From Synergistaceae bacterium (GTDB taxonomy: Bacteria; Synergistota; Synergistia; Synergistales; Aminobacteriaceae): DNA of 64,000 nt. Shown here piece by piece: positions 1 through 64,000 of this stretch. Numbering within the stretch: position 1 is the first letter of the stretch; the number at the start of each line of letters is the position of its first letter. The DNA lies in contig JAFSWZ010000028.1 of NCBI GenBank assembly GCA_017450125.1, positions 1 to 64,000 of the forward strand, given 5' to 3'. Both the position numbers and the translations under genes were made by a program. Below the pieces are notes generated by a model that did no database searches, had not been told where the DNA came from, and saw nothing but the letters and a program-made list of their open reading frames with translations.

Positions 1-2
1 GC

Positions 3-194
3 AAAGATAGCTGTTTTTTATTAAACCGCCAAGCTATTGACGACGATGATGACTATCGCGGTTATGACCCGCGCGGGCTCAGAATCATCCGCATTCTGCT
101 GAAGGCCGGAGCTGACAAGGACATCGAGGACTACGACGGCAGGAAAGCTATTGATTACGCGACGGACAAGACAGTGAAGGACGCTCTGCGCTAA
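3..194 (+). CDS. C-terminal part of an ankyrin-repeat protein (5' end outside window)
   Basis: The reading frame is open from the first bases of the window to TAA at 192-194, giving 63 residues with no start in view. An ankyrin-like unit is visible: IIRILLKAGADKDIEDYDG followed by RKAIDYA matches the helix-turn-helix-loop consensus (LLxxGADxNxxDxxGxTALxxA). The protein then ends a few residues later, as expected for a capping repeat. Ankyrin repeats mediate protein-protein contacts, and no catalytic function can be assigned from this fragment. It lies on the same strand as the fhs operon, 72 bases upstream of the fhs start. Confidence 0.75.
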   Translation, partial: KDSCFLLNRQAIDDDDDYRGYDPRGLRIIRILLKAGADKDIEDYDGRKAIDYATDKTVKDALR

Positions 195-220
195 AGCGGG
201 ACTCCCCTCTTGTGTGCGTC

Positions 221-229
221 TGATAAAAT
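221..229 (+). promoter_or_regulatory. possible extended -10 element before fhs
   Basis: TGATAAAAT matches an extended -10 (TGnTAAAAT) 38 bases before the fhs start. No good -35 hexamer is present at 16-18 bases upstream, so the call rests on the extended -10 alone. Confidence 0.3.
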
Positions 230-266
230 ATTGGCTCACTCATTAACAGTTCAGGAGGGTAACAAC

Positions 267-1940
267 ATGACAGTACCGAGCGACATCGAAATTGCTCAGG
301 CGGCGCATCCCCTGCCAATCACGCAGATAGCCGCGAAGTTAGGCATCTCTGAGGATGATTTGGAGCTTTACGGCAAATACAAAGCCAAAATCTCGCCCAG
401 CGTCTTCAAGAGCCTCAAGGACAAGCCCGACGGAAAACTAATCCTCGTTACGGCAATCACCCCCACACCCGCCGGAGAAGGCAAGACCACAACCAGCGTA
501 GGACTAACCGACGGCCTCAACAAGATCGGCAAGCGCGCGTGTGTTGCACTGAGAGAGCCTTCACTTGGCCCGAGCTTCGGCCTCAAAGGCGGGGCAGCAG
601 GAGGCGGATACGCACAGGTTATCCCGATGGAGGACATCAACCTTCATTTCACGGGCGACCTTCACGCAATCACGACGGCACACAACCTCTGCGCGGCGAT
701 GCTGGACAATCACATTCAGCAGGGCAACGAGCTGGGCATTGACCCGCGAAAAGTAGTTTTCCGCAGAGTTATGGATCTCAACGAGCGCGCATTACGGAAC
801 ATCGTTATAGGTCTCGGAGGCACAGCTAACGGAGTTCCGCGCGAGTCGGGCTTTGACATCACGGTAGCTTCTGAGGTTATGGCTATCTTCTGCCTCGCGT
901 CTGACTTGATGGACTTGAAGGCTCGTCTTGGCCGCATGGTTCTTGCGTACACCTACGACAACAAGCCTGTAACCGTAAACGACATTCACGCGGCTGGTGC
1001 AATGGCTGTTTTGCTGAAGGACGCAATCAAGCCCAACCTCGCGCAGACGCTCGAGGGAAGCCCAGCGTTCATTCACGGCGGGCCTTTCGCGAACATTGCG
1101 CACGGGTGCAACTCGGTGCAGGCGACGCGTCTCGGCCTGAAGTGCGCTGATTACCTCGTAACAGAAGCAGGGTTCGGCGCGGATCTCGGTGCAGAAAAGT
1201 TCCTCGACATCAAGTGCAGGATGGCAGGGCTGAAGCCTGATGCGGTGGTCGTTGTTGCGACGGTGAGGGCACTGAAGATGCACGGCGGCCTTCCGAAGTC
1301 GGAGCTTGCGCGTGAAGACCTCGACGCTCTCGAAGCAGGAATACCGAACCTCCTCAAGCACATCGAGAACATCACGAAGTACGGCCTTCCTGTCGTTGTG
1401 GCAATAAACAAATTCCCGACCGACACGAACGCAGAACTTGCACTCGTCGCGAAGAAGTGCGAGGAGTTAGGCGCGTCGTTCGCACTGTCCGAAGTGTGGG
1501 AGAAGGGCGGAAACGGAGGAGTAGAACTAGCACAGAAGGTAGTTGACGCGTGCGAGAAACCGTCTGAGTTCAGGTTCATCTATGAGGCTGAGATGTCCCC
1601 GAAGGAGAAGATGACAGCCATAGCACGGGAGATTTACGGCGCGGACGGAGTAGACTTCACTCCGCAGGCACAGAAGGACTTGGAGCGCATTCACGAGCTC
1701 GGCAAAGATAACCTTCTTGTGTGTATGGCCAAGACACAGTACTCGCTCTCTGACGACCCCGCGAAACTCGGTCGGCCTTCAGGGTTCAGGGTAACGGTTC
1801 GTGAGGTCAGGCTCTCCGCAGGAGCTGGCTTCATGGTCGCGATAACGGGAAGCATAATGACGATGCCGGGACTGCCCAAGAAACCGGCGGCACTTAACAT
1901 CGATGTTGACGAAGACGGAAAAATTACGGGGCTCTTCTAG
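267..1940 (+). CDS. fhs: formate--tetrahydrofolate ligase
   Basis: 557 residues, normal for this family. The enzyme makes 10-formyl-THF from formate, THF and ATP in the cytoplasm, the entry step of the one-carbon branch used in amino-acid fermentation and acetogenesis. The P-loop-like segment [14 protein letters not shown] lies near residue 65, and the rest of the protein follows the family closely (for example the [22 protein letters not shown] region, partly quoted). The ATG at 267 is chosen because AGGAGGG sits 7-8 bases upstream; a longer frame back to 210 has no ribosome site. First gene of fhs-fchA-folD, with one base between its stop and the fchA ATG. Confidence 0.97.
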
Positions 1941-1941
1941 C

Positions 1942-2574
1942 ATGGACGGCGGGAACATCTCCCGCGCGTTCATCGGCGACTACCTCGCGGCTCTGGCTTC
2001 AAGTTCTGCGGCACCCGGCGGCGGAAGTTCTGCGGCACTCTCCGGCGCAATGGGGGCGGCTCTCGTGTCGATGGTCGCGAACCTCACGCTCGGCAGAGAG
2101 AAATATTCTGCTCATCAGGAGCTCGCGGAGTACACTACGATGAAGGCACGTGCTCTGATGCTCGAACTCACTGACTGCGTGCGCAAGGACATGACTGCGT
2201 TTGACGGGGTTATGGCGGCGTTCAAGCTCCCTAAGGGCACGGAAGAGAGAACAATTGCGGTTCAGGAAGCGTACAAAGTCGCTACGAGCGCACCCGTCGA
2301 GACGGCGGAAAAGTGCCTTGAGGTCATGAAGCTGGCTGAAGGCTTGCTGCACAAGTCCAATGTTACGGCGGCGTGTGATTTGTCGGCGGCGGCTCTCGAA
2401 GCTCGGGCAGGGATACTCATCGCGCTCGAGAACGTCGGCGTGAACTTGGCCGCAATCCGCGATGAAGAGTACGTCGAGGAGAAACGGGCATGGTCAGCGG
2501 ACATTGACGGTGAATCGCGGAGGCTGCTTGACGTGATTCGTGCTGGTGTCGCTGAGATGACAGGAGGAAGGTAG
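1942..2574 (+). CDS. fchA: methenyltetrahydrofolate cyclohydrolase / formimino-THF cyclodeaminase family (FchA)
   Basis: 210 residues. The N-terminus carries the family signature: LAALASSSAAPGGGSSAAL, then an Ala/Gly-rich helix ending MVANLT. Family members interconvert 10-formyl-THF and 5,10-methenyl-THF, or deaminate formimino-THF. The ATG at 1942 follows the fhs stop by one base, so translation is probably coupled. In-frame upstream codons overlap fhs and lack a ribosome site. Its position between fhs and folD argues for the cyclohydrolase role. That matters because the neighbouring FolD has lost cyclohydrolase residues. Confidence 0.9.
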   Translation: MDGGNISRAFIGDYLAALASSSAAPGGGSSAALSGAMGAALVSMVANLTLGREKYSAHQELAEYTTMKARALMLELTDCVRKDMTAFDGVMAAFKLPKGTEERTIAVQEAYKVATSAPVETAEKCLEVMKLAEGLLHKSNVTAACDLSAAALEARAGILIALENVGVNLAAIRDEEYVEEKRAWSADIDGESRRLLDVIRAGVAEMTGGR

Positions 2575-2577
2575 AAG

Positions 2578-3426
2578 TTGGCAGTACTGATGAAGGGGTC
2601 AGAGGTCTCCTCGAGGATGAAGGAGATGCTCCTAGCGAAGGTTGCAGAGCTCAAGAAGGGCGGGAGTTCTCCTGCGCTCGCGATTGTGCGTGTCGGGCAT
2701 CGTGAGGACGACTTGGTCTACGAACGCTCAATCATGAAGCGTTTTGCACCTCTGGGAATCGCTGTGAACGTTCACGAGCTCCCTGAAGACGTAACGCAGG
2801 CAGACTTTGACGCGGAGTTCATGAGGATAAACGATGACGCGGCTGTTCACGGAATACTGCTGTTCCGTCCGTTGCCCAAAGGTCTCAGCGACGAGTACGC
2901 GTGTCTTCACATGAACCACAAGAAGGACATTGACGGAATGAGCCCCGTTAATGCCGCGCGGATTTTTGCGGGTGAACACGAGGGGTTTGCGCCGTGCACG
3001 CCTTCTGCGGTAATGTCTCTGCTTGCGGGTTACGGCTACGACGTTGCGGGGAAGAATGTTGTTATTGTCGGCAGGAGCATGGTAGTCGGACGGCCTCTGT
3101 CGATGCTGATGCTCCGTGCGAACGCTACGGTAACTGTGTGCCACACCAAGACCAGCAGCCTGCCGGAAGTCTGCAGGAGGGCGGACATAGTCATAGCGGC
3201 GGCGGGACACCCGAAGATGCTCACGGCGGAGTACTTCACGAGGAAGAGCGTTGTTGTTGACGTTGGGATTGACGTTGACGAGAACGGGAACTTGTGCGGG
3301 GACGTGGACTTCGAGCGCGTAGAGAAAATCGTTCAGGCGATAAGCCCTGTGCCCGGAGGAGTAGGAGCGGTAACAACGTCAATCTTGGCCGAGAATCTCA
3401 TCAAGGCCGCGAAGATGTTAGGGTAA
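2578..3426 (+). CDS. folD: FolD-family methylenetetrahydrofolate dehydrogenase with degenerate cyclohydrolase site
   Basis: 282 residues. The start is TTG at 2578, 8-10 bases after AGGAGG; an ATG at 2590 is a weaker alternative. The NADP-binding segment (IVGRSMVVGRPLS) and the C-terminal VPGGVGAVTTSIL motif are present, so the dehydrogenase fold looks intact. In the substrate site, canonical members read Y-x-x-x-K; here it is Y48-E-R-S-I52, so the catalytic Lys is Ile. The canonical ILVQLPLP segment reads ILLFRPLP, replacing the conserved Gln with Phe96. The Asp of the KDxDG motif is kept (KDIDG). The predicted role is methylene-THF oxidation or reduction, with FchA supplying the cyclohydrolase step. 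Confidence 0.92.
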   Translation: MAVLMKGSEVSSRMKEMLLAKVAELKKGGSSPALAIVRVGHREDDLVYERSIMKRFAPLGIAVNVHELPEDVTQADFDAEFMRINDDAAVHGILLFRPLPKGLSDEYACLHMNHKKDIDGMSPVNAARIFAGEHEGFAPCTPSAVMSLLAGYGYDVAGKNVVIVGRSMVVGRPLSMLMLRANATVTVCHTKTSSLPEVCRRADIVIAAAGHPKMLTAEYFTRKSVVVDVGIDVDENGNLCGDVDFERVEKIVQAISPVPGGVGAVTTSILAENLIKAAKMLG

Positions 3427-3435
3427 CACACAAAA

Positions 3436-3462
3436 ATCCCCCTGCCTTCACGACGGGGGGAT
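3436..3462. terminator. bidirectional terminator between folD and the convergent gene
   Basis: ATCCCCC (3436-3442) pairs with GGGGGAT (3456-3462) around a 13-base loop. An A-rich run precedes it (useful to the minus strand) and a T-containing stretch follows. It separates converging genes. Confidence 0.65.
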
Positions 3463-3471
3463 ATCATTTAT

Positions 3472-3960
3472 CTATTTCGCTTTTATCGAGCCCAGCGTCT
3501 CTTCAACTGCGCTGTTGTTCTCAGTGTCAGCTTTCGCCTTGATAGAGCCCAGTACCTGCTCTAGGTGCTTCTTGATGCCTAAACCAGCCCACGTTACTAT
3601 CACGGCCTTGTTCTCCTCCTCAAAGCCTTTCACTGCCATGCGCCACTCATACCCGTTCAGCCTGAACCTGAACCTGTAGATTCCGGCCTTCCTGTCGTAA
3701 ACAGGCCTTGAACCTTTCAGGCGTTTCGAGGTATTCCGCGCCATCTCCTCCGCAGTTATCCCGTTGAGGCTTTGCGCGAAGATGCCCAGCCCCATCGAGC
3801 CGTCGTAGGTCTCCATCATGAACGTCCCGTCGTCCTGCTTCCTTGCCCGCCAGCCGTACGGAACATCCGCCGTGAACTCCCCGAAGTCCCGAACCTTCCC
3901 GAAAGCTGACCCCGCCAGCATTGCGGCCAAGACAAGCGCGCACACAACACGCTTCATCAT
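3472..3960 (-). CDS. small secreted protein of unknown function
   Basis: 162 residues, not recognised. The N-terminus MMKRVVCALVLAAMLAGSAFG looks like a Sec signal peptide with cleavage after AFG, so the mature protein is periplasmic in a diderm. The body is a mixed alpha/beta domain (DFGEFTADVPYGWRA..., then ...NKAVIVTWAG) resembling small stress or lipoprotein-like domains, but no family is assigned. The heptapeptide LGSIKAK occurs twice near the C-terminus, separated by 12 residues, and is the last thing before the stop. The ATG at 3960 overlaps the nrdJ stop as TGATG, so the two are probably co-translated. Confidence 0.75.
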   Translation of the reverse strand: MMKRVVCALVLAAMLAGSAFGKVRDFGEFTADVPYGWRARKQDDGTFMMETYDGSMGLGIFAQSLNGITAEEMARNTSKRLKGSRPVYDRKAGIYRFRFRLNGYEWRMAVKGFEEENKAVIVTWAGLGIKKHLEQVLGSIKAKADTENNSAVEETLGSIKAK

Positions 3961-6449
3961 CACTTGCACGGCGAATACCCGCAGCTGAAGCAGTACTCAC
4001 AGCCGGAAATCATCTCGAGGGGAGAGCCGCATTCCGGGCAGATTAAGGCTTTGTCTTTGCGGCGTGCATTCACGGCCTCGCGGTTGATGAGCTTCTCCAG
4101 AAGCAGGGCTATCGCGTCAGGGATTGAGCGCGCTACATGCTCCTCGTCGCAGTTCAGCATCCAGTATTCTTTTCCCGACAAACCCTTCAGCGTGTCAATG
4201 AAGTCCTCAAGGCTGCACCCGGAACGCAAGCCGATAGAAATTACGCGGGAGAGTGCCTCCGTCATTGCCTTCATCTCGCTTCCGCTCTTGCCGACGTTGA
4301 TGAATATCTCGAAAGGGTCTTTCCCGTCAAGGTTCAGCGTTACGTAGATGCTGCCCCACGGGGTCGTGTCCTTTATGGTCTTGCCGAAAACTACGAGGCC
4401 GGGACGTTCCTTGACCCGCGCACTCTTCGGCTCAGGCTCTGGGTCGGGCTCCTCCTTCTTCACCTCTATCGGCTGGAACGAACGCGAGCCGTCCCGGTAA
4501 ATCGTTATTCCCTTGCAGCCCATAGCATAGCAGTCGTCGTACACACGCCTGACATCGTCAACCGTCGCGGAGTTGGGCAGGTTCACCGTCTTGCTGATGC
4601 CGCTGTCAACTATCTGCGCGAAGATTCCTGTTACGTTCACGTGCTGCTGCGTCGTGATGTCGTACGCCGTAACGTACTCAGGAGCAGAGAGATGCCCGCC
4701 CGATGAACGGTATTCCGCGCGCTGTTCGTCGGTAAGGAGCTTGTGCCAGAACTCGCGGTCCTCAAAGCCGCTCCCGTCCGTGCGCATGATTCTTCTGTTC
4801 CACGACCACGCAAAGTTAGGCTCAATCCCCGAGCTCGCGTCGAGAATCATCGAGATTGACCCCGTCGGAGCAATCGATAGACGGCGGCTGTTGCGCATGT
4901 TTCCTGCGAACACGTCCGGCAGAATTTCCCGCGCCTCGCTGAACGTAAAGCCCTCAAGCGTGTTCAGGAGGGTTACAGGGATGATGGCTGCCTCCCTCAT
5001 GTCCCGAAGCATCGCGTGATACTCTGTGTCGCTCTCCGGCAGCTTCGTGTCCTCAAAGAGTTTCGCGACGAGCCCGTGTTCCGGGAAAGCAGGCTTGTGT
5101 GCGTCCTTGACCGTGCTTATTGTCGCGCAAAGTGCCGAACGCGCAAGCTCACCGCCCAGCTTCCGGCAGAACGCGCTGAACTCCTCAGAACCGTACGTGA
5201 TGCCCTGAATTATCGACGCATCAGCAAGTCCCATTATTCCCAGCCCGACGGGACGGATTGCCTTTGTGCGCTCGCCTATCTCCTCGAGAGGGTAACTGCA
5301 CGCGTCTATCACTAAGTCCAGATAGTACATCGAGCGGAAAACCTGTGCGCGAAGCCCCTCGAAGTCGAACGTCTTGTCATTGCGGGCAAACATCTCGACG
5401 TTGATTGAGCCGAGATTGCAGCTCGTGAAGTTCGGGAGGGGCTGTTCTCCGCAGGGGTTGGTCGACTCTATCTCCCACTGCGAACCCAGCTTCAGCAGGT
5501 TGTCCTGCCGCGCACGGTCAATGAAGAACACTCCCGGGTCTCCGCGCTTCCAAGCTGACTCGCAGATGTGGTTCATGAGTTCGCGTGCCTTCAAGGTGCG
5601 CACCGTGCTTCCGTCGACGCGTGAATGTAGCTCGAAGTCTTCGTCGTTCGCCGCCGCGTTCATGAGCTTGTCGGAGACCGCTACCGAGATGTTGAAGTAC
5701 GAGAGCCGTCCGTCCTCAGTCTTGCAGTCGATGAAGTCGAAGATGTCCGGGTGGTCGTCGAACAGCATTCCCATCAACGCCGCGCGTCTCTTTCCGCCCT
5801 GAACGACAACTGCTCCCATCGTGTTCCACGTCTCCATGAACGACACAGGCCCGGATGCCTTGCCGCCAGTCCCTCCGGCGATGACTGAGCTGTGCTCGCG
5901 CAAGTGCCCGAAGTTACCACCGACTCCTCCGCCGAACTTGCTGATTATGCTCGCGTTCTTCACGCTCTCAAAGATTCCTTCAATGCTGTCCGGCACGCTT
6001 ATCACGAAACACGCAAACAGCTGCTGGTTCTTTGTGCGCGACGCGTAGAGCTTCCGATAGTCCTCAATGTTCATCTCGTCGGGAGACTTGTAGATTATCG
6101 CCGACAGTTCGGGAATTACTGTCAGTCCGGCGGCAGCACTGAACAGACACGGTGAGTTGAACAGGAATCTTCTCCCCAGAATGTCTGCGGCTATGTTCTT
6201 CTCGACCGTGCGTATCCAGTCTGCATCATCAGAGTAATTCACCTCAGCACTCGCAACCGTCCTGGCTACACGGCGGGCGAACTCCTCAAAGTTTCTCTCG
6301 TGCCTGACTGACTGCGTCTGCGGGTCATATCTGGGCACAAAGTATCTCTGTTCCAGAAGCCATACAGCATTTTCCGACAATCTCGATACGCCGCTGTTTT
6401 CCAGCGAACGCGGGTCTATTCCGTTCTTGAAGTATTGATGAATGCTCAT
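3960..6449 (-). CDS. nrdJ: adenosylcobalamin-dependent (class II) ribonucleoside-diphosphate reductase
   Basis: 829 residues. It reduces ribonucleotides to deoxyribonucleotides using AdoCbl to make the active-site thiyl radical, so it needs no oxygen and suits an anaerobe. Visible motifs: a redox Cys in QLFACFVIS near residue 147, the glycine-rich KFGGGVGGNF loop, the catalytic N-P-C-G-E-Q segment, and PTGSISMILD. The C-terminal tail is Cys-rich (CPECGSP, then CEYCFSCGYSPCK) and may carry zinc as well as the re-reducing thiols. No class I small subunit or class III activase is nearby. A cobalamin riboswitch was looked for upstream and not seen. Confidence 0.95.
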   Translation of the reverse strand: MSIHQYFKNGIDPRSLENSGVSRLSENAVWLLEQRYFVPRYDPQTQSVRHERNFEEFARRVARTVASAEVNYSDDADWIRTVEKNIAADILGRRFLFNSPCLFSAAAGLTVIPELSAIIYKSPDEMNIEDYRKLYASRTKNQQLFACFVISVPDSIEGIFESVKNASIISKFGGGVGGNFGHLREHSSVIAGGTGGKASGPVSFMETWNTMGAVVVQGGKRRAALMGMLFDDHPDIFDFIDCKTEDGRLSYFNISVAVSDKLMNAAANDEDFELHSRVDGSTVRTLKARELMNHICESAWKRGDPGVFFIDRARQDNLLKLGSQWEIESTNPCGEQPLPNFTSCNLGSINVEMFARNDKTFDFEGLRAQVFRSMYYLDLVIDACSYPLEEIGERTKAIRPVGLGIMGLADASIIQGITYGSEEFSAFCRKLGGELARSALCATISTVKDAHKPAFPEHGLVAKLFEDTKLPESDTEYHAMLRDMREAAIIPVTLLNTLEGFTFSEAREILPDVFAGNMRNSRRLSIAPTGSISMILDASSGIEPNFAWSWNRRIMRTDGSGFEDREFWHKLLTDEQRAEYRSSGGHLSAPEYVTAYDITTQQHVNVTGIFAQIVDSGISKTVNLPNSATVDDVRRVYDDCYAMGCKGITIYRDGSRSFQPIEVKKEEPDPEPEPKSARVKERPGLVVFGKTIKDTTPWGSIYVTLNLDGKDPFEIFINVGKSGSEMKAMTEALSRVISIGLRSGCSLEDFIDTLKGLSGKEYWMLNCDEEHVARSIPDAIALLLEKLINREAVNARRKDKALICPECGSPLEMISGCEYCFSCGYSPCK

Positions 6450-6476
6450 TTTGTGGTAACAGCCTTCCCCTTTCGC

Positions 6477-6517
6477 AAAAAATATCCTCCGACCCCCAGA
6501 TTCCCAGAGGCCGGAGG
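6477..6517 (-). terminator. terminator after the secreted-protein gene at 6552-8222
   Basis: On the minus strand CCTCCG (6517-6512) pairs with CGGAGG (6491-6486), followed by a T-rich tail ending in six T (6482-6477). Confidence 0.7.
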
Positions 6518-6551
6518 GTTCGTAGTCGCTTATATGCTGCTGCAGTTCCTG

Positions 6552-8222
6552 CTACTGCGTCTTGCTGTCCTTGCTCTTCTGCTCGGCCTTGAGGTCCTGA
6601 TACACTTTCAGGAGCTTGGCAAACAGCCCGTTGTCTGCGTTTATCTCCCGTATGCCGAACTCGAAGCGGGCAACTTCGAGGCTTTCTGCCCACAAGGACA
6701 TTGACGGCACGGAGAGCTCGGCACTCATTATGTCGCGGAACATCTGGACGTACTTCCCATAGCCCATAATCCCCGCCAGCGGCGCAAGTGTCGTGAATAC
6801 TCCGTTCTCGTCGTTGTTGATCCATGCCTGAAGCCCCGCAAAGTCCACCCACATTGAGGCGATGGATTCGCGCTTCAGAAGCTCAGCAAGCGCGGGCTGA
6901 GGTTCGGGCTTCTCCGAGAGGCTGGAGAGCTCCGCAAAGTTTATGCCGAGCGTCTCGCCCTTGTTGACGGCAAGGCATGACACCGGGCTTATCGACGTAT
7001 CCAGCTGAAGCACTCCGTCCTGAACCTGCGAGAAGTGCTGAGACTTGGTGAAACGCGAGAAGACTTTTTCCGCCGCGCCTTCTTGGCCGGTCTTGGAGAT
7101 GTACACTGCAGGGAGCTTGAAGCCCTCGTAAGTTACAGTGTCGTTCACGGCTACCGAGAGAGGCCCGGTGATGAGTGCCGCTGTCTCGTCCTCAGTTACG
7201 CCGAATCTGGCGCGCATGTTGCGGACGAGCCACTTTGCCGCTGGTGCTAAAACGTCGTTGCTCTTCATCGACGTGAAATCAAGGTGCGTCCCGAGTGCCA
7301 GCAGAGGGCTGGAACTTCCGCCGACTCCCTCAAGGTCAATGTTGCCGCCGCGCACAGGCTTGAGACTCTCGAACTGCTTGAACATAACCTCTGCGTATTC
7401 CTTCGCTATGGCCTCGCGGGTGTTCGTGTACACCGACACAAACAGCTTGTCTTCAAGACGCTCGAACGCTATTTCCGTGTTCGTCGGCTTGCTGAAAAAC
7501 TTGCTCACCTCGAGCATATCTTCATCATCATCCAGTTCCGCAAGAGTCTTGTAGTCTATGTGCGCAAACGAGAAGTCTTTTTCCGGGAACTTGCGGACAA
7601 TCTTCGTGAAAAGCCTGCTACCCTCCTCGTTAAGTGCCCGCAGGGACAGCCTCACGTCGTTGACCGACGCACCGACAACCACGAGGTCATCCTTCGCCGT
7701 CATGAACACGTCGTTGTTGACCCTGAGGATTCCGCTCTTGTCGCTCTCGACCTTGATCATCGACTCCGCAAACATCGCAGCAAACTTGTCGCCGAATAGC
7801 AGCCTTGCAATGTCGGACGCAGCCGCAGTACCGTCCGCGATCTTGCTGACTACATCGCTGAGCTCAGGGCTGACCTTGAAGGCCGCCTGCAGGAATGGTG
7901 CTTTGCGCTTCGTGTCGTTCCTGGTTGTGCCGACAACAAGTGCTGCGGTACGCAGGGGAGTTGCCGCCGCTACGGAGCTGACGATCTCCGAGAACATGAG
8001 TATCTCCGCCTGAGAGTCCGAGCCGAGTACGAGGGGCACGATAAGCCTTAGGTTGTCGTTGGAGAGAGCCCACCTCACGAAGCGCGAAGTGTCCTCAAGC
8101 CGAAGCACGAAGTACACCGAGTCATCAGGACGCGAGGAGAGAGCGTTCTCCGGCTCAGCAGACCATGCCGCCGCCGCGAAAAACATAACCGCAAGAAGCG
8201 CGCAAGTAATACCTTTCTTCAT
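6552..8222 (-). CDS. large secreted protein of unknown function
   Basis: 556 residues. MKKGITCALLAVMFFAAAAWSA is a clear signal peptide. The start is set by GGAGG 7 bases before the ATG at 8222; a longer frame upstream runs through a terminator and is rejected. The mature part begins with a PDDSVYFVLRLED segment and has repeated alpha/beta units with motifs such as LITGPLSVAVND. That is loosely like DUF3352-type extracytoplasmic proteins, but this is a weak resemblance. No membrane anchor after the signal, no metal or catalytic motif seen. It has its own terminators on both sides, so it is probably monocistronic. Confidence 0.8.
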   Translation of the reverse strand: MKKGITCALLAVMFFAAAAWSAEPENALSSRPDDSVYFVLRLEDTSRFVRWALSNDNLRLIVPLVLGSDSQAEILMFSEIVSSVAAATPLRTAALVVGTTRNDTKRKAPFLQAAFKVSPELSDVVSKIADGTAAASDIARLLFGDKFAAMFAESMIKVESDKSGILRVNNDVFMTAKDDLVVVGASVNDVRLSLRALNEEGSRLFTKIVRKFPEKDFSFAHIDYKTLAELDDDEDMLEVSKFFSKPTNTEIAFERLEDKLFVSVYTNTREAIAKEYAEVMFKQFESLKPVRGGNIDLEGVGGSSSPLLALGTHLDFTSMKSNDVLAPAAKWLVRNMRARFGVTEDETAALITGPLSVAVNDTVTYEGFKLPAVYISKTGQEGAAEKVFSRFTKSQHFSQVQDGVLQLDTSISPVSCLAVNKGETLGINFAELSSLSEKPEPQPALAELLKRESIASMWVDFAGLQAWINNDENGVFTTLAPLAGIMGYGKYVQMFRDIMSAELSVPSMSLWAESLEVARFEFGIREINADNGLFAKLLKVYQDLKAEQKSKDSKTQ

Positions 8223-8243
8223 CACAGTACCTCCTTTAAGCGT

Positions 8244-8282
8244 AAAAAAAAGTACCCCCCCGCAATGTACGCGAAAGGGCAC
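8244..8282 (-). terminator. terminator after tpiA
   Basis: On the minus strand GTGCCC (8282-8277) pairs with GGGTAC (8257-8252, one G-U pair), followed by an uninterrupted run of T over 8251-8244. Confidence 0.6.
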
Positions 8283-8289
8283 AAGAAAA

Positions 8290-9036
8290 TTAGCCCTTGT
8301 AGGCCGTATAGATCTCGAGGAATGACGCGGGCTTCAGTGATGCTCCGCCGACAAGTGCTCCGTCAATGTCAGGCATTGAGAGCAGTTCCTTCGCGTTAGA
8401 GCCCTTGACGCTTCCGCCGTAAAGAATGACTGCGTTCTTCTGGCCGATGAGCTCCCGGCTCCACTTGCAGACTTCTTCGGCCTGCTCGGGAGTTGCGGTC
8501 TTGCCCGTGCCGATTGCCCACACAGGCTCGTACGCGTAGATGATGCGTGCCGTCTCCTCTGCACTGAGACCAGCAAGCGCGCTCTTGAGCTGGCGTTCCA
8601 TGACCGTGAACGTGTTGCCGGACTCGCGCTCTTCGAGTGTCTCGCCGTAGCACAGCACGGGAATGATTCCTGCATCAAGGACTGCCTTAGTCTTCTTCGC
8701 GATGACCTCGTCGCTCTCGAGGAAGATGTGGCGGCGTTCGCTGTGCCCGAGAATGATGTGGGTTACGTCGTATTCCTTCAGCATCGGGATGGAGATTTCG
8801 CCGGTGAATGCGCCTTTGGGTTCATAGTAGACATTCTGCGCGCCGAAAACTATCCCGCACTTCTTTGCGCCCTGAGACAGAGGCCACAGGGACGTGAACG
8901 GGGCGAAGATTCCCACTTCGAGGTCGTCAGCCTTCACAGCTTCATACGCCGGAGCGAAGTCCACAAAGAACTTTTCCGTCTCAGCGTAAGTGTTGTTCAT
9001 CTTCCAGTTGCCGTAGAGATAAATCTTCTTGCTCAT
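8290..9036 (-). CDS. tpiA: triosephosphate isomerase
   Basis: 248 residues, the usual length. It interconverts dihydroxyacetone phosphate and glyceraldehyde 3-phosphate. The catalytic residues are visible: Lys in GNWKMN near the N-terminus, His in ILGHSERR, and Glu in YAYEPVWAIGTG. The phosphate loop GGSV is also present. It follows pgk by 12 bases and is probably co-transcribed with it. DHAP from the dha kinase operon at 43.6-45.7 kb would enter glycolysis here. Confidence 0.98.
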   Translation of the reverse strand: MSKKIYLYGNWKMNNTYAETEKFFVDFAPAYEAVKADDLEVGIFAPFTSLWPLSQGAKKCGIVFGAQNVYYEPKGAFTGEISIPMLKEYDVTHIILGHSERRHIFLESDEVIAKKTKAVLDAGIIPVLCYGETLEERESGNTFTVMERQLKSALAGLSAEETARIIYAYEPVWAIGTGKTATPEQAEEVCKWSRELIGQKNAVILYGGSVKGSNAKELLSMPDIDGALVGGASLKPASFLEIYTAYKG

Positions 9037-9048
9037 GGATTGTGCCTC

Positions 9049-10236
9049 CTAGATCTTGTAGGGTGCCATGCCGGGAAGCTCTTTGCCCTCGCAGAACTCG
9101 AGGCTTGCACCGCCGCCCGTCGACACGTGGGAGACTTTGTCCGCAACCTTGAACTGACGCACTGCGCTGGCTGTGTCTCCTCCGCCGATTACGGTTGTCG
9201 CACCCTTCGCCGTGATTGCCGCCACTGCCTCAGCAAGTGCCTTCGTGCCTTCCGCGAACTTCGCGTCCTCGAACACTCCCATCGGGCCATTCCAGAGCAC
9301 GGACTTCGCGCCCTCGAGTGCCGCCGTGAAGAGTTTTACCGTTTCAGGGCCGATGTCGAGTCCCATCTTGTCGGCGGGCATTGCGTCGCTGGAGACTGTC
9401 TCCGTGTCCGTTGCGTCCATTCCTGAAGCAACAACGCTGTCGACAGGAAGAAGAATCTTCACGCCCATTTCTGCGGCCTTCGCGAGTGTGTCGCGCGCAA
9501 AATCCAGCCTCTCTGTGTCGCAGAGGGACTTGCCGATCTCTTTGCCCTGAGCCTTCAGGAACGTGTACGCCATTCCGCCGCCGATGAGAATCGTTGTAGC
9601 CTTGTTGAGGAGGTTACCGACAATCGCTATCTTGTCTGACACCTTAGCCCCGCCCAAAATCAGGACGTACGGCTTGGCCGGGCTCTCGCTGACTGCACCG
9701 AGCATGTCGCCTTCACGCATCAGCAGGTCTCCGGCGAACGCTGCCTTCACGAACGGAACAACTCCGCTCGTCGAGCAGTCTGCACGGTGTGAGGCACTGA
9801 ATGCGTCCATCACGAACACGTCAAACGGTGCGGCCATCTTCTTGCTGAACTCGGGGTCGTTCTTCTGCTCTTCGGGGTGATAGCGCGAGTTCTCCAGCAC
9901 AACGATTTCGCCGGGCTTCAGCGCGTCAACCGCAGCAGCTACCTTGTCGCCGACGCAATCGTCAACGAACACGACTTTGAGGCCGTAAGCCTTCTCGATG
10001 TCTGGGACGATCTGCGAGAGCGAGAATGCCGGGTCTACCTTGCCCTTCGGACGGCCGAAGTGCGAGACGAGTGCTACTTTTGCTCCAGCATCAAGGAGCT
10101 TCTTGAGGGTGCTTGTATGTGCGAGGATACGTGCATTGTCCGTTACCTTTCCGTTCTTGAAGGGGACGTTGAAGTCTACACGCATAAGAACCTTTTTGCC
10201 TGCTACGTCAGCGGGCGTGAAAGTTTTGAGCTTCAT
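9049..10236 (-). CDS. pgk: phosphoglycerate kinase
   Basis: 395 residues. It transfers phosphate from 1,3-bisphosphoglycerate to ADP. The N-terminal motif VLMRVDFNVPFKNGKVTDN is diagnostic, followed by SHFGRPKG. The C-terminal nucleotide site shows NGPMGVFE and a VIGGGDTASAV loop. ATG start with a GGAGGAAGAATCAGC-type leader upstream. It lies 79 bases after whiA and heads the pgk-tpiA pair. Confidence 0.98.
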   Translation of the reverse strand: MKLKTFTPADVAGKKVLMRVDFNVPFKNGKVTDNARILAHTSTLKKLLDAGAKVALVSHFGRPKGKVDPAFSLSQIVPDIEKAYGLKVVFVDDCVGDKVAAAVDALKPGEIVVLENSRYHPEEQKNDPEFSKKMAAPFDVFVMDAFSASHRADCSTSGVVPFVKAAFAGDLLMREGDMLGAVSESPAKPYVLILGGAKVSDKIAIVGNLLNKATTILIGGGMAYTFLKAQGKEIGKSLCDTERLDFARDTLAKAAEMGVKILLPVDSVVASGMDATDTETVSSDAMPADKMGLDIGPETVKLFTAALEGAKSVLWNGPMGVFEDAKFAEGTKALAEAVAAITAKGATTVIGGGDTASAVRQFKVADKVSHVSTGGGASLEFCEGKELPGMAPYKI

Positions 10237-10315
10237 GCTGATTCTTCCTCCGTTATGAATGTTTGGGTTGGTTATGAGATAGGAATATTTTACAGCAAGT
10301 TTCAGGATTTGCGCG

Positions 10316-11182
10316 TTAAGGTTTGCTATCGCTGTTGCCGTCTAGAATCTCCTGCACCTTCCGCCACCTGTACCTGACCGTTGCTTTCGTAACAGGAGGA
10401 ATTAACTTTCTCCCGAGCCCGCCGAGCGACTCTTCCGGGTATTCTATCCTGACGTTCACAAGCTCCTGCAGGTTCAAGGGGAGAGCCTCAAGCATTCCCT
10501 CAGCGATAATTTTCCGTGCCAGCTCCGTCTGTTCGCGTGCGGCCTTCATTGCGCGGGCAATGTTCGCACTGTCGCAGTTGCTCTCACGGTTCGCCCTGTT
10601 CCTGATGGAACGCATCATCGCTACTGCGTCGAAGTCCAGTGCTCCGACAGGAAGTCCGGCGTTGCAGAGGAAGGTCATCGCGTCGTCGTGGCTGCGTATC
10701 GTGAACTCATGGCGGTGTTCGCGGAACGACAACCCCGTCAGGCCAAGTGCACCGCGCAAAACTTCTGCTGTCTCAGTGTCAGAGACAATCAGCGTGAGGT
10801 AGTAGCCGTTCGACGGGAAGTAGAGGCCGCCGGTGCTTCCCCACAAGCCTTTGAGCCAGTACCACGATGCGCGCAAAGTCTTCGGGAGCTTGAGGAGTCT
10901 TCGTGGGCATGTGAACTTCACGGATGGTTTGCGGCCAGGTGATGTGATCATGGATATTCCGAGCGGGCAAGCCTGTGCGTAGGAAGTCATCTGCCAGAGG
11001 GGGAATTTTCCCGGACCTGTGAGTCGCCGGGCAGCTCTGAGGCGGTTTGTGGTGAAGGTGTTGTCCCTGTGCTTCATGCCCATCAAGAGACCGCTTGTTT
11101 CGAGGTCTGCCTGAGTTCGGGACTTTACGGGCGAGGCCAGCCATTCGTCCCAGAGAGCGTCAAGCCGCAAGCCTCTGTCCAC
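10316..11182 (-). CDS. whiA: WhiA-family DNA-binding protein
   Basis: 288 residues. The C-terminal part matches WhiA strongly: SIRNRANRESNCDSANIAR, LPLNLQELVNVRIEYPEESL, then a helix-turn-helix ending in a KATVRYRWRKVQEI-type segment. The N-terminal half is the degenerate LAGLIDADG-like domain of the family. WhiA proteins act in cell division or developmental control. The start is GTG at 11182, one base after the stop of the upstream glycosyltransferase. The usual partners rapZ and yvcK are not present here; the upstream neighbours are glycosyltransferases. Confidence 0.85.
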   Translation of the reverse strand: MDRGLRLDALWDEWLASPVKSRTQADLETSGLLMGMKHRDNTFTTNRLRAARRLTGPGKFPLWQMTSYAQACPLGISMITSPGRKPSVKFTCPRRLLKLPKTLRASWYWLKGLWGSTGGLYFPSNGYYLTLIVSDTETAEVLRGALGLTGLSFREHRHEFTIRSHDDAMTFLCNAGLPVGALDFDAVAMMRSIRNRANRESNCDSANIARAMKAAREQTELARKIIAEGMLEALPLNLQELVNVRIEYPEESLGGLGRKLIPPVTKATVRYRWRKVQEILDGNSDSKP

Positions 11183-11183
11183 G

Positions 11184-12152
11184 TCAATACGTCCCCAAGT
11201 CGAACACGTGCGAGTACTGGTAGCGTCCGCCGTTGAGGAGAAGGGCGAACTCTGTCCCGGCAGTCCGCGAGGCGATGAGTGAGCGGCATTCGGAGAGGCA
11301 TATCATCTTCACGAGGTAGTCCAGCCCGAACTGGTATCTGTCCTTTGCGTCGATTGCGCTGGCGATGTAATCTTTGCCGGAATAGCCGCGTATGATGTTG
11401 TTGTCCGTCGTGTAGATCAGCTCGCCGTACTTCTGCCGGAAGAACGTATATATCCCCTCGTCCTCAGTCGCCAAGAATATCCTGCTCTGTCCGTGCCGGG
11501 CAAAAAACTCGTCGAGCTTCTCTGCTGCCTGCTCCGGCGACGGAGACACAGGATGACCTGCAGGCCGAAGCCTCGTGTAGTCAGTCCCGCGCACGAGAAC
11601 TCCGACCATTCCGTTGATGCCGTCAGCGGTGATTCTCTTGCGTGCTATGTCGTGAATGTACTGTTTGACGGGAGCGTTGCTCATCATCTCGGGCGTTGCT
11701 TTGTGCCTGACGACGTTTCTGCCGTATTTCTGGAAGAACCTCCACCCCGAGAGCCTGACGTTCCTGCTGCGGAAGACCTCATCGAGCGAGAACCTGCACG
11801 GCTGCTCAAAGTAGTACTCCCACGCGTTGTGCGTCCCGTTGACGGGGAAATCTACGCTGTACTGTGTCCGGCTGTTCTCCCAGTCGACGACCGGCACAAA
11901 ACCTTCTGCCTTCGCCTGGCTTATCTTCGTCAGGTGGCCAAGATACAGCGACAGAAGCCCCTCGTCCGTTCCGCTGCTCCTGAGAACATAGAACCTCACC
12001 TCAGGGTTAAGGTCGCCGAAGCGTCTGTCCCTTTCCCTCTCGTCCCAGTGGAACAAAGCAAGGTTGATGTCCGTAGCGATGCCCCGAAGAAGCCTGCTGT
12101 GCTGAACAATAAGGCCGAGTTTGCGTTTGATGCCCTTCAAACCCATGAACAT
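11184..12152 (-). CDS. putative fucosyltransferase-superfamily glycosyltransferase
   Basis: 322 residues. A GMVGVLVRGTDYTRLRP segment in the middle resembles the nucleotide-sugar loop of the O-FucT/alpha-1,6-FucT superfamily (xxHVRRTDxx-like). It is followed by RIFLATEDEGIYTFFRQKYG, the typical strand-helix after that loop. No signal peptide or membrane segment is seen, so it is probably cytoplasmic or peripheral. AGGAGG lies 4 bases before the first ATG (12152) and 10 before the second (12146), so either start is possible. Third gene of the glycosyltransferase block. The family call is by motif shape only, and donor and acceptor are unknown. Confidence 0.6.
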   Translation of the reverse strand: MFMGLKGIKRKLGLIVQHSRLLRGIATDINLALFHWDERERDRRFGDLNPEVRFYVLRSSGTDEGLLSLYLGHLTKISQAKAEGFVPVVDWENSRTQYSVDFPVNGTHNAWEYYFEQPCRFSLDEVFRSRNVRLSGWRFFQKYGRNVVRHKATPEMMSNAPVKQYIHDIARKRITADGINGMVGVLVRGTDYTRLRPAGHPVSPSPEQAAEKLDEFFARHGQSRIFLATEDEGIYTFFRQKYGELIYTTDNNIIRGYSGKDYIASAIDAKDRYQFGLDYLVKMICLSECRSLIASRTAGTEFALLLNGGRYQYSHVFDLGTY

Positions 12153-12198
12153 TACTCCTCCTAAATATTATTCAGCACAGTTTAATTCAGGAACTTCG

Positions 12199-14148
12199 TT
12201 ACTGCACTAGCATATTTACTTCTTCAACGGTCCTGTTCGTTATAACTGCAAGTGATTCAGCACTCAGTATTCCCTTGTCCAGAATCCACTTCAGAATATC
12301 TACAGCAAGTGAACGATTCTTGCTCCTCTGAACAGTCCATAAATCAGCGCGCCCAAGTATCCTGTCAGCAAATATTTTCTCGCGGCCCGGATATATCCGC
12401 GAAAAGTATCCGGCTAGATATTCCAGGTCTTCGGTCTCAAACGGACTTTGTTTCTCGTAGATATAGGCTGTAACTCCTTTATCAAGCGAGAATGTGTTCT
12501 CCGTTCTCGTGAAGTGCCTTCCTACCGCCGAATTACTGTCCATCACCTCTTGAGCAAGAAATCTCACAATTTCCTGTGAACCCTCGCTCAAATGAAGCTG
12601 TATCGGTTCTGTCGTTAGCACAATATCTGCATTCAGAAAATCTATCGGAAACCCGTCGCGGAGATCCACGTTGCCATTACCCAGATTATTATGATTATGC
12701 AGAGAATGCTCTTCAAGCGGAAAGTTCACGCTGTCGAGCAAGTCTGCATTAAGCGTACCGCTGCTGGCAAGCACATATACATTCTTGTTTGTCCCGGCTG
12801 TCAGTGAGTTAAGGCAGTCCACAATGTTCCTCAGAGCCGGAATATCGCTGCGCCTCAGTGCATTATGTTCTTGGCAGAACAAGGGAGATACGGGCTTCAA
12901 GAATGGTCTGACGGATGGAAAATAACAGTTCGCAGCCCCGAGAGCCATTGCAAGAACGCACAGACTCGCGGCTGCCTTTCCCGCTGTCCTGCTTCTGAGA
13001 CATTCTGCAATCTGGACAATGCCCATACACGACATGATAAACAAATGCGGTGCCAGAATGAGAATATGATGTACTCCCATCGCCTGCACACGAAAGAACA
13101 TAACCGCAGAAATCACGGCAGACGTTGCGCAGAAGCATGGATAACGTCTCATGCGTCCTGAATGTATGGACAAGACCAGCCCCAGCCCTGAGAGCAGGAA
13201 TGTCAGATACCCGAACATCATCACGACTCTATTAACCTTCTGCATAAAACTGATGTCATATCCTGAGTACATATCCGCATAATCATTCTTCAGTATCCGC
13301 CACAGCATCGGCCCGAAAAAGACCGCCATAACAAGAAGTGCAAACAACCCGATAATTGCTATGTTGGCCAGCGCATTCCTTAGAGCAGTGATTTTCGCCT
13401 CAGCCCTAAGTGCACAATAGACTGACAGAATCACCAGAGCAGCAGCATATCCCACTATGAAGAACGCGAAATAACGCCTGAACAACAGAGTACACAACAG
13501 GACGGAAGAGATATACACATCACGCTTGATCTGTGCTCTGTCCAGACTTGAAGGGTCATAGTCCTTCACAAGCAGCACCGCAAGGGAAGCCGGAACAAGG
13601 CAGGCTACGTCTATAAGACCATCGAGCAGGGCAAGCACCAACGGAGGGAAAAACAATACTGCAAGCATCGCATGAAGAGTGTACTTTCTTCCGGCCGAAG
13701 CGTTTATTACGGACGCAAGCACAAAGAACACAGGCACAGCGAAACATGTATAGACCACAAGCACATAACGCGTAAAGGTACAGCCCGCAATCTTCATAGG
13801 CAAAGCGGCCAGCATCGGAATTATGGTGTTGTAATCCGCGAAGAAGATAGTACCGCCGAGCCTGATTATTGCGAGGACAGGCTTGCTGAACAAAGTATTC
13901 ATGTTAGCAATGGAGCTGCTCCAATATGCTTTTTGATCCCAGTAGTACACGAAAAGGTTTTGGCTGACGAGCCAATAACATATACACGTTCCGATAAATG
14001 CGAGAGTTGCAGCGAAAATCCTGTTCCGTCTGTCGGACAGAACTTTTCCCTGTACATCCTTCATCCCGAAGTTATACGCACTCACAAACAGCCGCACAAA
14101 AAACGATGTGAACAGCACCCAGAATACAACGCCGCCAAAATTCACCAT
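12199..14148 (-). CDS. polytopic GT-C-type membrane glycosyltransferase
   Basis: 649 residues. About ten hydrophobic segments fill roughly residues 5-420, followed by a soluble C-terminal part of about 220 residues. This is the layout of GT-C enzymes that transfer sugar from a polyprenyl-phosphate donor on the outer face of the membrane (GtrC/ArnT-like). An acidic motif typical of the first loop is present (YYWDQKAYW). The start is ATG at 14148, eight bases after AAGGAG; it lies 19 bases after the GT2 stop. Base composition is visibly more AT-rich than the core genes around it, consistent with transfer. It probably uses the product of the GtrB-like neighbour. Confidence 0.7.
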   Translation of the reverse strand: MVNFGGVVFWVLFTSFFVRLFVSAYNFGMKDVQGKVLSDRRNRIFAATLAFIGTCICYWLVSQNLFVYYWDQKAYWSSSIANMNTLFSKPVLAIIRLGGTIFFADYNTIIPMLAALPMKIAGCTFTRYVLVVYTCFAVPVFFVLASVINASAGRKYTLHAMLAVLFFPPLVLALLDGLIDVACLVPASLAVLLVKDYDPSSLDRAQIKRDVYISSVLLCTLLFRRYFAFFIVGYAAALVILSVYCALRAEAKITALRNALANIAIIGLFALLVMAVFFGPMLWRILKNDYADMYSGYDISFMQKVNRVVMMFGYLTFLLSGLGLVLSIHSGRMRRYPCFCATSAVISAVMFFRVQAMGVHHILILAPHLFIMSCMGIVQIAECLRSRTAGKAAASLCVLAMALGAANCYFPSVRPFLKPVSPLFCQEHNALRRSDIPALRNIVDCLNSLTAGTNKNVYVLASSGTLNADLLDSVNFPLEEHSLHNHNNLGNGNVDLRDGFPIDFLNADIVLTTEPIQLHLSEGSQEIVRFLAQEVMDSNSAVGRHFTRTENTFSLDKGVTAYIYEKQSPFETEDLEYLAGYFSRIYPGREKIFADRILGRADLWTVQRSKNRSLAVDILKWILDKGILSAESLAVITNRTVEEVNMLVQ

Positions 14149-14167
14149 CAGTGATTCTCCTTCCTGC

Positions 14168-14953
14168 CTAATTGGTTCTATCACTCACGATATACTTGGG
14201 CCGATGCTTGGTCTCCATGTAGGTTTTGCCGACATACTGCCCTATGATGCCCAAGCTCAGAAGCTGAAGCCCTCCGAGAAAACATATCACGCACATTGTT
14301 GATGCCCAGCCCGTTACGTTGTGTCCTGTGAAAGCCGCAACAACTCCCCAGACTATTCCCATGCCCCCAAGAAGGGGTATCATTCCTCTCAGAAAAATAT
14401 TGACCTCGCCGAAATCTGCAAGGTGCTTCAAGACACGTGAGCTTATCAGGCGGTAATCAGCATGGTTGTAGACAATGTCAGCACCCATTGCGCTCATGAA
14501 CCTGTAGAATGCCTGCGCAGTGGTCCTCTTGAACCATGTATCATTCTCGCGCGATGACCTTACGCCATAAACTATCTCGCTGCCTGCTGAATACTCCTCC
14601 AGCATCGCATCTACTGCGTTAATGTCATCCTGACCGTCGCAGTCCAGAGATATAGTTATGTCGCAATTGTCTGCTGCTTCCATGAGACCGGCAAGAAGTG
14701 CGTTCTGGTGGCCTCTGTTCCGTGAAAGGCTGATCCCGGAATAGTGATTGTCCTGACGTGAAAGGCTCTCTATGATGTCCCAAGTTCTGTCTTTAGAGCC
14801 GTCATTAACGAACAGAATCCGGCTGGCCTTATCGATACTGCCTGATGAGATCAAATCTGTGATTTTGCCCAAGAAAATAGGAGCTGTTACTGGAAGAACC
14901 TGCTGTTCATTGTAGCAAGGCACTATTAACCACAAGACAGGACAAGCCTTCAT
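14168..14953 (-). CDS. GtrB/DPM1-like GT2 polyprenyl-phosphate glycosyltransferase with internal deletion
   Basis: 261 residues, against about 310 for the family. The GT-A domain is complete: WLIVPCYNEQQVLP, FVNDGSKDRTWDI, SLSRNRGHQNALLAGL, the D-x-D motif in ISLDCDGQDD, and a NHADYRLIS segment. Relatives continue after the R-G-M-I-P-L-L-G segment with about 50 residues that include a conserved R-F-A-G-E-S-K-Y-P motif and the amphipathic helices. Here residue 197 runs straight into a shortened first membrane helix (MGIVWGVVAAF). The last helix and the HRPKYIV tail are normal. AGGAG lies 8 bases before the ATG. Activity is uncertain because the missing piece forms the membrane interface in relatives. 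Confidence 0.8.
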   Translation of the reverse strand: MKACPVLWLIVPCYNEQQVLPVTAPIFLGKITDLISSGSIDKASRILFVNDGSKDRTWDIIESLSRQDNHYSGISLSRNRGHQNALLAGLMEAADNCDITISLDCDGQDDINAVDAMLEEYSAGSEIVYGVRSSRENDTWFKRTTAQAFYRFMSAMGADIVYNHADYRLISSRVLKHLADFGEVNIFLRGMIPLLGGMGIVWGVVAAFTGHNVTGWASTMCVICFLGGLQLLSLGIIGQYVGKTYMETKHRPKYIVSDRTN

Positions 14954-14986
14954 AGTGCGTTCTCCTGATGAGATTGCGTCTGGAAA

Positions 14987-15052
14987 TTATAGGACAGATT
15001 CAGTGCGAACTGCGAACTGCGAACTGCGAACATTATACGCACACGCGTTCAT
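14987..15052 (-). CDS. candidate leader ORF through the heptamer array (21 codons)
   Basis: AAGGAGG is followed 9 bases later by ATG (15052). The frame reads M-N-A-C-A-Y-N, enters the four GTTCGCA repeats, and stops at TAA (14987). The TAT-AAT codons are also the -10 hexamer. With 3 or 6 repeats instead of 4 the frame would stay open to a TGA overlapping the ATG of the GT2 gene (ATGA at 14953-14950). It is a hypothesis: the ORF is short, and transcripts from the overlapping promoter would start after its ATG. Confidence 0.3.
   Translation of the reverse strand: MNACAYNVRSSQFAVRTESVL
15004..15031. repeat. tandem heptamer array, 4 perfect copies
   Basis: TGCGAAC repeated four times without error (GTTCGCA on the minus strand). 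It begins at the base after the minus-strand -10 hexamer, so it spans the predicted transcription start and early 5' UTR of the glycosyltransferase block. Confidence 0.95.
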
Positions 15053-15061
15053 CTCTGTCAA
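15032..15061 (-). promoter_or_regulatory. sigma-70 promoter for the glycosyltransferase block
   Basis: TTGACA (15061-15056), 18-base spacer, TATAAT (15037-15032): both hexamers are perfect consensus. It points at the GT2 gene starting at 14953. Confidence 0.7.
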
Positions 15062-15106
15062 CCTCCTTAATGCTTAAGATTTTCGGAGATTATAGCATAG
15101 AATTAT

Positions 15107-15132
15107 CCCTCCGGCCTTCCTTGACCAGAGGG
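15107..15132 (-). terminator. weak hairpin at the end of the flagellar operon
   Basis: On the minus strand CCCTCTGG (15132-15125) pairs with CCGGAGGG (15114-15107, one G-U) around a 10-base loop. The following bases are AT-rich but lack a T run, so termination may be partial. Confidence 0.4.
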
Positions 15133-15148
15133 ACTCTAAGTACTTCTC

Positions 15149-15496
15149 TTATGCAAGAAACTCAAACTTCTTCCTGTTCCTGACTGTCTCTCTTATGAGC
15201 GGTGCACTCTCCACGCTCACAGCCCCCGTCTCCTCCTCAGAGTCCGTGTGCTCGAAACTGTCCCGCCCCCTCCGTCCTCTGCCTTCCTGCTCGTCCCCAG
15301 CGTCCTTGCGGTGAACCCTCTGCGCCTCTGCCGCCGCTTGGCTGGCCTGGACGGTCTGCACTACCCTTATGCCCTCCTGAATAATCTCCTGACGCTGTCC
15401 CGTGTCCTGCGCCGCCGCAAGGGCATTGGGCGTGTGCCTCGCTGTGCTGTCCACGTTCAGGTTCGACATCACCATACTCACCGGCTGTAATGACAT
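15149..15496 (-). CDS. small hydrophilic protein, last gene of the flagellar operon
   Basis: 115 residues, not recognised. It is rich in Gln, Ala, Arg and Glu with no signal or membrane segment. The middle (IIQEGIRVVQTVQASQAAAEAQ) should form a helix or coiled coil; the rest is charged and probably disordered, ending RKKFEFLA. Its ATG overlaps the DUF342 gene stop as TAATG, so it is translated with that gene. In Bacillus subtilis the place after sigD holds swrB/ylxL; position is the only link and no homology is claimed. Confidence 0.65.
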   Translation of the reverse strand: MSLQPVSMVMSNLNVDSTARHTPNALAAAQDTGQRQEIIQEGIRVVQTVQASQAAAEAQRVHRKDAGDEQEGRGRRGRDSFEHTDSEEETGAVSVESAPLIRETVRNRKKFEFLA

Positions 15497-17112
15497 TATC
15501 CGCCAAGCCTCCCTTTATTGTAGTCGAACGGCTGAAGCACAATCTCGCGTTTCTCGTCGTCCGCAACGAATGATGTATACTTGCACGGCTCGTGAACTAT
15601 GTACTTCAGGCCTCTCACGGAAATTACCACTCCTCCGTAACATACATCCTTGACGCGTATGATTCCCTTGTCCCTCACGAGCGCAAGCTGTTCGTCGAGT
15701 TCGGCGAGCTCCTTCTTCATGCCCTCAAGTGCCGCCTGAAGCTGGAACTTCATCTTCGTGAGGTTCATCATCATCACGCGCTTGTTGTCGTCGAGCTGTC
15801 CGGCCTGCTCCATCTTCTTGAGGAGTGCAAGGTTCGGCTCTACGCGTTCAAGATTCTCCTCACAGCGTTTTATCTCAGTCGTGAAGACTTTGCGCTTCTC
15901 GAGCTGTTCAGGAGGAAGGCCGACGATTACTTCAGTCTTCGTGCCCATTTCAGAGCCGAGAATGTTGCACGAGACCTCAAGCCCCGCCTCGATTCTTCCG
16001 CCCGCAATCTGGGACTGCTTCCCGCCTCCGAGCGCGATAACGGCACGCTGTGCGTAAAGCCTGCTGTGTAGTACCGCGTTCTTCACGAGGATGCTTCCGC
16101 CAGCACGAATCGTCGCCTGGTCGCAGAAACTCAGCGATATATCTCCGTTCGCGCGTATCGTTCCCTTGCCCGTCCCGCGAACTCCGCCGTGAATCACAAT
16201 TACGCCCTGACTGTCCACGTCCGCACCCTCTACGGGGCCGTGAATGTCTATGTTCCCCTGCGCCACAACGTGGAAGCCGTCCCGCACTGCCCCGTGAATC
16301 TTCACTGCTCCCGTGAAGTCTATGCTACCGACTCCGAAATCTATATCTCTGTGAATGTCCAGCTCAGGAAGCACTACAAGCCTTCCGTGTTCGTTCTTGA
16401 GCTGTCCTTCTGCAGTGGCAACGAGCAGCAGAGGATTCATCTCGTCTTTCTTGAGGCCGTCCCCGAAGGAAAATTCTACGTTGCGGACGGGCTTGTACTT
16501 CACGACACCGCCGGTAACATCGACTCCGTTCTTGCCGCTCTGAAGAGGATGCTTGAGGGCGATTTCTTGGCCGGGATGGACGACTACTATTGTGCTCCTG
16601 CTCCAGAAGTCTATCTTTTCGTCCTCGCGCACCTCAAAAGGTTTGTCCGGGTCCTTAATAAGCTCTATGTACGCATCTTTGCCCTCTATCGGCGGTATTC
16701 CTGTTGCAACTGCTACGGGCTGGTTTCCGAGCTTTCGGGCTATCAATGACTCTATTGCTTTCTCGTCTATGCCTATCTTCACGTGGCTAGCGGCCAATGC
16801 TCTAAGCACTTCCTCGACGGTAGGCCAAGGCTTCGCGAAGAACGGCGGCTCTATCGCAACGCTGGCTGTCATCCTGTCGCCGGAAATCGTTACGAGAATC
16901 TTTGCGTCCTTCTCGAAAGCAGGGTTGCGCACGCTGACTTTGCAGGTCTCGCCGTCCTGAATGAACTTGCGGATTGCCTTGAAGTCATAGCGGATTATCC
17001 CATACTCCTTGAGGTAGGCATAAACGTCGTTCTCCTTGAAGTCTTTGCTGAAGCAGGACAGATAGATTCCGTCGGGACGCGCTTCGAGGGAGAATATCTC
17101 CTTGTCTATCAT
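15496..17112 (-). CDS. FapA / DUF342 polymer-forming family protein
   Basis: 538 residues. The central part has the glycine/valine-rich short-strand repeats of DUF342 (IHGAVRDGFHVVAQGNIDIHG and similar, about residues 250-390), predicted to form a stacked beta structure. An N-terminal alpha/beta region precedes it. A coiled coil of about 100 residues follows (EKRKVFTTEIKRCEENLERV...). DUF342 proteins commonly sit next to flagellar sigma-factor genes and one member is linked to polar flagellar or CheA-related functions. It lies 11 bases after fliA and overlaps the next small gene. Cytoplasmic; the exact role is unknown. Confidence 0.85.
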   Translation of the reverse strand: MIDKEIFSLEARPDGIYLSCFSKDFKENDVYAYLKEYGIIRYDFKAIRKFIQDGETCKVSVRNPAFEKDAKILVTISGDRMTASVAIEPPFFAKPWPTVEEVLRALAASHVKIGIDEKAIESLIARKLGNQPVAVATGIPPIEGKDAYIELIKDPDKPFEVREDEKIDFWSRSTIVVVHPGQEIALKHPLQSGKNGVDVTGGVVKYKPVRNVEFSFGDGLKKDEMNPLLLVATAEGQLKNEHGRLVVLPELDIHRDIDFGVGSIDFTGAVKIHGAVRDGFHVVAQGNIDIHGPVEGADVDSQGVIVIHGGVRGTGKGTIRANGDISLSFCDQATIRAGGSILVKNAVLHSRLYAQRAVIALGGGKQSQIAGGRIEAGLEVSCNILGSEMGTKTEVIVGLPPEQLEKRKVFTTEIKRCEENLERVEPNLALLKKMEQAGQLDDNKRVMMMNLTKMKFQLQAALEGMKKELAELDEQLALVRDKGIIRVKDVCYGGVVISVRGLKYIVHEPCKYTSFVADDEKREIVLQPFDYNKGRLGG

Positions 17113-17123
17113 GTCTTCACCTC

Positions 17124-17888
17124 CTATGATGCGTTGAGTTTTTCACGGAGAATTGCGCGGAGCATTGACAGTCCTTTGCCGTGAATCTGCGAGACGCGGC
17201 TTTCCGAGACACCCATAACTGCGCCTATCTCCTTGAGGGTCAGGCCCTCGTAGTAGTACAGGCTCAGCATTGTGCGTTCACGGTCAGGGAGTTCACCGAG
17301 TGCTTCGGCGAGCTGCTGCTTCTCGCTCTCGTCGTCTAGGCGGTCTGCGGCGGTTTCGCGGTCGTCGGCGAGTGTCGCTTCTACGGGGACTTCTCCGTCG
17401 TCGAGCGGAGCAGTGTCATCAAGCGATGCGATGTACCCGCGCGAAGCCAGCTCCTGAATCTCGTAGTACTCGTCCGCGTCAACACCCATCTCCTGCATTA
17501 TCCATTCATCGCGCATCTCGCCCTTGTCCCGAAGTATCTTCTCCAACGCTTTGTTGTACTTCTGGACTTTCTCGCGGCCGGTGCGTGAAAACCAGTCGCA
17601 TTTCCGAAGTTCGTCGAGAATTGCACCCCTTATGCGCGGGATCGCGTAGGTCTGGAACACGAAGCCTTTGGACGGGTCGAACTTGTCCACTGCGTCGAGA
17701 AGCCCGAACACCCCGAAGCTGAGTATGTCCTCATAGTCCAGCCCGGAAGGCGGAGTTACTGCCATTCTGCCGACAACGTACTTTATCAGCGGAAGGTAAC
17801 GCGTTATAAGCTCATCACGGCCTTTTCCGGTGCGCGCAAATTCTTCCCACAACAATTTCTCCTCATCAGTCTTCATCTTTCCCAGCAT
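17124..17888 (-). CDS. fliA: FliA/WhiG-family flagellar sigma factor (sigma-28)
   Basis: 254 residues. It directs RNA polymerase to late flagellar and chemotaxis promoters. Region 2 is clear (LITRYLPLIKYVVGRMA, DYEDILSFGVFGLLDAVDKFDP, FQTYAIPRIRGAILDELR), with region 3 in the middle. The region 4 helix-turn-helix reads LTLKEIGAVMGVSESRVSQIH. The start is taken as ATG 17888; a GTG one codon earlier and an ATG at 17876 are alternatives. It lies 9 bases after the cheD stop. The order cheC-cheD-sigma matches the Bacillus fla/che operon. Confidence 0.95.
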   Translation of the reverse strand: MLGKMKTDEEKLLWEEFARTGKGRDELITRYLPLIKYVVGRMAVTPPSGLDYEDILSFGVFGLLDAVDKFDPSKGFVFQTYAIPRIRGAILDELRKCDWFSRTGREKVQKYNKALEKILRDKGEMRDEWIMQEMGVDADEYYEIQELASRGYIASLDDTAPLDDGEVPVEATLADDRETAADRLDDESEKQQLAEALGELPDRERTMLSLYYYEGLTLKEIGAVMGVSESRVSQIHGKGLSMLRAILREKLNAS

Positions 17889-17897
17889 CACCCCCGC

Positions 17898-18389
17898 CTA
17901 GATTTCCTTCACGCCTTTGCCGAGCGTCTTGACCTTCAGCATCCAGTTGCTCGTAGAAAACTCTATTGTCCTTCCTTTGTTCCCGCCTGTGTCTGCTGCC
18001 GCCAGCGCGATACCGAGCGAGCGGAGCTTCAGCATTGTTTCGCTGACGTTCTTTGCGCCGACCGTGAGGAAGTCCGCTGACATTCCCGGCAGGGAGAACA
18101 TCTGCGCTCCTCCGGCTATCTTTGCGCGTATCCTGTTCTTGAGCGCGCCGAGCCTGAGCATGTCGTCAATTATCTTCGGGACTGCTGTATCTGCGAACTT
18201 CCCGACTTTCTCTGAGCCTGCGAGCCCCCTGCTGTTCGGAAGCATTATGTGAGCCATGCCGGCGATTTTTGCCGTAGAGTCGTAGACCACGAGCCCGATG
18301 CACGAGCCCAGCCCGAGCGTAACGAGTTTTATCGGTGCACGGATGACTGTGAGGTCAGCCATGCCCAGAACGATAGTATTTTCTGCCAT
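17898..18389 (-). CDS. cheD: chemoreceptor glutamine deamidase CheD
   Basis: 163 residues. CheD deamidates glutamines of chemoreceptors and stimulates CheC. The Cys-His-Thr type site is visible: LVTLGLGSCIGLVVYD with the nucleophilic Cys, then MAHIMLPNS with His. A conserved FGGA-like turn (KIAGGAQMF) follows. ATG 18389 overlaps the cheC stop as ATGTGATG, with AAAGGTG just before, implying coupling with cheC. Together they form the CheC-CheD adaptation pair. Confidence 0.95.
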   Translation of the reverse strand: MAENTIVLGMADLTVIRAPIKLVTLGLGSCIGLVVYDSTAKIAGMAHIMLPNSRGLAGSEKVGKFADTAVPKIIDDMLRLGALKNRIRAKIAGGAQMFSLPGMSADFLTVGAKNVSETMLKLRSLGIALAAADTGGNKGRTIEFSTSNWMLKVKTLGKGVKEI

Positions 18390-19027
18390 CACATCACCTT
18401 TAGCTTTCTCAGGAGCAGTTCAAGTGCGTCAGGGTCAGGAATAAGTATTATGTGGCCGGAGACTTTGCGGCCTTCTTCCAGACCTTCGACGCTTAATTCT
18501 GTGTTGACGAGCAGGGCAGTCTCTCCCATCTGCCCGTATATCGATGCCACAACATCGAGTATTGAGCTCAGCATGTCATGTGCTACTCCCGGGACACTGA
18601 TCTGATGCTGAGTGCCAAGAAGCATGTTTATCGCGTTGAGGAAGGAACTCAGCACGATGTTGCCCACTTCGCTTAGTGCGCTGTCGGTCATGTCCTGCGG
18701 GATTTCCCCCACAGGAATAAACGTCCCGAACTGCTGCTTGAGCAGAAGCTCCACCATGAGCCGGGCATCTTCCTCGTTCTGTATAAATATCAGAGAGCAC
18801 TGGAAGCCTCCCAATGACCTGACGAACACAGCACCTACTATCTGCATGGGGTCTCCGTAATGTTCCCCCAAGTCGTAAATCGAGACGAGCTCGGTCTTGG
18901 GGACGGTCATCTGAATCTTGCGGTTCAGGAGGCCGCTTAATGCTGTTGCGGCGTTGCCCGTGCCGATGTTGCCGACTTCCTTGATTGCGTCAAGCTGCAA
19001 GGTGCTGAACGATTCCATGTCTGACAT
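18389..19027 (-). CDS. cheC: CheY-P phosphatase CheC
   Basis: 212 residues. CheC dephosphorylates CheY-P in adaptation. Both phosphatase centres with E-x3-N are present: IKEVGNIGTGNAATAL near residue 14 and SEVGNIVLSSFLNAI near residue 117. Between them lie the strands around VGAVFVRSLGGFQCSLIF. The start is ATG 19027, preceded by AGGAG that overlaps the cheA stop; a longer frame upstream lies inside cheA. cheC follows cheA directly, in the place where a cheW gene is often found. Confidence 0.93.
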   Translation of the reverse strand: MSDMESFSTLQLDAIKEVGNIGTGNAATALSGLLNRKIQMTVPKTELVSIYDLGEHYGDPMQIVGAVFVRSLGGFQCSLIFIQNEEDARLMVELLLKQQFGTFIPVGEIPQDMTDSALSEVGNIVLSSFLNAINMLLGTQHQISVPGVAHDMLSSILDVVASIYGQMGETALLVNTELSVEGLEEGRKVSGHIILIPDPDALELLLRKLKVM

Positions 19028-19037
19028 CGGGAGTCTC

Positions 19038-21110
19038 CTAGTTCTTCGTCGAGTAGAACGATGCAACGTCAAGGATAAGCGCAACGTTGCCGTCTCCGAG
19101 TATCGTGCCGCCCGTTATGCCGTCAATCTTGCTCAGGAAGCGGCCGAGAGACTTGATGACGATTTCCTGCTGTCCGATGAGCTGGCTCACGATGAAGCCT
19201 ATCTTGTTCTTGCCGATCTTCACCACAACAACGGGGTATTCGTCCCTGTCGCGCTCGATGTCGTCTGTCCCGAGAATGTCCCCGAGAATGTTCAGCGAGA
19301 GCACCTCTCCGCGAAGGAGTGTCGTAGGTTCGCCGTGAACTGTCTTGATGTCTTCCTTGCGCACCATTATGGTTTCTTCGACGTTCTCGAGGGAGATAGC
19401 GTAGGTCTCGTTGCCGACCTTAATGAGTAGCGACAACACGATAGCCAGCGTCAGAGGAAGCCTGATGTAAACGTGAGTGCCCTCGTTCTTCTTGCTGACA
19501 AGGTCAAACTGTCCGCCAAGCTGTTCAACTTTCGTCTTGACCGCGTCCATTCCCACTCCGCGCCCGGAAAGGTCTGTTATCTGCTTCGCCATGCTGAAGC
19601 CGGGAAGAAGGACTATCTGTGTTGCCTCCTCGTCGCTCATTATGGCGGCTCTGTCCTCAGTGAGAATCCCGCGCTCAATGGCCTTCTGCTTCACGCGCTC
19701 GGGGTCAATGCCTGCGCCGTCGTCGCTGACCTCGATAACAACGCCGCTTCCTTCTTGGTATGCCGCGATTTTCAGAGTACCTTTCTCGGGCTTGCCGAGT
19801 GCCTTGCGTTCGTCGGGGTGCTCGATGCCGTGATCCATAGAGTTGCGGATGAGGTGAACCATCGGGTCGCCGATCTCGTCGATGACTGTACGGTCAAGTT
19901 CAGTGTCTTCGCCTTCAAGGACAAGCTCAACGTTCTTGTTGAGGGTTTTGCTGAGGTCGCGGATAAGACGCGGGAATCTGTCGAACGTGAAACTTACCGG
20001 GACCATCCTCAGCTTCGTAACGAGCTCCTGAATGTCGCCGGAAATTCTGCCCAGCTGTGATAGCGTCTCGTCAAACTGCCTCAGCCTTGCTTCCTGAACA
20101 AGACGCTCAATTCTTGCACGCGAGATAACGAGCTCACCCACGAGGTTCATGAGCTTATCCAGCCTGCCGATGTCAACCCTGACTGTCTGGCTGGACTTCT
20201 TTGCGCCTTCCTTCTTGGCCGGTGCTGCTGATGCGGCGGGTCTGGCTGGCGCGCTTGAAGCAGGTGCGGGTGCAGAGACTTCGGGCGCAGGTGCTGCTTC
20301 GGGTGCAGGTGCTGCTGCCTGTGCTGGAGTGGCGGCGGGTGCTGGAACTGCGTCTGCCTTGACCTCATCGACATCTGCACTCTGAACATCGCCTATCTTC
20401 TCGATTGCGGCTTTGACCTCCTCAGCTGATGCGGGAGTCGCAACGTAAATCGTGAACTCGAACTCGAACTCCTCACGTTCCAGCGCGTCCGTCGGGGGCT
20501 CTGCGCGGAAAATCTCTCCCATCTCCTCAAGCCTGTTCACCACCATGTAGGCACGTGCGGCCTTCAGAAGGCACGACTGGCTGAGCGTTACATGTACGCT
20601 GTAGGCGTTGCTGCCTTCGTCGTTGGCTTTCTTGGCCCAGTCGGCATCCTGAGACGAGACGGTACCTCCTGCCGGTGCGGCCTCTGCTGGAGCGGCTGGT
20701 GCGGCAGAAGGGGCAGCTTCTGCAGGAGCTTTGTTGCGGAGCTGTGCTACCATGTCCGACACGTCAATGTGTGCATCGTTCCCGCCGCCTCTGATGCTGT
20801 CCGCCATCGCCTGAAGGTTATCCAGTCCCGTGAACAGAAGGTTCATGTCCGCTTCGGTGAGGGGACGCGTACCCTTCCTGGCTTCGTCGAGACGGTCTTC
20901 CATCGCGTGGGTAAGCCCCATCATCTGCGTGAAGCCCATCGTTCCAGCCATTCCCTTAAGCGTGTGGGCACTCCTGAAGATTTCGTTGATTACGTCCATA
21001 TCAACCATATCTTTCTCGAGTGCCAGCAGCATATCGTCAAGTCTCTGTAAATTGTCGTCAGTTTCGTCGAGGAACGCCCCGAGATACTGACTCATATCCA
21101 TATCTGACAA
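19038..21110 (-). CDS. cheA: chemotaxis sensor histidine kinase CheA
   Basis: 690 residues. P1 (HPt) domain at about 1-110 with the phosphorylated His49 in RSAHTLKGMAG. A P2-like CheY/CheB-binding domain lies at about 170-250, then an Ala/Pro-rich linker. The P3 dimerisation helix (RLDKLMNLVGELVIS) follows. The P4 kinase domain has an N box (HLIRNSMDHGIE), G1 (DDGAGIDP) and G2 (GRGVGMDAVKT). The P5 CheW-like domain is at the C-terminus. The start is TTG at 21110, ten bases after GGGGG; ATG 21101 or 21095 are alternatives. Part of the flhA-to-fliA operon. No cheW is present in the operon. Confidence 0.96.
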   Translation of the reverse strand: MSDMDMSQYLGAFLDETDDNLQRLDDMLLALEKDMVDMDVINEIFRSAHTLKGMAGTMGFTQMMGLTHAMEDRLDEARKGTRPLTEADMNLLFTGLDNLQAMADSIRGGGNDAHIDVSDMVAQLRNKAPAEAAPSAAPAAPAEAAPAGGTVSSQDADWAKKANDEGSNAYSVHVTLSQSCLLKAARAYMVVNRLEEMGEIFRAEPPTDALEREEFEFEFTIYVATPASAEEVKAAIEKIGDVQSADVDEVKADAVPAPAATPAQAAAPAPEAAPAPEVSAPAPASSAPARPAASAAPAKKEGAKKSSQTVRVDIGRLDKLMNLVGELVISRARIERLVQEARLRQFDETLSQLGRISGDIQELVTKLRMVPVSFTFDRFPRLIRDLSKTLNKNVELVLEGEDTELDRTVIDEIGDPMVHLIRNSMDHGIEHPDERKALGKPEKGTLKIAAYQEGSGVVIEVSDDGAGIDPERVKQKAIERGILTEDRAAIMSDEEATQIVLLPGFSMAKQITDLSGRGVGMDAVKTKVEQLGGQFDLVSKKNEGTHVYIRLPLTLAIVLSLLIKVGNETYAISLENVEETIMVRKEDIKTVHGEPTTLLRGEVLSLNILGDILGTDDIERDRDEYPVVVVKIGKNKIGFIVSQLIGQQEIVIKSLGRFLSKIDGITGGTILGDGNVALILDVASFYSTKN

Positions 21111-21137
21111 AGTATGTATTCCCCCTTCAAGAATTTA

Positions 21138-22217
21138 TCATTTAACCAGTCTGACCATAGCATCAGGTATTTCGTTGAGCGGCAGAACTTCGTCGACTAC
21201 TCCGGCATCAACGGCAGCTTTAGGCATTCCGTAGACAACGCAGGTCTTCTGGCTCTCTGCGATGACGTACGCACCTTTCCTCTTGAGCGCGACAGCTCCG
21301 TCCGTGCCGTCCCTGCCCATTCCTGTAAGGATTACGCACAGGACATTTCCGCCGTATTCGTCAGCAACGCTCAGGAACATGATGTTGGCGGCAGGTTTCA
21401 CCGAGAGTACAGGAGGAGCATCAGACAGTCCGCACACTGCAGTGCCGCTGCGCCTCTTGACGATTAGGTGGCTTCCGCCCGGAGCGATGACTACTCTGCC
21501 GGGTTTCAGCGTGAGTCCCTCGAAGCCCTCGACCACCTCGACCGCTGACGTGTCGTTGAGACGTTTCGCGAAAGACGTAGTGAACTCTTTGGGCATATGC
21601 TGCGTAATCACGATCGGCACAGGGAACTTCTTGGGGAGCTTGGGGATGAGTTCGCTCAACGCCATAGGCCCGCCCGTTGAACTCGCGATCGCCACGATGT
21701 CATAGCGTCCCGTCAGGTTCATGGGAGGGTTCATCCTCCTGAAGTCTGGTGCTCTCGGCAAAGTGTGCTGGGGCTGCGAGATCAGACCTGCCTTTGTCCT
21801 AAGGCGCGCTGTGCTTGCGGCTATTACCTTGTCGATAATCTCATGTCCGATGGTCTTGATGTTCAGGGAAATTGAGCCTGACGGTTTGCCGATAAAGTCA
21901 ACGCATCCGAGCGCGAGTGCCTTTAAGGTTGTCTCTGCGCCCTCCTGCGTCATTGAGCTGACCATTATCACGGGGAGCGGGTTAGTCCGCATTATCTCTT
22001 CAAGTGCCGTGAGGCCGTCCATGTTGGGCATCTCTACGTCCATCGTAACAACGTCGGGCTTCAGCTTCTGTATCTGCGCGATTGCGTCTTTGCCGTCGCG
22101 TGCTGTACCTGCAACTTCGATGCGCGGGTCTGAACGCAGAATGTCGCTGATGAACTGCCGCATCAATGCGCTGTCGTCGACTACCAGTACCCTTATTTTT
22201 CCGCCCCTGGGTATCAT
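21138..22217 (-). CDS. cheB: chemotaxis protein-glutamate methylesterase CheB
   Basis: 359 residues. It demethylates (and may deamidate) chemoreceptors after phosphorylation by CheA. The receiver domain at about 8-125 has VLVVDDSALMR and the phospho-Asp in DVEMPNMDG. The methylesterase domain has the Ser of IASSTGGPMAL, the His of ITQHMPKEF and the Asp of GMGRDGTDGA. ATG start at 22217, with AGGAGA about 13 bases upstream. It lies between flhG and cheA, the same order as in Bacillus. Confidence 0.97.
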   Translation of the reverse strand: MIPRGGKIRVLVVDDSALMRQFISDILRSDPRIEVAGTARDGKDAIAQIQKLKPDVVTMDVEMPNMDGLTALEEIMRTNPLPVIMVSSMTQEGAETTLKALALGCVDFIGKPSGSISLNIKTIGHEIIDKVIAASTARLRTKAGLISQPQHTLPRAPDFRRMNPPMNLTGRYDIVAIASSTGGPMALSELIPKLPKKFPVPIVITQHMPKEFTTSFAKRLNDTSAVEVVEGFEGLTLKPGRVVIAPGGSHLIVKRRSGTAVCGLSDAPPVLSVKPAANIMFLSVADEYGGNVLCVILTGMGRDGTDGAVALKRKGAYVIAESQKTCVVYGMPKAAVDAGVVDEVLPLNEIPDAMVRLVK

Positions 22218-22268
22218 GCTGTCTTGCTGTCTCCTTTCTGTTTGCTGTGTGATTGCGTAATTATAGCC

Positions 22269-23246
22269 TTATTTCTCGTCTGAGAATAAACTCTTCGTAA
22301 GCCGCCTAAAGAATGACCTGACTCCTCCGCCCTCCGGCTGTCTGAGAGCTTCAGGCTTTATGTCCGCGCCCTCGCACAGCTTCAGGAGTTCTCCGGCCAA
22401 GTTCCTGACGCAGATGCTGGCATTGGACTCCGGGTCAGTCCTGTAGAAGATCTTGCGGGCCTTGACGGAACGCTCTATCGCCTCATCCCTGAGGACGTAA
22501 CCCAAGTACACGGGAGCGTTGCCCAGAAACTGCATCGACGCGAGCTTTATACGTTCTGCGACTTCTGAGGCTTCGCGGGAACTTTCCGCCATGTTCACGA
22601 CAAGCATAAGGCCGGTAGTTGCTCCCTCGATGCTCTCCCATGCCGCCGCACCGAGAGACTTTATCACACCGTAAGCATCTCGTATGCTCGTGGGCTCTGG
22701 GGTGGTTACGAGTATCGTTATCTCCGACGCGTAGGCGAACGACAGAACGCCCCTGTGAATCCCTGCTCCTGCGTCCATAATGAGGTAGTCAGAGAGCGTC
22801 TCGATGCCGGACATTCGCTCAAACAGCCTCTCCATGTCGTTATCATCAAGGTCGGCAATGTCCTTCAAGCCCACGCCTCCGGGAAGAAGCGCGACTGCTC
22901 CGTTCCTTGCGGTAGCTCTCTGCGAAGTCCTGAAGTGGACAAGAATTTCGTTGAGGCTGCGAGAGCCGTCGATGAGGTGCGAGATGTTATAGCGTGCGTT
23001 GTTGACCCCGCAAAGTATGTCCAGATTCGCCATGCCCAAATCTGCATCTATGAGGACGACTCTCTTGCCGAAATCTGCCAGCGCAAATGACAATGCCGCC
23101 GCAATGTTGCTCTTTCCGACTCCTCCCTTGCCGCTCAGAATTGAGAGCGTGTGCAGCCTCTGAGGGGGAGTATTCTTCTGCCTGTTGTCTTGTACCATAC
23201 GCCTTAATTCTCCAGCCTGATCGGGATTGTATTCATAACGCGCCAT
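22269..23246 (-). CDS. flhG: flagellar number regulator FlhG (MinD/ParA-like ATPase)
   Basis: 325 residues. It is a deviant Walker A ATPase that limits flagellar number and works against FlhF. Visible: an N-terminal basic segment able to stimulate FlhF GTPase, the P-loop ILSGKGGVGKSN, the Walker A-prime region VVLIDADLGMANLD, and DAGAGIHRGVL. A membrane-targeting-type tail ends the protein (SFFRRLTKSLF). The ATG at 23246 follows the flhF stop by a few bases, and its ribosome site (GAGGCAG) overlaps that stop. Confidence 0.93.
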   Translation of the reverse strand: MARYEYNPDQAGELRRMVQDNRQKNTPPQRLHTLSILSGKGGVGKSNIAAALSFALADFGKRVVLIDADLGMANLDILCGVNNARYNISHLIDGSRSLNEILVHFRTSQRATARNGAVALLPGGVGLKDIADLDDNDMERLFERMSGIETLSDYLIMDAGAGIHRGVLSFAYASEITILVTTPEPTSIRDAYGVIKSLGAAAWESIEGATTGLMLVVNMAESSREASEVAERIKLASMQFLGNAPVYLGYVLRDEAIERSVKARKIFYRTDPESNASICVRNLAGELLKLCEGADIKPEALRQPEGGGVRSFFRRLTKSLFSDEK

Positions 23247-23252
23247 CTGCCT

Positions 23253-24728
23253 CTAACGCTTTCGTTCGTCTTCGGACTTCATCAGGAAATCCGCTATACG
23301 TGAACCTGTCGCAGTCTCTATGTCTTTGGGGACGTTCTGCCCGACCGTCAGGAACGACACAGGACAGCCTACTACCTGCTGAATGTTGAAGATTGAGCCG
23401 TAGCTTACCGTCTCGTCAAGTTTCGTGAAAAGCAGGTGGGACACCGGGATGTTGGGGATGTGTTCGACAACGTCAAGCATGTCCTTGTACTTCATGTTTG
23501 CGGAGAGCACAAGATGTACGGCATCGGGCATGAAGGCATTGTAGATGTTCTCGAACAGATCCATGTTCTTCTTGTCGCGCTGAGACCTTCCGGCAGTGTC
23601 GAGAAGGATTATCTCTGCGTTGTCGTGTTCCTCGACTGCGTTGGGTATTGTGTTTATGTCAAAGATTATCTCTATCGGCACGCCGAGAATCTTCGCGTAC
23701 GTCTTGAGCTGTTCGACCGCTGCGATCCTGTACGTGTCCGCCGTGAGCAATAACACTTTCTTGTGCTCCCAGAGTGCTTTGATTGCGGCGAGCTTGGCGA
23801 TTGTCGTGGTCTTGCCGACACCTGTAGGGCCGAGAAGCATGACCTTTCTGCCACCTACGGCATCTCCTCCGTTGTCGCCCGAGCACTCTATCTGTGTTGC
23901 CAGCCATTTCGTGAAGGGAAGTTTCTTGCTCTTGTCCTTCTTCGAGGCTATTGCGTAATCAGCGAGGAGTTTGCGTATATACCTTTCGTCGACATCCGAA
24001 GCCCTGAGCCGTCCCTCGACTCCCGAGTCTTCCTGCGAGAGCTGCGGCATAGGCTGGAATGTCTGAGCCTGAACAGGGGCTCTCTGCTGTACAGCGACAG
24101 AGACACCGTTCTCGACAGCAGTGATTCTCTGAAGCAGAACGTCTATTCTGTCGGCAAGCGCGCCCACCTGATCCCTGAGCATCCTTGCGTCGCTGTCGGA
24201 CATTGACGGTGCGGCAGGAACTGCGGGAACTGGCTGCTGAGGCGGCATGACCGGCGCGGGCTGCGGCGGAGGCGTAACGGGTGCGGGACGTGTGGTGAGG
24301 CCGTAAGCGTTTCTGAGGCCTTCGGGGGAAATCTGTATGTTCTCGCCCTGCGGAAGCCTGTAGCCTTCTTCCCCGAGAGGTGCGGTAGGTTCGGCAGGCG
24401 CAGACGACGAGAGACTCCCTCCGCGTTCCTTGAACTCCATCAGCTTCTGGAACGCTATAAGGTTCTCGCGCCTCGTGTCCTCGTCCATCGTCGAAGCTGT
24501 TGATGTTACGGTTGCCTGTCTGGGTCTGGGCTGAGGCCGGGTGTCGTCTTCCTCGAGGATTCCGGCCGTAACCTTCAGGACAGAACGCTTGAACATCCCC
24601 AATACGCCGCCTTCCTTTATCATCTGCGTTGAGAGGATGACTGCGTCTCTTCCCAGACGTTCAGCGGCTAGCCTGAGAGCTTCTGCGTCGTCTTTTGCGG
24701 TGAAAGTTATCTGGTTAGTAACCCGCAT
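23253..24728 (-). CDS. flhF: flagellar SRP-type GTPase FlhF
   Basis: 491 residues. It sets the place of flagellar assembly. There is an N-terminal basic B domain (residues 1-60), a long Pro/Gln/Ala-rich linker to about residue 190, then the N and G domains of the SRP-GTPase family. G1 is LLGPTGVGKTTTIAKLA, G3 is LLDTAGRSQRD, and TKLDETVSYG is the G4/G5 region. ATG start at 24728. flhF and flhG together predict controlled (probably polar or lateral patterned) flagellation. Confidence 0.95.
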   Translation of the reverse strand: MRVTNQITFTAKDDAEALRLAAERLGRDAVILSTQMIKEGGVLGMFKRSVLKVTAGILEEDDTRPQPRPRQATVTSTASTMDEDTRRENLIAFQKLMEFKERGGSLSSSAPAEPTAPLGEEGYRLPQGENIQISPEGLRNAYGLTTRPAPVTPPPQPAPVMPPQQPVPAVPAAPSMSDSDARMLRDQVGALADRIDVLLQRITAVENGVSVAVQQRAPVQAQTFQPMPQLSQEDSGVEGRLRASDVDERYIRKLLADYAIASKKDKSKKLPFTKWLATQIECSGDNGGDAVGGRKVMLLGPTGVGKTTTIAKLAAIKALWEHKKVLLLTADTYRIAAVEQLKTYAKILGVPIEIIFDINTIPNAVEEHDNAEIILLDTAGRSQRDKKNMDLFENIYNAFMPDAVHLVLSANMKYKDMLDVVEHIPNIPVSHLLFTKLDETVSYGSIFNIQQVVGCPVSFLTVGQNVPKDIETATGSRIADFLMKSEDERKR

Positions 24729-24774
24729 TGAGTGTACCCTTTAGCATAATAATTATTTATTCTCATGTTCATAG

Positions 24775-26937
24775 CTACTCCACCATTCCGACTGTCTTTA
24801 TCTGTACTCCGCGCGTTATCTCGTTGTACGACACAACGAAGATGTTGCTTATCGAGCCTTCAATGAGCCTGCGCACAATCAGCCTCACATCAGGGTGAAC
24901 CAGCAGCACGGGCGGAAGGTTCTTGACGATCATCTCTTCCATTGCGCGGGATATTGCGGAAATCATCCTCTGAACTTCGCGCGGGTCTAAGTTCAGCTGC
25001 CAGCCCCGTGCCAAATCTCCGTCAACACCGGCCGTAATCTTCTGCTCCCAGTTCGGCGAGAGAGTCGCGGCTGTAATCACTCCGTCCGGGCCCTGAATCT
25101 TCAAGGAGATTAGGCGTGAGAGTGCTTCTCTTGCGCGTTCGGTGAGGAAGTCGACACTACGGGACATCTTGCCGAAGTCAGCGAGTGCCTCAAAGATCGT
25201 AACGAGGTCGCGTATCGGTATCTGTTCGCGTATGAGGTTTTGCAGAACCTTCTGAATCTCACCCAGAGACAGCGACGCTAACAGGTCATTGACGACAGCA
25301 GGAGAGTTCTCCTTGACCATGTCAGTGAGCTTCTGGACTTCCTGACGCGTGAGGAGTTCTGCGCCGTTCTTCCTGATTACCTCGCTCAAATGCGTTGCAA
25401 GCACTGACGGAGCATCAACGACCGTGTAACCCATCGCCTCTGCCTTGTCCCGCAGGTCTGGCGAAATCCACAGCGCGGGAAGCCCGAATGCCGGTTCTTT
25501 CGTGGGAACGCCGATGAGGTCTTCTGCGACTGCTCCTGTGTTCATGGCGAGGTAGTGGTCGGGGAGAAGTTCGCCTCTTCCGGCCTCTGCACCCTTCACC
25601 CTTAATATGTACTCTGTGGGCTTTATCTGTATGTTGTCGCGGATTCGTATCGGCGGAACGACAATCCCCATCTCTAAGGCCATCTGCTTGCGTATCGTGC
25701 CGATTCTGTCGAGCATGTCTCCGCCCTGTCCCGGGTCAATCAGCGGGATAATCGCGTACCCAATCTCTGCCTCCATCGGTTCAACCGTGAGGAGCTTCAT
25801 CACGTCTTCAGGAGACACCGGCTCGGCCTTCGGAGGTTCGGCCTGTGCTCCGGGCGCGGAAGGTGCTCCGGGTGCTCCGGCGGGGACTTGGCCTGCTGTT
25901 CCGGGTGCGAGTGCGGCCTGTTCTTCGGCGTTGATTGCCTGAACGTTCGCTTCACGGCTGACGGCATAGCCCAGTGCTCCCGTGAGTAAGGACAACGACA
26001 CGAAAGGCACTGTAGGCAGTCCGGGAATAAGTCCCATCGACATAAGCATACCCGAAGCGATATACAGCGGTCTCGGGTAACGCGTGAAGGAGTTGATGAG
26101 GTCCGGGCCAAGTTCTGAGCTTGCGGCGGCACGCGTAACGATTACGCCCATTGCGGTAGACATCAGCAGGGCGGGAATCTGTCCGACGAGTCCGTCCCCT
26201 ACGGTAAGAAGGCTGTAATGTCCTGCTGCCTGAGCCGCGTCCATTCCGCGCATGAAGATTCCGATTGAGAGCCCGCCGACAATGTTTATCGTGGTGATTA
26301 TGAGGCCGGCGATTGCGTCTCCCTTCACGAACTTGCTTGCACCGTCCATCGCTCCATAGAAGTCCGCCTCGCGCTGAATGTCCTGCCTTCTCTGCTTCGC
26401 TCCCTGCTCGTCGATAAGTCCGCTGTTGAGGTCAGCATCAATTGACATCTGCTTGCCAGGCATTGCGTCGAGAGTGAAACGCGCGGCGACTTCTGCGACA
26501 CGTTCAGCACCCTTAGTGATTACCAGCATCTGAATGATGACCAGAATCAGGAACATGATTATTCCCACGACGTAATTTCCGCCGACAACGAAATTCCCGA
26601 AGGCGTTGATGAGTTCGCCTGCGTTGCCGTAAAGCAGTATGAGCCTCGTTGTGGAGACGTTGAGCGACAGGCGGAACAGCGTAGAAATCAGGAGCAGCGT
26701 CGGGAAGATAGAGAGGTCTAACGCTCTCTTGACGTAGAACGTAACAAGCAGCGTAACCACGCCGAGAGTTATGTTCATCGCGAGCAGTATATCAATGAGC
26801 CAGGTCGGCAGGGGAACGACCATCATGATGATGATGAGCACCATAAGGAGAGCCACGCCGATATCGGAATAGCTCTGAACCTTCTTGCGCATACTTGGTA
26901 CGCTTGCGGCGGCGGCCTCTGGCAAAGTGAAACTCAT
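24775..26937 (-). CDS. flhA: flagellar export apparatus protein FlhA
   Basis: 720 residues. It is the nonameric export-gate protein of the flagellar type III system. About eight membrane helices lie in residues 20-330, including the conserved FHIPEP-type loop (TLDAMPGKQMSIDADLNSG). A short Ala/Pro linker leads to the C-terminal cytoplasmic ring domain, where chaperone-substrate complexes dock. The gene is first in this operon; flhB and fliR, usually just upstream, are not here. The upstream neighbour is the divergent putP region. Confidence 0.97.
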   Translation of the reverse strand: MSFTLPEAAAASVPSMRKKVQSYSDIGVALLMVLIIIMMVVPLPTWLIDILLAMNITLGVVTLLVTFYVKRALDLSIFPTLLLISTLFRLSLNVSTTRLILLYGNAGELINAFGNFVVGGNYVVGIIMFLILVIIQMLVITKGAERVAEVAARFTLDAMPGKQMSIDADLNSGLIDEQGAKQRRQDIQREADFYGAMDGASKFVKGDAIAGLIITTINIVGGLSIGIFMRGMDAAQAAGHYSLLTVGDGLVGQIPALLMSTAMGVIVTRAAASSELGPDLINSFTRYPRPLYIASGMLMSMGLIPGLPTVPFVSLSLLTGALGYAVSREANVQAINAEEQAALAPGTAGQVPAGAPGAPSAPGAQAEPPKAEPVSPEDVMKLLTVEPMEAEIGYAIIPLIDPGQGGDMLDRIGTIRKQMALEMGIVVPPIRIRDNIQIKPTEYILRVKGAEAGRGELLPDHYLAMNTGAVAEDLIGVPTKEPAFGLPALWISPDLRDKAEAMGYTVVDAPSVLATHLSEVIRKNGAELLTRQEVQKLTDMVKENSPAVVNDLLASLSLGEIQKVLQNLIREQIPIRDLVTIFEALADFGKMSRSVDFLTERAREALSRLISLKIQGPDGVITAATLSPNWEQKITAGVDGDLARGWQLNLDPREVQRMISAISRAMEEMIVKNLPPVLLVHPDVRLIVRRLIEGSISNIFVVSYNEITRGVQIKTVGMVE

Positions 26938-27063
26938 CCCCGTTCAATTGCAGAATAAATGTTGTGGAAAATCAGCCTTGTATTTTACACGAAAAGCCGT
27001 AAAACAGGAAACCATACTATAATCTACAGCCAGCATCACAAATCTCACAGGAGGTACTACATC

Positions 27064-27153
27064 ATGAAACGCAGACTTTTTGCAGGCGCGCTGGTGCTCA
27101 TCATCAAGAACAAGAATGACAGACCAGCAACTTTGAATGTTTACTGGAAATAG
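27064..27153 (+). CDS. 29-codon ORF with strong ribosome site; possible gene remnant
   Basis: ATG 27064 follows AGGAGG by 8 bases, and a TATAAT lies at 27018-27023 upstream. The peptide begins like a signal peptide (MKRRLFAGALVLII) but after 14 residues turns polar (KNKNDRPATLNVYWK) and stops. The abrupt change suggests either a short peptide or the 5' stub of a secreted-protein gene whose body was deleted. It lies in the 268-base gap between flhA and putP. Confidence 0.4.
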   Translation: MKRRLFAGALVLIIKNKNDRPATLNVYWK

Positions 27154-27155
27154 AC

Positions 27156-27183
27156 TTGCATAATGTGATAGACTGCATAGAAT
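27156..27183 (+). promoter_or_regulatory. sigma-70-like promoter for putP
   Basis: TTGCAT (27156-27161), 16-base spacer, TAGAAT (27178-27183), 23 bases before the putP ATG. Confidence 0.5.
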
Positions 27184-27205
27184 TTTTTGACGATAGGAGT
27201 TTTTC

Positions 27206-28669
27206 ATGGCAATGAATTATGTAGAAGTCAGCGTATTCATCATTTATCTGGTATTCATGCTCGCAATAGGAGTATGGTTCTTCGTGAAGGACAAGCATCA
27301 GACGGAGAAGGGTTACTTCTTGGGAGACAGGAAGATGGGGCCGTGGGTTGCGGCACTTTCCGCCGGAGCGTCGGACATGAGCGCGTGGGTGTTAATGGGA
27401 CTGCCTACGTCGGTTTACGCTCTCGGACTTGGCCAGGTCTGGATTGCTGTAGGTCTCGCGCTGGGCTACTCGCTGAGCTGGATCTACGAAGCCCCCAGAC
27501 TTCGCGCGTTCTCGATTACGGCCAACGACTCAATCACTATCCCCCAGTACCTCACTAACCGTTTTCTGTCGGAGTCGAAGACACTGCAGATAATCTCTGC
27601 GGCAGTGTTCCTCGTGGCCTATACGGTATACGCGGCATCGAGCATCAAGGCCTGCGGTACGCTCTTCAACACCGTAACAGGCATTAACACGACCGTAGCA
27701 ATGTACCTCGCGGCAGTAATCGTAATCGGCTATACGTTTCTCGGAGGGTTCAGCGCAGTATCGTGGACTGACTTCTTTCAGGGAATGCTGGTGCTTGCGG
27801 CAATGCTGATTGTCCCGATAGCGGCGGCAACAATGCTTGAGCCCGGTGCTTCTGCATCAATCGACACGCCCAACTACTGGAACATGTTTTCTTCGTGGCA
27901 GGACATAGTCTCAGGTCTGGGCTGGGGGCTCGGGTATTTCGGGATGCCTCACATCATCATCCGCTTCATGTCCATCAACTCACAGAAGGAGCTACGCAAG
28001 TCGGCCAAGATAGGCATCTCTTGGACGCTGATAATCTTGGGCTTCGCTGTTCTTGTCGGAGTAGTAGGGAGAATGTTCATCGGCTTTGATGACAATGTGA
28101 ATGCGAACTCGCTCGTGTTTGTCGTGATGACGCGGAGGATTTTCCCTGCTCTGATTTCGGGCGTAATGCTCTCGGCGGTTCTTGCGGCGGCAATGAGCAC
28201 TGCAGACAGTCAGCTTCTTGCGGCGGCTTCGGCGTTTGCGTCGGACGTGTACCATCCTGTTATCCGCAGGAATCAGGCTACGGAAAAAGAGATGCTCTGG
28301 GCGGGGCGTTATGTGGTTCTGCTCATCGCTCTTGCGGCACTGTACATTGCGGCGAACCCTGACGCGGGCTCGATAATGTCCCTCGTCTCCAACGCGTGGG
28401 GAGTGTTCGGAGCTGCTTTCGGCCCGGCAATAATGCTGAGCCTGTTCTGGAAGCGTTTTACGTTCTCCGGCGCGGCGTGCGGAATCTTCGTCGGTGCTGT
28501 TGTGGACATTGCGTGGTTAATGTACATGTCCCACACGGGAGTCTACGAGATAATTCCGGGCTTCTTCGCGGGACTGCTGGCGGCTGTAGTTGTGTCGGTG
28601 CTGTCGCCGAAGCCTTCATCTGAGGTTGAGGCACTCTTTGACCGTGCACTGACGATGTCGAACGAGTAA
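27206..28669 (+). CDS. putP: sodium/proline symporter (SSS family)
   Basis: 487 residues with about thirteen membrane helices, the normal size. It imports proline with sodium. Family motifs include KGYFLGDRKMGPWVAALSAG in the first loop, SDMSAWVLMGLP, the sodium-site region near AVLAAAMSTADSQLL, and FGMPHIIIRFM. TAGGAG lies 9 bases before ATG 27206. It is monocistronic, with its own promoter and a strong terminator. Proline uptake fits an amino-acid-fermenting anaerobe. Confidence 0.93.
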   Translation: MAMNYVEVSVFIIYLVFMLAIGVWFFVKDKHQTEKGYFLGDRKMGPWVAALSAGASDMSAWVLMGLPTSVYALGLGQVWIAVGLALGYSLSWIYEAPRLRAFSITANDSITIPQYLTNRFLSESKTLQIISAAVFLVAYTVYAASSIKACGTLFNTVTGINTTVAMYLAAVIVIGYTFLGGFSAVSWTDFFQGMLVLAAMLIVPIAAATMLEPGASASIDTPNYWNMFSSWQDIVSGLGWGLGYFGMPHIIIRFMSINSQKELRKSAKIGISWTLIILGFAVLVGVVGRMFIGFDDNVNANSLVFVVMTRRIFPALISGVMLSAVLAAAMSTADSQLLAAASAFASDVYHPVIRRNQATEKEMLWAGRYVVLLIALAALYIAANPDAGSIMSLVSNAWGVFGAAFGPAIMLSLFWKRFTFSGAACGIFVGAVVDIAWLMYMSHTGVYEIIPGFFAGLLAAVVVSVLSPKPSSEVEALFDRALTMSNE

Positions 28670-28688
28670 GATTTGGAGAAAAAAATTG

Positions 28689-28717
28689 CCTCCCCTGAGA
28701 TTCTCGGGGGAGGTTTT
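28689..28717. terminator. bidirectional terminator between putP and rpsT
   Basis: CCTCCCC (28689-28695) pairs with GGGGAGG (28707-28713), extended inward, followed by TTTTGTT on the plus strand. A run of A at 28679-28685 provides a T tail for the minus strand. Confidence 0.85.
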
Positions 28718-28731
28718 GTTACGTGCTGAGG

Positions 28732-28998
28732 TTATGCGTTCATTGCCTTAAGGTGTCTGGCCATTAGTTCCTTGCGGCGGGCGGCGGTGTTCTTGTGCAT
28801 TACGCCTTTCGCCACTGCTTTGTCGATAACGCTCTGTGCGCTGTCGAAGACCTTGCGGGCAGCTTCTGCGTCTCCGGCTGCGGCGGCCTTGAGGAGTTTC
28901 TTGACGGCGGTCTTGCACATGGATGACCAGTGCCTGTTGTATAACCGATTGCGCTCGGCTGTCTTTACGCGCTTCTCTGCTGACTTCTTGTTGGGCAT
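28732..28998 (-). CDS. rpsT: 30S ribosomal protein S20
   Basis: 88 residues, normal size. It binds 16S rRNA early in small-subunit assembly. MPNKKSAEKRVKTAERNR at the N-terminus and VMHKNTAARRKELMARHLKA at the C-terminus are diagnostic. AGGAG lies 9 bases before the ATG. It is 31 bases downstream of tRNA-Leu on the same strand and is probably transcribed from the tRNA promoter. Confidence 0.97.
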   Translation of the reverse strand: MPNKKSAEKRVKTAERNRLYNRHWSSMCKTAVKKLLKAAAAGDAEAARKVFDSAQSVIDKAVAKGVMHKNTAARRKELMARHLKAMNA

Positions 28999-29029
28999 AA
29001 ACTTTCTCTCCTGAATGATTGTGTGATGA

Positions 29030-29112
29030 TGCCGGAGGGGAGACTCGAACTCCCACAGGATCGCTCCCGGCGGATTTTGAGTCCGCTGCGTCTACCATTC
29101 CGCCACTCCGGC
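29030..29112 (-). tRNA. tRNA-Leu (anticodon CAA)
   Basis: 83 bases on the minus strand. The acceptor stem is GCCGGAG/CTCCGGC, the anticodon stem-loop reads GCGGA-CTCAAAA-TCCGC with CAA in the loop, and a long variable arm (GGGAGCGATCCT region) marks a class II tRNA. The T arm contains GTTCGAGTC. The 3' CCA is not encoded. Confidence 0.95.
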
Positions 29113-29132
29113 AATTGTTATCGATGATGCAT

Positions 29133-29161
29133 AAAATACACTGCGATTCAAGTTTTGTCAA
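29133..29161 (-). promoter_or_regulatory. sigma-70 promoter for tRNA-Leu and rpsT
   Basis: TTGACA (29161-29156), 17-base spacer, TATTTT (29138-29133). It lies over the manC stop codon and ends 21 bases before the mature tRNA. Confidence 0.75.
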
Positions 29162-30219
29162 ACCTTGTCGGTCATACCCATTTCACGCAGGTGCTTCACC
29201 ACGCCCCTGACCTCCTGAGACTTCCCCCGCCTCGTGATGAACAGCGCATCCGGCGTATCCACCACAACCAGATCATTAACGCCGTTCAGGACAGCCAGCT
29301 TCCCCCGCGAATGCACAAAGCAATTCTCGCTCTCCAGAAGCAGACCATCGCCGACAACGACATTCCTGCTCTCGTCGTGCTCGAGAACGTCATCGTGAAG
29401 CGCGTCCCACGAACCTACATCAGACCACCCCGAGTTCACCAGCGGCACAACAGCGACACGTTCTGCCTTCTCCATCACGGCAACATCGAACGCAACGTTC
29501 TTCACTCCCGCGAACTCCGAGCGTACAGCCTTCCTCTTGGCCAGCGCGAAGAGCTCAGGGTCAGCGTTCTCAAGCTCAGCGTAAAGGCATCGGGGCGTGA
29601 AGATGAAGATTCCTCCGTTCCAGAAGTACGAGCCCGAACGCAGATACTCCTGCGCTGTCTTGAGGTCAGGTTTCTCCACGAACCTTTCAGCCTCGCAGTA
29701 ACCTCCTTCAAGTGCCTTCCCCTGCCGGATGTACCCGAAGCCTGTATCAGGCCGTGTCGGAGCAATCCCCAGCGTCGCAATGTACCCGTCCCGCGCCGCC
29801 CTAACCGAAACCTTAAGTGCCTCCGCGAAGATTCTGCTGTCCCTGATGAACGCGTCGCTAGGTGCAACGATCATGACATCATCAGCCTCTGCACCCTTCG
29901 ACAGCAATTCTTCGACCGCAAGCAGAATTGCCGGAGCAGTACCTCTCGCGCAAGGCTCCTCGATGATGAAGCCCTCAGGAAGATTCTCTGCACCGAAAAC
30001 CTCTGTAGCCTGAGCGTTCACGAGGTCGTGCCACTTTGCGCCGGAAATAACACGCAGGAACTCGAGCGGTACAACGTTAAGCATACGCAGAGCCGTAGTC
30101 TGCAGAAGCGTGCGTTCGCCGTGAAGAGCAAGAAACTGCTTCGGAAAACTCTCCCGCGAGAGCGGCCACAGTCTCGTCCCGCTTCCCCCGCTGAGGATAA
30201 GTGCGTAGGTATTGCTCAT
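29158..30219 (-). CDS. manC: mannose-1-phosphate guanylyltransferase
   Basis: 353 residues, so it is the single-domain form without a fused phosphomannose isomerase. It makes GDP-mannose from GTP and mannose 1-phosphate, a donor for surface glycans and a precursor of GDP-fucose. The N-terminal LSGGSGTRLWPLSRESFPKQF is the nucleotidyltransferase signature. FVEKP and a GYIRQG segment line the sugar site. The ATG overlaps the stop of the upstream M23 peptidase gene as TGATG. It may feed the glycosyltransferases at 11-15 kb and 56 kb, but that is inference. Confidence 0.93.
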   Translation of the reverse strand: MSNTYALILSGGSGTRLWPLSRESFPKQFLALHGERTLLQTTALRMLNVVPLEFLRVISGAKWHDLVNAQATEVFGAENLPEGFIIEEPCARGTAPAILLAVEELLSKGAEADDVMIVAPSDAFIRDSRIFAEALKVSVRAARDGYIATLGIAPTRPDTGFGYIRQGKALEGGYCEAERFVEKPDLKTAQEYLRSGSYFWNGGIFIFTPRCLYAELENADPELFALAKRKAVRSEFAGVKNVAFDVAVMEKAERVAVVPLVNSGWSDVGSWDALHDDVLEHDESRNVVVGDGLLLESENCFVHSRGKLAVLNGVNDLVVVDTPDALFITRRGKSQEVRGVVKHLREMGMTDKV

Positions 30220-31130
30220 CAGTTGTTCACCATAGACTTCGTGCCAAGCTTCAGCATCTGCGTAATGCTCGTCGACAGAAGCGGTATCGGGTCAACGAAC
30301 TGCCCGCCCAGAATCAGGCTGTAGTGAAGGTGAGGGCCTGTAACCCTTCCAGTCGCGCCGGACTTGGCCACAACCTGCCCCTTGACGACACTATCACCCT
30401 TCTTGACGTTTATCTCGCTCAGGTGGAAGAAAGCCGTGATTACACCGTTGCCGGAGTCAATGTAGACGCTCCCGCCCGCGTAATAGTGGAAACCCGTCAG
30501 TATCACCGTCCCCGCGAACGGAGCACGCACCTTCGTGCCGGTAACCGCCCTGATGTCAGCTCCGTTGTGCCCGGCTCTGGGCTGTCCGTTGTAGACGCGG
30601 CTCTTGCCGTACTGGCTCGTCAAAGTTATGTTCGTCAGAGGAGGCTGGGGCGGCGTTGTCCACTGTCTCGGCGTTGTCATAGAGCGGAGAGCTGCGCCGA
30701 CGAGCTGGGATTCGTTACGTATTCGCTTGAGCTCCTTCTTCGGAGGGTTGACCATCTTGGGATTCACCGTGAGGTTCTCCTTCGGGTAATCTTTGGCGCG
30801 TATCGTTATGAACCCTGAGGCCTTGTACTTCCTGCCGCCCTGAACGAACTCGAAACGTATAGGGTAGCTGCCCGGCTTGACCTTCCTCACGTCAGTGCCG
30901 AGCAGAGCGTAGGAGATTTTCCCCGCTCCTCCCTGCTCTACATTGAGGGCAATGCTCCTGTCCATCCACGTAACTGACGGCGAAGAGTAGTCGGCTGTGG
31001 AGGTTATCGAGACCGCGAAAGCCTGTCCCAAGTCCCAGCTCGTGGGAAAGTTCACCCATGATGCTGCTGATGCTGAGGAGGAGCAGAGCAGGAGAAACAG
31101 CACTGACAGCAGAAATTTTCTTGTGCGCAT
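30219..31130 (-). CDS. secreted M23-family peptidoglycan metallopeptidase
   Basis: 303 residues. A signal peptide (MRTRKFLLSVLFLLLCSSSASA) is followed by a beta-rich N-terminal domain (about residues 22-110) and a C-terminal LytM domain. The zinc ligands are visible in GHNGADI near residue 187 and HLHY near 265, with the usual YGNGV-like strand (SGNGVITAFFHLSEI). It probably cleaves or remodels periplasmic peptidoglycan. The start is ATG 31130 because AGGAG lies 8 bases upstream; a GTG at 31139 has no spacing for it. Between the purine phosphorylase gene and manC in one transcript. Confidence 0.9.
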   Translation of the reverse strand: MRTRKFLLSVLFLLLCSSSASAASWVNFPTSWDLGQAFAVSITSTADYSSPSVTWMDRSIALNVEQGGAGKISYALLGTDVRKVKPGSYPIRFEFVQGGRKYKASGFITIRAKDYPKENLTVNPKMVNPPKKELKRIRNESQLVGAALRSMTTPRQWTTPPQPPLTNITLTSQYGKSRVYNGQPRAGHNGADIRAVTGTKVRAPFAGTVILTGFHYYAGGSVYIDSGNGVITAFFHLSEINVKKGDSVVKGQVVAKSGATGRVTGPHLHYSLILGGQFVDPIPLLSTSITQMLKLGTKSMVNN

Positions 31131-31135
31131 ATAAT

Positions 31136-31954
31136 TCACTCCTGATTCAGATTCTTTATGAGTTTCACGAGAAGCCCGGCAAGTTTCCCTGAAGATTTCT
31201 TCATCACGTCGAGGACTTCCTGCCCCGTCAGAGTTTTGTCCGGCTCAATCCCTGCCGCCATGTTCGCGACGCACGACAGAACTGCAACCCTCAAGCCCAT
31301 AGCGTTTGCCGTAATGACTTCGGGGACTGTGGACATTCCGGCCAAGTCTGCGCCGAGAAACCCCGCCATCTTCACCTCTGCCGGTGTCTCGAAGGACGGC
31401 CCCATGAATGCCGCGTAAACTCCCTGCCTCAGGCCGAAGCTTTCAAGCACAGAGAGTATCGCCGGGCTGTAAGCATGGCTCATGTCGGGGAAACGTTCAT
31501 TCCAGCGCGAGTCGTTCGAACCGCTGAGAGGGTTCGCTCCCATGAGGTTGATGTGGTCTCTTACGGCTATGATGTCTCCGGGACTGTAAGACGTGTTGAT
31601 TGCTCCGGCGGCATTCGTGGCTATGTAGTTCCTCACTCCGAGCATCCCGAAGACACGGACGGGAAAAGTTACTGCCTTCATTGAGTGCCCCTCGTAGTAA
31701 TGCACTCTGCCCTGCTGGATGATTACGGGACTGCTTGAAATTCTCCCGATGATGATTTTTCCCGCGTGCCCTGGTGCTGTTGAGCCTGGCCAGTGCGGAA
31801 TGTCAGCAACGTCTATGGTTGTGGTGTTTTCTGCCGCGTCCGCAATACCTCCTAGTCCTGAGCCGGAGACTATTACGGTTTCGGGCTGTTCTGGGAGAAA
31901 GCGTCTGATGTAGTCCGCTGCTTCTAGTGCCTGTTCGTAGTTATAAGTTGTCAT
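31136..31954 (-). CDS. punA: purine nucleoside phosphorylase (PNP-I, trimeric type)
   Basis: 272 residues. It cleaves inosine or guanosine with phosphate to base plus ribose 1-phosphate. Motifs: VIVSGSGLGGIAD, QGRVHYYEGH with phosphate and ribose contacts, NAAGAINTSYSPGD, and MSTVPEVITANAMGLRV. The Glu and Asn of the base site are in the expected regions. GGAGG lies before the ATG at 31954. It heads the punA-M23 peptidase-manC transcript. The precise substrate range is not readable. Confidence 0.93.
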   Translation of the reverse strand: MTTYNYEQALEAADYIRRFLPEQPETVIVSGSGLGGIADAAENTTTIDVADIPHWPGSTAPGHAGKIIIGRISSSPVIIQQGRVHYYEGHSMKAVTFPVRVFGMLGVRNYIATNAAGAINTSYSPGDIIAVRDHINLMGANPLSGSNDSRWNERFPDMSHAYSPAILSVLESFGLRQGVYAAFMGPSFETPAEVKMAGFLGADLAGMSTVPEVITANAMGLRVAVLSCVANMAAGIEPDKTLTGQEVLDVMKKSSGKLAGLLVKLIKNLNQE

Positions 31955-32066
31955 AGTAACCGCCTCCTTAGGTTAATGGATTGACGTATTCTAGCATACG
32001 GTGTTGACGGCTGAATGCATGATACAATTACTGAAATTTCCACGCAAAATAAAGGGGCAGAACGTA

Positions 32067-32462
32067 ATGACGGCAAAACAAGAACGAGCTGTAGAGCTGA
32101 AGAACAGGACGGGCGACGCACACTACAACTGCGCACAGGCAGTAGCATGTGTATTCAGCGAAGAGACGGGAGTAAGTGAAGAGACCATGAAGAAGCTCGG
32201 AGCGGGTTTCGGTCTCGGAATGGGAACTATGGAGGCAACCTGCGGCGCGCTCTGCGGTGCACAGATGGTGCTGGGACTCATGAAGTACGAGGGCAAACCC
32301 ATACGCAAGGACGCTGCGGAACTGTACAAGGCGTTCACGGACAAGTGCGGAGCCTCAATCTGTAAGGAGCTCAAGGGAGTCGGGACAGGGAAGGTATTAT
32401 GTTCCTGCGACGACTGCGTAAGGAATGCAGTAAAAATTTTGGAGGGAATGTTGACGCAATGA
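32067..32462 (+). CDS. C_GCAxxG_C_C-family redox protein
   Basis: 131 residues. It shows the family cysteine pattern: YNCAQAV, then CGALCGAQMVLG, then CGASICKEL and CSCDDCVRNA. Members are small, probably metal- or cluster-binding or redox proteins of anaerobes; no reaction is established. ATG 32067 follows AAAGGGG by 8 bases; in-frame codons further upstream lie in the promoter region. Its stop overlaps the ATG of the small leader ORF (ATGA), and the -35 of the next promoter lies inside its last codons. Confidence 0.85.
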   Translation: MTAKQERAVELKNRTGDAHYNCAQAVACVFSEETGVSEETMKKLGAGFGLGMGTMEATCGALCGAQMVLGLMKYEGKPIRKDAAELYKAFTDKCGASICKELKGVGTGKVLCSCDDCVRNAVKILEGMLTQ

Positions 32463-32479
32463 CAGTATCTGTGTATAAT
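32451..32479 (+). promoter_or_regulatory. sigma-70 promoter for the nitroreductase gene
   Basis: TTGACG (32451-32456), 17-base spacer, TATAAT (32474-32479). The -10 overlaps the first heptamer repeat. Confidence 0.7.
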
Positions 32480-32569
32480 CACGCATCACGCATCACGCAT
32501 CACGCATCACGCCATAACTATGCCCATTCACAGCTGATAATCAGGACTTTCACGGAGGCCGGACAATGA
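32459..32569 (+). CDS. candidate leader ORF crossing the heptamer array (36 codons)
   Basis: ATG 32459 overlaps the previous stop (ATGA). The frame reads M-T-V-S-V-Y-N, runs through all five ATCACGC repeats, and ends at TGA 32567-32569 overlapping the nitroreductase ATG (ATGA). Repeat number changes frame because 7 is not a multiple of 3. GGAGG lies 12 bases upstream. The double ATGA linkage is exact, but the ORF may be fortuitous. Confidence 0.4.
   Translation: MTVSVYNHASRITHHASRHNYAHSQLIIRTFTEAGQ
32478..32512. repeat. tandem heptamer array, 5 perfect copies
   Basis: ATCACGC repeated five times without error. The first copy begins in the last two bases of the TATAAT hexamer, so the array covers the predicted transcription start and early 5' UTR of the nitroreductase gene. 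Confidence 0.95.
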
Positions 32570-33537
32570 TCAAGCAGGCCATAAAGTCCGTACTCGGTGA
32601 GAAGAACATAGCCCGCATTCAGCGCGTACGTCAGGCGATCGGCGCGGCACGCGCAATGTGGCACAACACCGGCAGAGCAGCGATGAGCCAGTCAGACAGA
32701 ACAGCAACATTGTGCCTGATGCAGGTTCACCAGATGGAGAAAGCTATGGTTGTCGGCAAGACCAGCTACATCGACACGGTCAAGTACAGCCAGCTTATCG
32801 ACAGACTATCGGAGCTTATAGACGGCGGCATGTCCCCTCAGGACTTCACGGTGAGGGAATGTGCCGCTGTGATTCACTCAGCACTTGGCCAAGTTGTAGG
32901 GCATGATGAGGATAAGGCAGTCTTTGCGGCCTTCCTCGAGCAGTGCGGTATACCTCTGGACTTCAGGGGAGGAGTTGAAAGAATCCCGCGCGCGGAAATC
33001 TTCGCACACAACGACTTCGACTATCACGCGTTCGTGAGTTCGCGGCACTCGGTGAGACGCTTCAAGGACAAGATAATTCCCCGCGAGGCAATCAACGATA
33101 TTGTTAGGGACGCTCTGTACTGCCCGTCAATCTGCAACCGCCAGCCCTTCAAGGTCTACTTCTCCGAGAACCCCGACACCGTCAAGCGCATCATCAAAGC
33201 CGGAGTAGAGCCCTTCGTCGCACCGAACGTCCACGACGCGCTGATAGTAACCTGCGACAGGGCATTACTGACACCCGCAGAGATGAACGACCAAGAGTTC
33301 CTGAACGGCGGAATCTTTCTCGGAGCACTGGTGCTGTCGATACACGCGCACGGTCTGGGGTCATGCTTGTTCCAGTTCCTGCAGGTGAATGCTAGGCAGG
33401 AGAAGATACGGCAGGAGTTCGGAATAAGTTCGAGCGAGGTTATCTCTGCGTTTGTAGGGATAGGCGAGCCTGAGGAGGAGGTGGTTTATGCGTGTGCGCA
33501 GAGACGGCCGGTTGAGACGGTTGCGGTGGAGCTCTAG
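32566..33537 (+). CDS. nitroreductase-family flavoprotein with N-terminal extension
   Basis: 323 residues. The C-terminal half (about 150-315) is a nitroreductase fold: SSRHSVRRFKDK binds FMN phosphate, ALYCPSICNRQPFKVY is the second flavin segment, and GLGSCLFQFLQV the third. The N-terminal 150 residues are helical and unassigned. Substrates of such proteins are diverse, and members with an N-terminal extension occur near polysaccharide genes; that link is only suggestive here. GGAGG lies 7 bases before the ATG. Its stop interlocks with the stop of the convergent gene (CTAG). Confidence 0.8.
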   Translation: MIKQAIKSVLGEKNIARIQRVRQAIGAARAMWHNTGRAAMSQSDRTATLCLMQVHQMEKAMVVGKTSYIDTVKYSQLIDRLSELIDGGMSPQDFTVRECAAVIHSALGQVVGHDEDKAVFAAFLEQCGIPLDFRGGVERIPRAEIFAHNDFDYHAFVSSRHSVRRFKDKIIPREAINDIVRDALYCPSICNRQPFKVYFSENPDTVKRIIKAGVEPFVAPNVHDALIVTCDRALLTPAEMNDQEFLNGGIFLGALVLSIHAHGLGSCLFQFLQVNARQEKIRQEFGISSSEVISAFVGIGEPEEEVVYACAQRRPVETVAVEL

Positions 33538-34361
33538 CGTTTGCGTCCCGGCAGAGGCTTGGTGATTACCTTCTGCCACAGCGATATATACTGCTCATGA
33601 AGAAACGACGGGTAATCACGTTCAAGGCTGGGACGTTCCCACCTGAACACATCAGCCCGCCCGGCCAAGTACTTCTTCAGCGCAGGAGGAGTGTCGTCGT
33701 CAATCAGCGTCGTGATCCCCTGCGCCTTGTTGCTCTCCAGAACCTCCCGCAGCCCCGCCATGTTCCCCTTCTGCCACAGCTCCAGCCCCTCAGGACGGAG
33801 AATCCTGCACCCAGCCGCCTGAAGCAGAATCCCCGACGACCCGCTCATGTCGCACACGGTTACGTCCTTCAAGACCTGCCCGACAAGCACAGAACTCGAC
33901 ATTCGCGCCTGAAACTCCGCGAGCCTACGCTGATAGTGCGGGTAATTCTGCGCATCCCACTCCGACAACGCCGTCAAGACCCTCTGCGCCACAAACGGAA
34001 TCACTGACGGATCCCAGAGCGCATTCACCTCCGCAGGAAAAGGCGAGTACAGGCACCTCACAGCAAGTTTCTTCCGGCCGTCAACACCAGAAACCTTAGC
34101 GTCGTTCTCGTCTAGCGCAATAACCTTCGCACCCTCCTCAAGCTCGCGCAGGGACTTTCCGCGTTCGGCAAGCACAAGGTCTCCGTTGGCGTTCCACACG
34201 CGCAGAGGAATAACGTTGACTTCAGGGCCTCCGATGAACGAGACAAGCAGGGCAAGGCACGGATGACACACTGCAACGTTGAGCTTGTCATCACAGTAAC
34301 CTGCCCTGCCCGTCAGTAACATTGCGCACAAAACTGCCAGCGCGGCTAACTTACTCGCCAA
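33534..34361 (-). CDS. secreted protein, distantly like zinc/manganese ABC substrate-binding proteins
   Basis: 275 residues. The N-terminus (LAALAVLCAMLLTGRAGYC) is a signal peptide. An early VAVCHPCLALLVSFIGGPEV and a later WDPSVIPFVAQRVLTALSEWD plus a long helix (YPHYQRRLAEFQARM) resemble the layout of ZnuA-type (SBP_bac_9) proteins. The canonical three-His metal set is not clear and no permease genes are near. So the function is open. The start is TTG 34361, six bases after GAGGG and inside the end of rnc, so it is the last gene of the fatty-acid operon. Confidence 0.6.
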   Translation of the reverse strand: MASKLAALAVLCAMLLTGRAGYCDDKLNVAVCHPCLALLVSFIGGPEVNVIPLRVWNANGDLVLAERGKSLRELEEGAKVIALDENDAKVSGVDGRKKLAVRCLYSPFPAEVNALWDPSVIPFVAQRVLTALSEWDAQNYPHYQRRLAEFQARMSSSVLVGQVLKDVTVCDMSGSSGILLQAAGCRILRPEGLELWQKGNMAGLREVLESNKAQGITTLIDDDTPPALKKYLAGRADVFRWERPSLERDYPSFLHEQYISLWQKVITKPLPGRKR

Positions 34362-35076
34362 ATTTCGCCCTCAAGTCGTCAAGCACAAGCTCAGCGACCT
34401 TCTTCTCTGCTCCCTTGCGCGTCCTGTCGCTCTCTGTATGCGAGAAGCCCGACAGGTACAGCCTCACAGTGAACGTCGGTGCATGAGACGGCCCGGTAAC
34501 GTTCACAAGCTCGTACTCCGGCAAAGGCATCCCGCGCTTCTGAAGCCACATCTGCAGCTTCAGCTTCGGGTCTGTTCCGGCGGCCTGCTCTTCCGCGTCG
34601 CTGAGAAACAGCTTCTTCACCACACGTTCTGCCGCTCCCATTCCGCCGTCAAGACACACCGCACCAAGTACTGCCTCGAGTGCGTTCGCCGTTACGGACT
34701 TCGGGAGAGAGCCGGTCTTCATCGTGTGCCCGTGAAGGACAATGTACGGTATACGCAGGGCTTCCGCCTTCACGTACAGCGAGTCAGACTTCACCAGCTC
34801 AGCGCGCATCCTCGTGAGTTCGCCTTCGTTAGCGTCAGGGTACATCCTGAAGAGCGAGCGGCTCACGATAAATTCCAGCACAGAGTCCCCGAAGAACTCT
34901 AAGCGTTCGTTGTCGTAGGGCAGGCCGTATTCATGCGAGAATGACGAGTGGCACAGTGCCTGCTCGAGAATGCTTTTGTCGCTGAACGTGTAGCCTATTC
35001 CGTCCTCGAGAAACGCTATCTCGTGCGGGTCAAGGCGTGCCTTGCTCTTGAGGGCATCAAGGTTTATCTCAGTCAT
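34351..35076 (-). CDS. rnc: ribonuclease III
   Basis: 241 residues. It cleaves double-stranded RNA in rRNA and mRNA processing. The RNase III signature NERLEFFGDSVLEFIVS carries the catalytic acidic residues, with a second set in ALEAVLGAVCLDGG. The double-stranded RNA-binding domain fills about residues 165-240 (DPKLKLQMWLQ..., GAEKKVAELVL). It starts inside the end of fabF (8-base overlap) and overlaps the next gene by 11 bases. The order acpP-fabF-rnc is widespread in bacteria. Confidence 0.96.
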   Translation of the reverse strand: MTEINLDALKSKARLDPHEIAFLEDGIGYTFSDKSILEQALCHSSFSHEYGLPYDNERLEFFGDSVLEFIVSRSLFRMYPDANEGELTRMRAELVKSDSLYVKAEALRIPYIVLHGHTMKTGSLPKSVTANALEAVLGAVCLDGGMGAAERVVKKLFLSDAEEQAAGTDPKLKLQMWLQKRGMPLPEYELVNVTGPSHAPTFTVRLYLSGFSHTESDRTRKGAEKKVAELVLDDLRAKFGE

Positions 35077-36322
35077 TGTACTTCTGGAACGCTAACACTC
35101 CGTTGTGCCCGCCGAAGCCGAAGCTGTTGACGAGAAGGCGGTCTACGTTTCTGTTCACGCCCGCGCCGGTGGAGATCGTGATGTCGCATTCAGGGTCAGG
35201 AGTCTCGTAGTTCAGTGTCGGGTGAATGTAGCCTTCCTCGATGGCCTGCATCGACGCGATGACCTCGAGGCCTCCTGCAGCTCCCAAGCAGTGGCCAATC
35301 ATCGACTTCGTTGAAGTAACTGTGATGTTCTTGGCCGCGTCTCCGAAGACTGCATTAATCATTCCGGCTTCCATCTTGTCATTGAGGCCGGTGGATGTCC
35401 CGTGAGCGTTGATGTAGTCCACCTGCTCTGGTGTCCAGCCCGACATCGTTATGGCTTTGCGCGTTGCGTAGGCTGCTCCCTTAGCTTCGGGGTCAGGGGC
35501 GGTAATGTGCCCGGCATCGCAGGAAGTCCCGTAGCCCGTGAACTCCGCGTAAATGTGCGCTCCGCGTGCAAGTGCGTGCTCCAGCTCCTCGAGCACAACT
35601 ACACCTGCACCCTCGCCCATCACGAAGCCGTCCCTGTTCTTGTCGAACGGCCTGCTGGCGTGCTCGGGATCATCGTTGCGGGTTGAGAGTGCCTTCATCG
35701 ACGCGAAGCCTGCAATCGCTATCGTGCGAAGTGCCGCTTCAGTTCCTCCGGCGACAATCACGTCTGCATCATCGCGTATTATTGTGTGGTACGCCTCGCC
35801 CATCGAGTGCAGGGATGTCGCGCACGCCGTAACTACGCAGAGGTTCGGGCCCTTAGCACCGAGAACTATTGCGACGTAGGCCGTGCTCATGTTGCTTATC
35901 ATCATCGGGATGAAGTACGGGCTGACCCTGCGCGAACCCTTCTCCAGCATCGTCTTGAAGTTGTTGAAGGATGTCTCGATTCCTCCCTGACCCGTGCCGA
36001 TGTACACTCCCAGCCTGTAAGGGTCAACGCTCTTCACGTCCAGCCCCGCGTCCTCAACTGCCAGCTTGGCCGCCGCAACCGCGAACTGTATCGCACGGTC
36101 TGACCTACGGGCTTCCTTGCCGGGCATGTAGACGCTCGGGTCAAAGTTCTTTATCTCCGCTCCGAACGTTACGGGACAGTCCCCCAAGTCAAATGTCGTT
36201 ATGCTCGATATTCCGTTCTTGCCGTCCCGCAAGGCCTGCCAGTAATCTTTCTTCCCTAACGCTATCGGGCTTATAGGGCCTAAGCCTGTTACGACGACTC
36301 TGCGCTTGTTGTTGTTTGTCAA
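35069..36322 (-). CDS. fabF: beta-ketoacyl-ACP synthase II
   Basis: 417 residues from TTG 36322. It condenses malonyl-ACP with acyl-ACP. The catalytic Cys lies in VVTACATSLHSMG, with His in NAHGTSTGLND and in the SMIGHCLGAAGG segment. An AGGAG lies ten bases before the TTG. A GTG at 36331 (three codons longer) is only one base after AGGAG, so it is less likely to be used. No fabH gene is seen next to the operon. Translation of rnc overlaps its end. Confidence 0.95.
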   Translation of the reverse strand: MTNNNKRRVVVTGLGPISPIALGKKDYWQALRDGKNGISSITTFDLGDCPVTFGAEIKNFDPSVYMPGKEARRSDRAIQFAVAAAKLAVEDAGLDVKSVDPYRLGVYIGTGQGGIETSFNNFKTMLEKGSRRVSPYFIPMMISNMSTAYVAIVLGAKGPNLCVVTACATSLHSMGEAYHTIIRDDADVIVAGGTEAALRTIAIAGFASMKALSTRNDDPEHASRPFDKNRDGFVMGEGAGVVVLEELEHALARGAHIYAEFTGYGTSCDAGHITAPDPEAKGAAYATRKAITMSGWTPEQVDYINAHGTSTGLNDKMEAGMINAVFGDAAKNITVTSTKSMIGHCLGAAGGLEVIASMQAIEEGYIHPTLNYETPDPECDITISTGAGVNRNVDRLLVNSFGFGGHNGVLAFQKYND

Positions 36323-36343
36323 GAATTTCACGCTCCTCTATAC

Positions 36344-36378
36344 AAAACAGGGGGACAGAACAATAGAGCTCTTCCCCC
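36344..36378 (-). terminator. hairpin with T tail between acpP and fabF (possible attenuator)
   Basis: On the minus strand GGGGGAAG (36378-36371) pairs mainly through GGGGG with CCCCC (36354-36350), followed by TGTTTTG. It could stop part of the transcripts after acpP. Confidence 0.45.
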
Positions 36379-36407
36379 ACAAAAATGCCAGGTTAATTGC
36401 TGCCTGA

Positions 36408-36668
36408 TTAGTCCTCCACGCCGAGTTTCTTGAGCGTGTAATCCATTGCCTCGCCGACTGATGTCAGCTTCTCGGCCTCCTCGTCAGGAATATCGATCTC
36501 GAACTCTTCCTCGATTCCCATGATGAGCTCCACTATGTCCAGCGAGTCAGCTCCCAGATCCTCGACAAAGTTCTTCTCGGGGGTTACCTGGTCTTCCTCA
36601 ACCTTGAGACGGTCGGACACTATAAACTTCAGCTTTGCTACAGCCTCTTCCTTTGTGATTGTCGCCAT
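36408..36668 (-). CDS. acpP: acyl carrier protein
   Basis: 86 residues. It carries growing acyl chains on a 4'-phosphopantetheine attached to the Ser of the [12 protein letters not shown] motif. The protein is strongly acidic, as expected. The start is ATG 36668, seven bases after a perfect GGAGGTG ribosome site, the strongest in the operon; a GTG three codons earlier overlaps that site. It lies between fabG and fabF. Confidence 0.97.
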
Positions 36669-36711
36669 GTTGTTCACCTCCTCCGTTAAGATGCTTTACG
36701 TGCATATATAA

Positions 36712-37443
36712 TTAGCACATTGTCATTCCCCCGTCAACTGCGAGGGTTGTGCCGGTGATGTATCCGTTCTCTTCGCGCGCAAAGAACGCAACTGCTCTCG
36801 CTACGTCCTCAGGGCTTCCGATTCTTCCTGCAGGTATCGTCTTCAGGATGCTGTCCTTCACGTCGGGCTTGAGGACTGCCGTCATGTCCGTCTCGATGAA
36901 GCCGGGTGCTACTGCGTTAGCCGTGATGCCTCTTGCCGCGTACTCGCGTGCTACGGACTTCGTGAAGCCGATTATCCCCGCCTTTGAGGCCGCGTAGTTC
37001 GCCTGTCCTGCGTTGCCGGTGATTCCGACGACCGACGCGATGTTGATGATTCGTCCGTAACGTGCTTTCGCCATGTCGCGGATTGCCGCCTGAGTGCAGA
37101 AGAAGCAGGAGTTCAGGTTCGCGCTGATTACTGCCTGCCAGTCTTCGGACTTCATCCTCATCAAGAGATTATCGCGCGTAATCCCTGCGTTATTCACAAG
37201 GACGCTCACCGTGCCCATAGAGGCCTTGACCTCCGCGAACAATCTTGCGACTTCCTCCTGACTGCTGACATCTGCCTTGAAGGCCGCTGCCTTTACGCCG
37301 AGCGACTGTATTTCTGTGCAGAGAGCTTCCGCCGGTTCTGCGCTCCTGTTGTAGTTCACTGCAACGTCAAAGCCGTTCCGGCCAAGTTCGAGAGCTATTG
37401 CTCTGCCTATGCCGCGTGATGAACCTGTAACTAGTGCAAGCAT
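36712..37443 (-). CDS. fabG: 3-oxoacyl-ACP reductase
   Basis: 243 residues. It is the NADPH-dependent reductase of fatty-acid elongation. N-terminal ALVTGSSRGIGRAIA is the cofactor loop; the catalytic Ser-Tyr-Lys set is in INIASVVG and ANYAASKAGIIGF. The PGFIETDM segment after the active site is typical of FabG. The start is ATG 37443, ten bases after GGAGG and 13 bases inside the end of fabD. The longer frame upstream has no ribosome site. Confidence 0.96.
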   Translation of the reverse strand: MLALVTGSSRGIGRAIALELGRNGFDVAVNYNRSAEPAEALCTEIQSLGVKAAAFKADVSSQEEVARLFAEVKASMGTVSVLVNNAGITRDNLLMRMKSEDWQAVISANLNSCFFCTQAAIRDMAKARYGRIINIASVVGITGNAGQANYAASKAGIIGFTKSVAREYAARGITANAVAPGFIETDMTAVLKPDVKDSILKTIPAGRIGSPEDVARAVAFFAREENGYITGTTLAVDGGMTMC

Positions 37444-38369
37444 TCCCGAATTGCCTCCAGTGCCTGCGGTGTTCCGCCCGACTTGACGGCCGCGCCCTTC
37501 TTGCAACGTTTGATGAGGCCTGCAATCACTTCGCCCGGCCCGAGCTCGTAGTACTCAGTTATCCCGAGAGTGTCAGCCATGTACAGCACCGAGCCTTCCC
37601 ACAGCACAGGGCTGAAGGTCTGGCGGTAAAGCGAGTCGCGAATCTCTTCGGGTGTCTTTACGGTGCTTGCTGATACGTTAGCGATAATATCATACTTTGC
37701 GGGATTCCACGAAACTTTTTCGAACTCAGCACGCAATTTTTCTGCGGCAGGCTTCATGAATTTGCTGTGGAACGGTGCAGAGACGTTGAGCTTGACTATG
37801 CGCTTCGCCTTGTAGGTCTTTGCTTCGGCTATGGCTTTGTCGATGTACTCGCTCAGTCCTGAGATAACGACCTGCCCCGGAGAGTTGAAGTTTGCGGGTG
37901 AGATTTCGCCGTTCGGAGCTACACCTTCGCACAGAGCCTTCACGCCCTCAGCGTCCAGCCCAAGAACCGCCGCCATTGCGCCCGTACCTGCGGGGACTGC
38001 CTCCTGCATGAACGTTCCGCGTGAGCGCACGAGCCTCACCGCATCAGCGAACGACAGCACTCCCGCCGCGACAAGAGCAGTGTACTCACCGAGACTGTGT
38101 CCGGCGGCACACGCAGGGGCTAACTCTGCTCCCAGTTCTGTCGTCAGTGCACGGAGAGCCGCGATGCTCACGGTCATTATTGCGGGCTGTGCGTTCATCG
38201 TGAGGGTAAGCTCGTCTTCAGGGCCCTCGAAGATCAGGCGCGTGAGGTGTGAGGACAATGCATCATCTGCTTCCTCAAAGACCGCCTTAGCAGAAGGGAA
38301 GGCATCGAACAATTCGCGTCCCATTCCGACGGTCTGCGAGCCCTGACCGGGAAACACAAGAGCATACAT
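37431..38369 (-). CDS. fabD: malonyl-CoA-ACP transacylase
   Basis: 312 residues. It moves malonyl from CoA to ACP. FPGQGSQTVGMGREL at the N-terminus and the nucleophile elbow GHSLGEYTALV are diagnostic; the His partner is in NVSAPFHSKFM. It starts one base after the fabK stop codon and overlaps fabG by 13 bases. All neighbours act in the same pathway. Confidence 0.97.
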   Translation of the reverse strand: MYALVFPGQGSQTVGMGRELFDAFPSAKAVFEEADDALSSHLTRLIFEGPEDELTLTMNAQPAIMTVSIAALRALTTELGAELAPACAAGHSLGEYTALVAAGVLSFADAVRLVRSRGTFMQEAVPAGTGAMAAVLGLDAEGVKALCEGVAPNGEISPANFNSPGQVVISGLSEYIDKAIAEAKTYKAKRIVKLNVSAPFHSKFMKPAAEKLRAEFEKVSWNPAKYDIIANVSASTVKTPEEIRDSLYRQTFSPVLWEGSVLYMADTLGITEYYELGPGEVIAGLIKRCKKGAAVKSGGTPQALEAIRECLH

Positions 38370-39329
38370 TTACGCCTTCACCTCCCCGACACGTGAGAGA
38401 ACCTTCTCTGCCTCAGCAAACATATTCTCGATGATTGTTTTTGCGGGAAGAATCTCGTTGACCATTGCGGCACTCTGACCGCTCATCAGCGAGCCCCAGT
38501 CCGCGTCGCCGTCAACAACTGCCGCACGGAGCTTGCCTGTGCCCAGAGCCTCGATCTCGCTGGCGGGCGCACGTTCTGCCTCTAACCTCTCGAACTCTGC
38601 AGTGAGCTTGTTGCGCAGACACCTAACGGGATGCCCCAGCGACTGGCCGGTTATCGCGGTGCTTCTGTCTTTGGCGGCCAAGACTGCCTTCTTGTAGTTC
38701 ATGTGCACGGTGCATTCATCACAGCAGATGAAGCGCGTACCCACCTGCACTCCCTCAGCACCGAGAGCAAACGCCGCGACAACTCCCCTGCCGTCGGCGA
38801 CTCCTCCTGCGCACACAACAGGAATCTTCACCGCCTGCGCAATCTGCGGGGTAAGAACCATCGTAGTGAGTTCTCCGATGTGCCCGCCTGCTTCCATGCC
38901 CTCAGCTACAACTGCGTCTGCTCCCTGCTTCTCGACGCGGCGTGCCTGAGTTACCGACGCAACTACGGGAATCACAATCGTTCCGAGAGGCTTCAGGCGT
39001 TCGAGGACTTTGCCGGGACTTCCTGCACCTGTCGTTACGACCGGGACTCTCTGTCGCGCGGCAACTTCCAGCGCGGCTTCTGCTGTCGGGCTCATCAGCA
39101 TAATGTTCAGGCCGAAAGGTCTGCCCGGCTCAATCATGCTCTTTGCCTTGATGATCTCCTGCTCCAGAATCTCAGGCGGAGTGTTGGCGGCGGCGATTAC
39201 CCCGAGACCTCCTCCGTTGCTGACAGCTGAAGCTAGCTCGGCGTTAGCTACCCACGCCATTCCTCCCTGAATTATGGGATACTTTGTGCCCAGTAACTTG
39301 CACACCCTGTTATCTTCTCTAAGTAACAT
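38370..39329 (-). CDS. fabK: enoyl-ACP reductase II (FMN-dependent)
   Basis: 319 residues. It is the flavoprotein alternative to FabI and does the last reduction of each elongation cycle. IIQGGMAWVANAELASAVSNGG at the N-terminus (partly quoted) and the flavin-binding CAGGVADGRGV and GAEGVQVGTRFI segments match FabK of the nitronate-monooxygenase superfamily. No fabI is seen. FabK enzymes are usually insensitive to triclosan, so this host probably is as well. Confidence 0.95.
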   Translation of the reverse strand: MLLREDNRVCKLLGTKYPIIQGGMAWVANAELASAVSNGGGLGVIAAANTPPEILEQEIIKAKSMIEPGRPFGLNIMLMSPTAEAALEVAARQRVPVVTTGAGSPGKVLERLKPLGTIVIPVVASVTQARRVEKQGADAVVAEGMEAGGHIGELTTMVLTPQIAQAVKIPVVCAGGVADGRGVVAAFALGAEGVQVGTRFICCDECTVHMNYKKAVLAAKDRSTAITGQSLGHPVRCLRNKLTAEFERLEAERAPASEIEALGTGKLRAAVVDGDADWGSLMSGQSAAMVNEILPAKTIIENMFAEAEKVLSRVGEVKA

Positions 39330-39342
39330 CTGTTCACCCTCT

Positions 39343-40338
39343 CTAGATTTCTCGGTTTATTTGTGCTGTGCCGTCTTCCTCGATGAACTTTCGGGCGGCG
39401 GATATTGCGCTGACTATCGCGGGAGACTTCGAGCGTCCGTGTGCTTTGAGGACTGCTCCTTTAACTCCGAGCAAAGGAGTCCCGCCGTATTTCTCGTAGT
39501 TGAAGCGCGCAAGGAGTCGCTTAACGGTCGGATAGAGGAAAGCCATTCCCATTTTAGCCATGAATGACCTGCGGACTTCGTCAGTCAGCATAGACTTCAA
39601 GCTGTGTATCATTCCCTCGCCGAGCTTCAGGGCAATGTTGCCGTTGAAGCCGTCGCACACAATAACATCAGCCTTCCCGAAGAATACTTCATTGCCCTCG
39701 ATGTACCCGCCGAAGTTGAGGCTGTTCTTGTTCGCCATGAGTTCACGTGCGGCAAGGACTGTATCATCACCCTTGATGTCCTCGCTTCCGTTGGAGAGCA
39801 GCTTAACTTCCGGGCTGTCGACACCGAGAATCTTCCGCGAGTACACGCTTCCCATTAGGGCGAACTGCAGCAGGTTTTCCGGCTTGCACCTGACCGTAGC
39901 TCCGACATCGAGCATGAATGAAGGTTTCTCGATTGACGGCACAGGTATTCCGAGCGCGGGTCTGTCGATGCCGTCGATTCTTCCGACAACGAGGACACCT
40001 CCAGCGACGATCGCGCCCGTGCTCCCTGCAGACACACAGCCCTGCGCGTCTCCGCGTCTCACCATCTCCATAGCGACACGCAGAGAAGAATCCTTCTTCT
40101 TCCTGATGGCATTAGCCGGGTGTTCGTCGGGGTCAATTATCTCCGATGCGTGCTCGATTCGTATTCGCGGGTGAGAACATCCGCAGGCCTTGATGCGCTC
40201 GGTGTCGCCCGTAAGAACTATCTCTATGTCGTCGAACTTCCTGCAGGCCTCGAGTGCTCCGGCGCAGATTTCGGCGGGTGCGTTGTCGCCTCCCATCGCG
40301 TCAAGGGCAATCGTGATTGTGTTGTTCAAGTCGTTCAC
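39343..40338 (-). CDS. plsX: phosphate acyltransferase PlsX
   Basis: 331 residues. It makes acyl-phosphate from acyl-ACP for phospholipid synthesis. ITIALDAMGGDNAP at the N-terminus and AGSTGAIVAGG in the middle are typical, with CDGFNGNIALKL toward the end. It lies 6 bases after fapR and 13 before fabK, the common fapR-plsX-fab order known from Firmicutes. The next step (PlsY) is not in this window. Confidence 0.96.
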   Translation of the reverse strand: MNDLNNTITIALDAMGGDNAPAEICAGALEACRKFDDIEIVLTGDTERIKACGCSHPRIRIEHASEIIDPDEHPANAIRKKKDSSLRVAMEMVRRGDAQGCVSAGSTGAIVAGGVLVVGRIDGIDRPALGIPVPSIEKPSFMLDVGATVRCKPENLLQFALMGSVYSRKILGVDSPEVKLLSNGSEDIKGDDTVLAARELMANKNSLNFGGYIEGNEVFFGKADVIVCDGFNGNIALKLGEGMIHSLKSMLTDEVRRSFMAKMGMAFLYPTVKRLLARFNYEKYGGTPLLGVKGAVLKAHGRSKSPAIVSAISAARKFIEEDGTAQINREI

Positions 40339-40344
40339 CTCCCC

Positions 40345-40896
40345 TCATGCCAAGACTTCTATGATGAATCTTCCTACGAAAATTTCTTTGTCGCCGACCC
40401 GCGTCCTTACGCTGACGATTTTACGCCCCTCGTGGTTCACGCCTACTTTTGCCCGCGCAATAAGAATGTCCCCGACGCGCGCATGTCCCTTGTACTCTCC
40501 GCGCATAGAGTCGATGATCGCATCTGCGGCCTTTATCGCGGCAACAGCTATTGAGCTGGCCTGTGAGTAGATGTAGTTGTCGCTCACAATGTCCGTGAAC
40601 CTGAACGCCATATCTTTAGCGGTGCGAAGTATAGACAGTGCCCACTTGTCCGGCTCAAGCTCGAGGAGTTCGCCGATGACTTCAGAGGGGCTGAGGGACT
40701 GGAGCTTGCTGACGGCGTTCTGTGCCATTGTGCGGAGACGTTCGCGGAGTTCGGGGATGCCCATCATGGCACGGTCAAGCCTGACTGTCGAGATGCTGAC
40801 ACCCAGACGCGAAGCTAATTCGCTGTCCGTAATCATCGGGCTGTCAGCGAGTATCTCTGTTATTTTGTCGTGGCGTGATTGCCGGGAGTTTAGCAC
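40345..40896 (-). CDS. fapR: FapR-family repressor of fatty-acid and phospholipid synthesis
   Basis: 183 residues. The N-terminal helix-turn-helix (ITDSELASRLGVSISTVRLDR) and the linker MMGIPELRERLR match FapR. The C-terminal hot-dog domain (about 90-180) senses malonyl-CoA in known members. The start is GTG at 40896; no clear ribosome site precedes it. A 17-base FapR-like palindrome overlaps this start codon, implying autoregulation and control of the whole plsX-fab operon by malonyl-CoA. Confidence 0.9.
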   Translation of the reverse strand: MLNSRQSRHDKITEILADSPMITDSELASRLGVSISTVRLDRAMMGIPELRERLRTMAQNAVSKLQSLSPSEVIGELLELEPDKWALSILRTAKDMAFRFTDIVSDNYIYSQASSIAVAAIKAADAIIDSMRGEYKGHARVGDILIARAKVGVNHEGRKIVSVRTRVGDKEIFVGRFIIEVLA

Positions 40897-40906
40897 CTAG
40901 TCTTAA
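40890..40906. promoter_or_regulatory. candidate FapR operator
   Basis: TTAGCACCTAGTCTTAA is an imperfect palindrome (TTAGCAC / GTCTTAA) close to the known FapR site pattern TTAGTACC-N-GGTACTAA type. It covers the fapR start codon. Confidence 0.55.
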
Positions 40907-40968
40907 TACCTCATTACAATTTGGAATGCGTGAAAGTATATTGTGTGAACGTGATTACGTCAAGGCAC

Positions 40969-40999
40969 AAAAAATCCCTTCCCCCGAATCAGGGAAGGG
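40969..40999 (-). terminator. terminator after the dha operon SDR gene
   Basis: On the minus strand CCCTTCCC (40999-40992) pairs with GGGAAGGG (40983-40976), followed by six T (40974-40969). Confidence 0.85.
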
Positions 41000-41015
41000 G
41001 CAGGCATGTAGCTTA

Positions 41016-41774
41016 TTACCTGGCGTTATATCCGCCGTCAATCGTTAAAACAGTTCCCGTGAGAAACTCATTTTCAGGGGAGGCAAGGAAAAATATCCCG
41101 TTGGCTATGTCTTCTACTCTTCCCAGCCTGTTCATGGGATGAATCGCCTCTATGCCTGATACGTCATAAGTTCCTGCATCGATAGCATTCTGGAGAATAT
41201 CCGTCTTGATGGCTCCGGGTGCTACTGCGTTTACACGTATTCCGTGCTGTGCGTAATCGATGGCTGCTCCCTTAGTCAGACCTACCACAGCATGTTTTGA
41301 AGCGCAGTATTGCGCGGTAGCGTACAGCCCGTTAAGCCCGGCAATGGAGGCTAAGTTCACGATTGCTCCGCCACCTGTCTTGAGCATCTCTATTATGGCG
41401 TACTTCATTCCGTAATAGACACCCATCACGTTAATATCCAGCATCTTCCTGAAATCATCAGACTCTGTCTCCGCAAGTACAGCATTGCCTAATGAGACTC
41501 CCGAGTTGTTGACCATAACATCCAGCTTCCCGTACTTGGCGACGGTTTCCCTGATTACATCACGTACTTGTTCTTCGTTCGTAACATCAAGTACCCTGAA
41601 ATCTACGTCGAAGCCTTTAGCCTTAAACTCGTTCCTGATGCCGGCTTCTTTCCTCGCATCACGGCTCGTAACAACAACGATATAGCCGTTCTCCGCAAAC
41701 TTCATAGCAGTTGCTTTGCCTATGCCTGTTGTTCCGCCTGTGATGATTACCGTTTTCCTTGACTGGGCTTCCAT
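41016..41774 (-). CDS. short-chain dehydrogenase/reductase (classical SDR)
   Basis: 252 residues. The cofactor loop is IITGGTTGIGKATA; the catalytic Ser-Tyr-Lys set is in VNLASIAG and AQYCASKHAVVG, and NNSGVSLG is the structural Asn-Asn-x-G motif. No acidic residue is seen at the end of the second strand (VVVTSRDARK), so NADPH is possible. AGGAGG lies 5 bases before the ATG. It is the last gene of dhaL-dhaM-dhaK-flavoprotein-SDR. It might oxidise a polyol to dihydroxyacetone, or act on the flavoprotein substrate; neither is shown. Confidence 0.85.
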   Translation of the reverse strand: MEAQSRKTVIITGGTTGIGKATAMKFAENGYIVVVTSRDARKEAGIRNEFKAKGFDVDFRVLDVTNEEQVRDVIRETVAKYGKLDVMVNNSGVSLGNAVLAETESDDFRKMLDINVMGVYYGMKYAIIEMLKTGGGAIVNLASIAGLNGLYATAQYCASKHAVVGLTKGAAIDYAQHGIRVNAVAPGAIKTDILQNAIDAGTYDVSGIEAIHPMNRLGRVEDIANGIFFLASPENEFLTGTVLTIDGGYNAR

Positions 41775-41789
41775 CTTGTCCTCCTTAAT

Positions 41790-43610
41790 TCACTTGGCCA
41801 GGTCCGACATGATTACATCGGCAGCGTAGATCCCCGAACCGAACGCAAGACCCACAGCCGTGCCCTCAACCTGATAATACGGCTGGCAGTACAGAGACCC
41901 CGCATCAACTCCTGCGGCGTAAAGTCCCTTCACCGGCGTTAAGTCCTTGTGCAGAACACGAAGTGATGAATCCGTGCGCAGTCCTCCGAGCGTTCCCCAC
42001 GCTGAGGGCTCGTACTCCACAACGTAGAACGGTGCTTTAGCTACGGGTTTGAGGAACGTGGGATTCTTGAAGTACTCCTCGTCCTTTCCGGCCTCGCAAT
42101 ATGCGTTGTAGGTCTTCACTGTATCGGCGAGCTTGTCCATGTTGAAGAACTTTGCGCATTCCTCGATTGTGTCAGCCTTGACCGCCCAACCCTGAGCTAC
42201 AGCCTTTGCGAGGTCTTCAGGCAACGTCTTAAGCACAACGCCTTTAGCCGTCATTGTTCCGACGTACCAATCTTCAGGATTCCCTAAGTACTCGAACAGT
42301 CCGACGGTGCTCACTGCATCAACAAACGCTTGATCAACAACAGCATAGAACTTCCCTGCGCGAAGGACAGCTTCTCCTCCGACAGAGAGAGGCTGATTAG
42401 CCATGTAGTATTCATTGAAGAAACGCTCACCGTTCGGGTCAACAAGAAGCCCGCCGTAAATTCCGATGGTCATTGCGCCGTTCGACCTCTGCCAGCCGCC
42501 GCCCTTCTTATTCGAGCCGCCGAACTCGTTGGAGATCATCGCAAAGCTGCTCTCTTCCTCCATGCCGCCAGCTTCCTTGCCCATTCTCAGGCCGTCGCCG
42601 GTTGATAACGTGTTGCCGAGAGGGTTGACCGTAATATCTCCCCAGTGCTCGCGGATAAGGCTCTGGTTTCCGAGATAGCCGCCAGTCGCAAGAAGTACTG
42701 CCTCAGCCTTGATGTTGAGGGTGCTTCCGTCGGACTTGCGCGCCTGTACTCCCTTAACCTCACCGTTCTCCATGATGAGGGATTCGCCGGTGGTCTCGCA
42801 CATGAGCCGTCCTCCTGCTTTGGTGTACGCGTCAACGATGAAGCCCGGCCTGTCCGCCTTCTGTCCCTTGTAGCCATGACGCGAGCGGTAACCTGCTCCG
42901 TAATTGTCCGGGCGCAGGAACATCTCCATTCCCGTGCTGAGCTGGAGCTCTACTGCCTCGCCCGTGCGCGCAAGAACTCTGCGGAGTAATCTGCTGTCGC
43001 TCGTGAGGTACGCATCATCAGTGAGGTCGTTGAACAGCATCTCGTCGGTAACAGTTACGCCTTCCGCCTTCTGAATGCTGGTGTTAGTAGCCATCGGGCC
43101 GCCGCAGTTCCAGCCGTTAGCGACTCCTATTGTCGCACCCTTCTCGATGACAAGGACATCAACACCGTTGCGCGCGAGCTTTATTGCTGCCATCATTCCT
43201 GCAGCTCCTCCGCCGACTACTACGACTTTTGCGGAGTCTTCATTCACGATGCCTTCTCCTGCTTTGGCTTCGGCCTTCTTGTAATCGTCAGGGTTCAGAC
43301 CCGCGAGCACCAGAGCTTTCGTTACGGCTTCCTTTATCGCGTCAGATGTCATCGTAGCTCCGCTTACTCCGTCAACGTTCACGGACTGATTCGCGACGAT
43401 TGCGGCAGGGACTCTCTCGGCGGCGGGTTCGTAGATGCCCGGAGTCTCTCCGTGTTCGCCGAGCTCAACGCTGAGAATCTTTCCGCCCTCTATCGTAACT
43501 TTCACGTGAACATCTCCTGCCTTGCCTGTGCCGACGGCTTCATAGACCTCTGCACACGCAGGAACAGAGAGCATAACGACAGCCAATAACGCAAGAATAA
43601 CCTTCTTCAT
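41790..43610 (-). CDS. periplasmic FMN/FAD flavoprotein of the fumarate reductase family, substrate unknown
   Basis: 606 residues. A signal peptide (MKKVILALLAVVMLSVPACA) precedes an FMN-binding domain (about 22-95) with D-G-V-S-G-A-T-M-T-S, where a Thr near residue 86 would hold FMN covalently. The FAD domain begins VVVVGGGAAGMMAAIKLA near 128. Segments that hold catalysis in fumarate reductases are changed. After ERFFNE the catalytic Arg of a T-T-R-D motif is missing (Y-Y-M-A-N-Q). The H-H-T-M-G-G His is replaced (S-A-W-G-T-L-G-G near 538). The Arg of G-A-N-R-L-G-G is replaced (Q-P-Y-Y-Q-V-E-G near 577). It probably reduces a non-dicarboxylate electron acceptor. GAGGTG lies 5 bases before ATG, 12 bases after dhaK. 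Confidence 0.88.
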   Translation of the reverse strand: MKKVILALLAVVMLSVPACAEVYEAVGTGKAGDVHVKVTIEGGKILSVELGEHGETPGIYEPAAERVPAAIVANQSVNVDGVSGATMTSDAIKEAVTKALVLAGLNPDDYKKAEAKAGEGIVNEDSAKVVVVGGGAAGMMAAIKLARNGVDVLVIEKGATIGVANGWNCGGPMATNTSIQKAEGVTVTDEMLFNDLTDDAYLTSDSRLLRRVLARTGEAVELQLSTGMEMFLRPDNYGAGYRSRHGYKGQKADRPGFIVDAYTKAGGRLMCETTGESLIMENGEVKGVQARKSDGSTLNIKAEAVLLATGGYLGNQSLIREHWGDITVNPLGNTLSTGDGLRMGKEAGGMEEESSFAMISNEFGGSNKKGGGWQRSNGAMTIGIYGGLLVDPNGERFFNEYYMANQPLSVGGEAVLRAGKFYAVVDQAFVDAVSTVGLFEYLGNPEDWYVGTMTAKGVVLKTLPEDLAKAVAQGWAVKADTIEECAKFFNMDKLADTVKTYNAYCEAGKDEEYFKNPTFLKPVAKAPFYVVEYEPSAWGTLGGLRTDSSLRVLHKDLTPVKGLYAAGVDAGSLYCQPYYQVEGTAVGLAFGSGIYAADVIMSDLAK

Positions 43611-43622
43611 GATTGCACCTCA

Positions 43623-44618
43623 CTAGCACTGCACGAATGCAGGAGTGTCTGCAGGAGCAGCAAGATACTTCTTGAGTTCGTCGTCAAGTTTCAGCAGGGT
43701 GATAGAGAAGCCCTCCATGTCGAGAGAGGTCATGTAGTTTCCGACGAGAGTCTTCCACACCTTGATACCCTTGCCCGCAAGAACATCGCTAACGTGCTTG
43801 TTTGCGACGAACAGTTCCATCAAGGGAGTTCCGCCCATTCCGTTGACCATAACGGCGACTTCATCACCCTTGCTGTAAATTCCCTCAGCAAGAATCTTCT
43901 CGAGCAGCTTGTCGGCTATGTCGTTTACGGGCGAAATCTTCTCCCTGTGAGTGCCGGGCTCTCCGTGAATGCCGATGCCTATTTCTACCTCGTCATCCTT
44001 GAGCTCGAAGCTGGGTTTTGCGGCGGCGGGGACTGTACACGCATTGACAGCCATACCCATAGAGCGGACGTTAGCGATGACCTTTTCCGCTACTCTCTTC
44101 ACATCCGCGAGGGCGAGTCCTGCTTCTGCGGCAGCACCAGCAATCTTGTGCACAAAGACCGTTCCGGCGATGCCCCTGCGTCCCGTCGTCCACGTTGAGT
44201 TCTGCACAGCAACATCATCCGCAACAATCACCTGCGCTACCTCGATACCTTCATCTTCCGCCATGTCCGATGCCATCTCGAAGTTCATTACGTCGCCCGT
44301 GTAGTTCTTGATGACGAGAAGGACACCTTTTCCGCCGTTTACTGCCTTGATTGCCTCGAAGACCTGATCGGGAGTCGGCGAGGTGAACACTGCTCCCGCT
44401 ACTGCACCGTCGAGCATACCTTTCCCGACATAGCCGCCGTGCGAGGGTTCATGACCGCTTCCTCCGCCAGAGACCAGAGCGACTTTCGGACTTGGCCCGG
44501 CCGCCCTCACTAAAACATCGAAGCTCTCGAGCCTCTTCACGTACTGCGGGAAAGCCGCGACCATTCCGTCGAGCATTTCGCTGACGATTCCGTCCACACC
44601 GTTGATTAACTTCTTCAC
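43623..44618 (-). CDS. dhaK: dihydroxyacetone kinase, substrate-binding subunit DhaK
   Basis: 331 residues. It binds dihydroxyacetone as a hemiaminal to the His of GIGIHGEPGTH near residue 216, for phosphorylation by DhaL. The N-terminal SGGGSGHEPSHGGYVGKGMLD segment (partly quoted) carries the second His and the glycine loop. The start is GTG 44618, seven bases after AGGAGG. With dhaL and dhaM it forms the complete PEP-dependent kinase set; DHAP produced feeds tpiA. Confidence 0.95.
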   Translation of the reverse strand: MKKLINGVDGIVSEMLDGMVAAFPQYVKRLESFDVLVRAAGPSPKVALVSGGGSGHEPSHGGYVGKGMLDGAVAGAVFTSPTPDQVFEAIKAVNGGKGVLLVIKNYTGDVMNFEMASDMAEDEGIEVAQVIVADDVAVQNSTWTTGRRGIAGTVFVHKIAGAAAEAGLALADVKRVAEKVIANVRSMGMAVNACTVPAAAKPSFELKDDEVEIGIGIHGEPGTHREKISPVNDIADKLLEKILAEGIYSKGDEVAVMVNGMGGTPLMELFVANKHVSDVLAGKGIKVWKTLVGNYMTSLDMEGFSITLLKLDDELKKYLAAPADTPAFVQC

Positions 44619-44630
44619 GATAATTCCTCC

Positions 44631-45026
44631 TTAAAGTTTATTGGCTTCGCGCGCTTCCTCTGCCGCCTTCAGAACAGAGTCCAGCGTTCCGCCTCCTGCC
44701 GCCTCTACCACTGCGCAGATACACCCTTCAACAAGCGGTGCGTCCGCAATTACTGCCTGAATGTTCTCTCCGTCGTCCTCGAGGAGCTCTATTGCCGTCT
44801 CAGAGCTCATGATTGAGCTGCCTATGTCCGCGAGAATCACTACACCATCGCCCGAGTCAGCTTCAAGGATTGCGTCCGCGATTCGCTGAGCGTCTGTGCC
44901 TATCGAGCCGTCCGACAGCCCCCCAGCCGACACCAAACCAGTAAAATTCTGCGCCATCTCTCTGGCCAAGTCAGCGACTCCCTCCGCAATCTTCCAGCTG
45001 TGCGACACAATGACTATTCCGACCAT
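44631..45026 (-). CDS. dhaM: dihydroxyacetone kinase phosphotransfer subunit DhaM (EIIA-type)
   Basis: 131 residues. It is a single EIIA-Man-like domain; the phosphorylated His is His9 in VIVSHSWKIAEG. A glycine-rich stretch (VILADIGSSIMSSETAIELL) follows, as in the family. Unlike the Escherichia protein it has no fused HPr or EI domains, so it depends on general EI and HPr encoded elsewhere. It follows dhaL by 6 bases with AGGGGG before ATG. Confidence 0.92.
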   Translation of the reverse strand: MVGIVIVSHSWKIAEGVADLAREMAQNFTGLVSAGGLSDGSIGTDAQRIADAILEADSGDGVVILADIGSSIMSSETAIELLEDDGENIQAVIADAPLVEGCICAVVEAAGGGTLDSVLKAAEEAREANKL

Positions 45027-45032
45027 GATGCT

Positions 45033-45653
45033 TTACCCCCTGAGAAAATCGCGTATTGCTTCGAGGGTCAGCGTTGCTGATGTTGCGCCGGGGTCTTGAT
45101 GGCCTATACTGCGTTCGCCGAGATAGCTCGCACGTCCCTTCGTGGCAATGATGGTCTTGGTGTACTCGACTCCTTCACGGGCAGACGCACACGCCGCGTC
45201 GAGAGCACTCACGATGTCAGCACCTTCAGCGAGCTTCTGTGCGTATGTTTCGCTTGCGGGGATGAGAGCATCAAGCATGGTCTTTTCTCCGCGCACAGCC
45301 TTACCCCTTTTCTGGATGCCAGCAATTGCCGCCTCAAGTGCAGCTTTGAGGTCTTCGGGTGTAAGCTCCGTTTTGCCCGCGAGAACTTTTCCGGCCTCCA
45401 TGTACGCAGTCCCGTAGAGAGGGCCTGACGCTCCGCCGACGGTCGAGAGCAGGGTCATTCCTGCCTTCTTGAGGGTTGCTCCGATGTCGCTGGCTTCGGG
45501 GTCAGCTTTCTCGAGCACTGCGTGAAAGCCGCGCGCCATGTTGATGCCGTGATCTGAATCGCCGATTTCACGATCCAATTCTGTGAGGAAGTCCTTATTC
45601 GTGATGATGCTATCTCCTATTTTGGATAAGCACTGATAAACCCTGCCGGGCAA
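45033..45653 (-). CDS. dhaL: dihydroxyacetone kinase, ADP-binding subunit DhaL
   Basis: 206 residues from TTG 45653, which follows AGGAGG by 8 bases. The longer frame upstream lies over the promoter. It transfers phosphate from DhaM through bound ADP to dihydroxyacetone on DhaK. The magnesium-binding acidic set is in LDREIGDSDHGINMARGF, and TVGGASGPLYG is the nucleotide loop. First gene of the operon. Confidence 0.94.
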   Translation of the reverse strand: MPGRVYQCLSKIGDSIITNKDFLTELDREIGDSDHGINMARGFHAVLEKADPEASDIGATLKKAGMTLLSTVGGASGPLYGTAYMEAGKVLAGKTELTPEDLKAALEAAIAGIQKRGKAVRGEKTMLDALIPASETYAQKLAEGADIVSALDAACASAREGVEYTKTIIATKGRASYLGERSIGHQDPGATSATLTLEAIRDFLRG

Positions 45654-45697
45654 TTGTGATTCCTCCTGTTTGAAAAAGTTTTGTGGGTATAGATGAA

Positions 45698-45725
45698 ATG
45701 TTACAGCAAAAATCTTGTGTGGCAA
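45698..45725 (-). promoter_or_regulatory. sigma-70-like promoter for the dha operon
   Basis: TTGCCA (45725-45720), 16-base spacer, TAACAT (45703-45698), 44 bases before the dhaL TTG. Confidence 0.5.
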
Positions 45726-45799
45726 GGTTGATTTTTAGGGAAGTTGCCCCGAATGTTAGAGCGGCTACCGGCCTGACAGCCCGGAGTGTCTGCCAGCTC

Positions 45800-50059
<4,260 letters not shown>

Positions 50060-50104
50060 AAAAAGTTAGCGCTCCTTTTTGCAAGTTAATGTGTGATGTA
50101 TATT

Positions 50105-51208
50105 TTACACGTATTCTATGCTTTGGTTATCTCTTACTGTCAGGCATTCAGCCCCGTCCTCTGTGATAAGGTAGTCGTCCTCGATTCGGAGTCCTCCCCA
50201 GCCCTCAATGTAGATTCCCGGCTCAATGGTAACAACGTCGCCGGCCTTGAGGACATCCTTCGAGGTCTTCGAGAGTCTCGGAGCTTCGTGAACTTCGAGC
50301 CCCAAGCCGTGCCCGAGACCGTGCACGAAATTTTCTCCGTAACCTGCATCAGCAATAACTTTCCGCGCAACAGCGTCAACGTCCTTCCCAGCTATTCCGG
50401 GCCTGAGGGCAGAAGCAGCCTCTCTGTGCGCACGAAGAAGAACCGCGTTAATCTCACGTGCTTTGTCGTCTATCCGTCCGATCGCGAAGTTGCGGGTAAT
50501 GTCGCTCATGTAGCCTTCAACCATCGCGCCGTAATCCACCGTAACAGTCTCGCCCTCCGCAAATTGTTTCTCGGTTGCCAGAGCGTGGCACATTGCCGAG
50601 CGTGTTCCTGAAGCAACGATGAAATCATCATGTGCCCAGCCCTTCTCCGCACCCCTACGCTTGATCTCCTGCATCAGCTTCGAGCCGAACTCTGCTTCTG
50701 TCATTCCCGCGTGAGTTTCCCTCATAACTGCTCCGAGTGCATCACGTCCTATGCGTCCTGCCCGGCGGATAAGTTCCACCTCGTGAGCATCCTTAGTACG
50801 CCTGAGAGAGGGTATCATGTCCGACGCGTCGAGCCATTCTGCTTTTGCTGGTGCAAAGTGCTTCGTGAATGTAGCGTGAGAGATTTTCTCCGCCTCAAAG
50901 CCGACGCGCACAAAGTCTGATTCACTCACCGCCTTAGCGATGAAGGCTGGCAGCGAGAGTTCTGACTGTATGATGACGGTGAAAGGTGTCTGGGACTTGG
51001 CCTGCGTCGTGTAGCGTCCGTCGGTGATTAGGGTAGAGGCGGAAGGGGTGATGATCAGTGCGGCGGAAGAGCCCCTGAAGCCCGAAATGTAGTGGCAGCT
51101 CTCGGAGTTCGCGCGCTCTTCGACGAGCAGGACGAATGCGTCGAGGTTTTGGGCGGACATTAAGGCGCGGAGTTTGTCGGTGCGGGATGTTATGATGTCA
51201 GTGTTCAT
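50105..51208 (-). CDS. M24-family aminopeptidase (Xaa-Pro dipeptidase/aminopeptidase type)
   Basis: 367 residues. An N-terminal creatinase-like domain (residues 1-130) with SCHYISGFRGSSAALIIT precedes the pita-bread domain. Metal ligands are visible: Asp in ETVTVDYGA, Asp in SDITRNFAIG, His in VHGLGHGLGLEVHE, Glu in VVTIEPGIY, and the last Glu near RIEDDYLIT. Peptide use fits a proteolytic anaerobe. AGGAGC lies 9 bases before ATG. Confidence 0.92.
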   Translation of the reverse strand: MNTDIITSRTDKLRALMSAQNLDAFVLLVEERANSESCHYISGFRGSSAALIITPSASTLITDGRYTTQAKSQTPFTVIIQSELSLPAFIAKAVSESDFVRVGFEAEKISHATFTKHFAPAKAEWLDASDMIPSLRRTKDAHEVELIRRAGRIGRDALGAVMRETHAGMTEAEFGSKLMQEIKRRGAEKGWAHDDFIVASGTRSAMCHALATEKQFAEGETVTVDYGAMVEGYMSDITRNFAIGRIDDKAREINAVLLRAHREAASALRPGIAGKDVDAVARKVIADAGYGENFVHGLGHGLGLEVHEAPRLSKTSKDVLKAGDVVTIEPGIYIEGWGGLRIEDDYLITEDGAECLTVRDNQSIEYV

Positions 51209-51237
51209 TTGCTGTTTGCTCCTTTCATGCTTATAAT
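51209..51237 (+). promoter_or_regulatory. sigma-70 promoter for the DUF262 gene
   Basis: TTGCTG (51209-51214), 17-base spacer, TATAAT (51232-51237), 36 bases before the ATG. Confidence 0.6.
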
Positions 51238-51273
51238 ACTAACACTTTCGCATATACACGGAGAGATTCAACT

Positions 51274-53013
51274 ATGGCAACAGCAATAAAACAGTCATCA
51301 CATGACGAAGTACTAACGGAACTCCTGCATGATATTCACGAAGGCAAAATACAGCTCCCGGAGTTTCAGAGAGGTTGGGTATGGGATGACTTGAGAATAC
51401 GCAAACTCATTGCCAGCATCTCGCAGGGTTACCCTATGGGAGTAATAACGCTTATGAGGCACGATTCTTCTGCACTGAAATTCGGACATCGTCCGCTCAA
51501 CGGCGCAGAACGTAAGGGGCAATCTCTTGACTACCTGATACTTGACGGACAGCAGAGGCTTACATCAGTATACTGTGCGGCATATTCGGGCAATCCGACA
51601 GTCCTTCAGGAAGACGACGGCAAAGACACAGGACGATACTATTACATCAACATAAACAAGTGGCTTGCAGCTGACGATGACCGCGTTGAGGCAATATTTT
51701 CTGTTCCGAAAGACCGCAAGCTCAAAACTAATTTCAACAGGGACGTACAGCTTGATTTGTCAACAAGCGAACTCGAGTATGAGCATGAGATGTTCCCGCT
51801 GAGCTTGGCCTTCAACAGCAAAGGACAAGTCAAATGGGGAGACGGCTACAAGAAGTATCACCATTACTCAGAAGAATTTATCGAGAAATACAACCGCTTC
51901 ATCGAAGAAGTGATAGACCCCATGACCAGCTACAAGCTCCCTGTGATCAGGATTGAGGAAGCCACGCCAGAAGCTGTCTGCAAAGTCTTCGAGTACATAA
52001 ATACCGGCGGAATAATTCTAACAGTATTCGAGCTGCTCACTGCCTCGTTTGCGGCTAAAGAGTTCAATCTAAGAGCTGACTGGGAAAGATGCAAGAAGTT
52101 GATTCGCGGGAAAAACACGGACATTCTAGACGGCGTGGATGAAGTATCGTTCATGACAGCAGTAACCCTATACTCCACTTACACTAGCAGCGAAGCCACC
52201 GCATGCAAGAGAAAAGACATCCTGTTACTGGAACTTGAGGACTACAAGCGCAGCAGGGATGCATTGCTTAAAGGCTACGAAATGGCAAGAAAATTTCTGT
52301 TCAATCACGGCGTGTTTCGTCTTAGAGACCTCCCGTATCCCGCTCAAGTTATCCCGCTCTCGGTTATATGTGCTGTTATTGATACGCATACGTTCAACAC
52401 TCCAGAGGCAGCAAAGATTATGGAGAACTGGTTTTGGTGCGGAATATTCGGTGAAGATTACAGCGACACAAATTATGTGAATGATGTTGAGGACGTGCTC
52501 GATTTAATTCGCGGCAGGCCGAGCCAGAACCGTACAGTCAACGCCGCATTCTTTCAGCCGGAGAGGCTTCTGACTCTCAGAACCAGACAGAGCGCGGCCT
52601 ATAAAGGTGTGATGGCTCTGCTGTACTGTGCAGGATGCAAGGATATCGTCAGCGGTACAGGCATGAATGTCGTGAAGAGCATGGAGGACGAGCCGGACAT
52701 TCATCATATTTTCCCAAGAGCATACTGTGAGGATAGGGGCATACCTAGAGAAGAATATAACTCGGTCATAAACAAGACTCCGCTTCTTGCTGCCTCGAAC
52801 AGGATGATAGGCGGTGCAGCTCCCAGCGTCTACGCTGCCAAGATCATGAAGAAAGCCTCCATAGACAGAGCAGAACTTCGGGAACGTTTAGGAACTAACC
52901 TGATTGACTATGATGCGTTCATGGCTGATGACTTCGAAGCATTTTTTGCTGCCAGAATGCGCAGTCTTCTCAAGCTGATTGAGAAAGCTATGGGCAAGCC
53001 GACAGCTGAATAA
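51274..53013 (+). CDS. DUF262-domain protein with C-terminal HNH-like region (GmrSD-type, putative phage defence)
   Basis: 579 residues. The N-terminal DUF262 domain has IQLPEFQRGWVWDDLRIRKLI and the catalytic LILDGQQRLTSVY near residue 90. The C-terminus has IHHIFPRAYC near residue 476, then N-K-T-P-L, as in the HNH-like DUF1524 half of GmrSD type IV restriction enzymes. So both halves of a GmrSD-like modification-dependent nuclease appear fused in one chain, though the DUF1524 assignment is by motif only. It has its own promoter and terminator, stands alone on the opposite strand between two housekeeping genes, and is more AT-rich than they are, consistent with transfer. Confidence 0.85.
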   Translation: MATAIKQSSHDEVLTELLHDIHEGKIQLPEFQRGWVWDDLRIRKLIASISQGYPMGVITLMRHDSSALKFGHRPLNGAERKGQSLDYLILDGQQRLTSVYCAAYSGNPTVLQEDDGKDTGRYYYININKWLAADDDRVEAIFSVPKDRKLKTNFNRDVQLDLSTSELEYEHEMFPLSLAFNSKGQVKWGDGYKKYHHYSEEFIEKYNRFIEEVIDPMTSYKLPVIRIEEATPEAVCKVFEYINTGGIILTVFELLTASFAAKEFNLRADWERCKKLIRGKNTDILDGVDEVSFMTAVTLYSTYTSSEATACKRKDILLLELEDYKRSRDALLKGYEMARKFLFNHGVFRLRDLPYPAQVIPLSVICAVIDTHTFNTPEAAKIMENWFWCGIFGEDYSDTNYVNDVEDVLDLIRGRPSQNRTVNAAFFQPERLLTLRTRQSAAYKGVMALLYCAGCKDIVSGTGMNVVKSMEDEPDIHHIFPRAYCEDRGIPREEYNSVINKTPLLAASNRMIGGAAPSVYAAKIMKKASIDRAELRERLGTNLIDYDAFMADDFEAFFAARMRSLLKLIEKAMGKPTAE

Positions 53014-53023
53014 GCTATGAAAA

Positions 53024-53049
53024 GCGGGGAGTCAATTATTCGGACTCCC
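53024..53049. terminator. bidirectional terminator after the DUF262 gene
   Basis: GGGAGTC (53027-53033) pairs with GACTCCC (53043-53049); the minus strand continues with GCTTTTC. It separates the converging DUF262 and rlmD-like genes. Confidence 0.65.
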
Positions 53050-53056
53050 TGATACC

Positions 53057-54454
53057 TTACTTCGTCATTACAGCAACGCTCTCAACGTGTGCCGTCTGCG
53101 GGAACATGTCGAACGCCCTCAAGCTCTCCGGCATATAACCGTAACCCACAAGAATCTTGCAGTCTCTAGCCAGCGTCGCAGGGTTGCACGAAACGTAAAC
53201 TATCCTCTTCGCGCCTAGCCTGTTCACCGCGTCGAGAACCGCCCTGTTGCACCCGTCGCGCGGAGGGTCAAGCACAATCGCATCATACGTGCCCTGCAAG
53301 TCCCCGATAACGTCCTCAGACCTCCCGCACAGCGTCTCAACGTTCGTGAAACCGTTAGCCTGAAGGTTCCGTGAAGCCATCCTCACTGCCCCGCGCCACT
53401 CCTCAACGCTAACTACACTCTCGGCGTTCTCCGCCAGATAGCACGTCATTGAGCCCGTCCCGCTGTAGAGTTCGAGGATGTTTCTTGAACCGTGAACCTG
53501 CGCTGATGCGTACGTGAACAGCCTCTCCGCCTGCCCGGTGTTCACCTGAAAGAACGACGCTGTGTCGAACCCAAGACGGTACTTCCCCAGAATCTCCGAG
53601 ATTAACCCCGAGCCTGTCAGGTTCTCGGTGTATGTGCCAAGAATAACGTTGCCGGGCTTGGAGTTGTGGTTCATCGTGAGGGTGCTCGGACGCGCCATGC
53701 TGCCCAGAGACGCGAGAGCCTTCACGCTCTTGGCCGACAGCTTGCCGTTGATGACGAACGACAGCAGAGACTCGCCCGTGTTAATTCCAGTCCGCGCGAT
53801 GATGTGCCGGAGCTTGCCCATGCCGGTGCGCTCGTCGTAGCCGTCGAAGGGGTAACGGCTAGCCTCGAGGCCGTCGAGAATCTTGCCGTACATCTCGTTG
53901 AGCCGCTTTGCGTTCACGGGACACTGCCGGATGAACTCCAGCCGGTGAGTTCCTGCGCGGTAGAAGCCGGTACAGATTTTCCCCCTGATGTTCTGGACGG
54001 GAAACGCAGCCTTGTTCCTGTAACCCCACTCTTCAGGAGAAGCCTCGCACTCGACTGCTCCGACCGTGAAGCCTCCGAGCCGTGTCATTGCGTCCCGGAC
54101 GATTCCTGCCTTCAAGGTGAGCTGCGTTCCGTAATCCGCGTGCTGAAGCTGGCAGCCCCCGCACCTGCCGAAATACTTGCACTTAGGCTTCACCCTTCCC
54201 GCAGAAGGCGTGAGAACTTCGACAGTGTCGGCTATGGCAAAATCCTTCTTCCTCGACACAACTGCTGCCCTCACCGTCTCGCCGGGCAATGCTCCCTGAA
54301 CAAACACTATCCCTCTGTTCGTGCGGGATATTCCTGCTCCGTCGCTGGAGAGTCCTGAAACTTCCAGCGTTATCGTTCCGCTCGTGTTATCTATGTCTAT
54401 GCACTCCTTAAAACTCGAAATGTTCTCCGAGATAGAATTTCTTGGCCAGTTCAT
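53057..54454 (-). CDS. rlmD: 23S rRNA (uracil-5-)-methyltransferase RlmD/RlmCD family
   Basis: About 465 residues from ATG 54454. It makes 5-methyluridine in 23S rRNA. A TRAM domain (GAGISRTNRGIVFVQGALPGE, partly quoted) comes first, then the cluster Cys of CKYFGRCGGCQLQH. The SAM motif is LELYSGTGSMT, LDPPRDGC follows, and the nucleophile is the Cys of VYVSCNPATLARD. The start is uncertain: ATG 54454 would overlap lptB by 47 bases with no good ribosome site. AAGGAG just after the lptB stop is followed by ATA codons, not by an in-frame ATG, GTG or TTG. Confidence 0.88.
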   Translation of the reverse strand: MNWPRNSISENISSFKECIDIDNTSGTITLEVSGLSSDGAGISRTNRGIVFVQGALPGETVRAAVVSRKKDFAIADTVEVLTPSAGRVKPKCKYFGRCGGCQLQHADYGTQLTLKAGIVRDAMTRLGGFTVGAVECEASPEEWGYRNKAAFPVQNIRGKICTGFYRAGTHRLEFIRQCPVNAKRLNEMYGKILDGLEASRYPFDGYDERTGMGKLRHIIARTGINTGESLLSFVINGKLSAKSVKALASLGSMARPSTLTMNHNSKPGNVILGTYTENLTGSGLISEILGKYRLGFDTASFFQVNTGQAERLFTYASAQVHGSRNILELYSGTGSMTCYLAENAESVVSVEEWRGAVRMASRNLQANGFTNVETLCGRSEDVIGDLQGTYDAIVLDPPRDGCNRAVLDAVNRLGAKRIVYVSCNPATLARDCKILVGYGYMPESLRAFDMFPQTAHVESVAVMTK

Positions 54455-55127
54455 TGCCCGCAACTTCTTCGGGCGAACCCGCAAGGAATATCTTTCCATC
54501 ATGAATAAGGTACGTCCTGTCCGTGATTGAGAGCGTTTCCCTGACGTTGTGGTCAGTTATCAGCACGCCGTAGCCTTTCGCCTTAAGCTCGTGAATCATG
54601 CTCTGGATGTCCGCGACAGCTATCGGGTCAATTCCGCTGAAAGGTTCGTCAAGCAGAATGAACTTCGGTTTCATCGTCAGTGCCCGCGCAATCTCTACGC
54701 GCCTTCTTTCGCCGCCGGAGAGTGCGTAGCCCTTCGTCTCGGCAATGTGCGTAATCTTGAACTGTTCAAGAAGTTCGTCGGTGAGAGTCTTGGCCTGCTT
54801 GCGTTTGCCGGTCTCTTCCCACACAAGATTGATGTTCTCGCGCACAGTAAGATTCCTGAATACGGATGCTTCCTGCGGGAGGTAGCCGATGCCTTTGCGT
54901 GCCCGCGCGTAGATTGGCAGGTGGGTAATCTCTTCGCCGTCAATCGTTACTGTCCCCGAATCAGGACGTATCAGCCCCACGATCATGTAGAACGACGTAG
55001 TTTTTCCCGCGCCGTTCGGGCCGAGAAGTCCGACAACTTCGCCGGGGTTGACGCTGATGCTGACTCCTCCGACAACAAGACGGCCTGAATAACTCTTGCG
55101 GAGGTCAGCTGCTGTGAGGCCGCTCAC
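54408..55127 (-). CDS. lptB: LPS export ABC transporter ATPase LptB
   Basis: 239 residues. It powers extraction of LPS from the inner membrane with LptFG. Walker A is GLLGPNGAGKTTSFYMI, signature YALSGGERRRVEIARAL, Walker B FILLDEPFSGIDPIAV, then ITDHNVRETLSITDRTY, which is typical for LptB. It starts at ATG 55127, four bases inside lptA. Strong evidence for a diderm envelope. Confidence 0.96.
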   Translation of the reverse strand: MSGLTAADLRKSYSGRLVVGGVSISVNPGEVVGLLGPNGAGKTTSFYMIVGLIRPDSGTVTIDGEEITHLPIYARARKGIGYLPQEASVFRNLTVRENINLVWEETGKRKQAKTLTDELLEQFKITHIAETKGYALSGGERRRVEIARALTMKPKFILLDEPFSGIDPIAVADIQSMIHELKAKGYGVLITDHNVRETLSITDRTYLIHDGKIFLAGSPEEVAGNELAKKFYLGEHFEF

Positions 55128-56068
55128 TTCTTCTTTGTCCTTCCTGACTTCTTCGGGGATGCCGACTTCTTTGCGGGCTGTTCTTCCTTCTTGGGCTCTG
55201 TCGGAATCTGAATCGTCTGCTGCTGCCCGGAAGAATCCTTCCTGCGTTCGCGCGAGAGGTCTATCGTGATTTCCGCCCTGTCTGCGCTGACTCCTCCGTT
55301 TTCCGTCCTTCTGGTAAGCCCTCCGAGTGCCTCGACTCTGTTCTGGTCGGGGAAGTAGACGATAGAGTCCGACCGCAGAGTCCTTCCGCCCTGAACCGCA
55401 ACAACATGCCCGCTGACTACGACACTTCCGCGTTCGAGGGAGTATAGCGCGTTATCTCCTTTGAGGGAAACTGCATCCCCCTTCGCTTTCGGTTTGCCTT
55501 TGAGCCACACGCTTTTCTTGGCCGTGAGGTCGTAGAGGTCTCCTCCTCTGATTACCCCTTCTACGGAGTCTGCTCCGAACGACAGCCCCCGTGAAGTGTC
55601 CTCGAGATTCCGTGCCTTCGTCAGCCAGAACTTAGTCTGCTTGTCCTCAGGTGTAGTGTCAGTTATTCCGCCCGCGCCGGTAATCGTAAGACGGTCAGCA
55701 TCGAGCCTCATCGTGCCTATTCCGCCCCTGACTCCTCCCTGAAACTTGCAGGTCGGTACGTCCGCGAACGACAGCAGCAACCTTCCGGCCTTGATGTCTA
55801 CAGGGTCTCCCATCCACTTGCCGGAAGCTGTTATGCCCTGCTCAAAGTTTATCTCGCGGCGGTCTACATTCCCTGAACCTGCAGGAGCTTTCACGGTCAG
55901 ATCTCCGGCAGTGATTATGACGTTGCCGTCGGCGAGAAAATCTCCTGTCTGTGCATCGAAGCGCATTCTGTTCGCGGACAGAGTCGCAGTGTCGGGCAGC
56001 TGGTCTTCGGCCGCACACAGCGAACACGCGCAAAGCAGTATAATCACGGGCAATAGTAATCTCTTCAT
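55124..56068 (-). CDS. lptA: LptA-like periplasmic LPS transport protein (OstA domain)
   Basis: 314 residues, longer than enterobacterial LptA (about 185). A signal peptide (MKRLLLPVIILLCACSLCA) precedes OstA-type beta-jellyroll repeats: LSANRMRFDAQTGDFLADGNV, then LKGDNALYSLERGSVVVSGHV, then LRSDSIVYFPDQNRVEALGG. So there may be two jellyroll units, perhaps combining LptC- and LptA-like parts. The last 40 residues are a Lys/Pro-rich tail. The start is ATG 56068, seven bases after GAGGA; GTG 56074 is less likely. Confidence 0.88.
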   Translation of the reverse strand: MKRLLLPVIILLCACSLCAAEDQLPDTATLSANRMRFDAQTGDFLADGNVIITAGDLTVKAPAGSGNVDRREINFEQGITASGKWMGDPVDIKAGRLLLSFADVPTCKFQGGVRGGIGTMRLDADRLTITGAGGITDTTPEDKQTKFWLTKARNLEDTSRGLSFGADSVEGVIRGGDLYDLTAKKSVWLKGKPKAKGDAVSLKGDNALYSLERGSVVVSGHVVAVQGGRTLRSDSIVYFPDQNRVEALGGLTRRTENGGVSADRAEITIDLSRERRKDSSGQQQTIQIPTEPKKEEQPAKKSASPKKSGRTKKK

Positions 56069-56118
56069 GAACACGTCCTCAATTGTCTGTAATGGATGGC
56101 TGTAATATTACTACAAAA

Positions 56119-56147
56119 TTGCTATTTTCTGTGCCAGCCCCTACAAT
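56119..56147 (+). promoter_or_regulatory. sigma-70 promoter for the GT32 gene
   Basis: TTGCTA (56119-56124), 17-base spacer, TACAAT (56142-56147), 36 bases before the GTG start. Confidence 0.6.
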
Positions 56148-56183
56148 AAGCAACACAAATTTTGCGATAAGGAGATGTATGCA

Positions 56184-56907
56184 GTGATACCTAAGGTTAT
56201 ACACTACTGCTGGTTTGGCGGAAAACCTCTGCCCGAACTTGCGCAGAAGTGCCTCGCGAGCTGGGAGAAGTTCTGTCCCGATTATGAGATAGTCCGCTGG
56301 GACGAGAGCAATTTCAACGTGAATTGCTGCGATTACGTGAGAGAGGCCTACGAGGCCAAGAAGTGGGCATTCGTGAGCGACTATGCGCGGCTGAAGGTGT
56401 TAGTTGACAACGGCGGCGTGTATATGGACACAGATGTTGAGGTGATAAAGCCACTCGACGAGTTTCTGGTTCACGAGGCGTTTTCGGGCTTCGAGAGCGA
56501 GAAGGCGATTCCCACCGGCATCATGGCCTGCGAGAAGGGGTTTGCGCCGTTCGCGGAGATGCTGGCGGACTATCACACTAGGCATTTCTACCGACGGGGG
56601 GGGGGGACTAGACCTCACTACTAACGTAACCCTAATCACGAGCTACTTTTCTCGTTACGGCTTCACCCCGAACAACACACTGCAGACAGTCAGAGGCTTC
56701 ACGATTTACCCGAAAGATTACTTCTGCCCAAAGAGCTACCTTACCCTCAAGATCGAGCTTACAGGCAACACGCACACCATTCACCACTTCTCCGGCTCAT
56801 GGCACACGCCCGCCCAAAAACGGTGGATAAGGTTCAAGTGGCGCGTAAGGCAGCTTCTGGGCGAGAGAATCACTGCGTGGCTGAAATCACTCCTCCACCG
56901 TCCATAG
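56184..56907 (+). CDS. GT32-like glycosyltransferase, out of frame at a G11 tract (phase-variable candidate)
   Basis: The start is GTG 56184 (M-I-P-K-V-I-H-Y-C-W-F-G-G), nine bases after AAGGAG and with the usual GT32 opening; ATG 56175 abuts the ribosome site. The first frame has ARLKVLVDNGGVYMDTDVEV with the D-x-D of the family, then reaches 11 G at 56596-56606. It shifts and stops at 56622-56624. The correct C-terminal half continues in another frame (DLTTNVTLITSYF, GFTIYPKDYFCPK, TIHHFSGSWH) to TAG 56905-56907. Ten G would join the two parts into a full protein of about 240 residues. The tail overlaps the next convergent gene by 21 bases. Confidence 0.85.
56596..56606. repeat. G11 homopolymer inside the GT32 gene
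   Basis: Eleven consecutive G between ACC-GAC and ACTAGACC. In the present length the reading frame is broken; 10 (or 13) G restores it. Confidence 0.95.
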
Positions 56908-57927
56908 CGGGAAGTAAATCCTGATGTGCGTAACATCCCTAAGTGCATCATCAACTTTCCCTGCAGCATCAGGGAGTCTCTCCCAGTCTCCGCCGTCCCG
57001 CCTGCACAGCACTAAGGGCCTGCGTCCGTACTGACTCCACAAGTCCGGCAGCCTGTCCCCAAGCTGAGGTCCGGGCACAAGTGCATTCTTGAACAGCGGA
57101 GGAGTCCCTTCGAGGTCAGGCTGTCCCGGAAGAGGCGCGATTATCATCCACTGCGTGAGCTGCCACGCGTTGATCATTTCGTGAGAAGTCAGGGCATGTT
57201 TCAGCGGCATAATCTGAATCCCCCCGACTTCTCCGCGCTTCGATGTCGACACGTCAATCACCCCTGAATGCGACGCACGAATCCTCCCTACTTCCTGATA
57301 CGCCGTCCCTCCGAACCTCCCGACTCCTCCGACACGGTGAACCACTCGTGCGATTACCCGCGCACCGCCAGAGCCGTAAACGATTACCCTCCCGCCCGGA
57401 CGGTTCTCGAAATCCACCATGTACACCGTAGGGTTTTCGGGAAGAGGACTTCTGATGATGAGCACATCGCCTTCTTCCGGCACGTCCTCCAGCGGCGATT
57501 CTCTGCCCTCATGTTCAACCGTAACCCTCGAACCAGTCAGAGGCGCAAAACCTCCGAAGACTCCCGTCCCTGCGTCCATTCCGAGCGTGAAGAATGCTCC
57601 GCCTGTCGCGGCTGGGGCTGTGGTGATTGCGGGCGTGAGGCTGATGATGCGTCCGCGTCCGTCCTCAACGTTCACGAGAATGTGTATTGCGTTCACGGCA
57701 GAGGCACAGACTGTCGACGGTGTCGCCCACTTGCTGGCGGTGTATGCGGGGTAATTGGTCTTGGCCGGAACTCCGAGAACTTGTCCCAACGCAACGGGCT
57801 GGGAGTGCGGTAGGATTGCCGTAACCTGTCCGCCGACTACGCAGGGGATTCGCAGTTCGAGGACTCCTTCAGCGTACGCACACGAAGCCCACAGCAGAAA
57901 GAGTGATGTGATGACGAGCTTCTTCAT
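56887..57927 (-). CDS. secreted protein of unknown function
   Basis: 346 residues, not recognised. MKKLVITSLFLLWASCAYA is a signal peptide. The body is beta-rich with many Val/Gly/Pro stretches (LELRIPCVVGGQVTAILPHSQ region, partly quoted; GRVIVYGSGGARVIARVVHRVGG) and no visible catalytic motif. The start is ATG 57927, which overlaps the CPBP gene stop (ATGA). The longer upstream frame is antisense-like low-complexity and lies inside that gene. Its 3' end overlaps the GT32 gene tail to tail. Confidence 0.75.
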   Translation of the reverse strand: MKKLVITSLFLLWASCAYAEGVLELRIPCVVGGQVTAILPHSQPVALGQVLGVPAKTNYPAYTASKWATPSTVCASAVNAIHILVNVEDGRGRIISLTPAITTAPAATGGAFFTLGMDAGTGVFGGFAPLTGSRVTVEHEGRESPLEDVPEEGDVLIIRSPLPENPTVYMVDFENRPGGRVIVYGSGGARVIARVVHRVGGVGRFGGTAYQEVGRIRASHSGVIDVSTSKRGEVGGIQIMPLKHALTSHEMINAWQLTQWMIIAPLPGQPDLEGTPPLFKNALVPGPQLGDRLPDLWSQYGRRPLVLCRRDGGDWERLPDAAGKVDDALRDVTHIRIYFPLWTVEE

Positions 57928-58460
57928 GGCACGGGAGCTAACCACACAGCCCAGACGTTGCAGAGCGCGTGATAGATTATTGACGGCATAACCGAGCCTC
58001 CCCTGATTCTCAGCACCGCCATAACGAGTCCCGGAAAGAACGTCGCAACCCTCAGCCATCCAGTCAGCACGACAAGATGACTCAGCGCGAAAGCTCCCGT
58101 AGCAATCAGCACGCCCAATACGACCCCGAGCTTCCTTGTCAGCAGCGTCTGCATCCACCCGCGATAGAACGTCTCCTCGATGAACGCCGCCGCTACTCCT
58201 CCGCCGAGCTGATCCAGCGCAGTCCACAATGACGGATGCTTCAAGCCTCTTCCGCCCCATTCGTACGGCCACAGGTACAGAGAGATTATCGTCAGAGGGA
58301 TGAGAGTTATCGCGATGGCAACAACGACATCACGCCATGACTCCCGCGTCATGAACCACTTCAGGCCGTAATCACGCTCATCTTCCCCTCGCCTCTTGCA
58401 CCACTCGTAAGGGAAGTAGAGCATGAACGTAGCGACAGCAAGCCCGATGATTATCCCCAT
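57924..58460 (-). CDS. CPBP-family intramembrane metalloprotease (CAAX-like)
   Basis: 178 residues, five to six membrane segments. The family motifs are in order: AAFIEETFYRGWMQ (E-E-x3-R), AFALSHLVVL (H), and IIYHALCNVWAV (H-x3-N). Members process prenylated or signal-like membrane peptides, and in bacteria are often tied to bacteriocin immunity; the substrate here is unknown. ATG 58460 overlaps the stop of the upstream small membrane protein. Followed by the secreted protein gene with an ATGA overlap. Confidence 0.88.
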   Translation of the reverse strand: MGIIIGLAVATFMLYFPYEWCKRRGEDERDYGLKWFMTRESWRDVVVAIAITLIPLTIISLYLWPYEWGGRGLKHPSLWTALDQLGGGVAAAFIEETFYRGWMQTLLTRKLGVVLGVLIATGAFALSHLVVLTGWLRVATFFPGLVMAVLRIRGGSVMPSIIYHALCNVWAVWLAPVP

Positions 58461-58735
58461 TACAGCACTTTCACTGCGTCCTGCAGGAACTGAAAGCCGC
58501 TGTTTATGTAGCTGGAAATCTGGAATCTGTTGACGTAGAGCAGTGCAGAGACTTTCCACAGCATGATGATTACCGGCACGGCGACGATGAATGCTCCCGT
58601 CTTGTAGAGAATCTTAGAGGGTATCTTTCCCCACTTCTCGAACAGCTGATCCACGAGCCAGCCCATTACCATGAAGGCGAACCCTAGAATCCAGACAGCG
58701 AGGCCAAGTACAACCTGAGTGTTTATGATGCGCAA
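58460..58735 (-). CDS. small membrane protein of unknown function
   Basis: 91 residues with two membrane helices (about 7-28 and 47-67) and a short soluble tail. It is not recognised. The start is TTG 58735, ten bases after GGAG; no in-frame ATG lies nearby. Its stop overlaps the CPBP protease start, so the two probably work together. An 8-base inverted repeat lies upstream at 58772-58794. Confidence 0.65.
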   Translation of the reverse strand: MRIINTQVVLGLAVWILGFAFMVMGWLVDQLFEKWGKIPSKILYKTGAFIVAVPVIIMLWKVSALLYVNRFQISSYINSGFQFLQDAVKVL

Positions 58736-58771
58736 AATGAATCAACTCCGAATTGTGAATAGGTGAATTTG

Positions 58772-58794
58772 CGATTATTATACGGCAATAATCG
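58772..58794. promoter_or_regulatory. inverted repeat between divergent genes (possible operator)
   Basis: CGATTATT, 7-base spacer, AATAATCG: a perfect 8-base dyad in the gap between the small membrane protein gene and the PpiC gene. No T tail, so an operator is more likely than a terminator. Confidence 0.35.
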
Positions 58795-58850
58795 ATATGT
58801 GCTAAACTTTGCGGGTACAAAATCTCACGCATTCAGGAGGAAAGTTATTC

Positions 58851-59666
58851 ATGACCCGAAAATTCATCACAGCTCTTGTTCTTGTGGCAGTGCTGTCGTT
58901 CAGCGCGTATGCTGATGAATCGCCGAAGGTTCTCGCGCGCGTCGGAAGCGATGACATCACGGAAGAGGAAGTGCTCGAGTTCATCCAGCCGTTCGGACAG
59001 CAGGCAATGATGCTCTACGCTACGGAGCAGGGCAAAAAGATGATCGTTGACGACGTAATCTCGATGAGGCTTTACGCGCTCGACGCAGAGGCACAGAAGC
59101 TGGACGAGACTCCGGCGTTCCAGGCACAACTTGCGGCGGCTAGGAGGGCGATGCTTGCGCAGGCGGCGATGAGGAAGACGATTGACGGTCTGACTGTGAG
59201 CGACGACGAGGCACGGAAGTTCTACGACGACAACCTTCAGCTGTTCACGCAGGGAGAGAGGGTTCACGCGCGGCATATTCTGGTGAGCGATGATGAGACT
59301 CTCGCGAAAGTTCAGGAGGCACTGAAGGCGGGGACATCGTTTGACGCGGTGGCTAAGGAGTACTCGATTGACCCGGGCAGTGCACAGAACGGCGGAGATC
59401 TCGGAGAGTTTCCGAAGGGCGTGATGGTCAAGGAGTTCGAGGAAGCTGCGTTTGCGCTGAAGACTCCGGGCGAAGTGTCCGAGCCGGTGAAGACGCAGTT
59501 CGGGTGGCACATCATCAAGCTGGAGGAGCATATTCCTGAATCGCCCGCACCGTTTGAGCAGGTGAAGCCGAGAATCCTGCAGGACCTGAGAGACCAGAAG
59601 ACGCAACAGGTACTTACGGACAGGTCGAAGGAGCTCGAGAAAGTCTACAAGGTTGAACGCTTCTAG
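58851..59666 (+). CDS. periplasmic PpiC/parvulin-type peptidyl-prolyl isomerase (SurA/PrsA-like)
   Basis: 271 residues. A signal peptide (TALVLVAVLSFSAYA) is followed by a SurA N-like helical domain (about 25-125), a parvulin domain (about 130-225; VHARHILVSDDETLAKVQEA, GGDLGEFPKGVMV, FGWHIIKLEEH) and a short C-terminal helix. No lipobox. It should help outer-membrane or secreted proteins fold. The start is ATG 58851, ten bases after AGGAGG. Confidence 0.93.
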   Translation: MTRKFITALVLVAVLSFSAYADESPKVLARVGSDDITEEEVLEFIQPFGQQAMMLYATEQGKKMIVDDVISMRLYALDAEAQKLDETPAFQAQLAAARRAMLAQAAMRKTIDGLTVSDDEARKFYDDNLQLFTQGERVHARHILVSDDETLAKVQEALKAGTSFDAVAKEYSIDPGSAQNGGDLGEFPKGVMVKEFEEAAFALKTPGEVSEPVKTQFGWHIIKLEEHIPESPAPFEQVKPRILQDLRDQKTQQVLTDRSKELEKVYKVERF

Positions 59667-59682
59667 TTACTAGGAAATCACA

Positions 59683-59711
59683 GGGGCTAGGAAAATATTA
59701 CTCCTAACCCC
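59683..59711. terminator. hairpin between the ppiC-type gene and argH
   Basis: GGGGCTAGGA (59683-59692) pairs with TCCTAACCCC (59702-59711); on the minus strand all pairs form with one G-U. It has only a short A/T-rich flank, so termination is plausible but not certain. Confidence 0.5.
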
Positions 59712-59734
59712 TAACCCCTTATCCCTTATCCCTT
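59704..59734. repeat. degenerate heptamer array at the 3' end of argH
   Basis: Two copies of CTAACCC followed by two and a half copies of CTTATCC. It spans the argH stop codon, so its length sets the last argH residues. Confidence 0.75.
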
Positions 59735-61077
59735 GCTTCTCGTATCTGCCGCTCTACTTGCTCAAAGCCCGTCCCGCCGTAAACGTTCCTTCTCCTCACG
59801 CTCTCTCGCGGGGTAAGAATCGCAGTCAGGCTCTCGTCGAAGTTCGGCACGTGTCCCTTCCACTGCTCGGGAGTAAGTTCGCTGAACGACAAATCGTTGT
59901 CGATGCACCATCCCACAAGCCGCCCAACAATTGCATGTGCCTCGCGGAACGGAATACCCTTCATCACGAGCCATTCTGCGATGTCCGTCGCAAGTGAATA
60001 ACCTTTCCCGAAGCCCTCAAGTGCTTTCGCCTCGTCAACCTCAACCTTCGCGAGCAGTTCACTCATTATCTGCACGACAGCTTCAACTGTATCGAGCGAT
60101 TCCCACAGACCGCGCTTGTCCTCCTGAAGGTCTCTGTTGTATGTCATCGGCAGGCCTTTAAGGTTAATCATCAGGTCTATCATGTGTCCTATGACTTGGC
60201 CGGTCTTTCCGCGCGCAAGTTCCAGAACGTCAGGGTTCTTCTTCTGGGGCATCATGCTTGAGCCGGTGCAGAACTCATCAGGCAGTACCACAAACCCGAA
60301 CTCCTGCGTGTTCCACGTTATGAGGTCAGTGCAGAGCCGCGAGATGTGAATCATGAACGTTCCCGCAAAGTGGTGATAGTCCATCATGTAATCACGCGAA
60401 GCCACAGACTCGAGGCTGTTGCGTGTGGGATGCGCGAAGCCCAGAAGCCCGCTCGTGATTTCACGGTCAACCGGCAGAGTAGACCCCGCCAGTGCCCCCG
60501 CACCTAACGGGCATTCATCCAGCGACAAGAGCGCGAAGTTCAGACGCTCCATGTCCCGCGAAAATGCCTCGTACCACGCGAGCCAGTAATGTCCCATCGA
60601 GATGGGCTGTGCCTGCTGCATGTGCGTGTAACCCGGTACTATCACGTTCAAGTGCCGCTGTGCGTTGTCCGCAAGAACGTCAAGGAGTGCGGCCAAGTTC
60701 TCCCTGAGACTCTGAAGACGCGTGCGGAGGTAGATCCGCGTTGTTGTGGCTACCTGGTCGTTCCGCGAACGTGCTGTGTGAAGTTTTGCCCCGAGAGGCT
60801 CAATCTCCGTTAAGCGCGCCTCAATGTTCATGTGTACGTCCTCGAGCTGCTCTGAGGGCGTGAACTTCCCCTCCTGAATCTCCGTGCGTACACGTTCAAG
60901 GCCAGCGATTATCTTTGCGGCTTCGTCCTGAGTGAGGAGTCCTGTTTTGCCGAGCATTTCGGCGTGGGCTATGCTGCCCGTTATGTCCGCGTCATACATC
61001 CGCCAATCTATGTCCAGAGACTGCGTGAAGTCCTGAACTATTTTTGCCGTGTCGTGCTTGAACCTTCCGTGCCACAT
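59719..61077 (-). CDS. argH: argininosuccinate lyase
   Basis: 452 residues. It splits argininosuccinate to arginine and fumarate. The signature GSSMMPQKKNPD is present, with SRNDQVATTTRIYLR and GYTHMQQAQPISMGHYWLA (partly quoted). It follows the EAL protein gene by two bases. No other arginine genes are in the window. The stop lies inside a heptamer repeat. Confidence 0.96.
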   Translation of the reverse strand: MWHGRFKHDTAKIVQDFTQSLDIDWRMYDADITGSIAHAEMLGKTGLLTQDEAAKIIAGLERVRTEIQEGKFTPSEQLEDVHMNIEARLTEIEPLGAKLHTARSRNDQVATTTRIYLRTRLQSLRENLAALLDVLADNAQRHLNVIVPGYTHMQQAQPISMGHYWLAWYEAFSRDMERLNFALLSLDECPLGAGALAGSTLPVDREITSGLLGFAHPTRNSLESVASRDYMMDYHHFAGTFMIHISRLCTDLITWNTQEFGFVVLPDEFCTGSSMMPQKKNPDVLELARGKTGQVIGHMIDLMINLKGLPMTYNRDLQEDKRGLWESLDTVEAVVQIMSELLAKVEVDEAKALEGFGKGYSLATDIAEWLVMKGIPFREAHAIVGRLVGWCIDNDLSFSELTPEQWKGHVPNFDESLTAILTPRESVRRRNVYGGTGFEQVERQIREARDKG

Positions 61078-61079
61078 CT

Positions 61080-62360
61080 TTATCTGTCTCCTGTCTCTAT
61101 TCCTCTTTCGAGGGAAAATATATCGTCTAAGTTCATCGGTTTTCCGAAGTAATAACCCTGTGCCTTGTCGAAACCTATCGAGCGCAGATACTCGAACTGT
61201 TCAGCCGTCTCTACTCCCTCAGCTAATGCCTTCATTCCCATAAGCCGGGCCATGCGCAGATTCGAGCTGATGATGTACTTTGCCTTCTCAGATTTTCTTA
61301 TGTCGAAGCCGTGCAGAAATTTCATGTCAAACTTTATCGTGTCAAAATTGTAATCCTTCAGGACGTTCAATGACGAGTAGCCCGAGCCGAAATCATCCAT
61401 CCACACTTCATAGCCCATTGCCCGGAATCTCTCTATCCCCAAGTTCAGCACGGTCAAGTCCTCGCCGTTCCCGCTCTCCGTAATCTCGATGTGAAGCATA
61501 CTGCGCGGAATGTGGTTGAGCGTTACAGCAAGTTCTACCTCCTGCAGAATGTCGCAGAGTTCGAAGTCCAGCCGCGACAAATTCACCGACACCGGCAGAA
61601 CGGGAAGCCCCTTCCTTGCGCGGGCGTGATAGTCCCTGCAGACCTGCTTCAGCGCGTGAATGTCAAGCCTGTGAATCTCCCTGTATTCCTCGAGCGTCGG
61701 GATAAACTCAGCCGGCGAAATGTTCCCGAGCTCCGAATCAGTCCACCGCGCAAGTGCCTCTGCCTCGCAGATTCTGCCGGTCTGGACGTTCACGATCGGC
61801 TGATACAGCACGCGTACAGAACCGTTCATTATCGCGCTGTCGAGGCTGTCAAGAATGTGCTGCTGAACCTCAAGCTCCCTGCTCATTCCCTCGTGGAACA
61901 TGCACGAACTCACGCTGTGGTTCTTCCTGATGCTGTCGCACGCCAGCTTTGCCCTGTCGCAGCATGAACGTATATCCTCGTTCTCCGACGGAAAGTATAT
62001 CCCCGCCCGAAGCCTCAGCGTAATATCGTCGTGGAGGGCGTAAAGGTACTCCTGAATCATGTCGGTGTTGAGCTCGACGGTTGCCCAGTCGGTCAGCACA
62101 GCAAAATTGTCATCGCTGAAACGTGCGGCCAAGCTGCCGTTCTCCGGTGGAAAGATTATGCGAATGATCGTTGCGGTCTCGCGGAGAAGTTCATCTCCCC
62201 TCTTGAAGCCGAAACGTTTATTGAACATCTTGAAGTTGTCGAGGTTGAACCAGATCAACGCCAGCCCTTCAGAAGCTGACCGCAAAAAATCTCCGGCCTG
62301 TTCGTGGAAAGCTGAACGGTTAAGCAGACCCGTAAGACTGTCGGCAGAAGGGGAAAGCAT
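61080..62360 (-). CDS. c-di-GMP phosphodiesterase with degenerate GGDEF and intact EAL domain
   Basis: About 426 residues. The GGDEF domain (about 8-150) has DSLTGLLNRSAF and LALIWFNLDNFK, but the active loop is R-F-S-D-D-N-F instead of G-G-D-E-F, so no cyclase activity is expected. The EAL domain has AEALARWTD near residue 200, SVNLSRLDF, HIEITESG, WMDDFGSGYSS and ALAEGVETAEQF, all needed for hydrolysis. No membrane segment or sensor is visible. ATG 62360 (or GTG 62363) lies 4 bases after the PPC gene stop. It is likely to affect motility and pili. Confidence 0.9.
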   Translation of the reverse strand: MLSPSADSLTGLLNRSAFHEQAGDFLRSASEGLALIWFNLDNFKMFNKRFGFKRGDELLRETATIIRIIFPPENGSLAARFSDDNFAVLTDWATVELNTDMIQEYLYALHDDITLRLRAGIYFPSENEDIRSCCDRAKLACDSIRKNHSVSSCMFHEGMSRELEVQQHILDSLDSAIMNGSVRVLYQPIVNVQTGRICEAEALARWTDSELGNISPAEFIPTLEEYREIHRLDIHALKQVCRDYHARARKGLPVLPVSVNLSRLDFELCDILQEVELAVTLNHIPRSMLHIEITESGNGEDLTVLNLGIERFRAMGYEVWMDDFGSGYSSLNVLKDYNFDTIKFDMKFLHGFDIRKSEKAKYIISSNLRMARLMGMKALAEGVETAEQFEYLRSIGFDKAQGYYFGKPMNLDDIFSLERGIETGDR

Positions 62361-62364
62361 CACG

Positions 62365-62787
62365 CTACACGAACTCGAACAGATTCAGCCCTACGTCCTC
62401 ATCCAGCTTGCGTTCCACCATACCTTCAGAGACCTCCACTGTCATTTCACACGTTGCGCTTACACGTGCGCTGTTCAGGTGTCCGCCCCATACACGGCCT
62501 TCTTTGTCCGCCGCGCTCATGTGGATGTGCTGGTAGAACTCTCCGTCCTTCGTCGTAACTGTTCCCCACAGGCTCACTATCTCGGCCGGAAACTGGAAGT
62601 GATGCGTGTGGTACTTCTTCTCTGCTACGTCGAACAGTCCGACGCTGAAATCATCTATTGCACCGAGTGCCTTGACCTCAGCAAGAACTATCTTCTCCGC
62701 TTCGCATAACGTCTTGAGCTGGGTGAGTATCTCCTCTCCTCTGTCTATCCTAACGAAATACTTGCTGCCGAATTTTCTGTACTGCAT
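62365..62787 (-). CDS. PPC-domain (DUF296) protein
   Basis: 140 residues. The single PPC domain has ALGAIDDFSVGLFD and the C-terminal H-x-H region (FYQHIHMSAADKEGRVWGGHL, partly quoted). In plants such domains accompany AT-hooks, but bacterial stand-alone proteins are of unknown role and the His residues may bind metal. The start is ATG 62787, eight bases after AGGAG. First gene of the PPC-EAL-argH transcript. Confidence 0.85.
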   Translation of the reverse strand: MQYRKFGSKYFVRIDRGEEILTQLKTLCEAEKIVLAEVKALGAIDDFSVGLFDVAEKKYHTHHFQFPAEIVSLWGTVTTKDGEFYQHIHMSAADKEGRVWGGHLNSARVSATCEMTVEVSEGMVERKLDEDVGLNLFEFV

Positions 62788-62835
62788 CAATCATTCTCCT
62801 GCTCAAATGGGATGGGAAACATTATACAGCAGGGC

Positions 62836-62873
62836 AAAAAATTAACACCCTCCCCGAATTTCCGGAAAGGGTG
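62836..62873 (-). terminator. terminator after the pilin gene
   Basis: On the minus strand CACCCTTTCC (62873-62864) pairs with GGGGAGGGTG (62855-62846), followed by TTAATTTTTTG. Confidence 0.85.
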
Positions 62874-62898
62874 CGGCTGTCTTGTGGGTCAAATTGTG

Positions 62899-63555
62899 CT
62901 AGTCGAGGTTGGCTATCAGCATGTAGACGAAATCGCCGTGCGCAGGAGTGTAAATAGAGTTGACGACTTTCTGCTGGCCTCCCAAGAGTCCAAGCGAGCC
63001 TGCACGAAGCGCGATCTTCTCCTTGATGGCATCCTCGTTCTTCCCGAAGCGGTAGCCGACAAACCATGAGTTGCCCGTGAGCTTGATGCCGCTTCTGCTG
63101 GACACCCACTCGCCTTCATCGTTTTGTACGGTGGAGACTTCGCCTACTGTCTCGGAGCACAGAAAATACGTACCTGTACCTTTGTTCCACGACGTTACTT
63201 TATTGTGCGGGTTGAGCTCTATTGACAGGCCGCCGTCAAGATACTTTAGGATTTCTGCCTTGCCGGCTCCTCCGCCTTCGTCCAGGTAATCGCCTATGTA
63301 TCGCGGCGTTCCTGTCTTGTCGCGGTTCAGGTATATCTTGTACTCATTGCCGACCTTTACAACTTTGTCGTAGTTGTCCGTGTACCATGCAAGTACGGCG
63401 GTCCTTATGTTGCGCATGTCGGCAATTATCTTTGTGGCCTTCGCAGAACTCACGGCTTCGGTGCTGGAGAGCATCATCATTGCGGCGAGTATGCCGATCA
63501 CGACAATCACTATCAGAAGTTCCACGAGTGTGAAGCCCTTGCGTTTGCTCTTCAT
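62899..63555 (-). CDS. type IV pilin / pseudopilin-like protein
   Basis: 218 residues. The N-terminus is a class a prepilin: a short basic leader, the cut site after Gly in KRKGFTLVELLIVIVVIG, Glu5 of the mature chain, and a hydrophobic helix. The globular part is not assigned to a known pilus type. It shares with the next gene a C-terminal pattern: KEKIALRAGSLGLLG, then a tail ending in ANLD. An assembly system (PilB, PilC, PilD) is not in the window. Confidence 0.88.
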   Translation of the reverse strand: MKSKRKGFTLVELLIVIVVIGILAAMMMLSSTEAVSSAKATKIIADMRNIRTAVLAWYTDNYDKVVKVGNEYKIYLNRDKTGTPRYIGDYLDEGGGAGKAEILKYLDGGLSIELNPHNKVTSWNKGTGTYFLCSETVGEVSTVQNDEGEWVSSRSGIKLTGNSWFVGYRFGKNEDAIKEKIALRAGSLGLLGGQQKVVNSIYTPAHGDFVYMLIANLD

Positions 63556-63581
63556 TGCTCATTCCTCCCTTTAACGTTAAA

Positions 63582-63612
63582 GCCGGGCATCCCCAGCTGG
63601 GCAACACCCGGC
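63582..63612 (-). terminator. hairpin between the two pilin genes
   Basis: On the minus strand GCCGGG (63612-63607) pairs with CCCGGC (63587-63582) with a short T run after it. Weak terminator or attenuator between paralogous genes. Confidence 0.4.
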
Positions 63613-63640
63613 GAATATTGCGAACCGATGGACTGTGCGG

Positions 63641-64000
63641 TTAGTCGTCCAATTTCTGCACCAGCAGACCGACATATTCTGCATTCGTGTAGGGATTCTG
63701 TGTGGGTTCACCGCCCAATTTGCCTTTGTCCGGGAAGCCCACCAGTCCCAGACTTCCTGCGCGAGCCGCGAGCTTCTCCTTGACCTTCGCGTCCGTGCCG
63801 ACCTTGCAGGACACGTACCAGTCCTTATAGTTAACATCGTTCAGCGTATAATCACCGTCTTTATGTGTACTGTCACCCTTAGCCATCAACGTCAGAGAGC
63901 TCTCGTTGCTGAGGTACTTGGTGATTGCGGTTTTATTGCTCAGCACATAATTCGACAGGCTGTCGTAGGTCGTATCACCGATCTTAATGGTGCATTTCTT
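63641..64000 (-). CDS. C-terminal part of a second pilin-like protein (start outside window)
   Basis: The frame is open from the window edge (64000) to the stop at 63641, 119 residues with no true start in view. It ends DWYVSCKVGTDAKVKEKLAARAGSLGLVG and then a tail to QKLDD. The preceding pilin has a matching SWFVGYRFGKNEDAIKEKI-type block and LRAGSLGLLG, so the two are tandem paralogs. The prepilin signal is assumed, not seen. Confidence 0.75.
   Translation of the reverse strand, partial: KKCTIKIGDTTYDSLSNYVLSNKTAITKYLSNESSLTLMAKGDSTHKDGDYTLNDVNYKDWYVSCKVGTDAKVKEKLAARAGSLGLVGFPDKGKLGGEPTQNPYTNAEYVGLLVQKLDD

Follow-up and report, generated by a model that had tools for sequence, protein, structure and literature searches.

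A G11 tract splits a GT32-type glycosyltransferase gene in a Synergistota bacterium and marks a probable contingency locus among many G tracts

Introduction

The poly-G phasomes of Helicobacter canadensis and Campylobacter comprise G tracts of about 8–17 nucleotides that act by frame-shift switching, and lie mostly within the frames of glycosyltransferases, methyltransferases and surface proteins, with some tracts in promoters (PMC2823697, PMC8355987). The locus described here belongs to a 64,000-nucleotide window, that is, the whole stretch of DNA analysed, from a bacterium of the phylum Synergistota. Its genome resembles the Helicobacter canadensis and Campylobacter phasomes in having G tracts in glycan and surface frames, and some in promoters, and differs from them in phylum and in the presence of MutS. 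The Synergistota set is further marked by a flank directly 5' of the G residues that unrelated genes have in common, and by off-frame stops in excess just 3' of the tract.

The gene under study is similar to the stand-alone PF04488 (CAZy GT32-type) glycosyltransferases of gut bacteria, with which it shares the DxD motif and the overall architecture, but its native DGS loop is replaced by a G tract. Among solved structures, those closest in sequence are glucosyltransferase domains within larger proteins, and the matches to them are distant and local only. Taken singly, this GT32 gene is ordinary; what is new is the tract set together with the shared flank. In the literature searched, which comprised little subscription material and thus provides weak evidence of novelty, we found neither slippage phase variation described for Synergistota nor contingency tracts described as having a conserved flank.

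Results

A G11 tract interrupts a GT32-type gene

The original prediction of a GT32-type enzyme with a D-x-D motif in its N-terminal half and an interruption by an 11-G run is borne out (Table 1). The N-terminal half matches the Pfam Gly_transf_sug family (PF04488; 6.8e-16, 59.2 bits against a cut-off of 23) and is 73% identical to a gene of a buffalo-rumen Bacillota. Having passed the profile cut-off and possessing the DxD motif, the gene belongs to the GT32-type family and is a predicted sugar transferase. A Pfam search of the C-terminal half returned no match; over its whole length, however, this half can be aligned to the C-terminal portion of 20 intact homologues, and T146, N147, V148, H200, S205 and W206 (numbered as in the first homologue) are nearly invariant in the alignment. 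The C-terminal blocks TTN, Q, P and HHF-SW are common to the gene and its PF04488 homologues. The proposed gene limits also stand, as GTG 56184 is the best start: homologues begin with MIPK and an AAGGAG lies upstream. The gene is a lone one, with a divergent LptA-like gene on one side and a convergent gene on the other.

Dinucleotide shuffles of the window contain 0.02 runs of this kind on average, with one such run in 2 of 100 shuffles, and the second-longest G run in the window has six residues. The sigma-70 promoter that had been assigned to the gene is not distinguishable from chance, with one candidate found against 0.8 ± 0.9 in shuffles. Two heptamer loci of the window, which had also been proposed as switches, do contain repeats, but these are placed in 5' leaders after TATAAT and not within frames. 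The two loci have the same layout on opposite strands, with different repeat units. Since they lie behind –10 boxes, the heptamers would act on initiation or on the leader rather than on the frame.

Table 1. Features of the GT32-type locus and of the two heptamer loci (positions in the window)
Feature	Position	Strand	Basis or remark
GT32-type glycosyltransferase gene with a one-base frame offset between its halves	56184..56907	+	homologue alignment, Pfam
Promoter-like TTGCTA-17-TACAAT, 9/12 matches	56119..56147	+	not above chance
Ribosome-binding site AAGGAG, 9 nt 5' of GTG 56184	56169..56174	+	sequence
D-T-D (DxD) motif of the GT-A domain, in YMDTDVEV	56427..56435	+	sequence and PF04488 match
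TACCGAC, proximal part of the genus-wide left-flank motif (TAC-N-NA-Y beside the G residues)	56589..56595	+	distal CGTA missing
G11 tract, uninterrupted, proposed slippage site	56596..56606	+	sequence, shuffles
TAG stop shutting the other wrong frame directly 3' of the tract	56609..56611	+	sequence
TAA stop closing the N-half frame as assembled (OFF product), five codons past the tract	56622..56624	+	
TAG stop of the C-half frame	56905..56907	+	C-half frame open to 56907
Heptamer ×4 in a leader, directly after TTGACA-18-TATAAT (hexamers 15056-15061 and 15032-15037)	15004..15031	-	
Heptamer ×5 in a leader, directly after TTGACG-17-TATAAT (32451-32479)	32478..32512	+	

The tract arose in place in a gene under purifying selection

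Homologues from gut Clostridia, Bacteroidales and other bacteria read HF....DGS.D.TTN at the position of the tract, and none of the 29 homologues examined has a G run longer than seven in the gene. In the syntenic orthologue of genome G030, within the genus, the native loop is retained, the tract is absent and the frame stays open over 256 codons. In a second genome (G005), an interrupted tract (G6 T G3) occupies the same site behind the same left flank (CATTTCTACCGAC), and the gene is out of frame. The conserved blocks on either side are separated by 27 nt in G030 and by 28 nt in both the window and G005. The one-base frame offset that had been predicted therefore holds, and the tract arose in place and not by insertion of a unit. 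Accordingly, we rejected the arrival of a ready-made motif-plus-tract unit, as the GT32 orthologues show in-situ replacement with a one-base difference in length. Other GT32-type genes of the genus have G11 tracts elsewhere, near the C-terminal part or in the start region (L124 / L200 and L198 of G032), from which it follows that tracts arise independently within one enzyme family.

Both gene halves are under purifying selection: comparison of the window with G005 yields dN/dS values of about 0.06 for the N-terminal half and about 0.11 for the C-terminal half, these ratios being rough because dS is saturated. A long-dead gene would not look so. Permanent inactivation, with the gene decaying as a pseudogene, agrees with the frame being broken both here and in the orthologue of G005 with its interrupted tract; we nevertheless hold it to be highly improbable in view of the strong selection on both halves, the lack of further stops in the C-terminal half, the 35 similar tracts in the genome and the third of coding tracts that are in frame across the genus. 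The locus may have been locked very recently in one strain and, as G6 T G3 of G005 is still out of frame, it can become locked OFF.

G tracts are numerous in the genome and lie mostly in glycan and surface genes

We took for analysis the sequence stretches around all G/C runs of the 2.16-Mb genome to which the window belongs. This genome has 37 G/C runs of at least eight residues, 36 of which are 10–14 long and only one 8–9 long; all genomes used are draft assemblies (43 contigs for that of the window), in which homopolymer lengths may be off by one. The original prediction had counted three possible switches, at least two of them on glycan genes; the glycan targets are upheld, and the number becomes about 36 G-tract candidates.

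Tracts are found in glycosyltransferases (GT2, GT92, GT4 and GT32/Caps_synth), in other glycan genes (EpsG and O-antigen-ligase-like polymerases, two polysaccharide pyruvyl transferases, an NAD epimerase and a UDP-sugar dehydrogenase) and in genes for FkbM and other methyltransferases, short-chain dehydrogenases, a ketosynthase, radical SAM proteins, asparagine-synthase-like proteins and two long FG-GAP proteins. From these predicted functions, whose enrichment was judged by inspection, the tracts are mostly in glycan and surface genes. One array (L020:1994-7066; G000 contig C23, 61-66 kb) contains four G tracts at intervals of about 1 kb. Three of them are in GT2 paralogues arranged in tandem, near the C-terminal end of each, and the fourth is in the O-antigen-ligase-like gene that comes next. 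A further tract gene encodes a type I restriction specificity subunit (HsdS), in which a C13 run lies out of frame and the antisense flank is an exact TACGTAATTCAC (L023:1954-3529; G000 contig C25, ~127.35 kb); this HsdS is a candidate phase-variable methylation system (phasevarion).

Intergenic tracts include Cn runs located, on the C strand, between TTGACA and TATAAT (L013 at about 2990-3030, before a GT2 gene; L032; and L172 of G031). They are candidate promoter-spacing switches, comparable to phase-variable promoters whose –35/–10 spacer contains a homopolymer; the likeness does not extend to the GT32 gene. More intergenic poly-C tracts occur at L226, L233 and L237, and an Rfam search of the intergenic tract loci gave no match.

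Loss of MutS as the cause of the tracts was rejected, as MutS is found in every genus genome searched, including that of the window. The Synergist_CTERM profile has four matches in the window's genome and none in 14 control genomes, which assigns this genome to Synergistota.

Coding tracts bear signatures expected of switching

For statistics on coding tracts we used four genomes of the genus (G000, G031, G032 and G034), choosing the longest open frames at each tract. The G residues are on the sense strand in 61 cases and on the antisense strand in six, and 20 of the 61 coding tracts (one third) are in frame. On the 3' side, the two wrong frames reach a stop after a median of 4 codons, versus 12 at matched positions farther 3' in these frames (P 1e-13), whereas the effect on the 5' side is small (P 0.02). 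We interpret the off-frame stops close to the tracts as selection for a clean OFF state. The excess is absent from G057, a relative from another family with mostly G9 runs. Tract lengths also differ between species: an orthologous GT92 gene has G12 at L010 versus G11 at L202, and the run in an orthologous promoter region, compared in three species, measures C10, C11 and C13.

These signatures bear on whether the broken frame reflects an error of homopolymer length in the assembly, with the gene really ON and the tract one base different. The draft state of the genome, with its 43 contigs, leaves room for such an error, and contig C23 begins within the C13 tract of a GT2 gene (L018:1-13), which indicates that the assembly breaks at tracts and that the true tract count may be higher. 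We consider this explanation very unlikely, because an assembly error could set the exact length but would neither make a tract where homologues lack one nor produce an excess of off-frame stops beside tracts, an excess that argues against sequencing error behind the broken frames in general, and because the G005 assembly has the same frame offset.

Polymerases tend to slip on long G runs, and the two tract-bearing species share the same offset, so that programmed frameshifting or transcriptional slippage could in principle provide both products constitutively from unchanged DNA. This mechanism appears extremely improbable: all three length classes are represented across the genus at the random one-third rate, which is unexpected if one offset were needed, the off-frame stops would waste the product, and the promoter-spacer tracts would be left unexplained.

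Unrelated tracts share a 5' flank

When the flanks of the window's genome are aligned on the tract, the left flank displays a position-locked motif of approximately TACGTAAWWTTACGNAY-Gn. An EM search of the left flanks reached a log-likelihood of 152, against at most 72 in random sets, and of 109 against at most 64 (z 11.7) for the sense-coding tracts alone. The same search on coding tracts was not significant for G034 (z 1.8) and G032 (z 0.4). The motif is thus strong in the window's genome, and in other genomes it is weaker or its spacing differs. On the right flank, EM found no motif, and the excess of TAA and TAG there is due to the off-frame stops.

Species rich in tracts often have the oriented pattern CGTA-N4-16-G9 and seldom its reversed control (39 versus 3 in the window's own genome, sliding matches counted); outside the genus the pattern is nearly absent, with one site in G041. 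Across 12 genomes of the genus there are 19 copies of the exact 12-mer TACGTAATTCAC; nine of them stand directly before G10-13, and the neighbouring genes are unrelated: an asparagine-synthase-like gene, HsdS (antisense), GT92, GT2, another coding gene and an orthologous promoter. The occurrence of TACGTAATTCAC at tracts in three of three instances in the window's genome, along with the 9 of 19 across the genus, led us to reject the motif as a general genomic word. Near-motif sites that lack the preceding T are found in ordinary genes without tracts. The spacing and sequence of the motif vary between species, and so does its frequency, G000, G017 and G023 being rich in it and G015, G019, G020 and G021 poor; it was not found in the order-level relative G057, nor in G070, a poly-G-rich genus of the same family with different flanks. 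In G070 (L241-L260), poly-G runs of 10 up to 55 residues lie in repeated paralogous genes, flanked as GC-Gn-TGAAAAAGACCAAT, and the off-frame stop signature is also absent.

Several intergenic tracts (L013, L172 and L032) read TTGACA-Cn-TATAAT on the C strand, as would be the case if the flank were a –10 promoter box and the tract a promoter spacer. As an account of the shared flank this is unlikely, since a fitting –35 is missing at coding tracts and TAnnnT at many of them, the box would not include the well-conserved distal CGTA, and the motif persists in the sense-coding tracts analysed separately. A –10 box accounts for the intergenic tracts and not for the coding ones. Relative to the G strand, the motif is oriented the same way whether a tract is sense-coding, antisense-coding or intergenic, and the simplest reading of this is a feature of the DNA itself.

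Two further candidates were rejected. A hairpin or palindrome, considered as the core of the flank, shows no excess over base composition (P 0.11), and copying by a reverse transcriptase in a DGR-like manner is contradicted by the absence of RVT_1 from most genomes that bear the motif, among them G003, G005, G012 and G017.

On these data the flank may be any of three things: a selected cis sequence that raises slippage, a sequence recognized by some factor, or a stretch passed between loci when replication switches template within the shared G run. Template switching, in which a nascent strand that ends in a G run anneals to a different tract and is extended there over a short distance, is a tentative possibility: the exact 12-mer lies near unrelated genes, also within single genomes, the differences in motif between species resemble concerted evolution, and the flank of the orthologous GT92 tract has turned over with indels. 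Against it, we saw no direct donor–recipient pair, and a selected cis sequence would look much alike. More speculatively, and in our estimation quite unlikely, the flank would serve as an address by which a genus-specific protein or replication feature seeds G tracts or raises their slippage, such that hypermutability is targeted and does not simply come passively with the repeat; divergence of the flank between species is as expected of a co-evolving recognition pair under this reading.

Discussion

Our data make it highly likely that the GT32-type gene is a contingency locus switched by slippage, OFF in the assembly and one of about 36. A phase-variable enzyme switched OFF at a poly-G tract, as originally predicted, is thus the best reading of the locus, and one that was understated given the genome-wide tracts, the selection, the off-frame stops and the third of coding tracts in frame. 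We infer that tract length varies in the population, with slippage as the cause, and that the enzyme acts on a surface glycan. Slipped-strand mispairing would make the G tract longer or shorter. At one in three of the possible lengths the halves would be joined into a GT32 sugar transferase of about 240 residues (ON), whereas at the others translation would stop 2–5 codons past the tract, and the resulting product would lack the conserved C-terminal half (OFF). The assembled length would correspond to the OFF state, and the approximately 36 G-tract loci would together randomise the cell-surface glycans.

If this reading is right, dozens of G tracts randomise the surface glycans of this genus, and perhaps type I methylation as well, on a scale comparable to that of Campylobacter and Helicobacter. 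The shared flank raises the question of whether bacteria can direct the site at which contingency tracts originate or the rate at which they slip.
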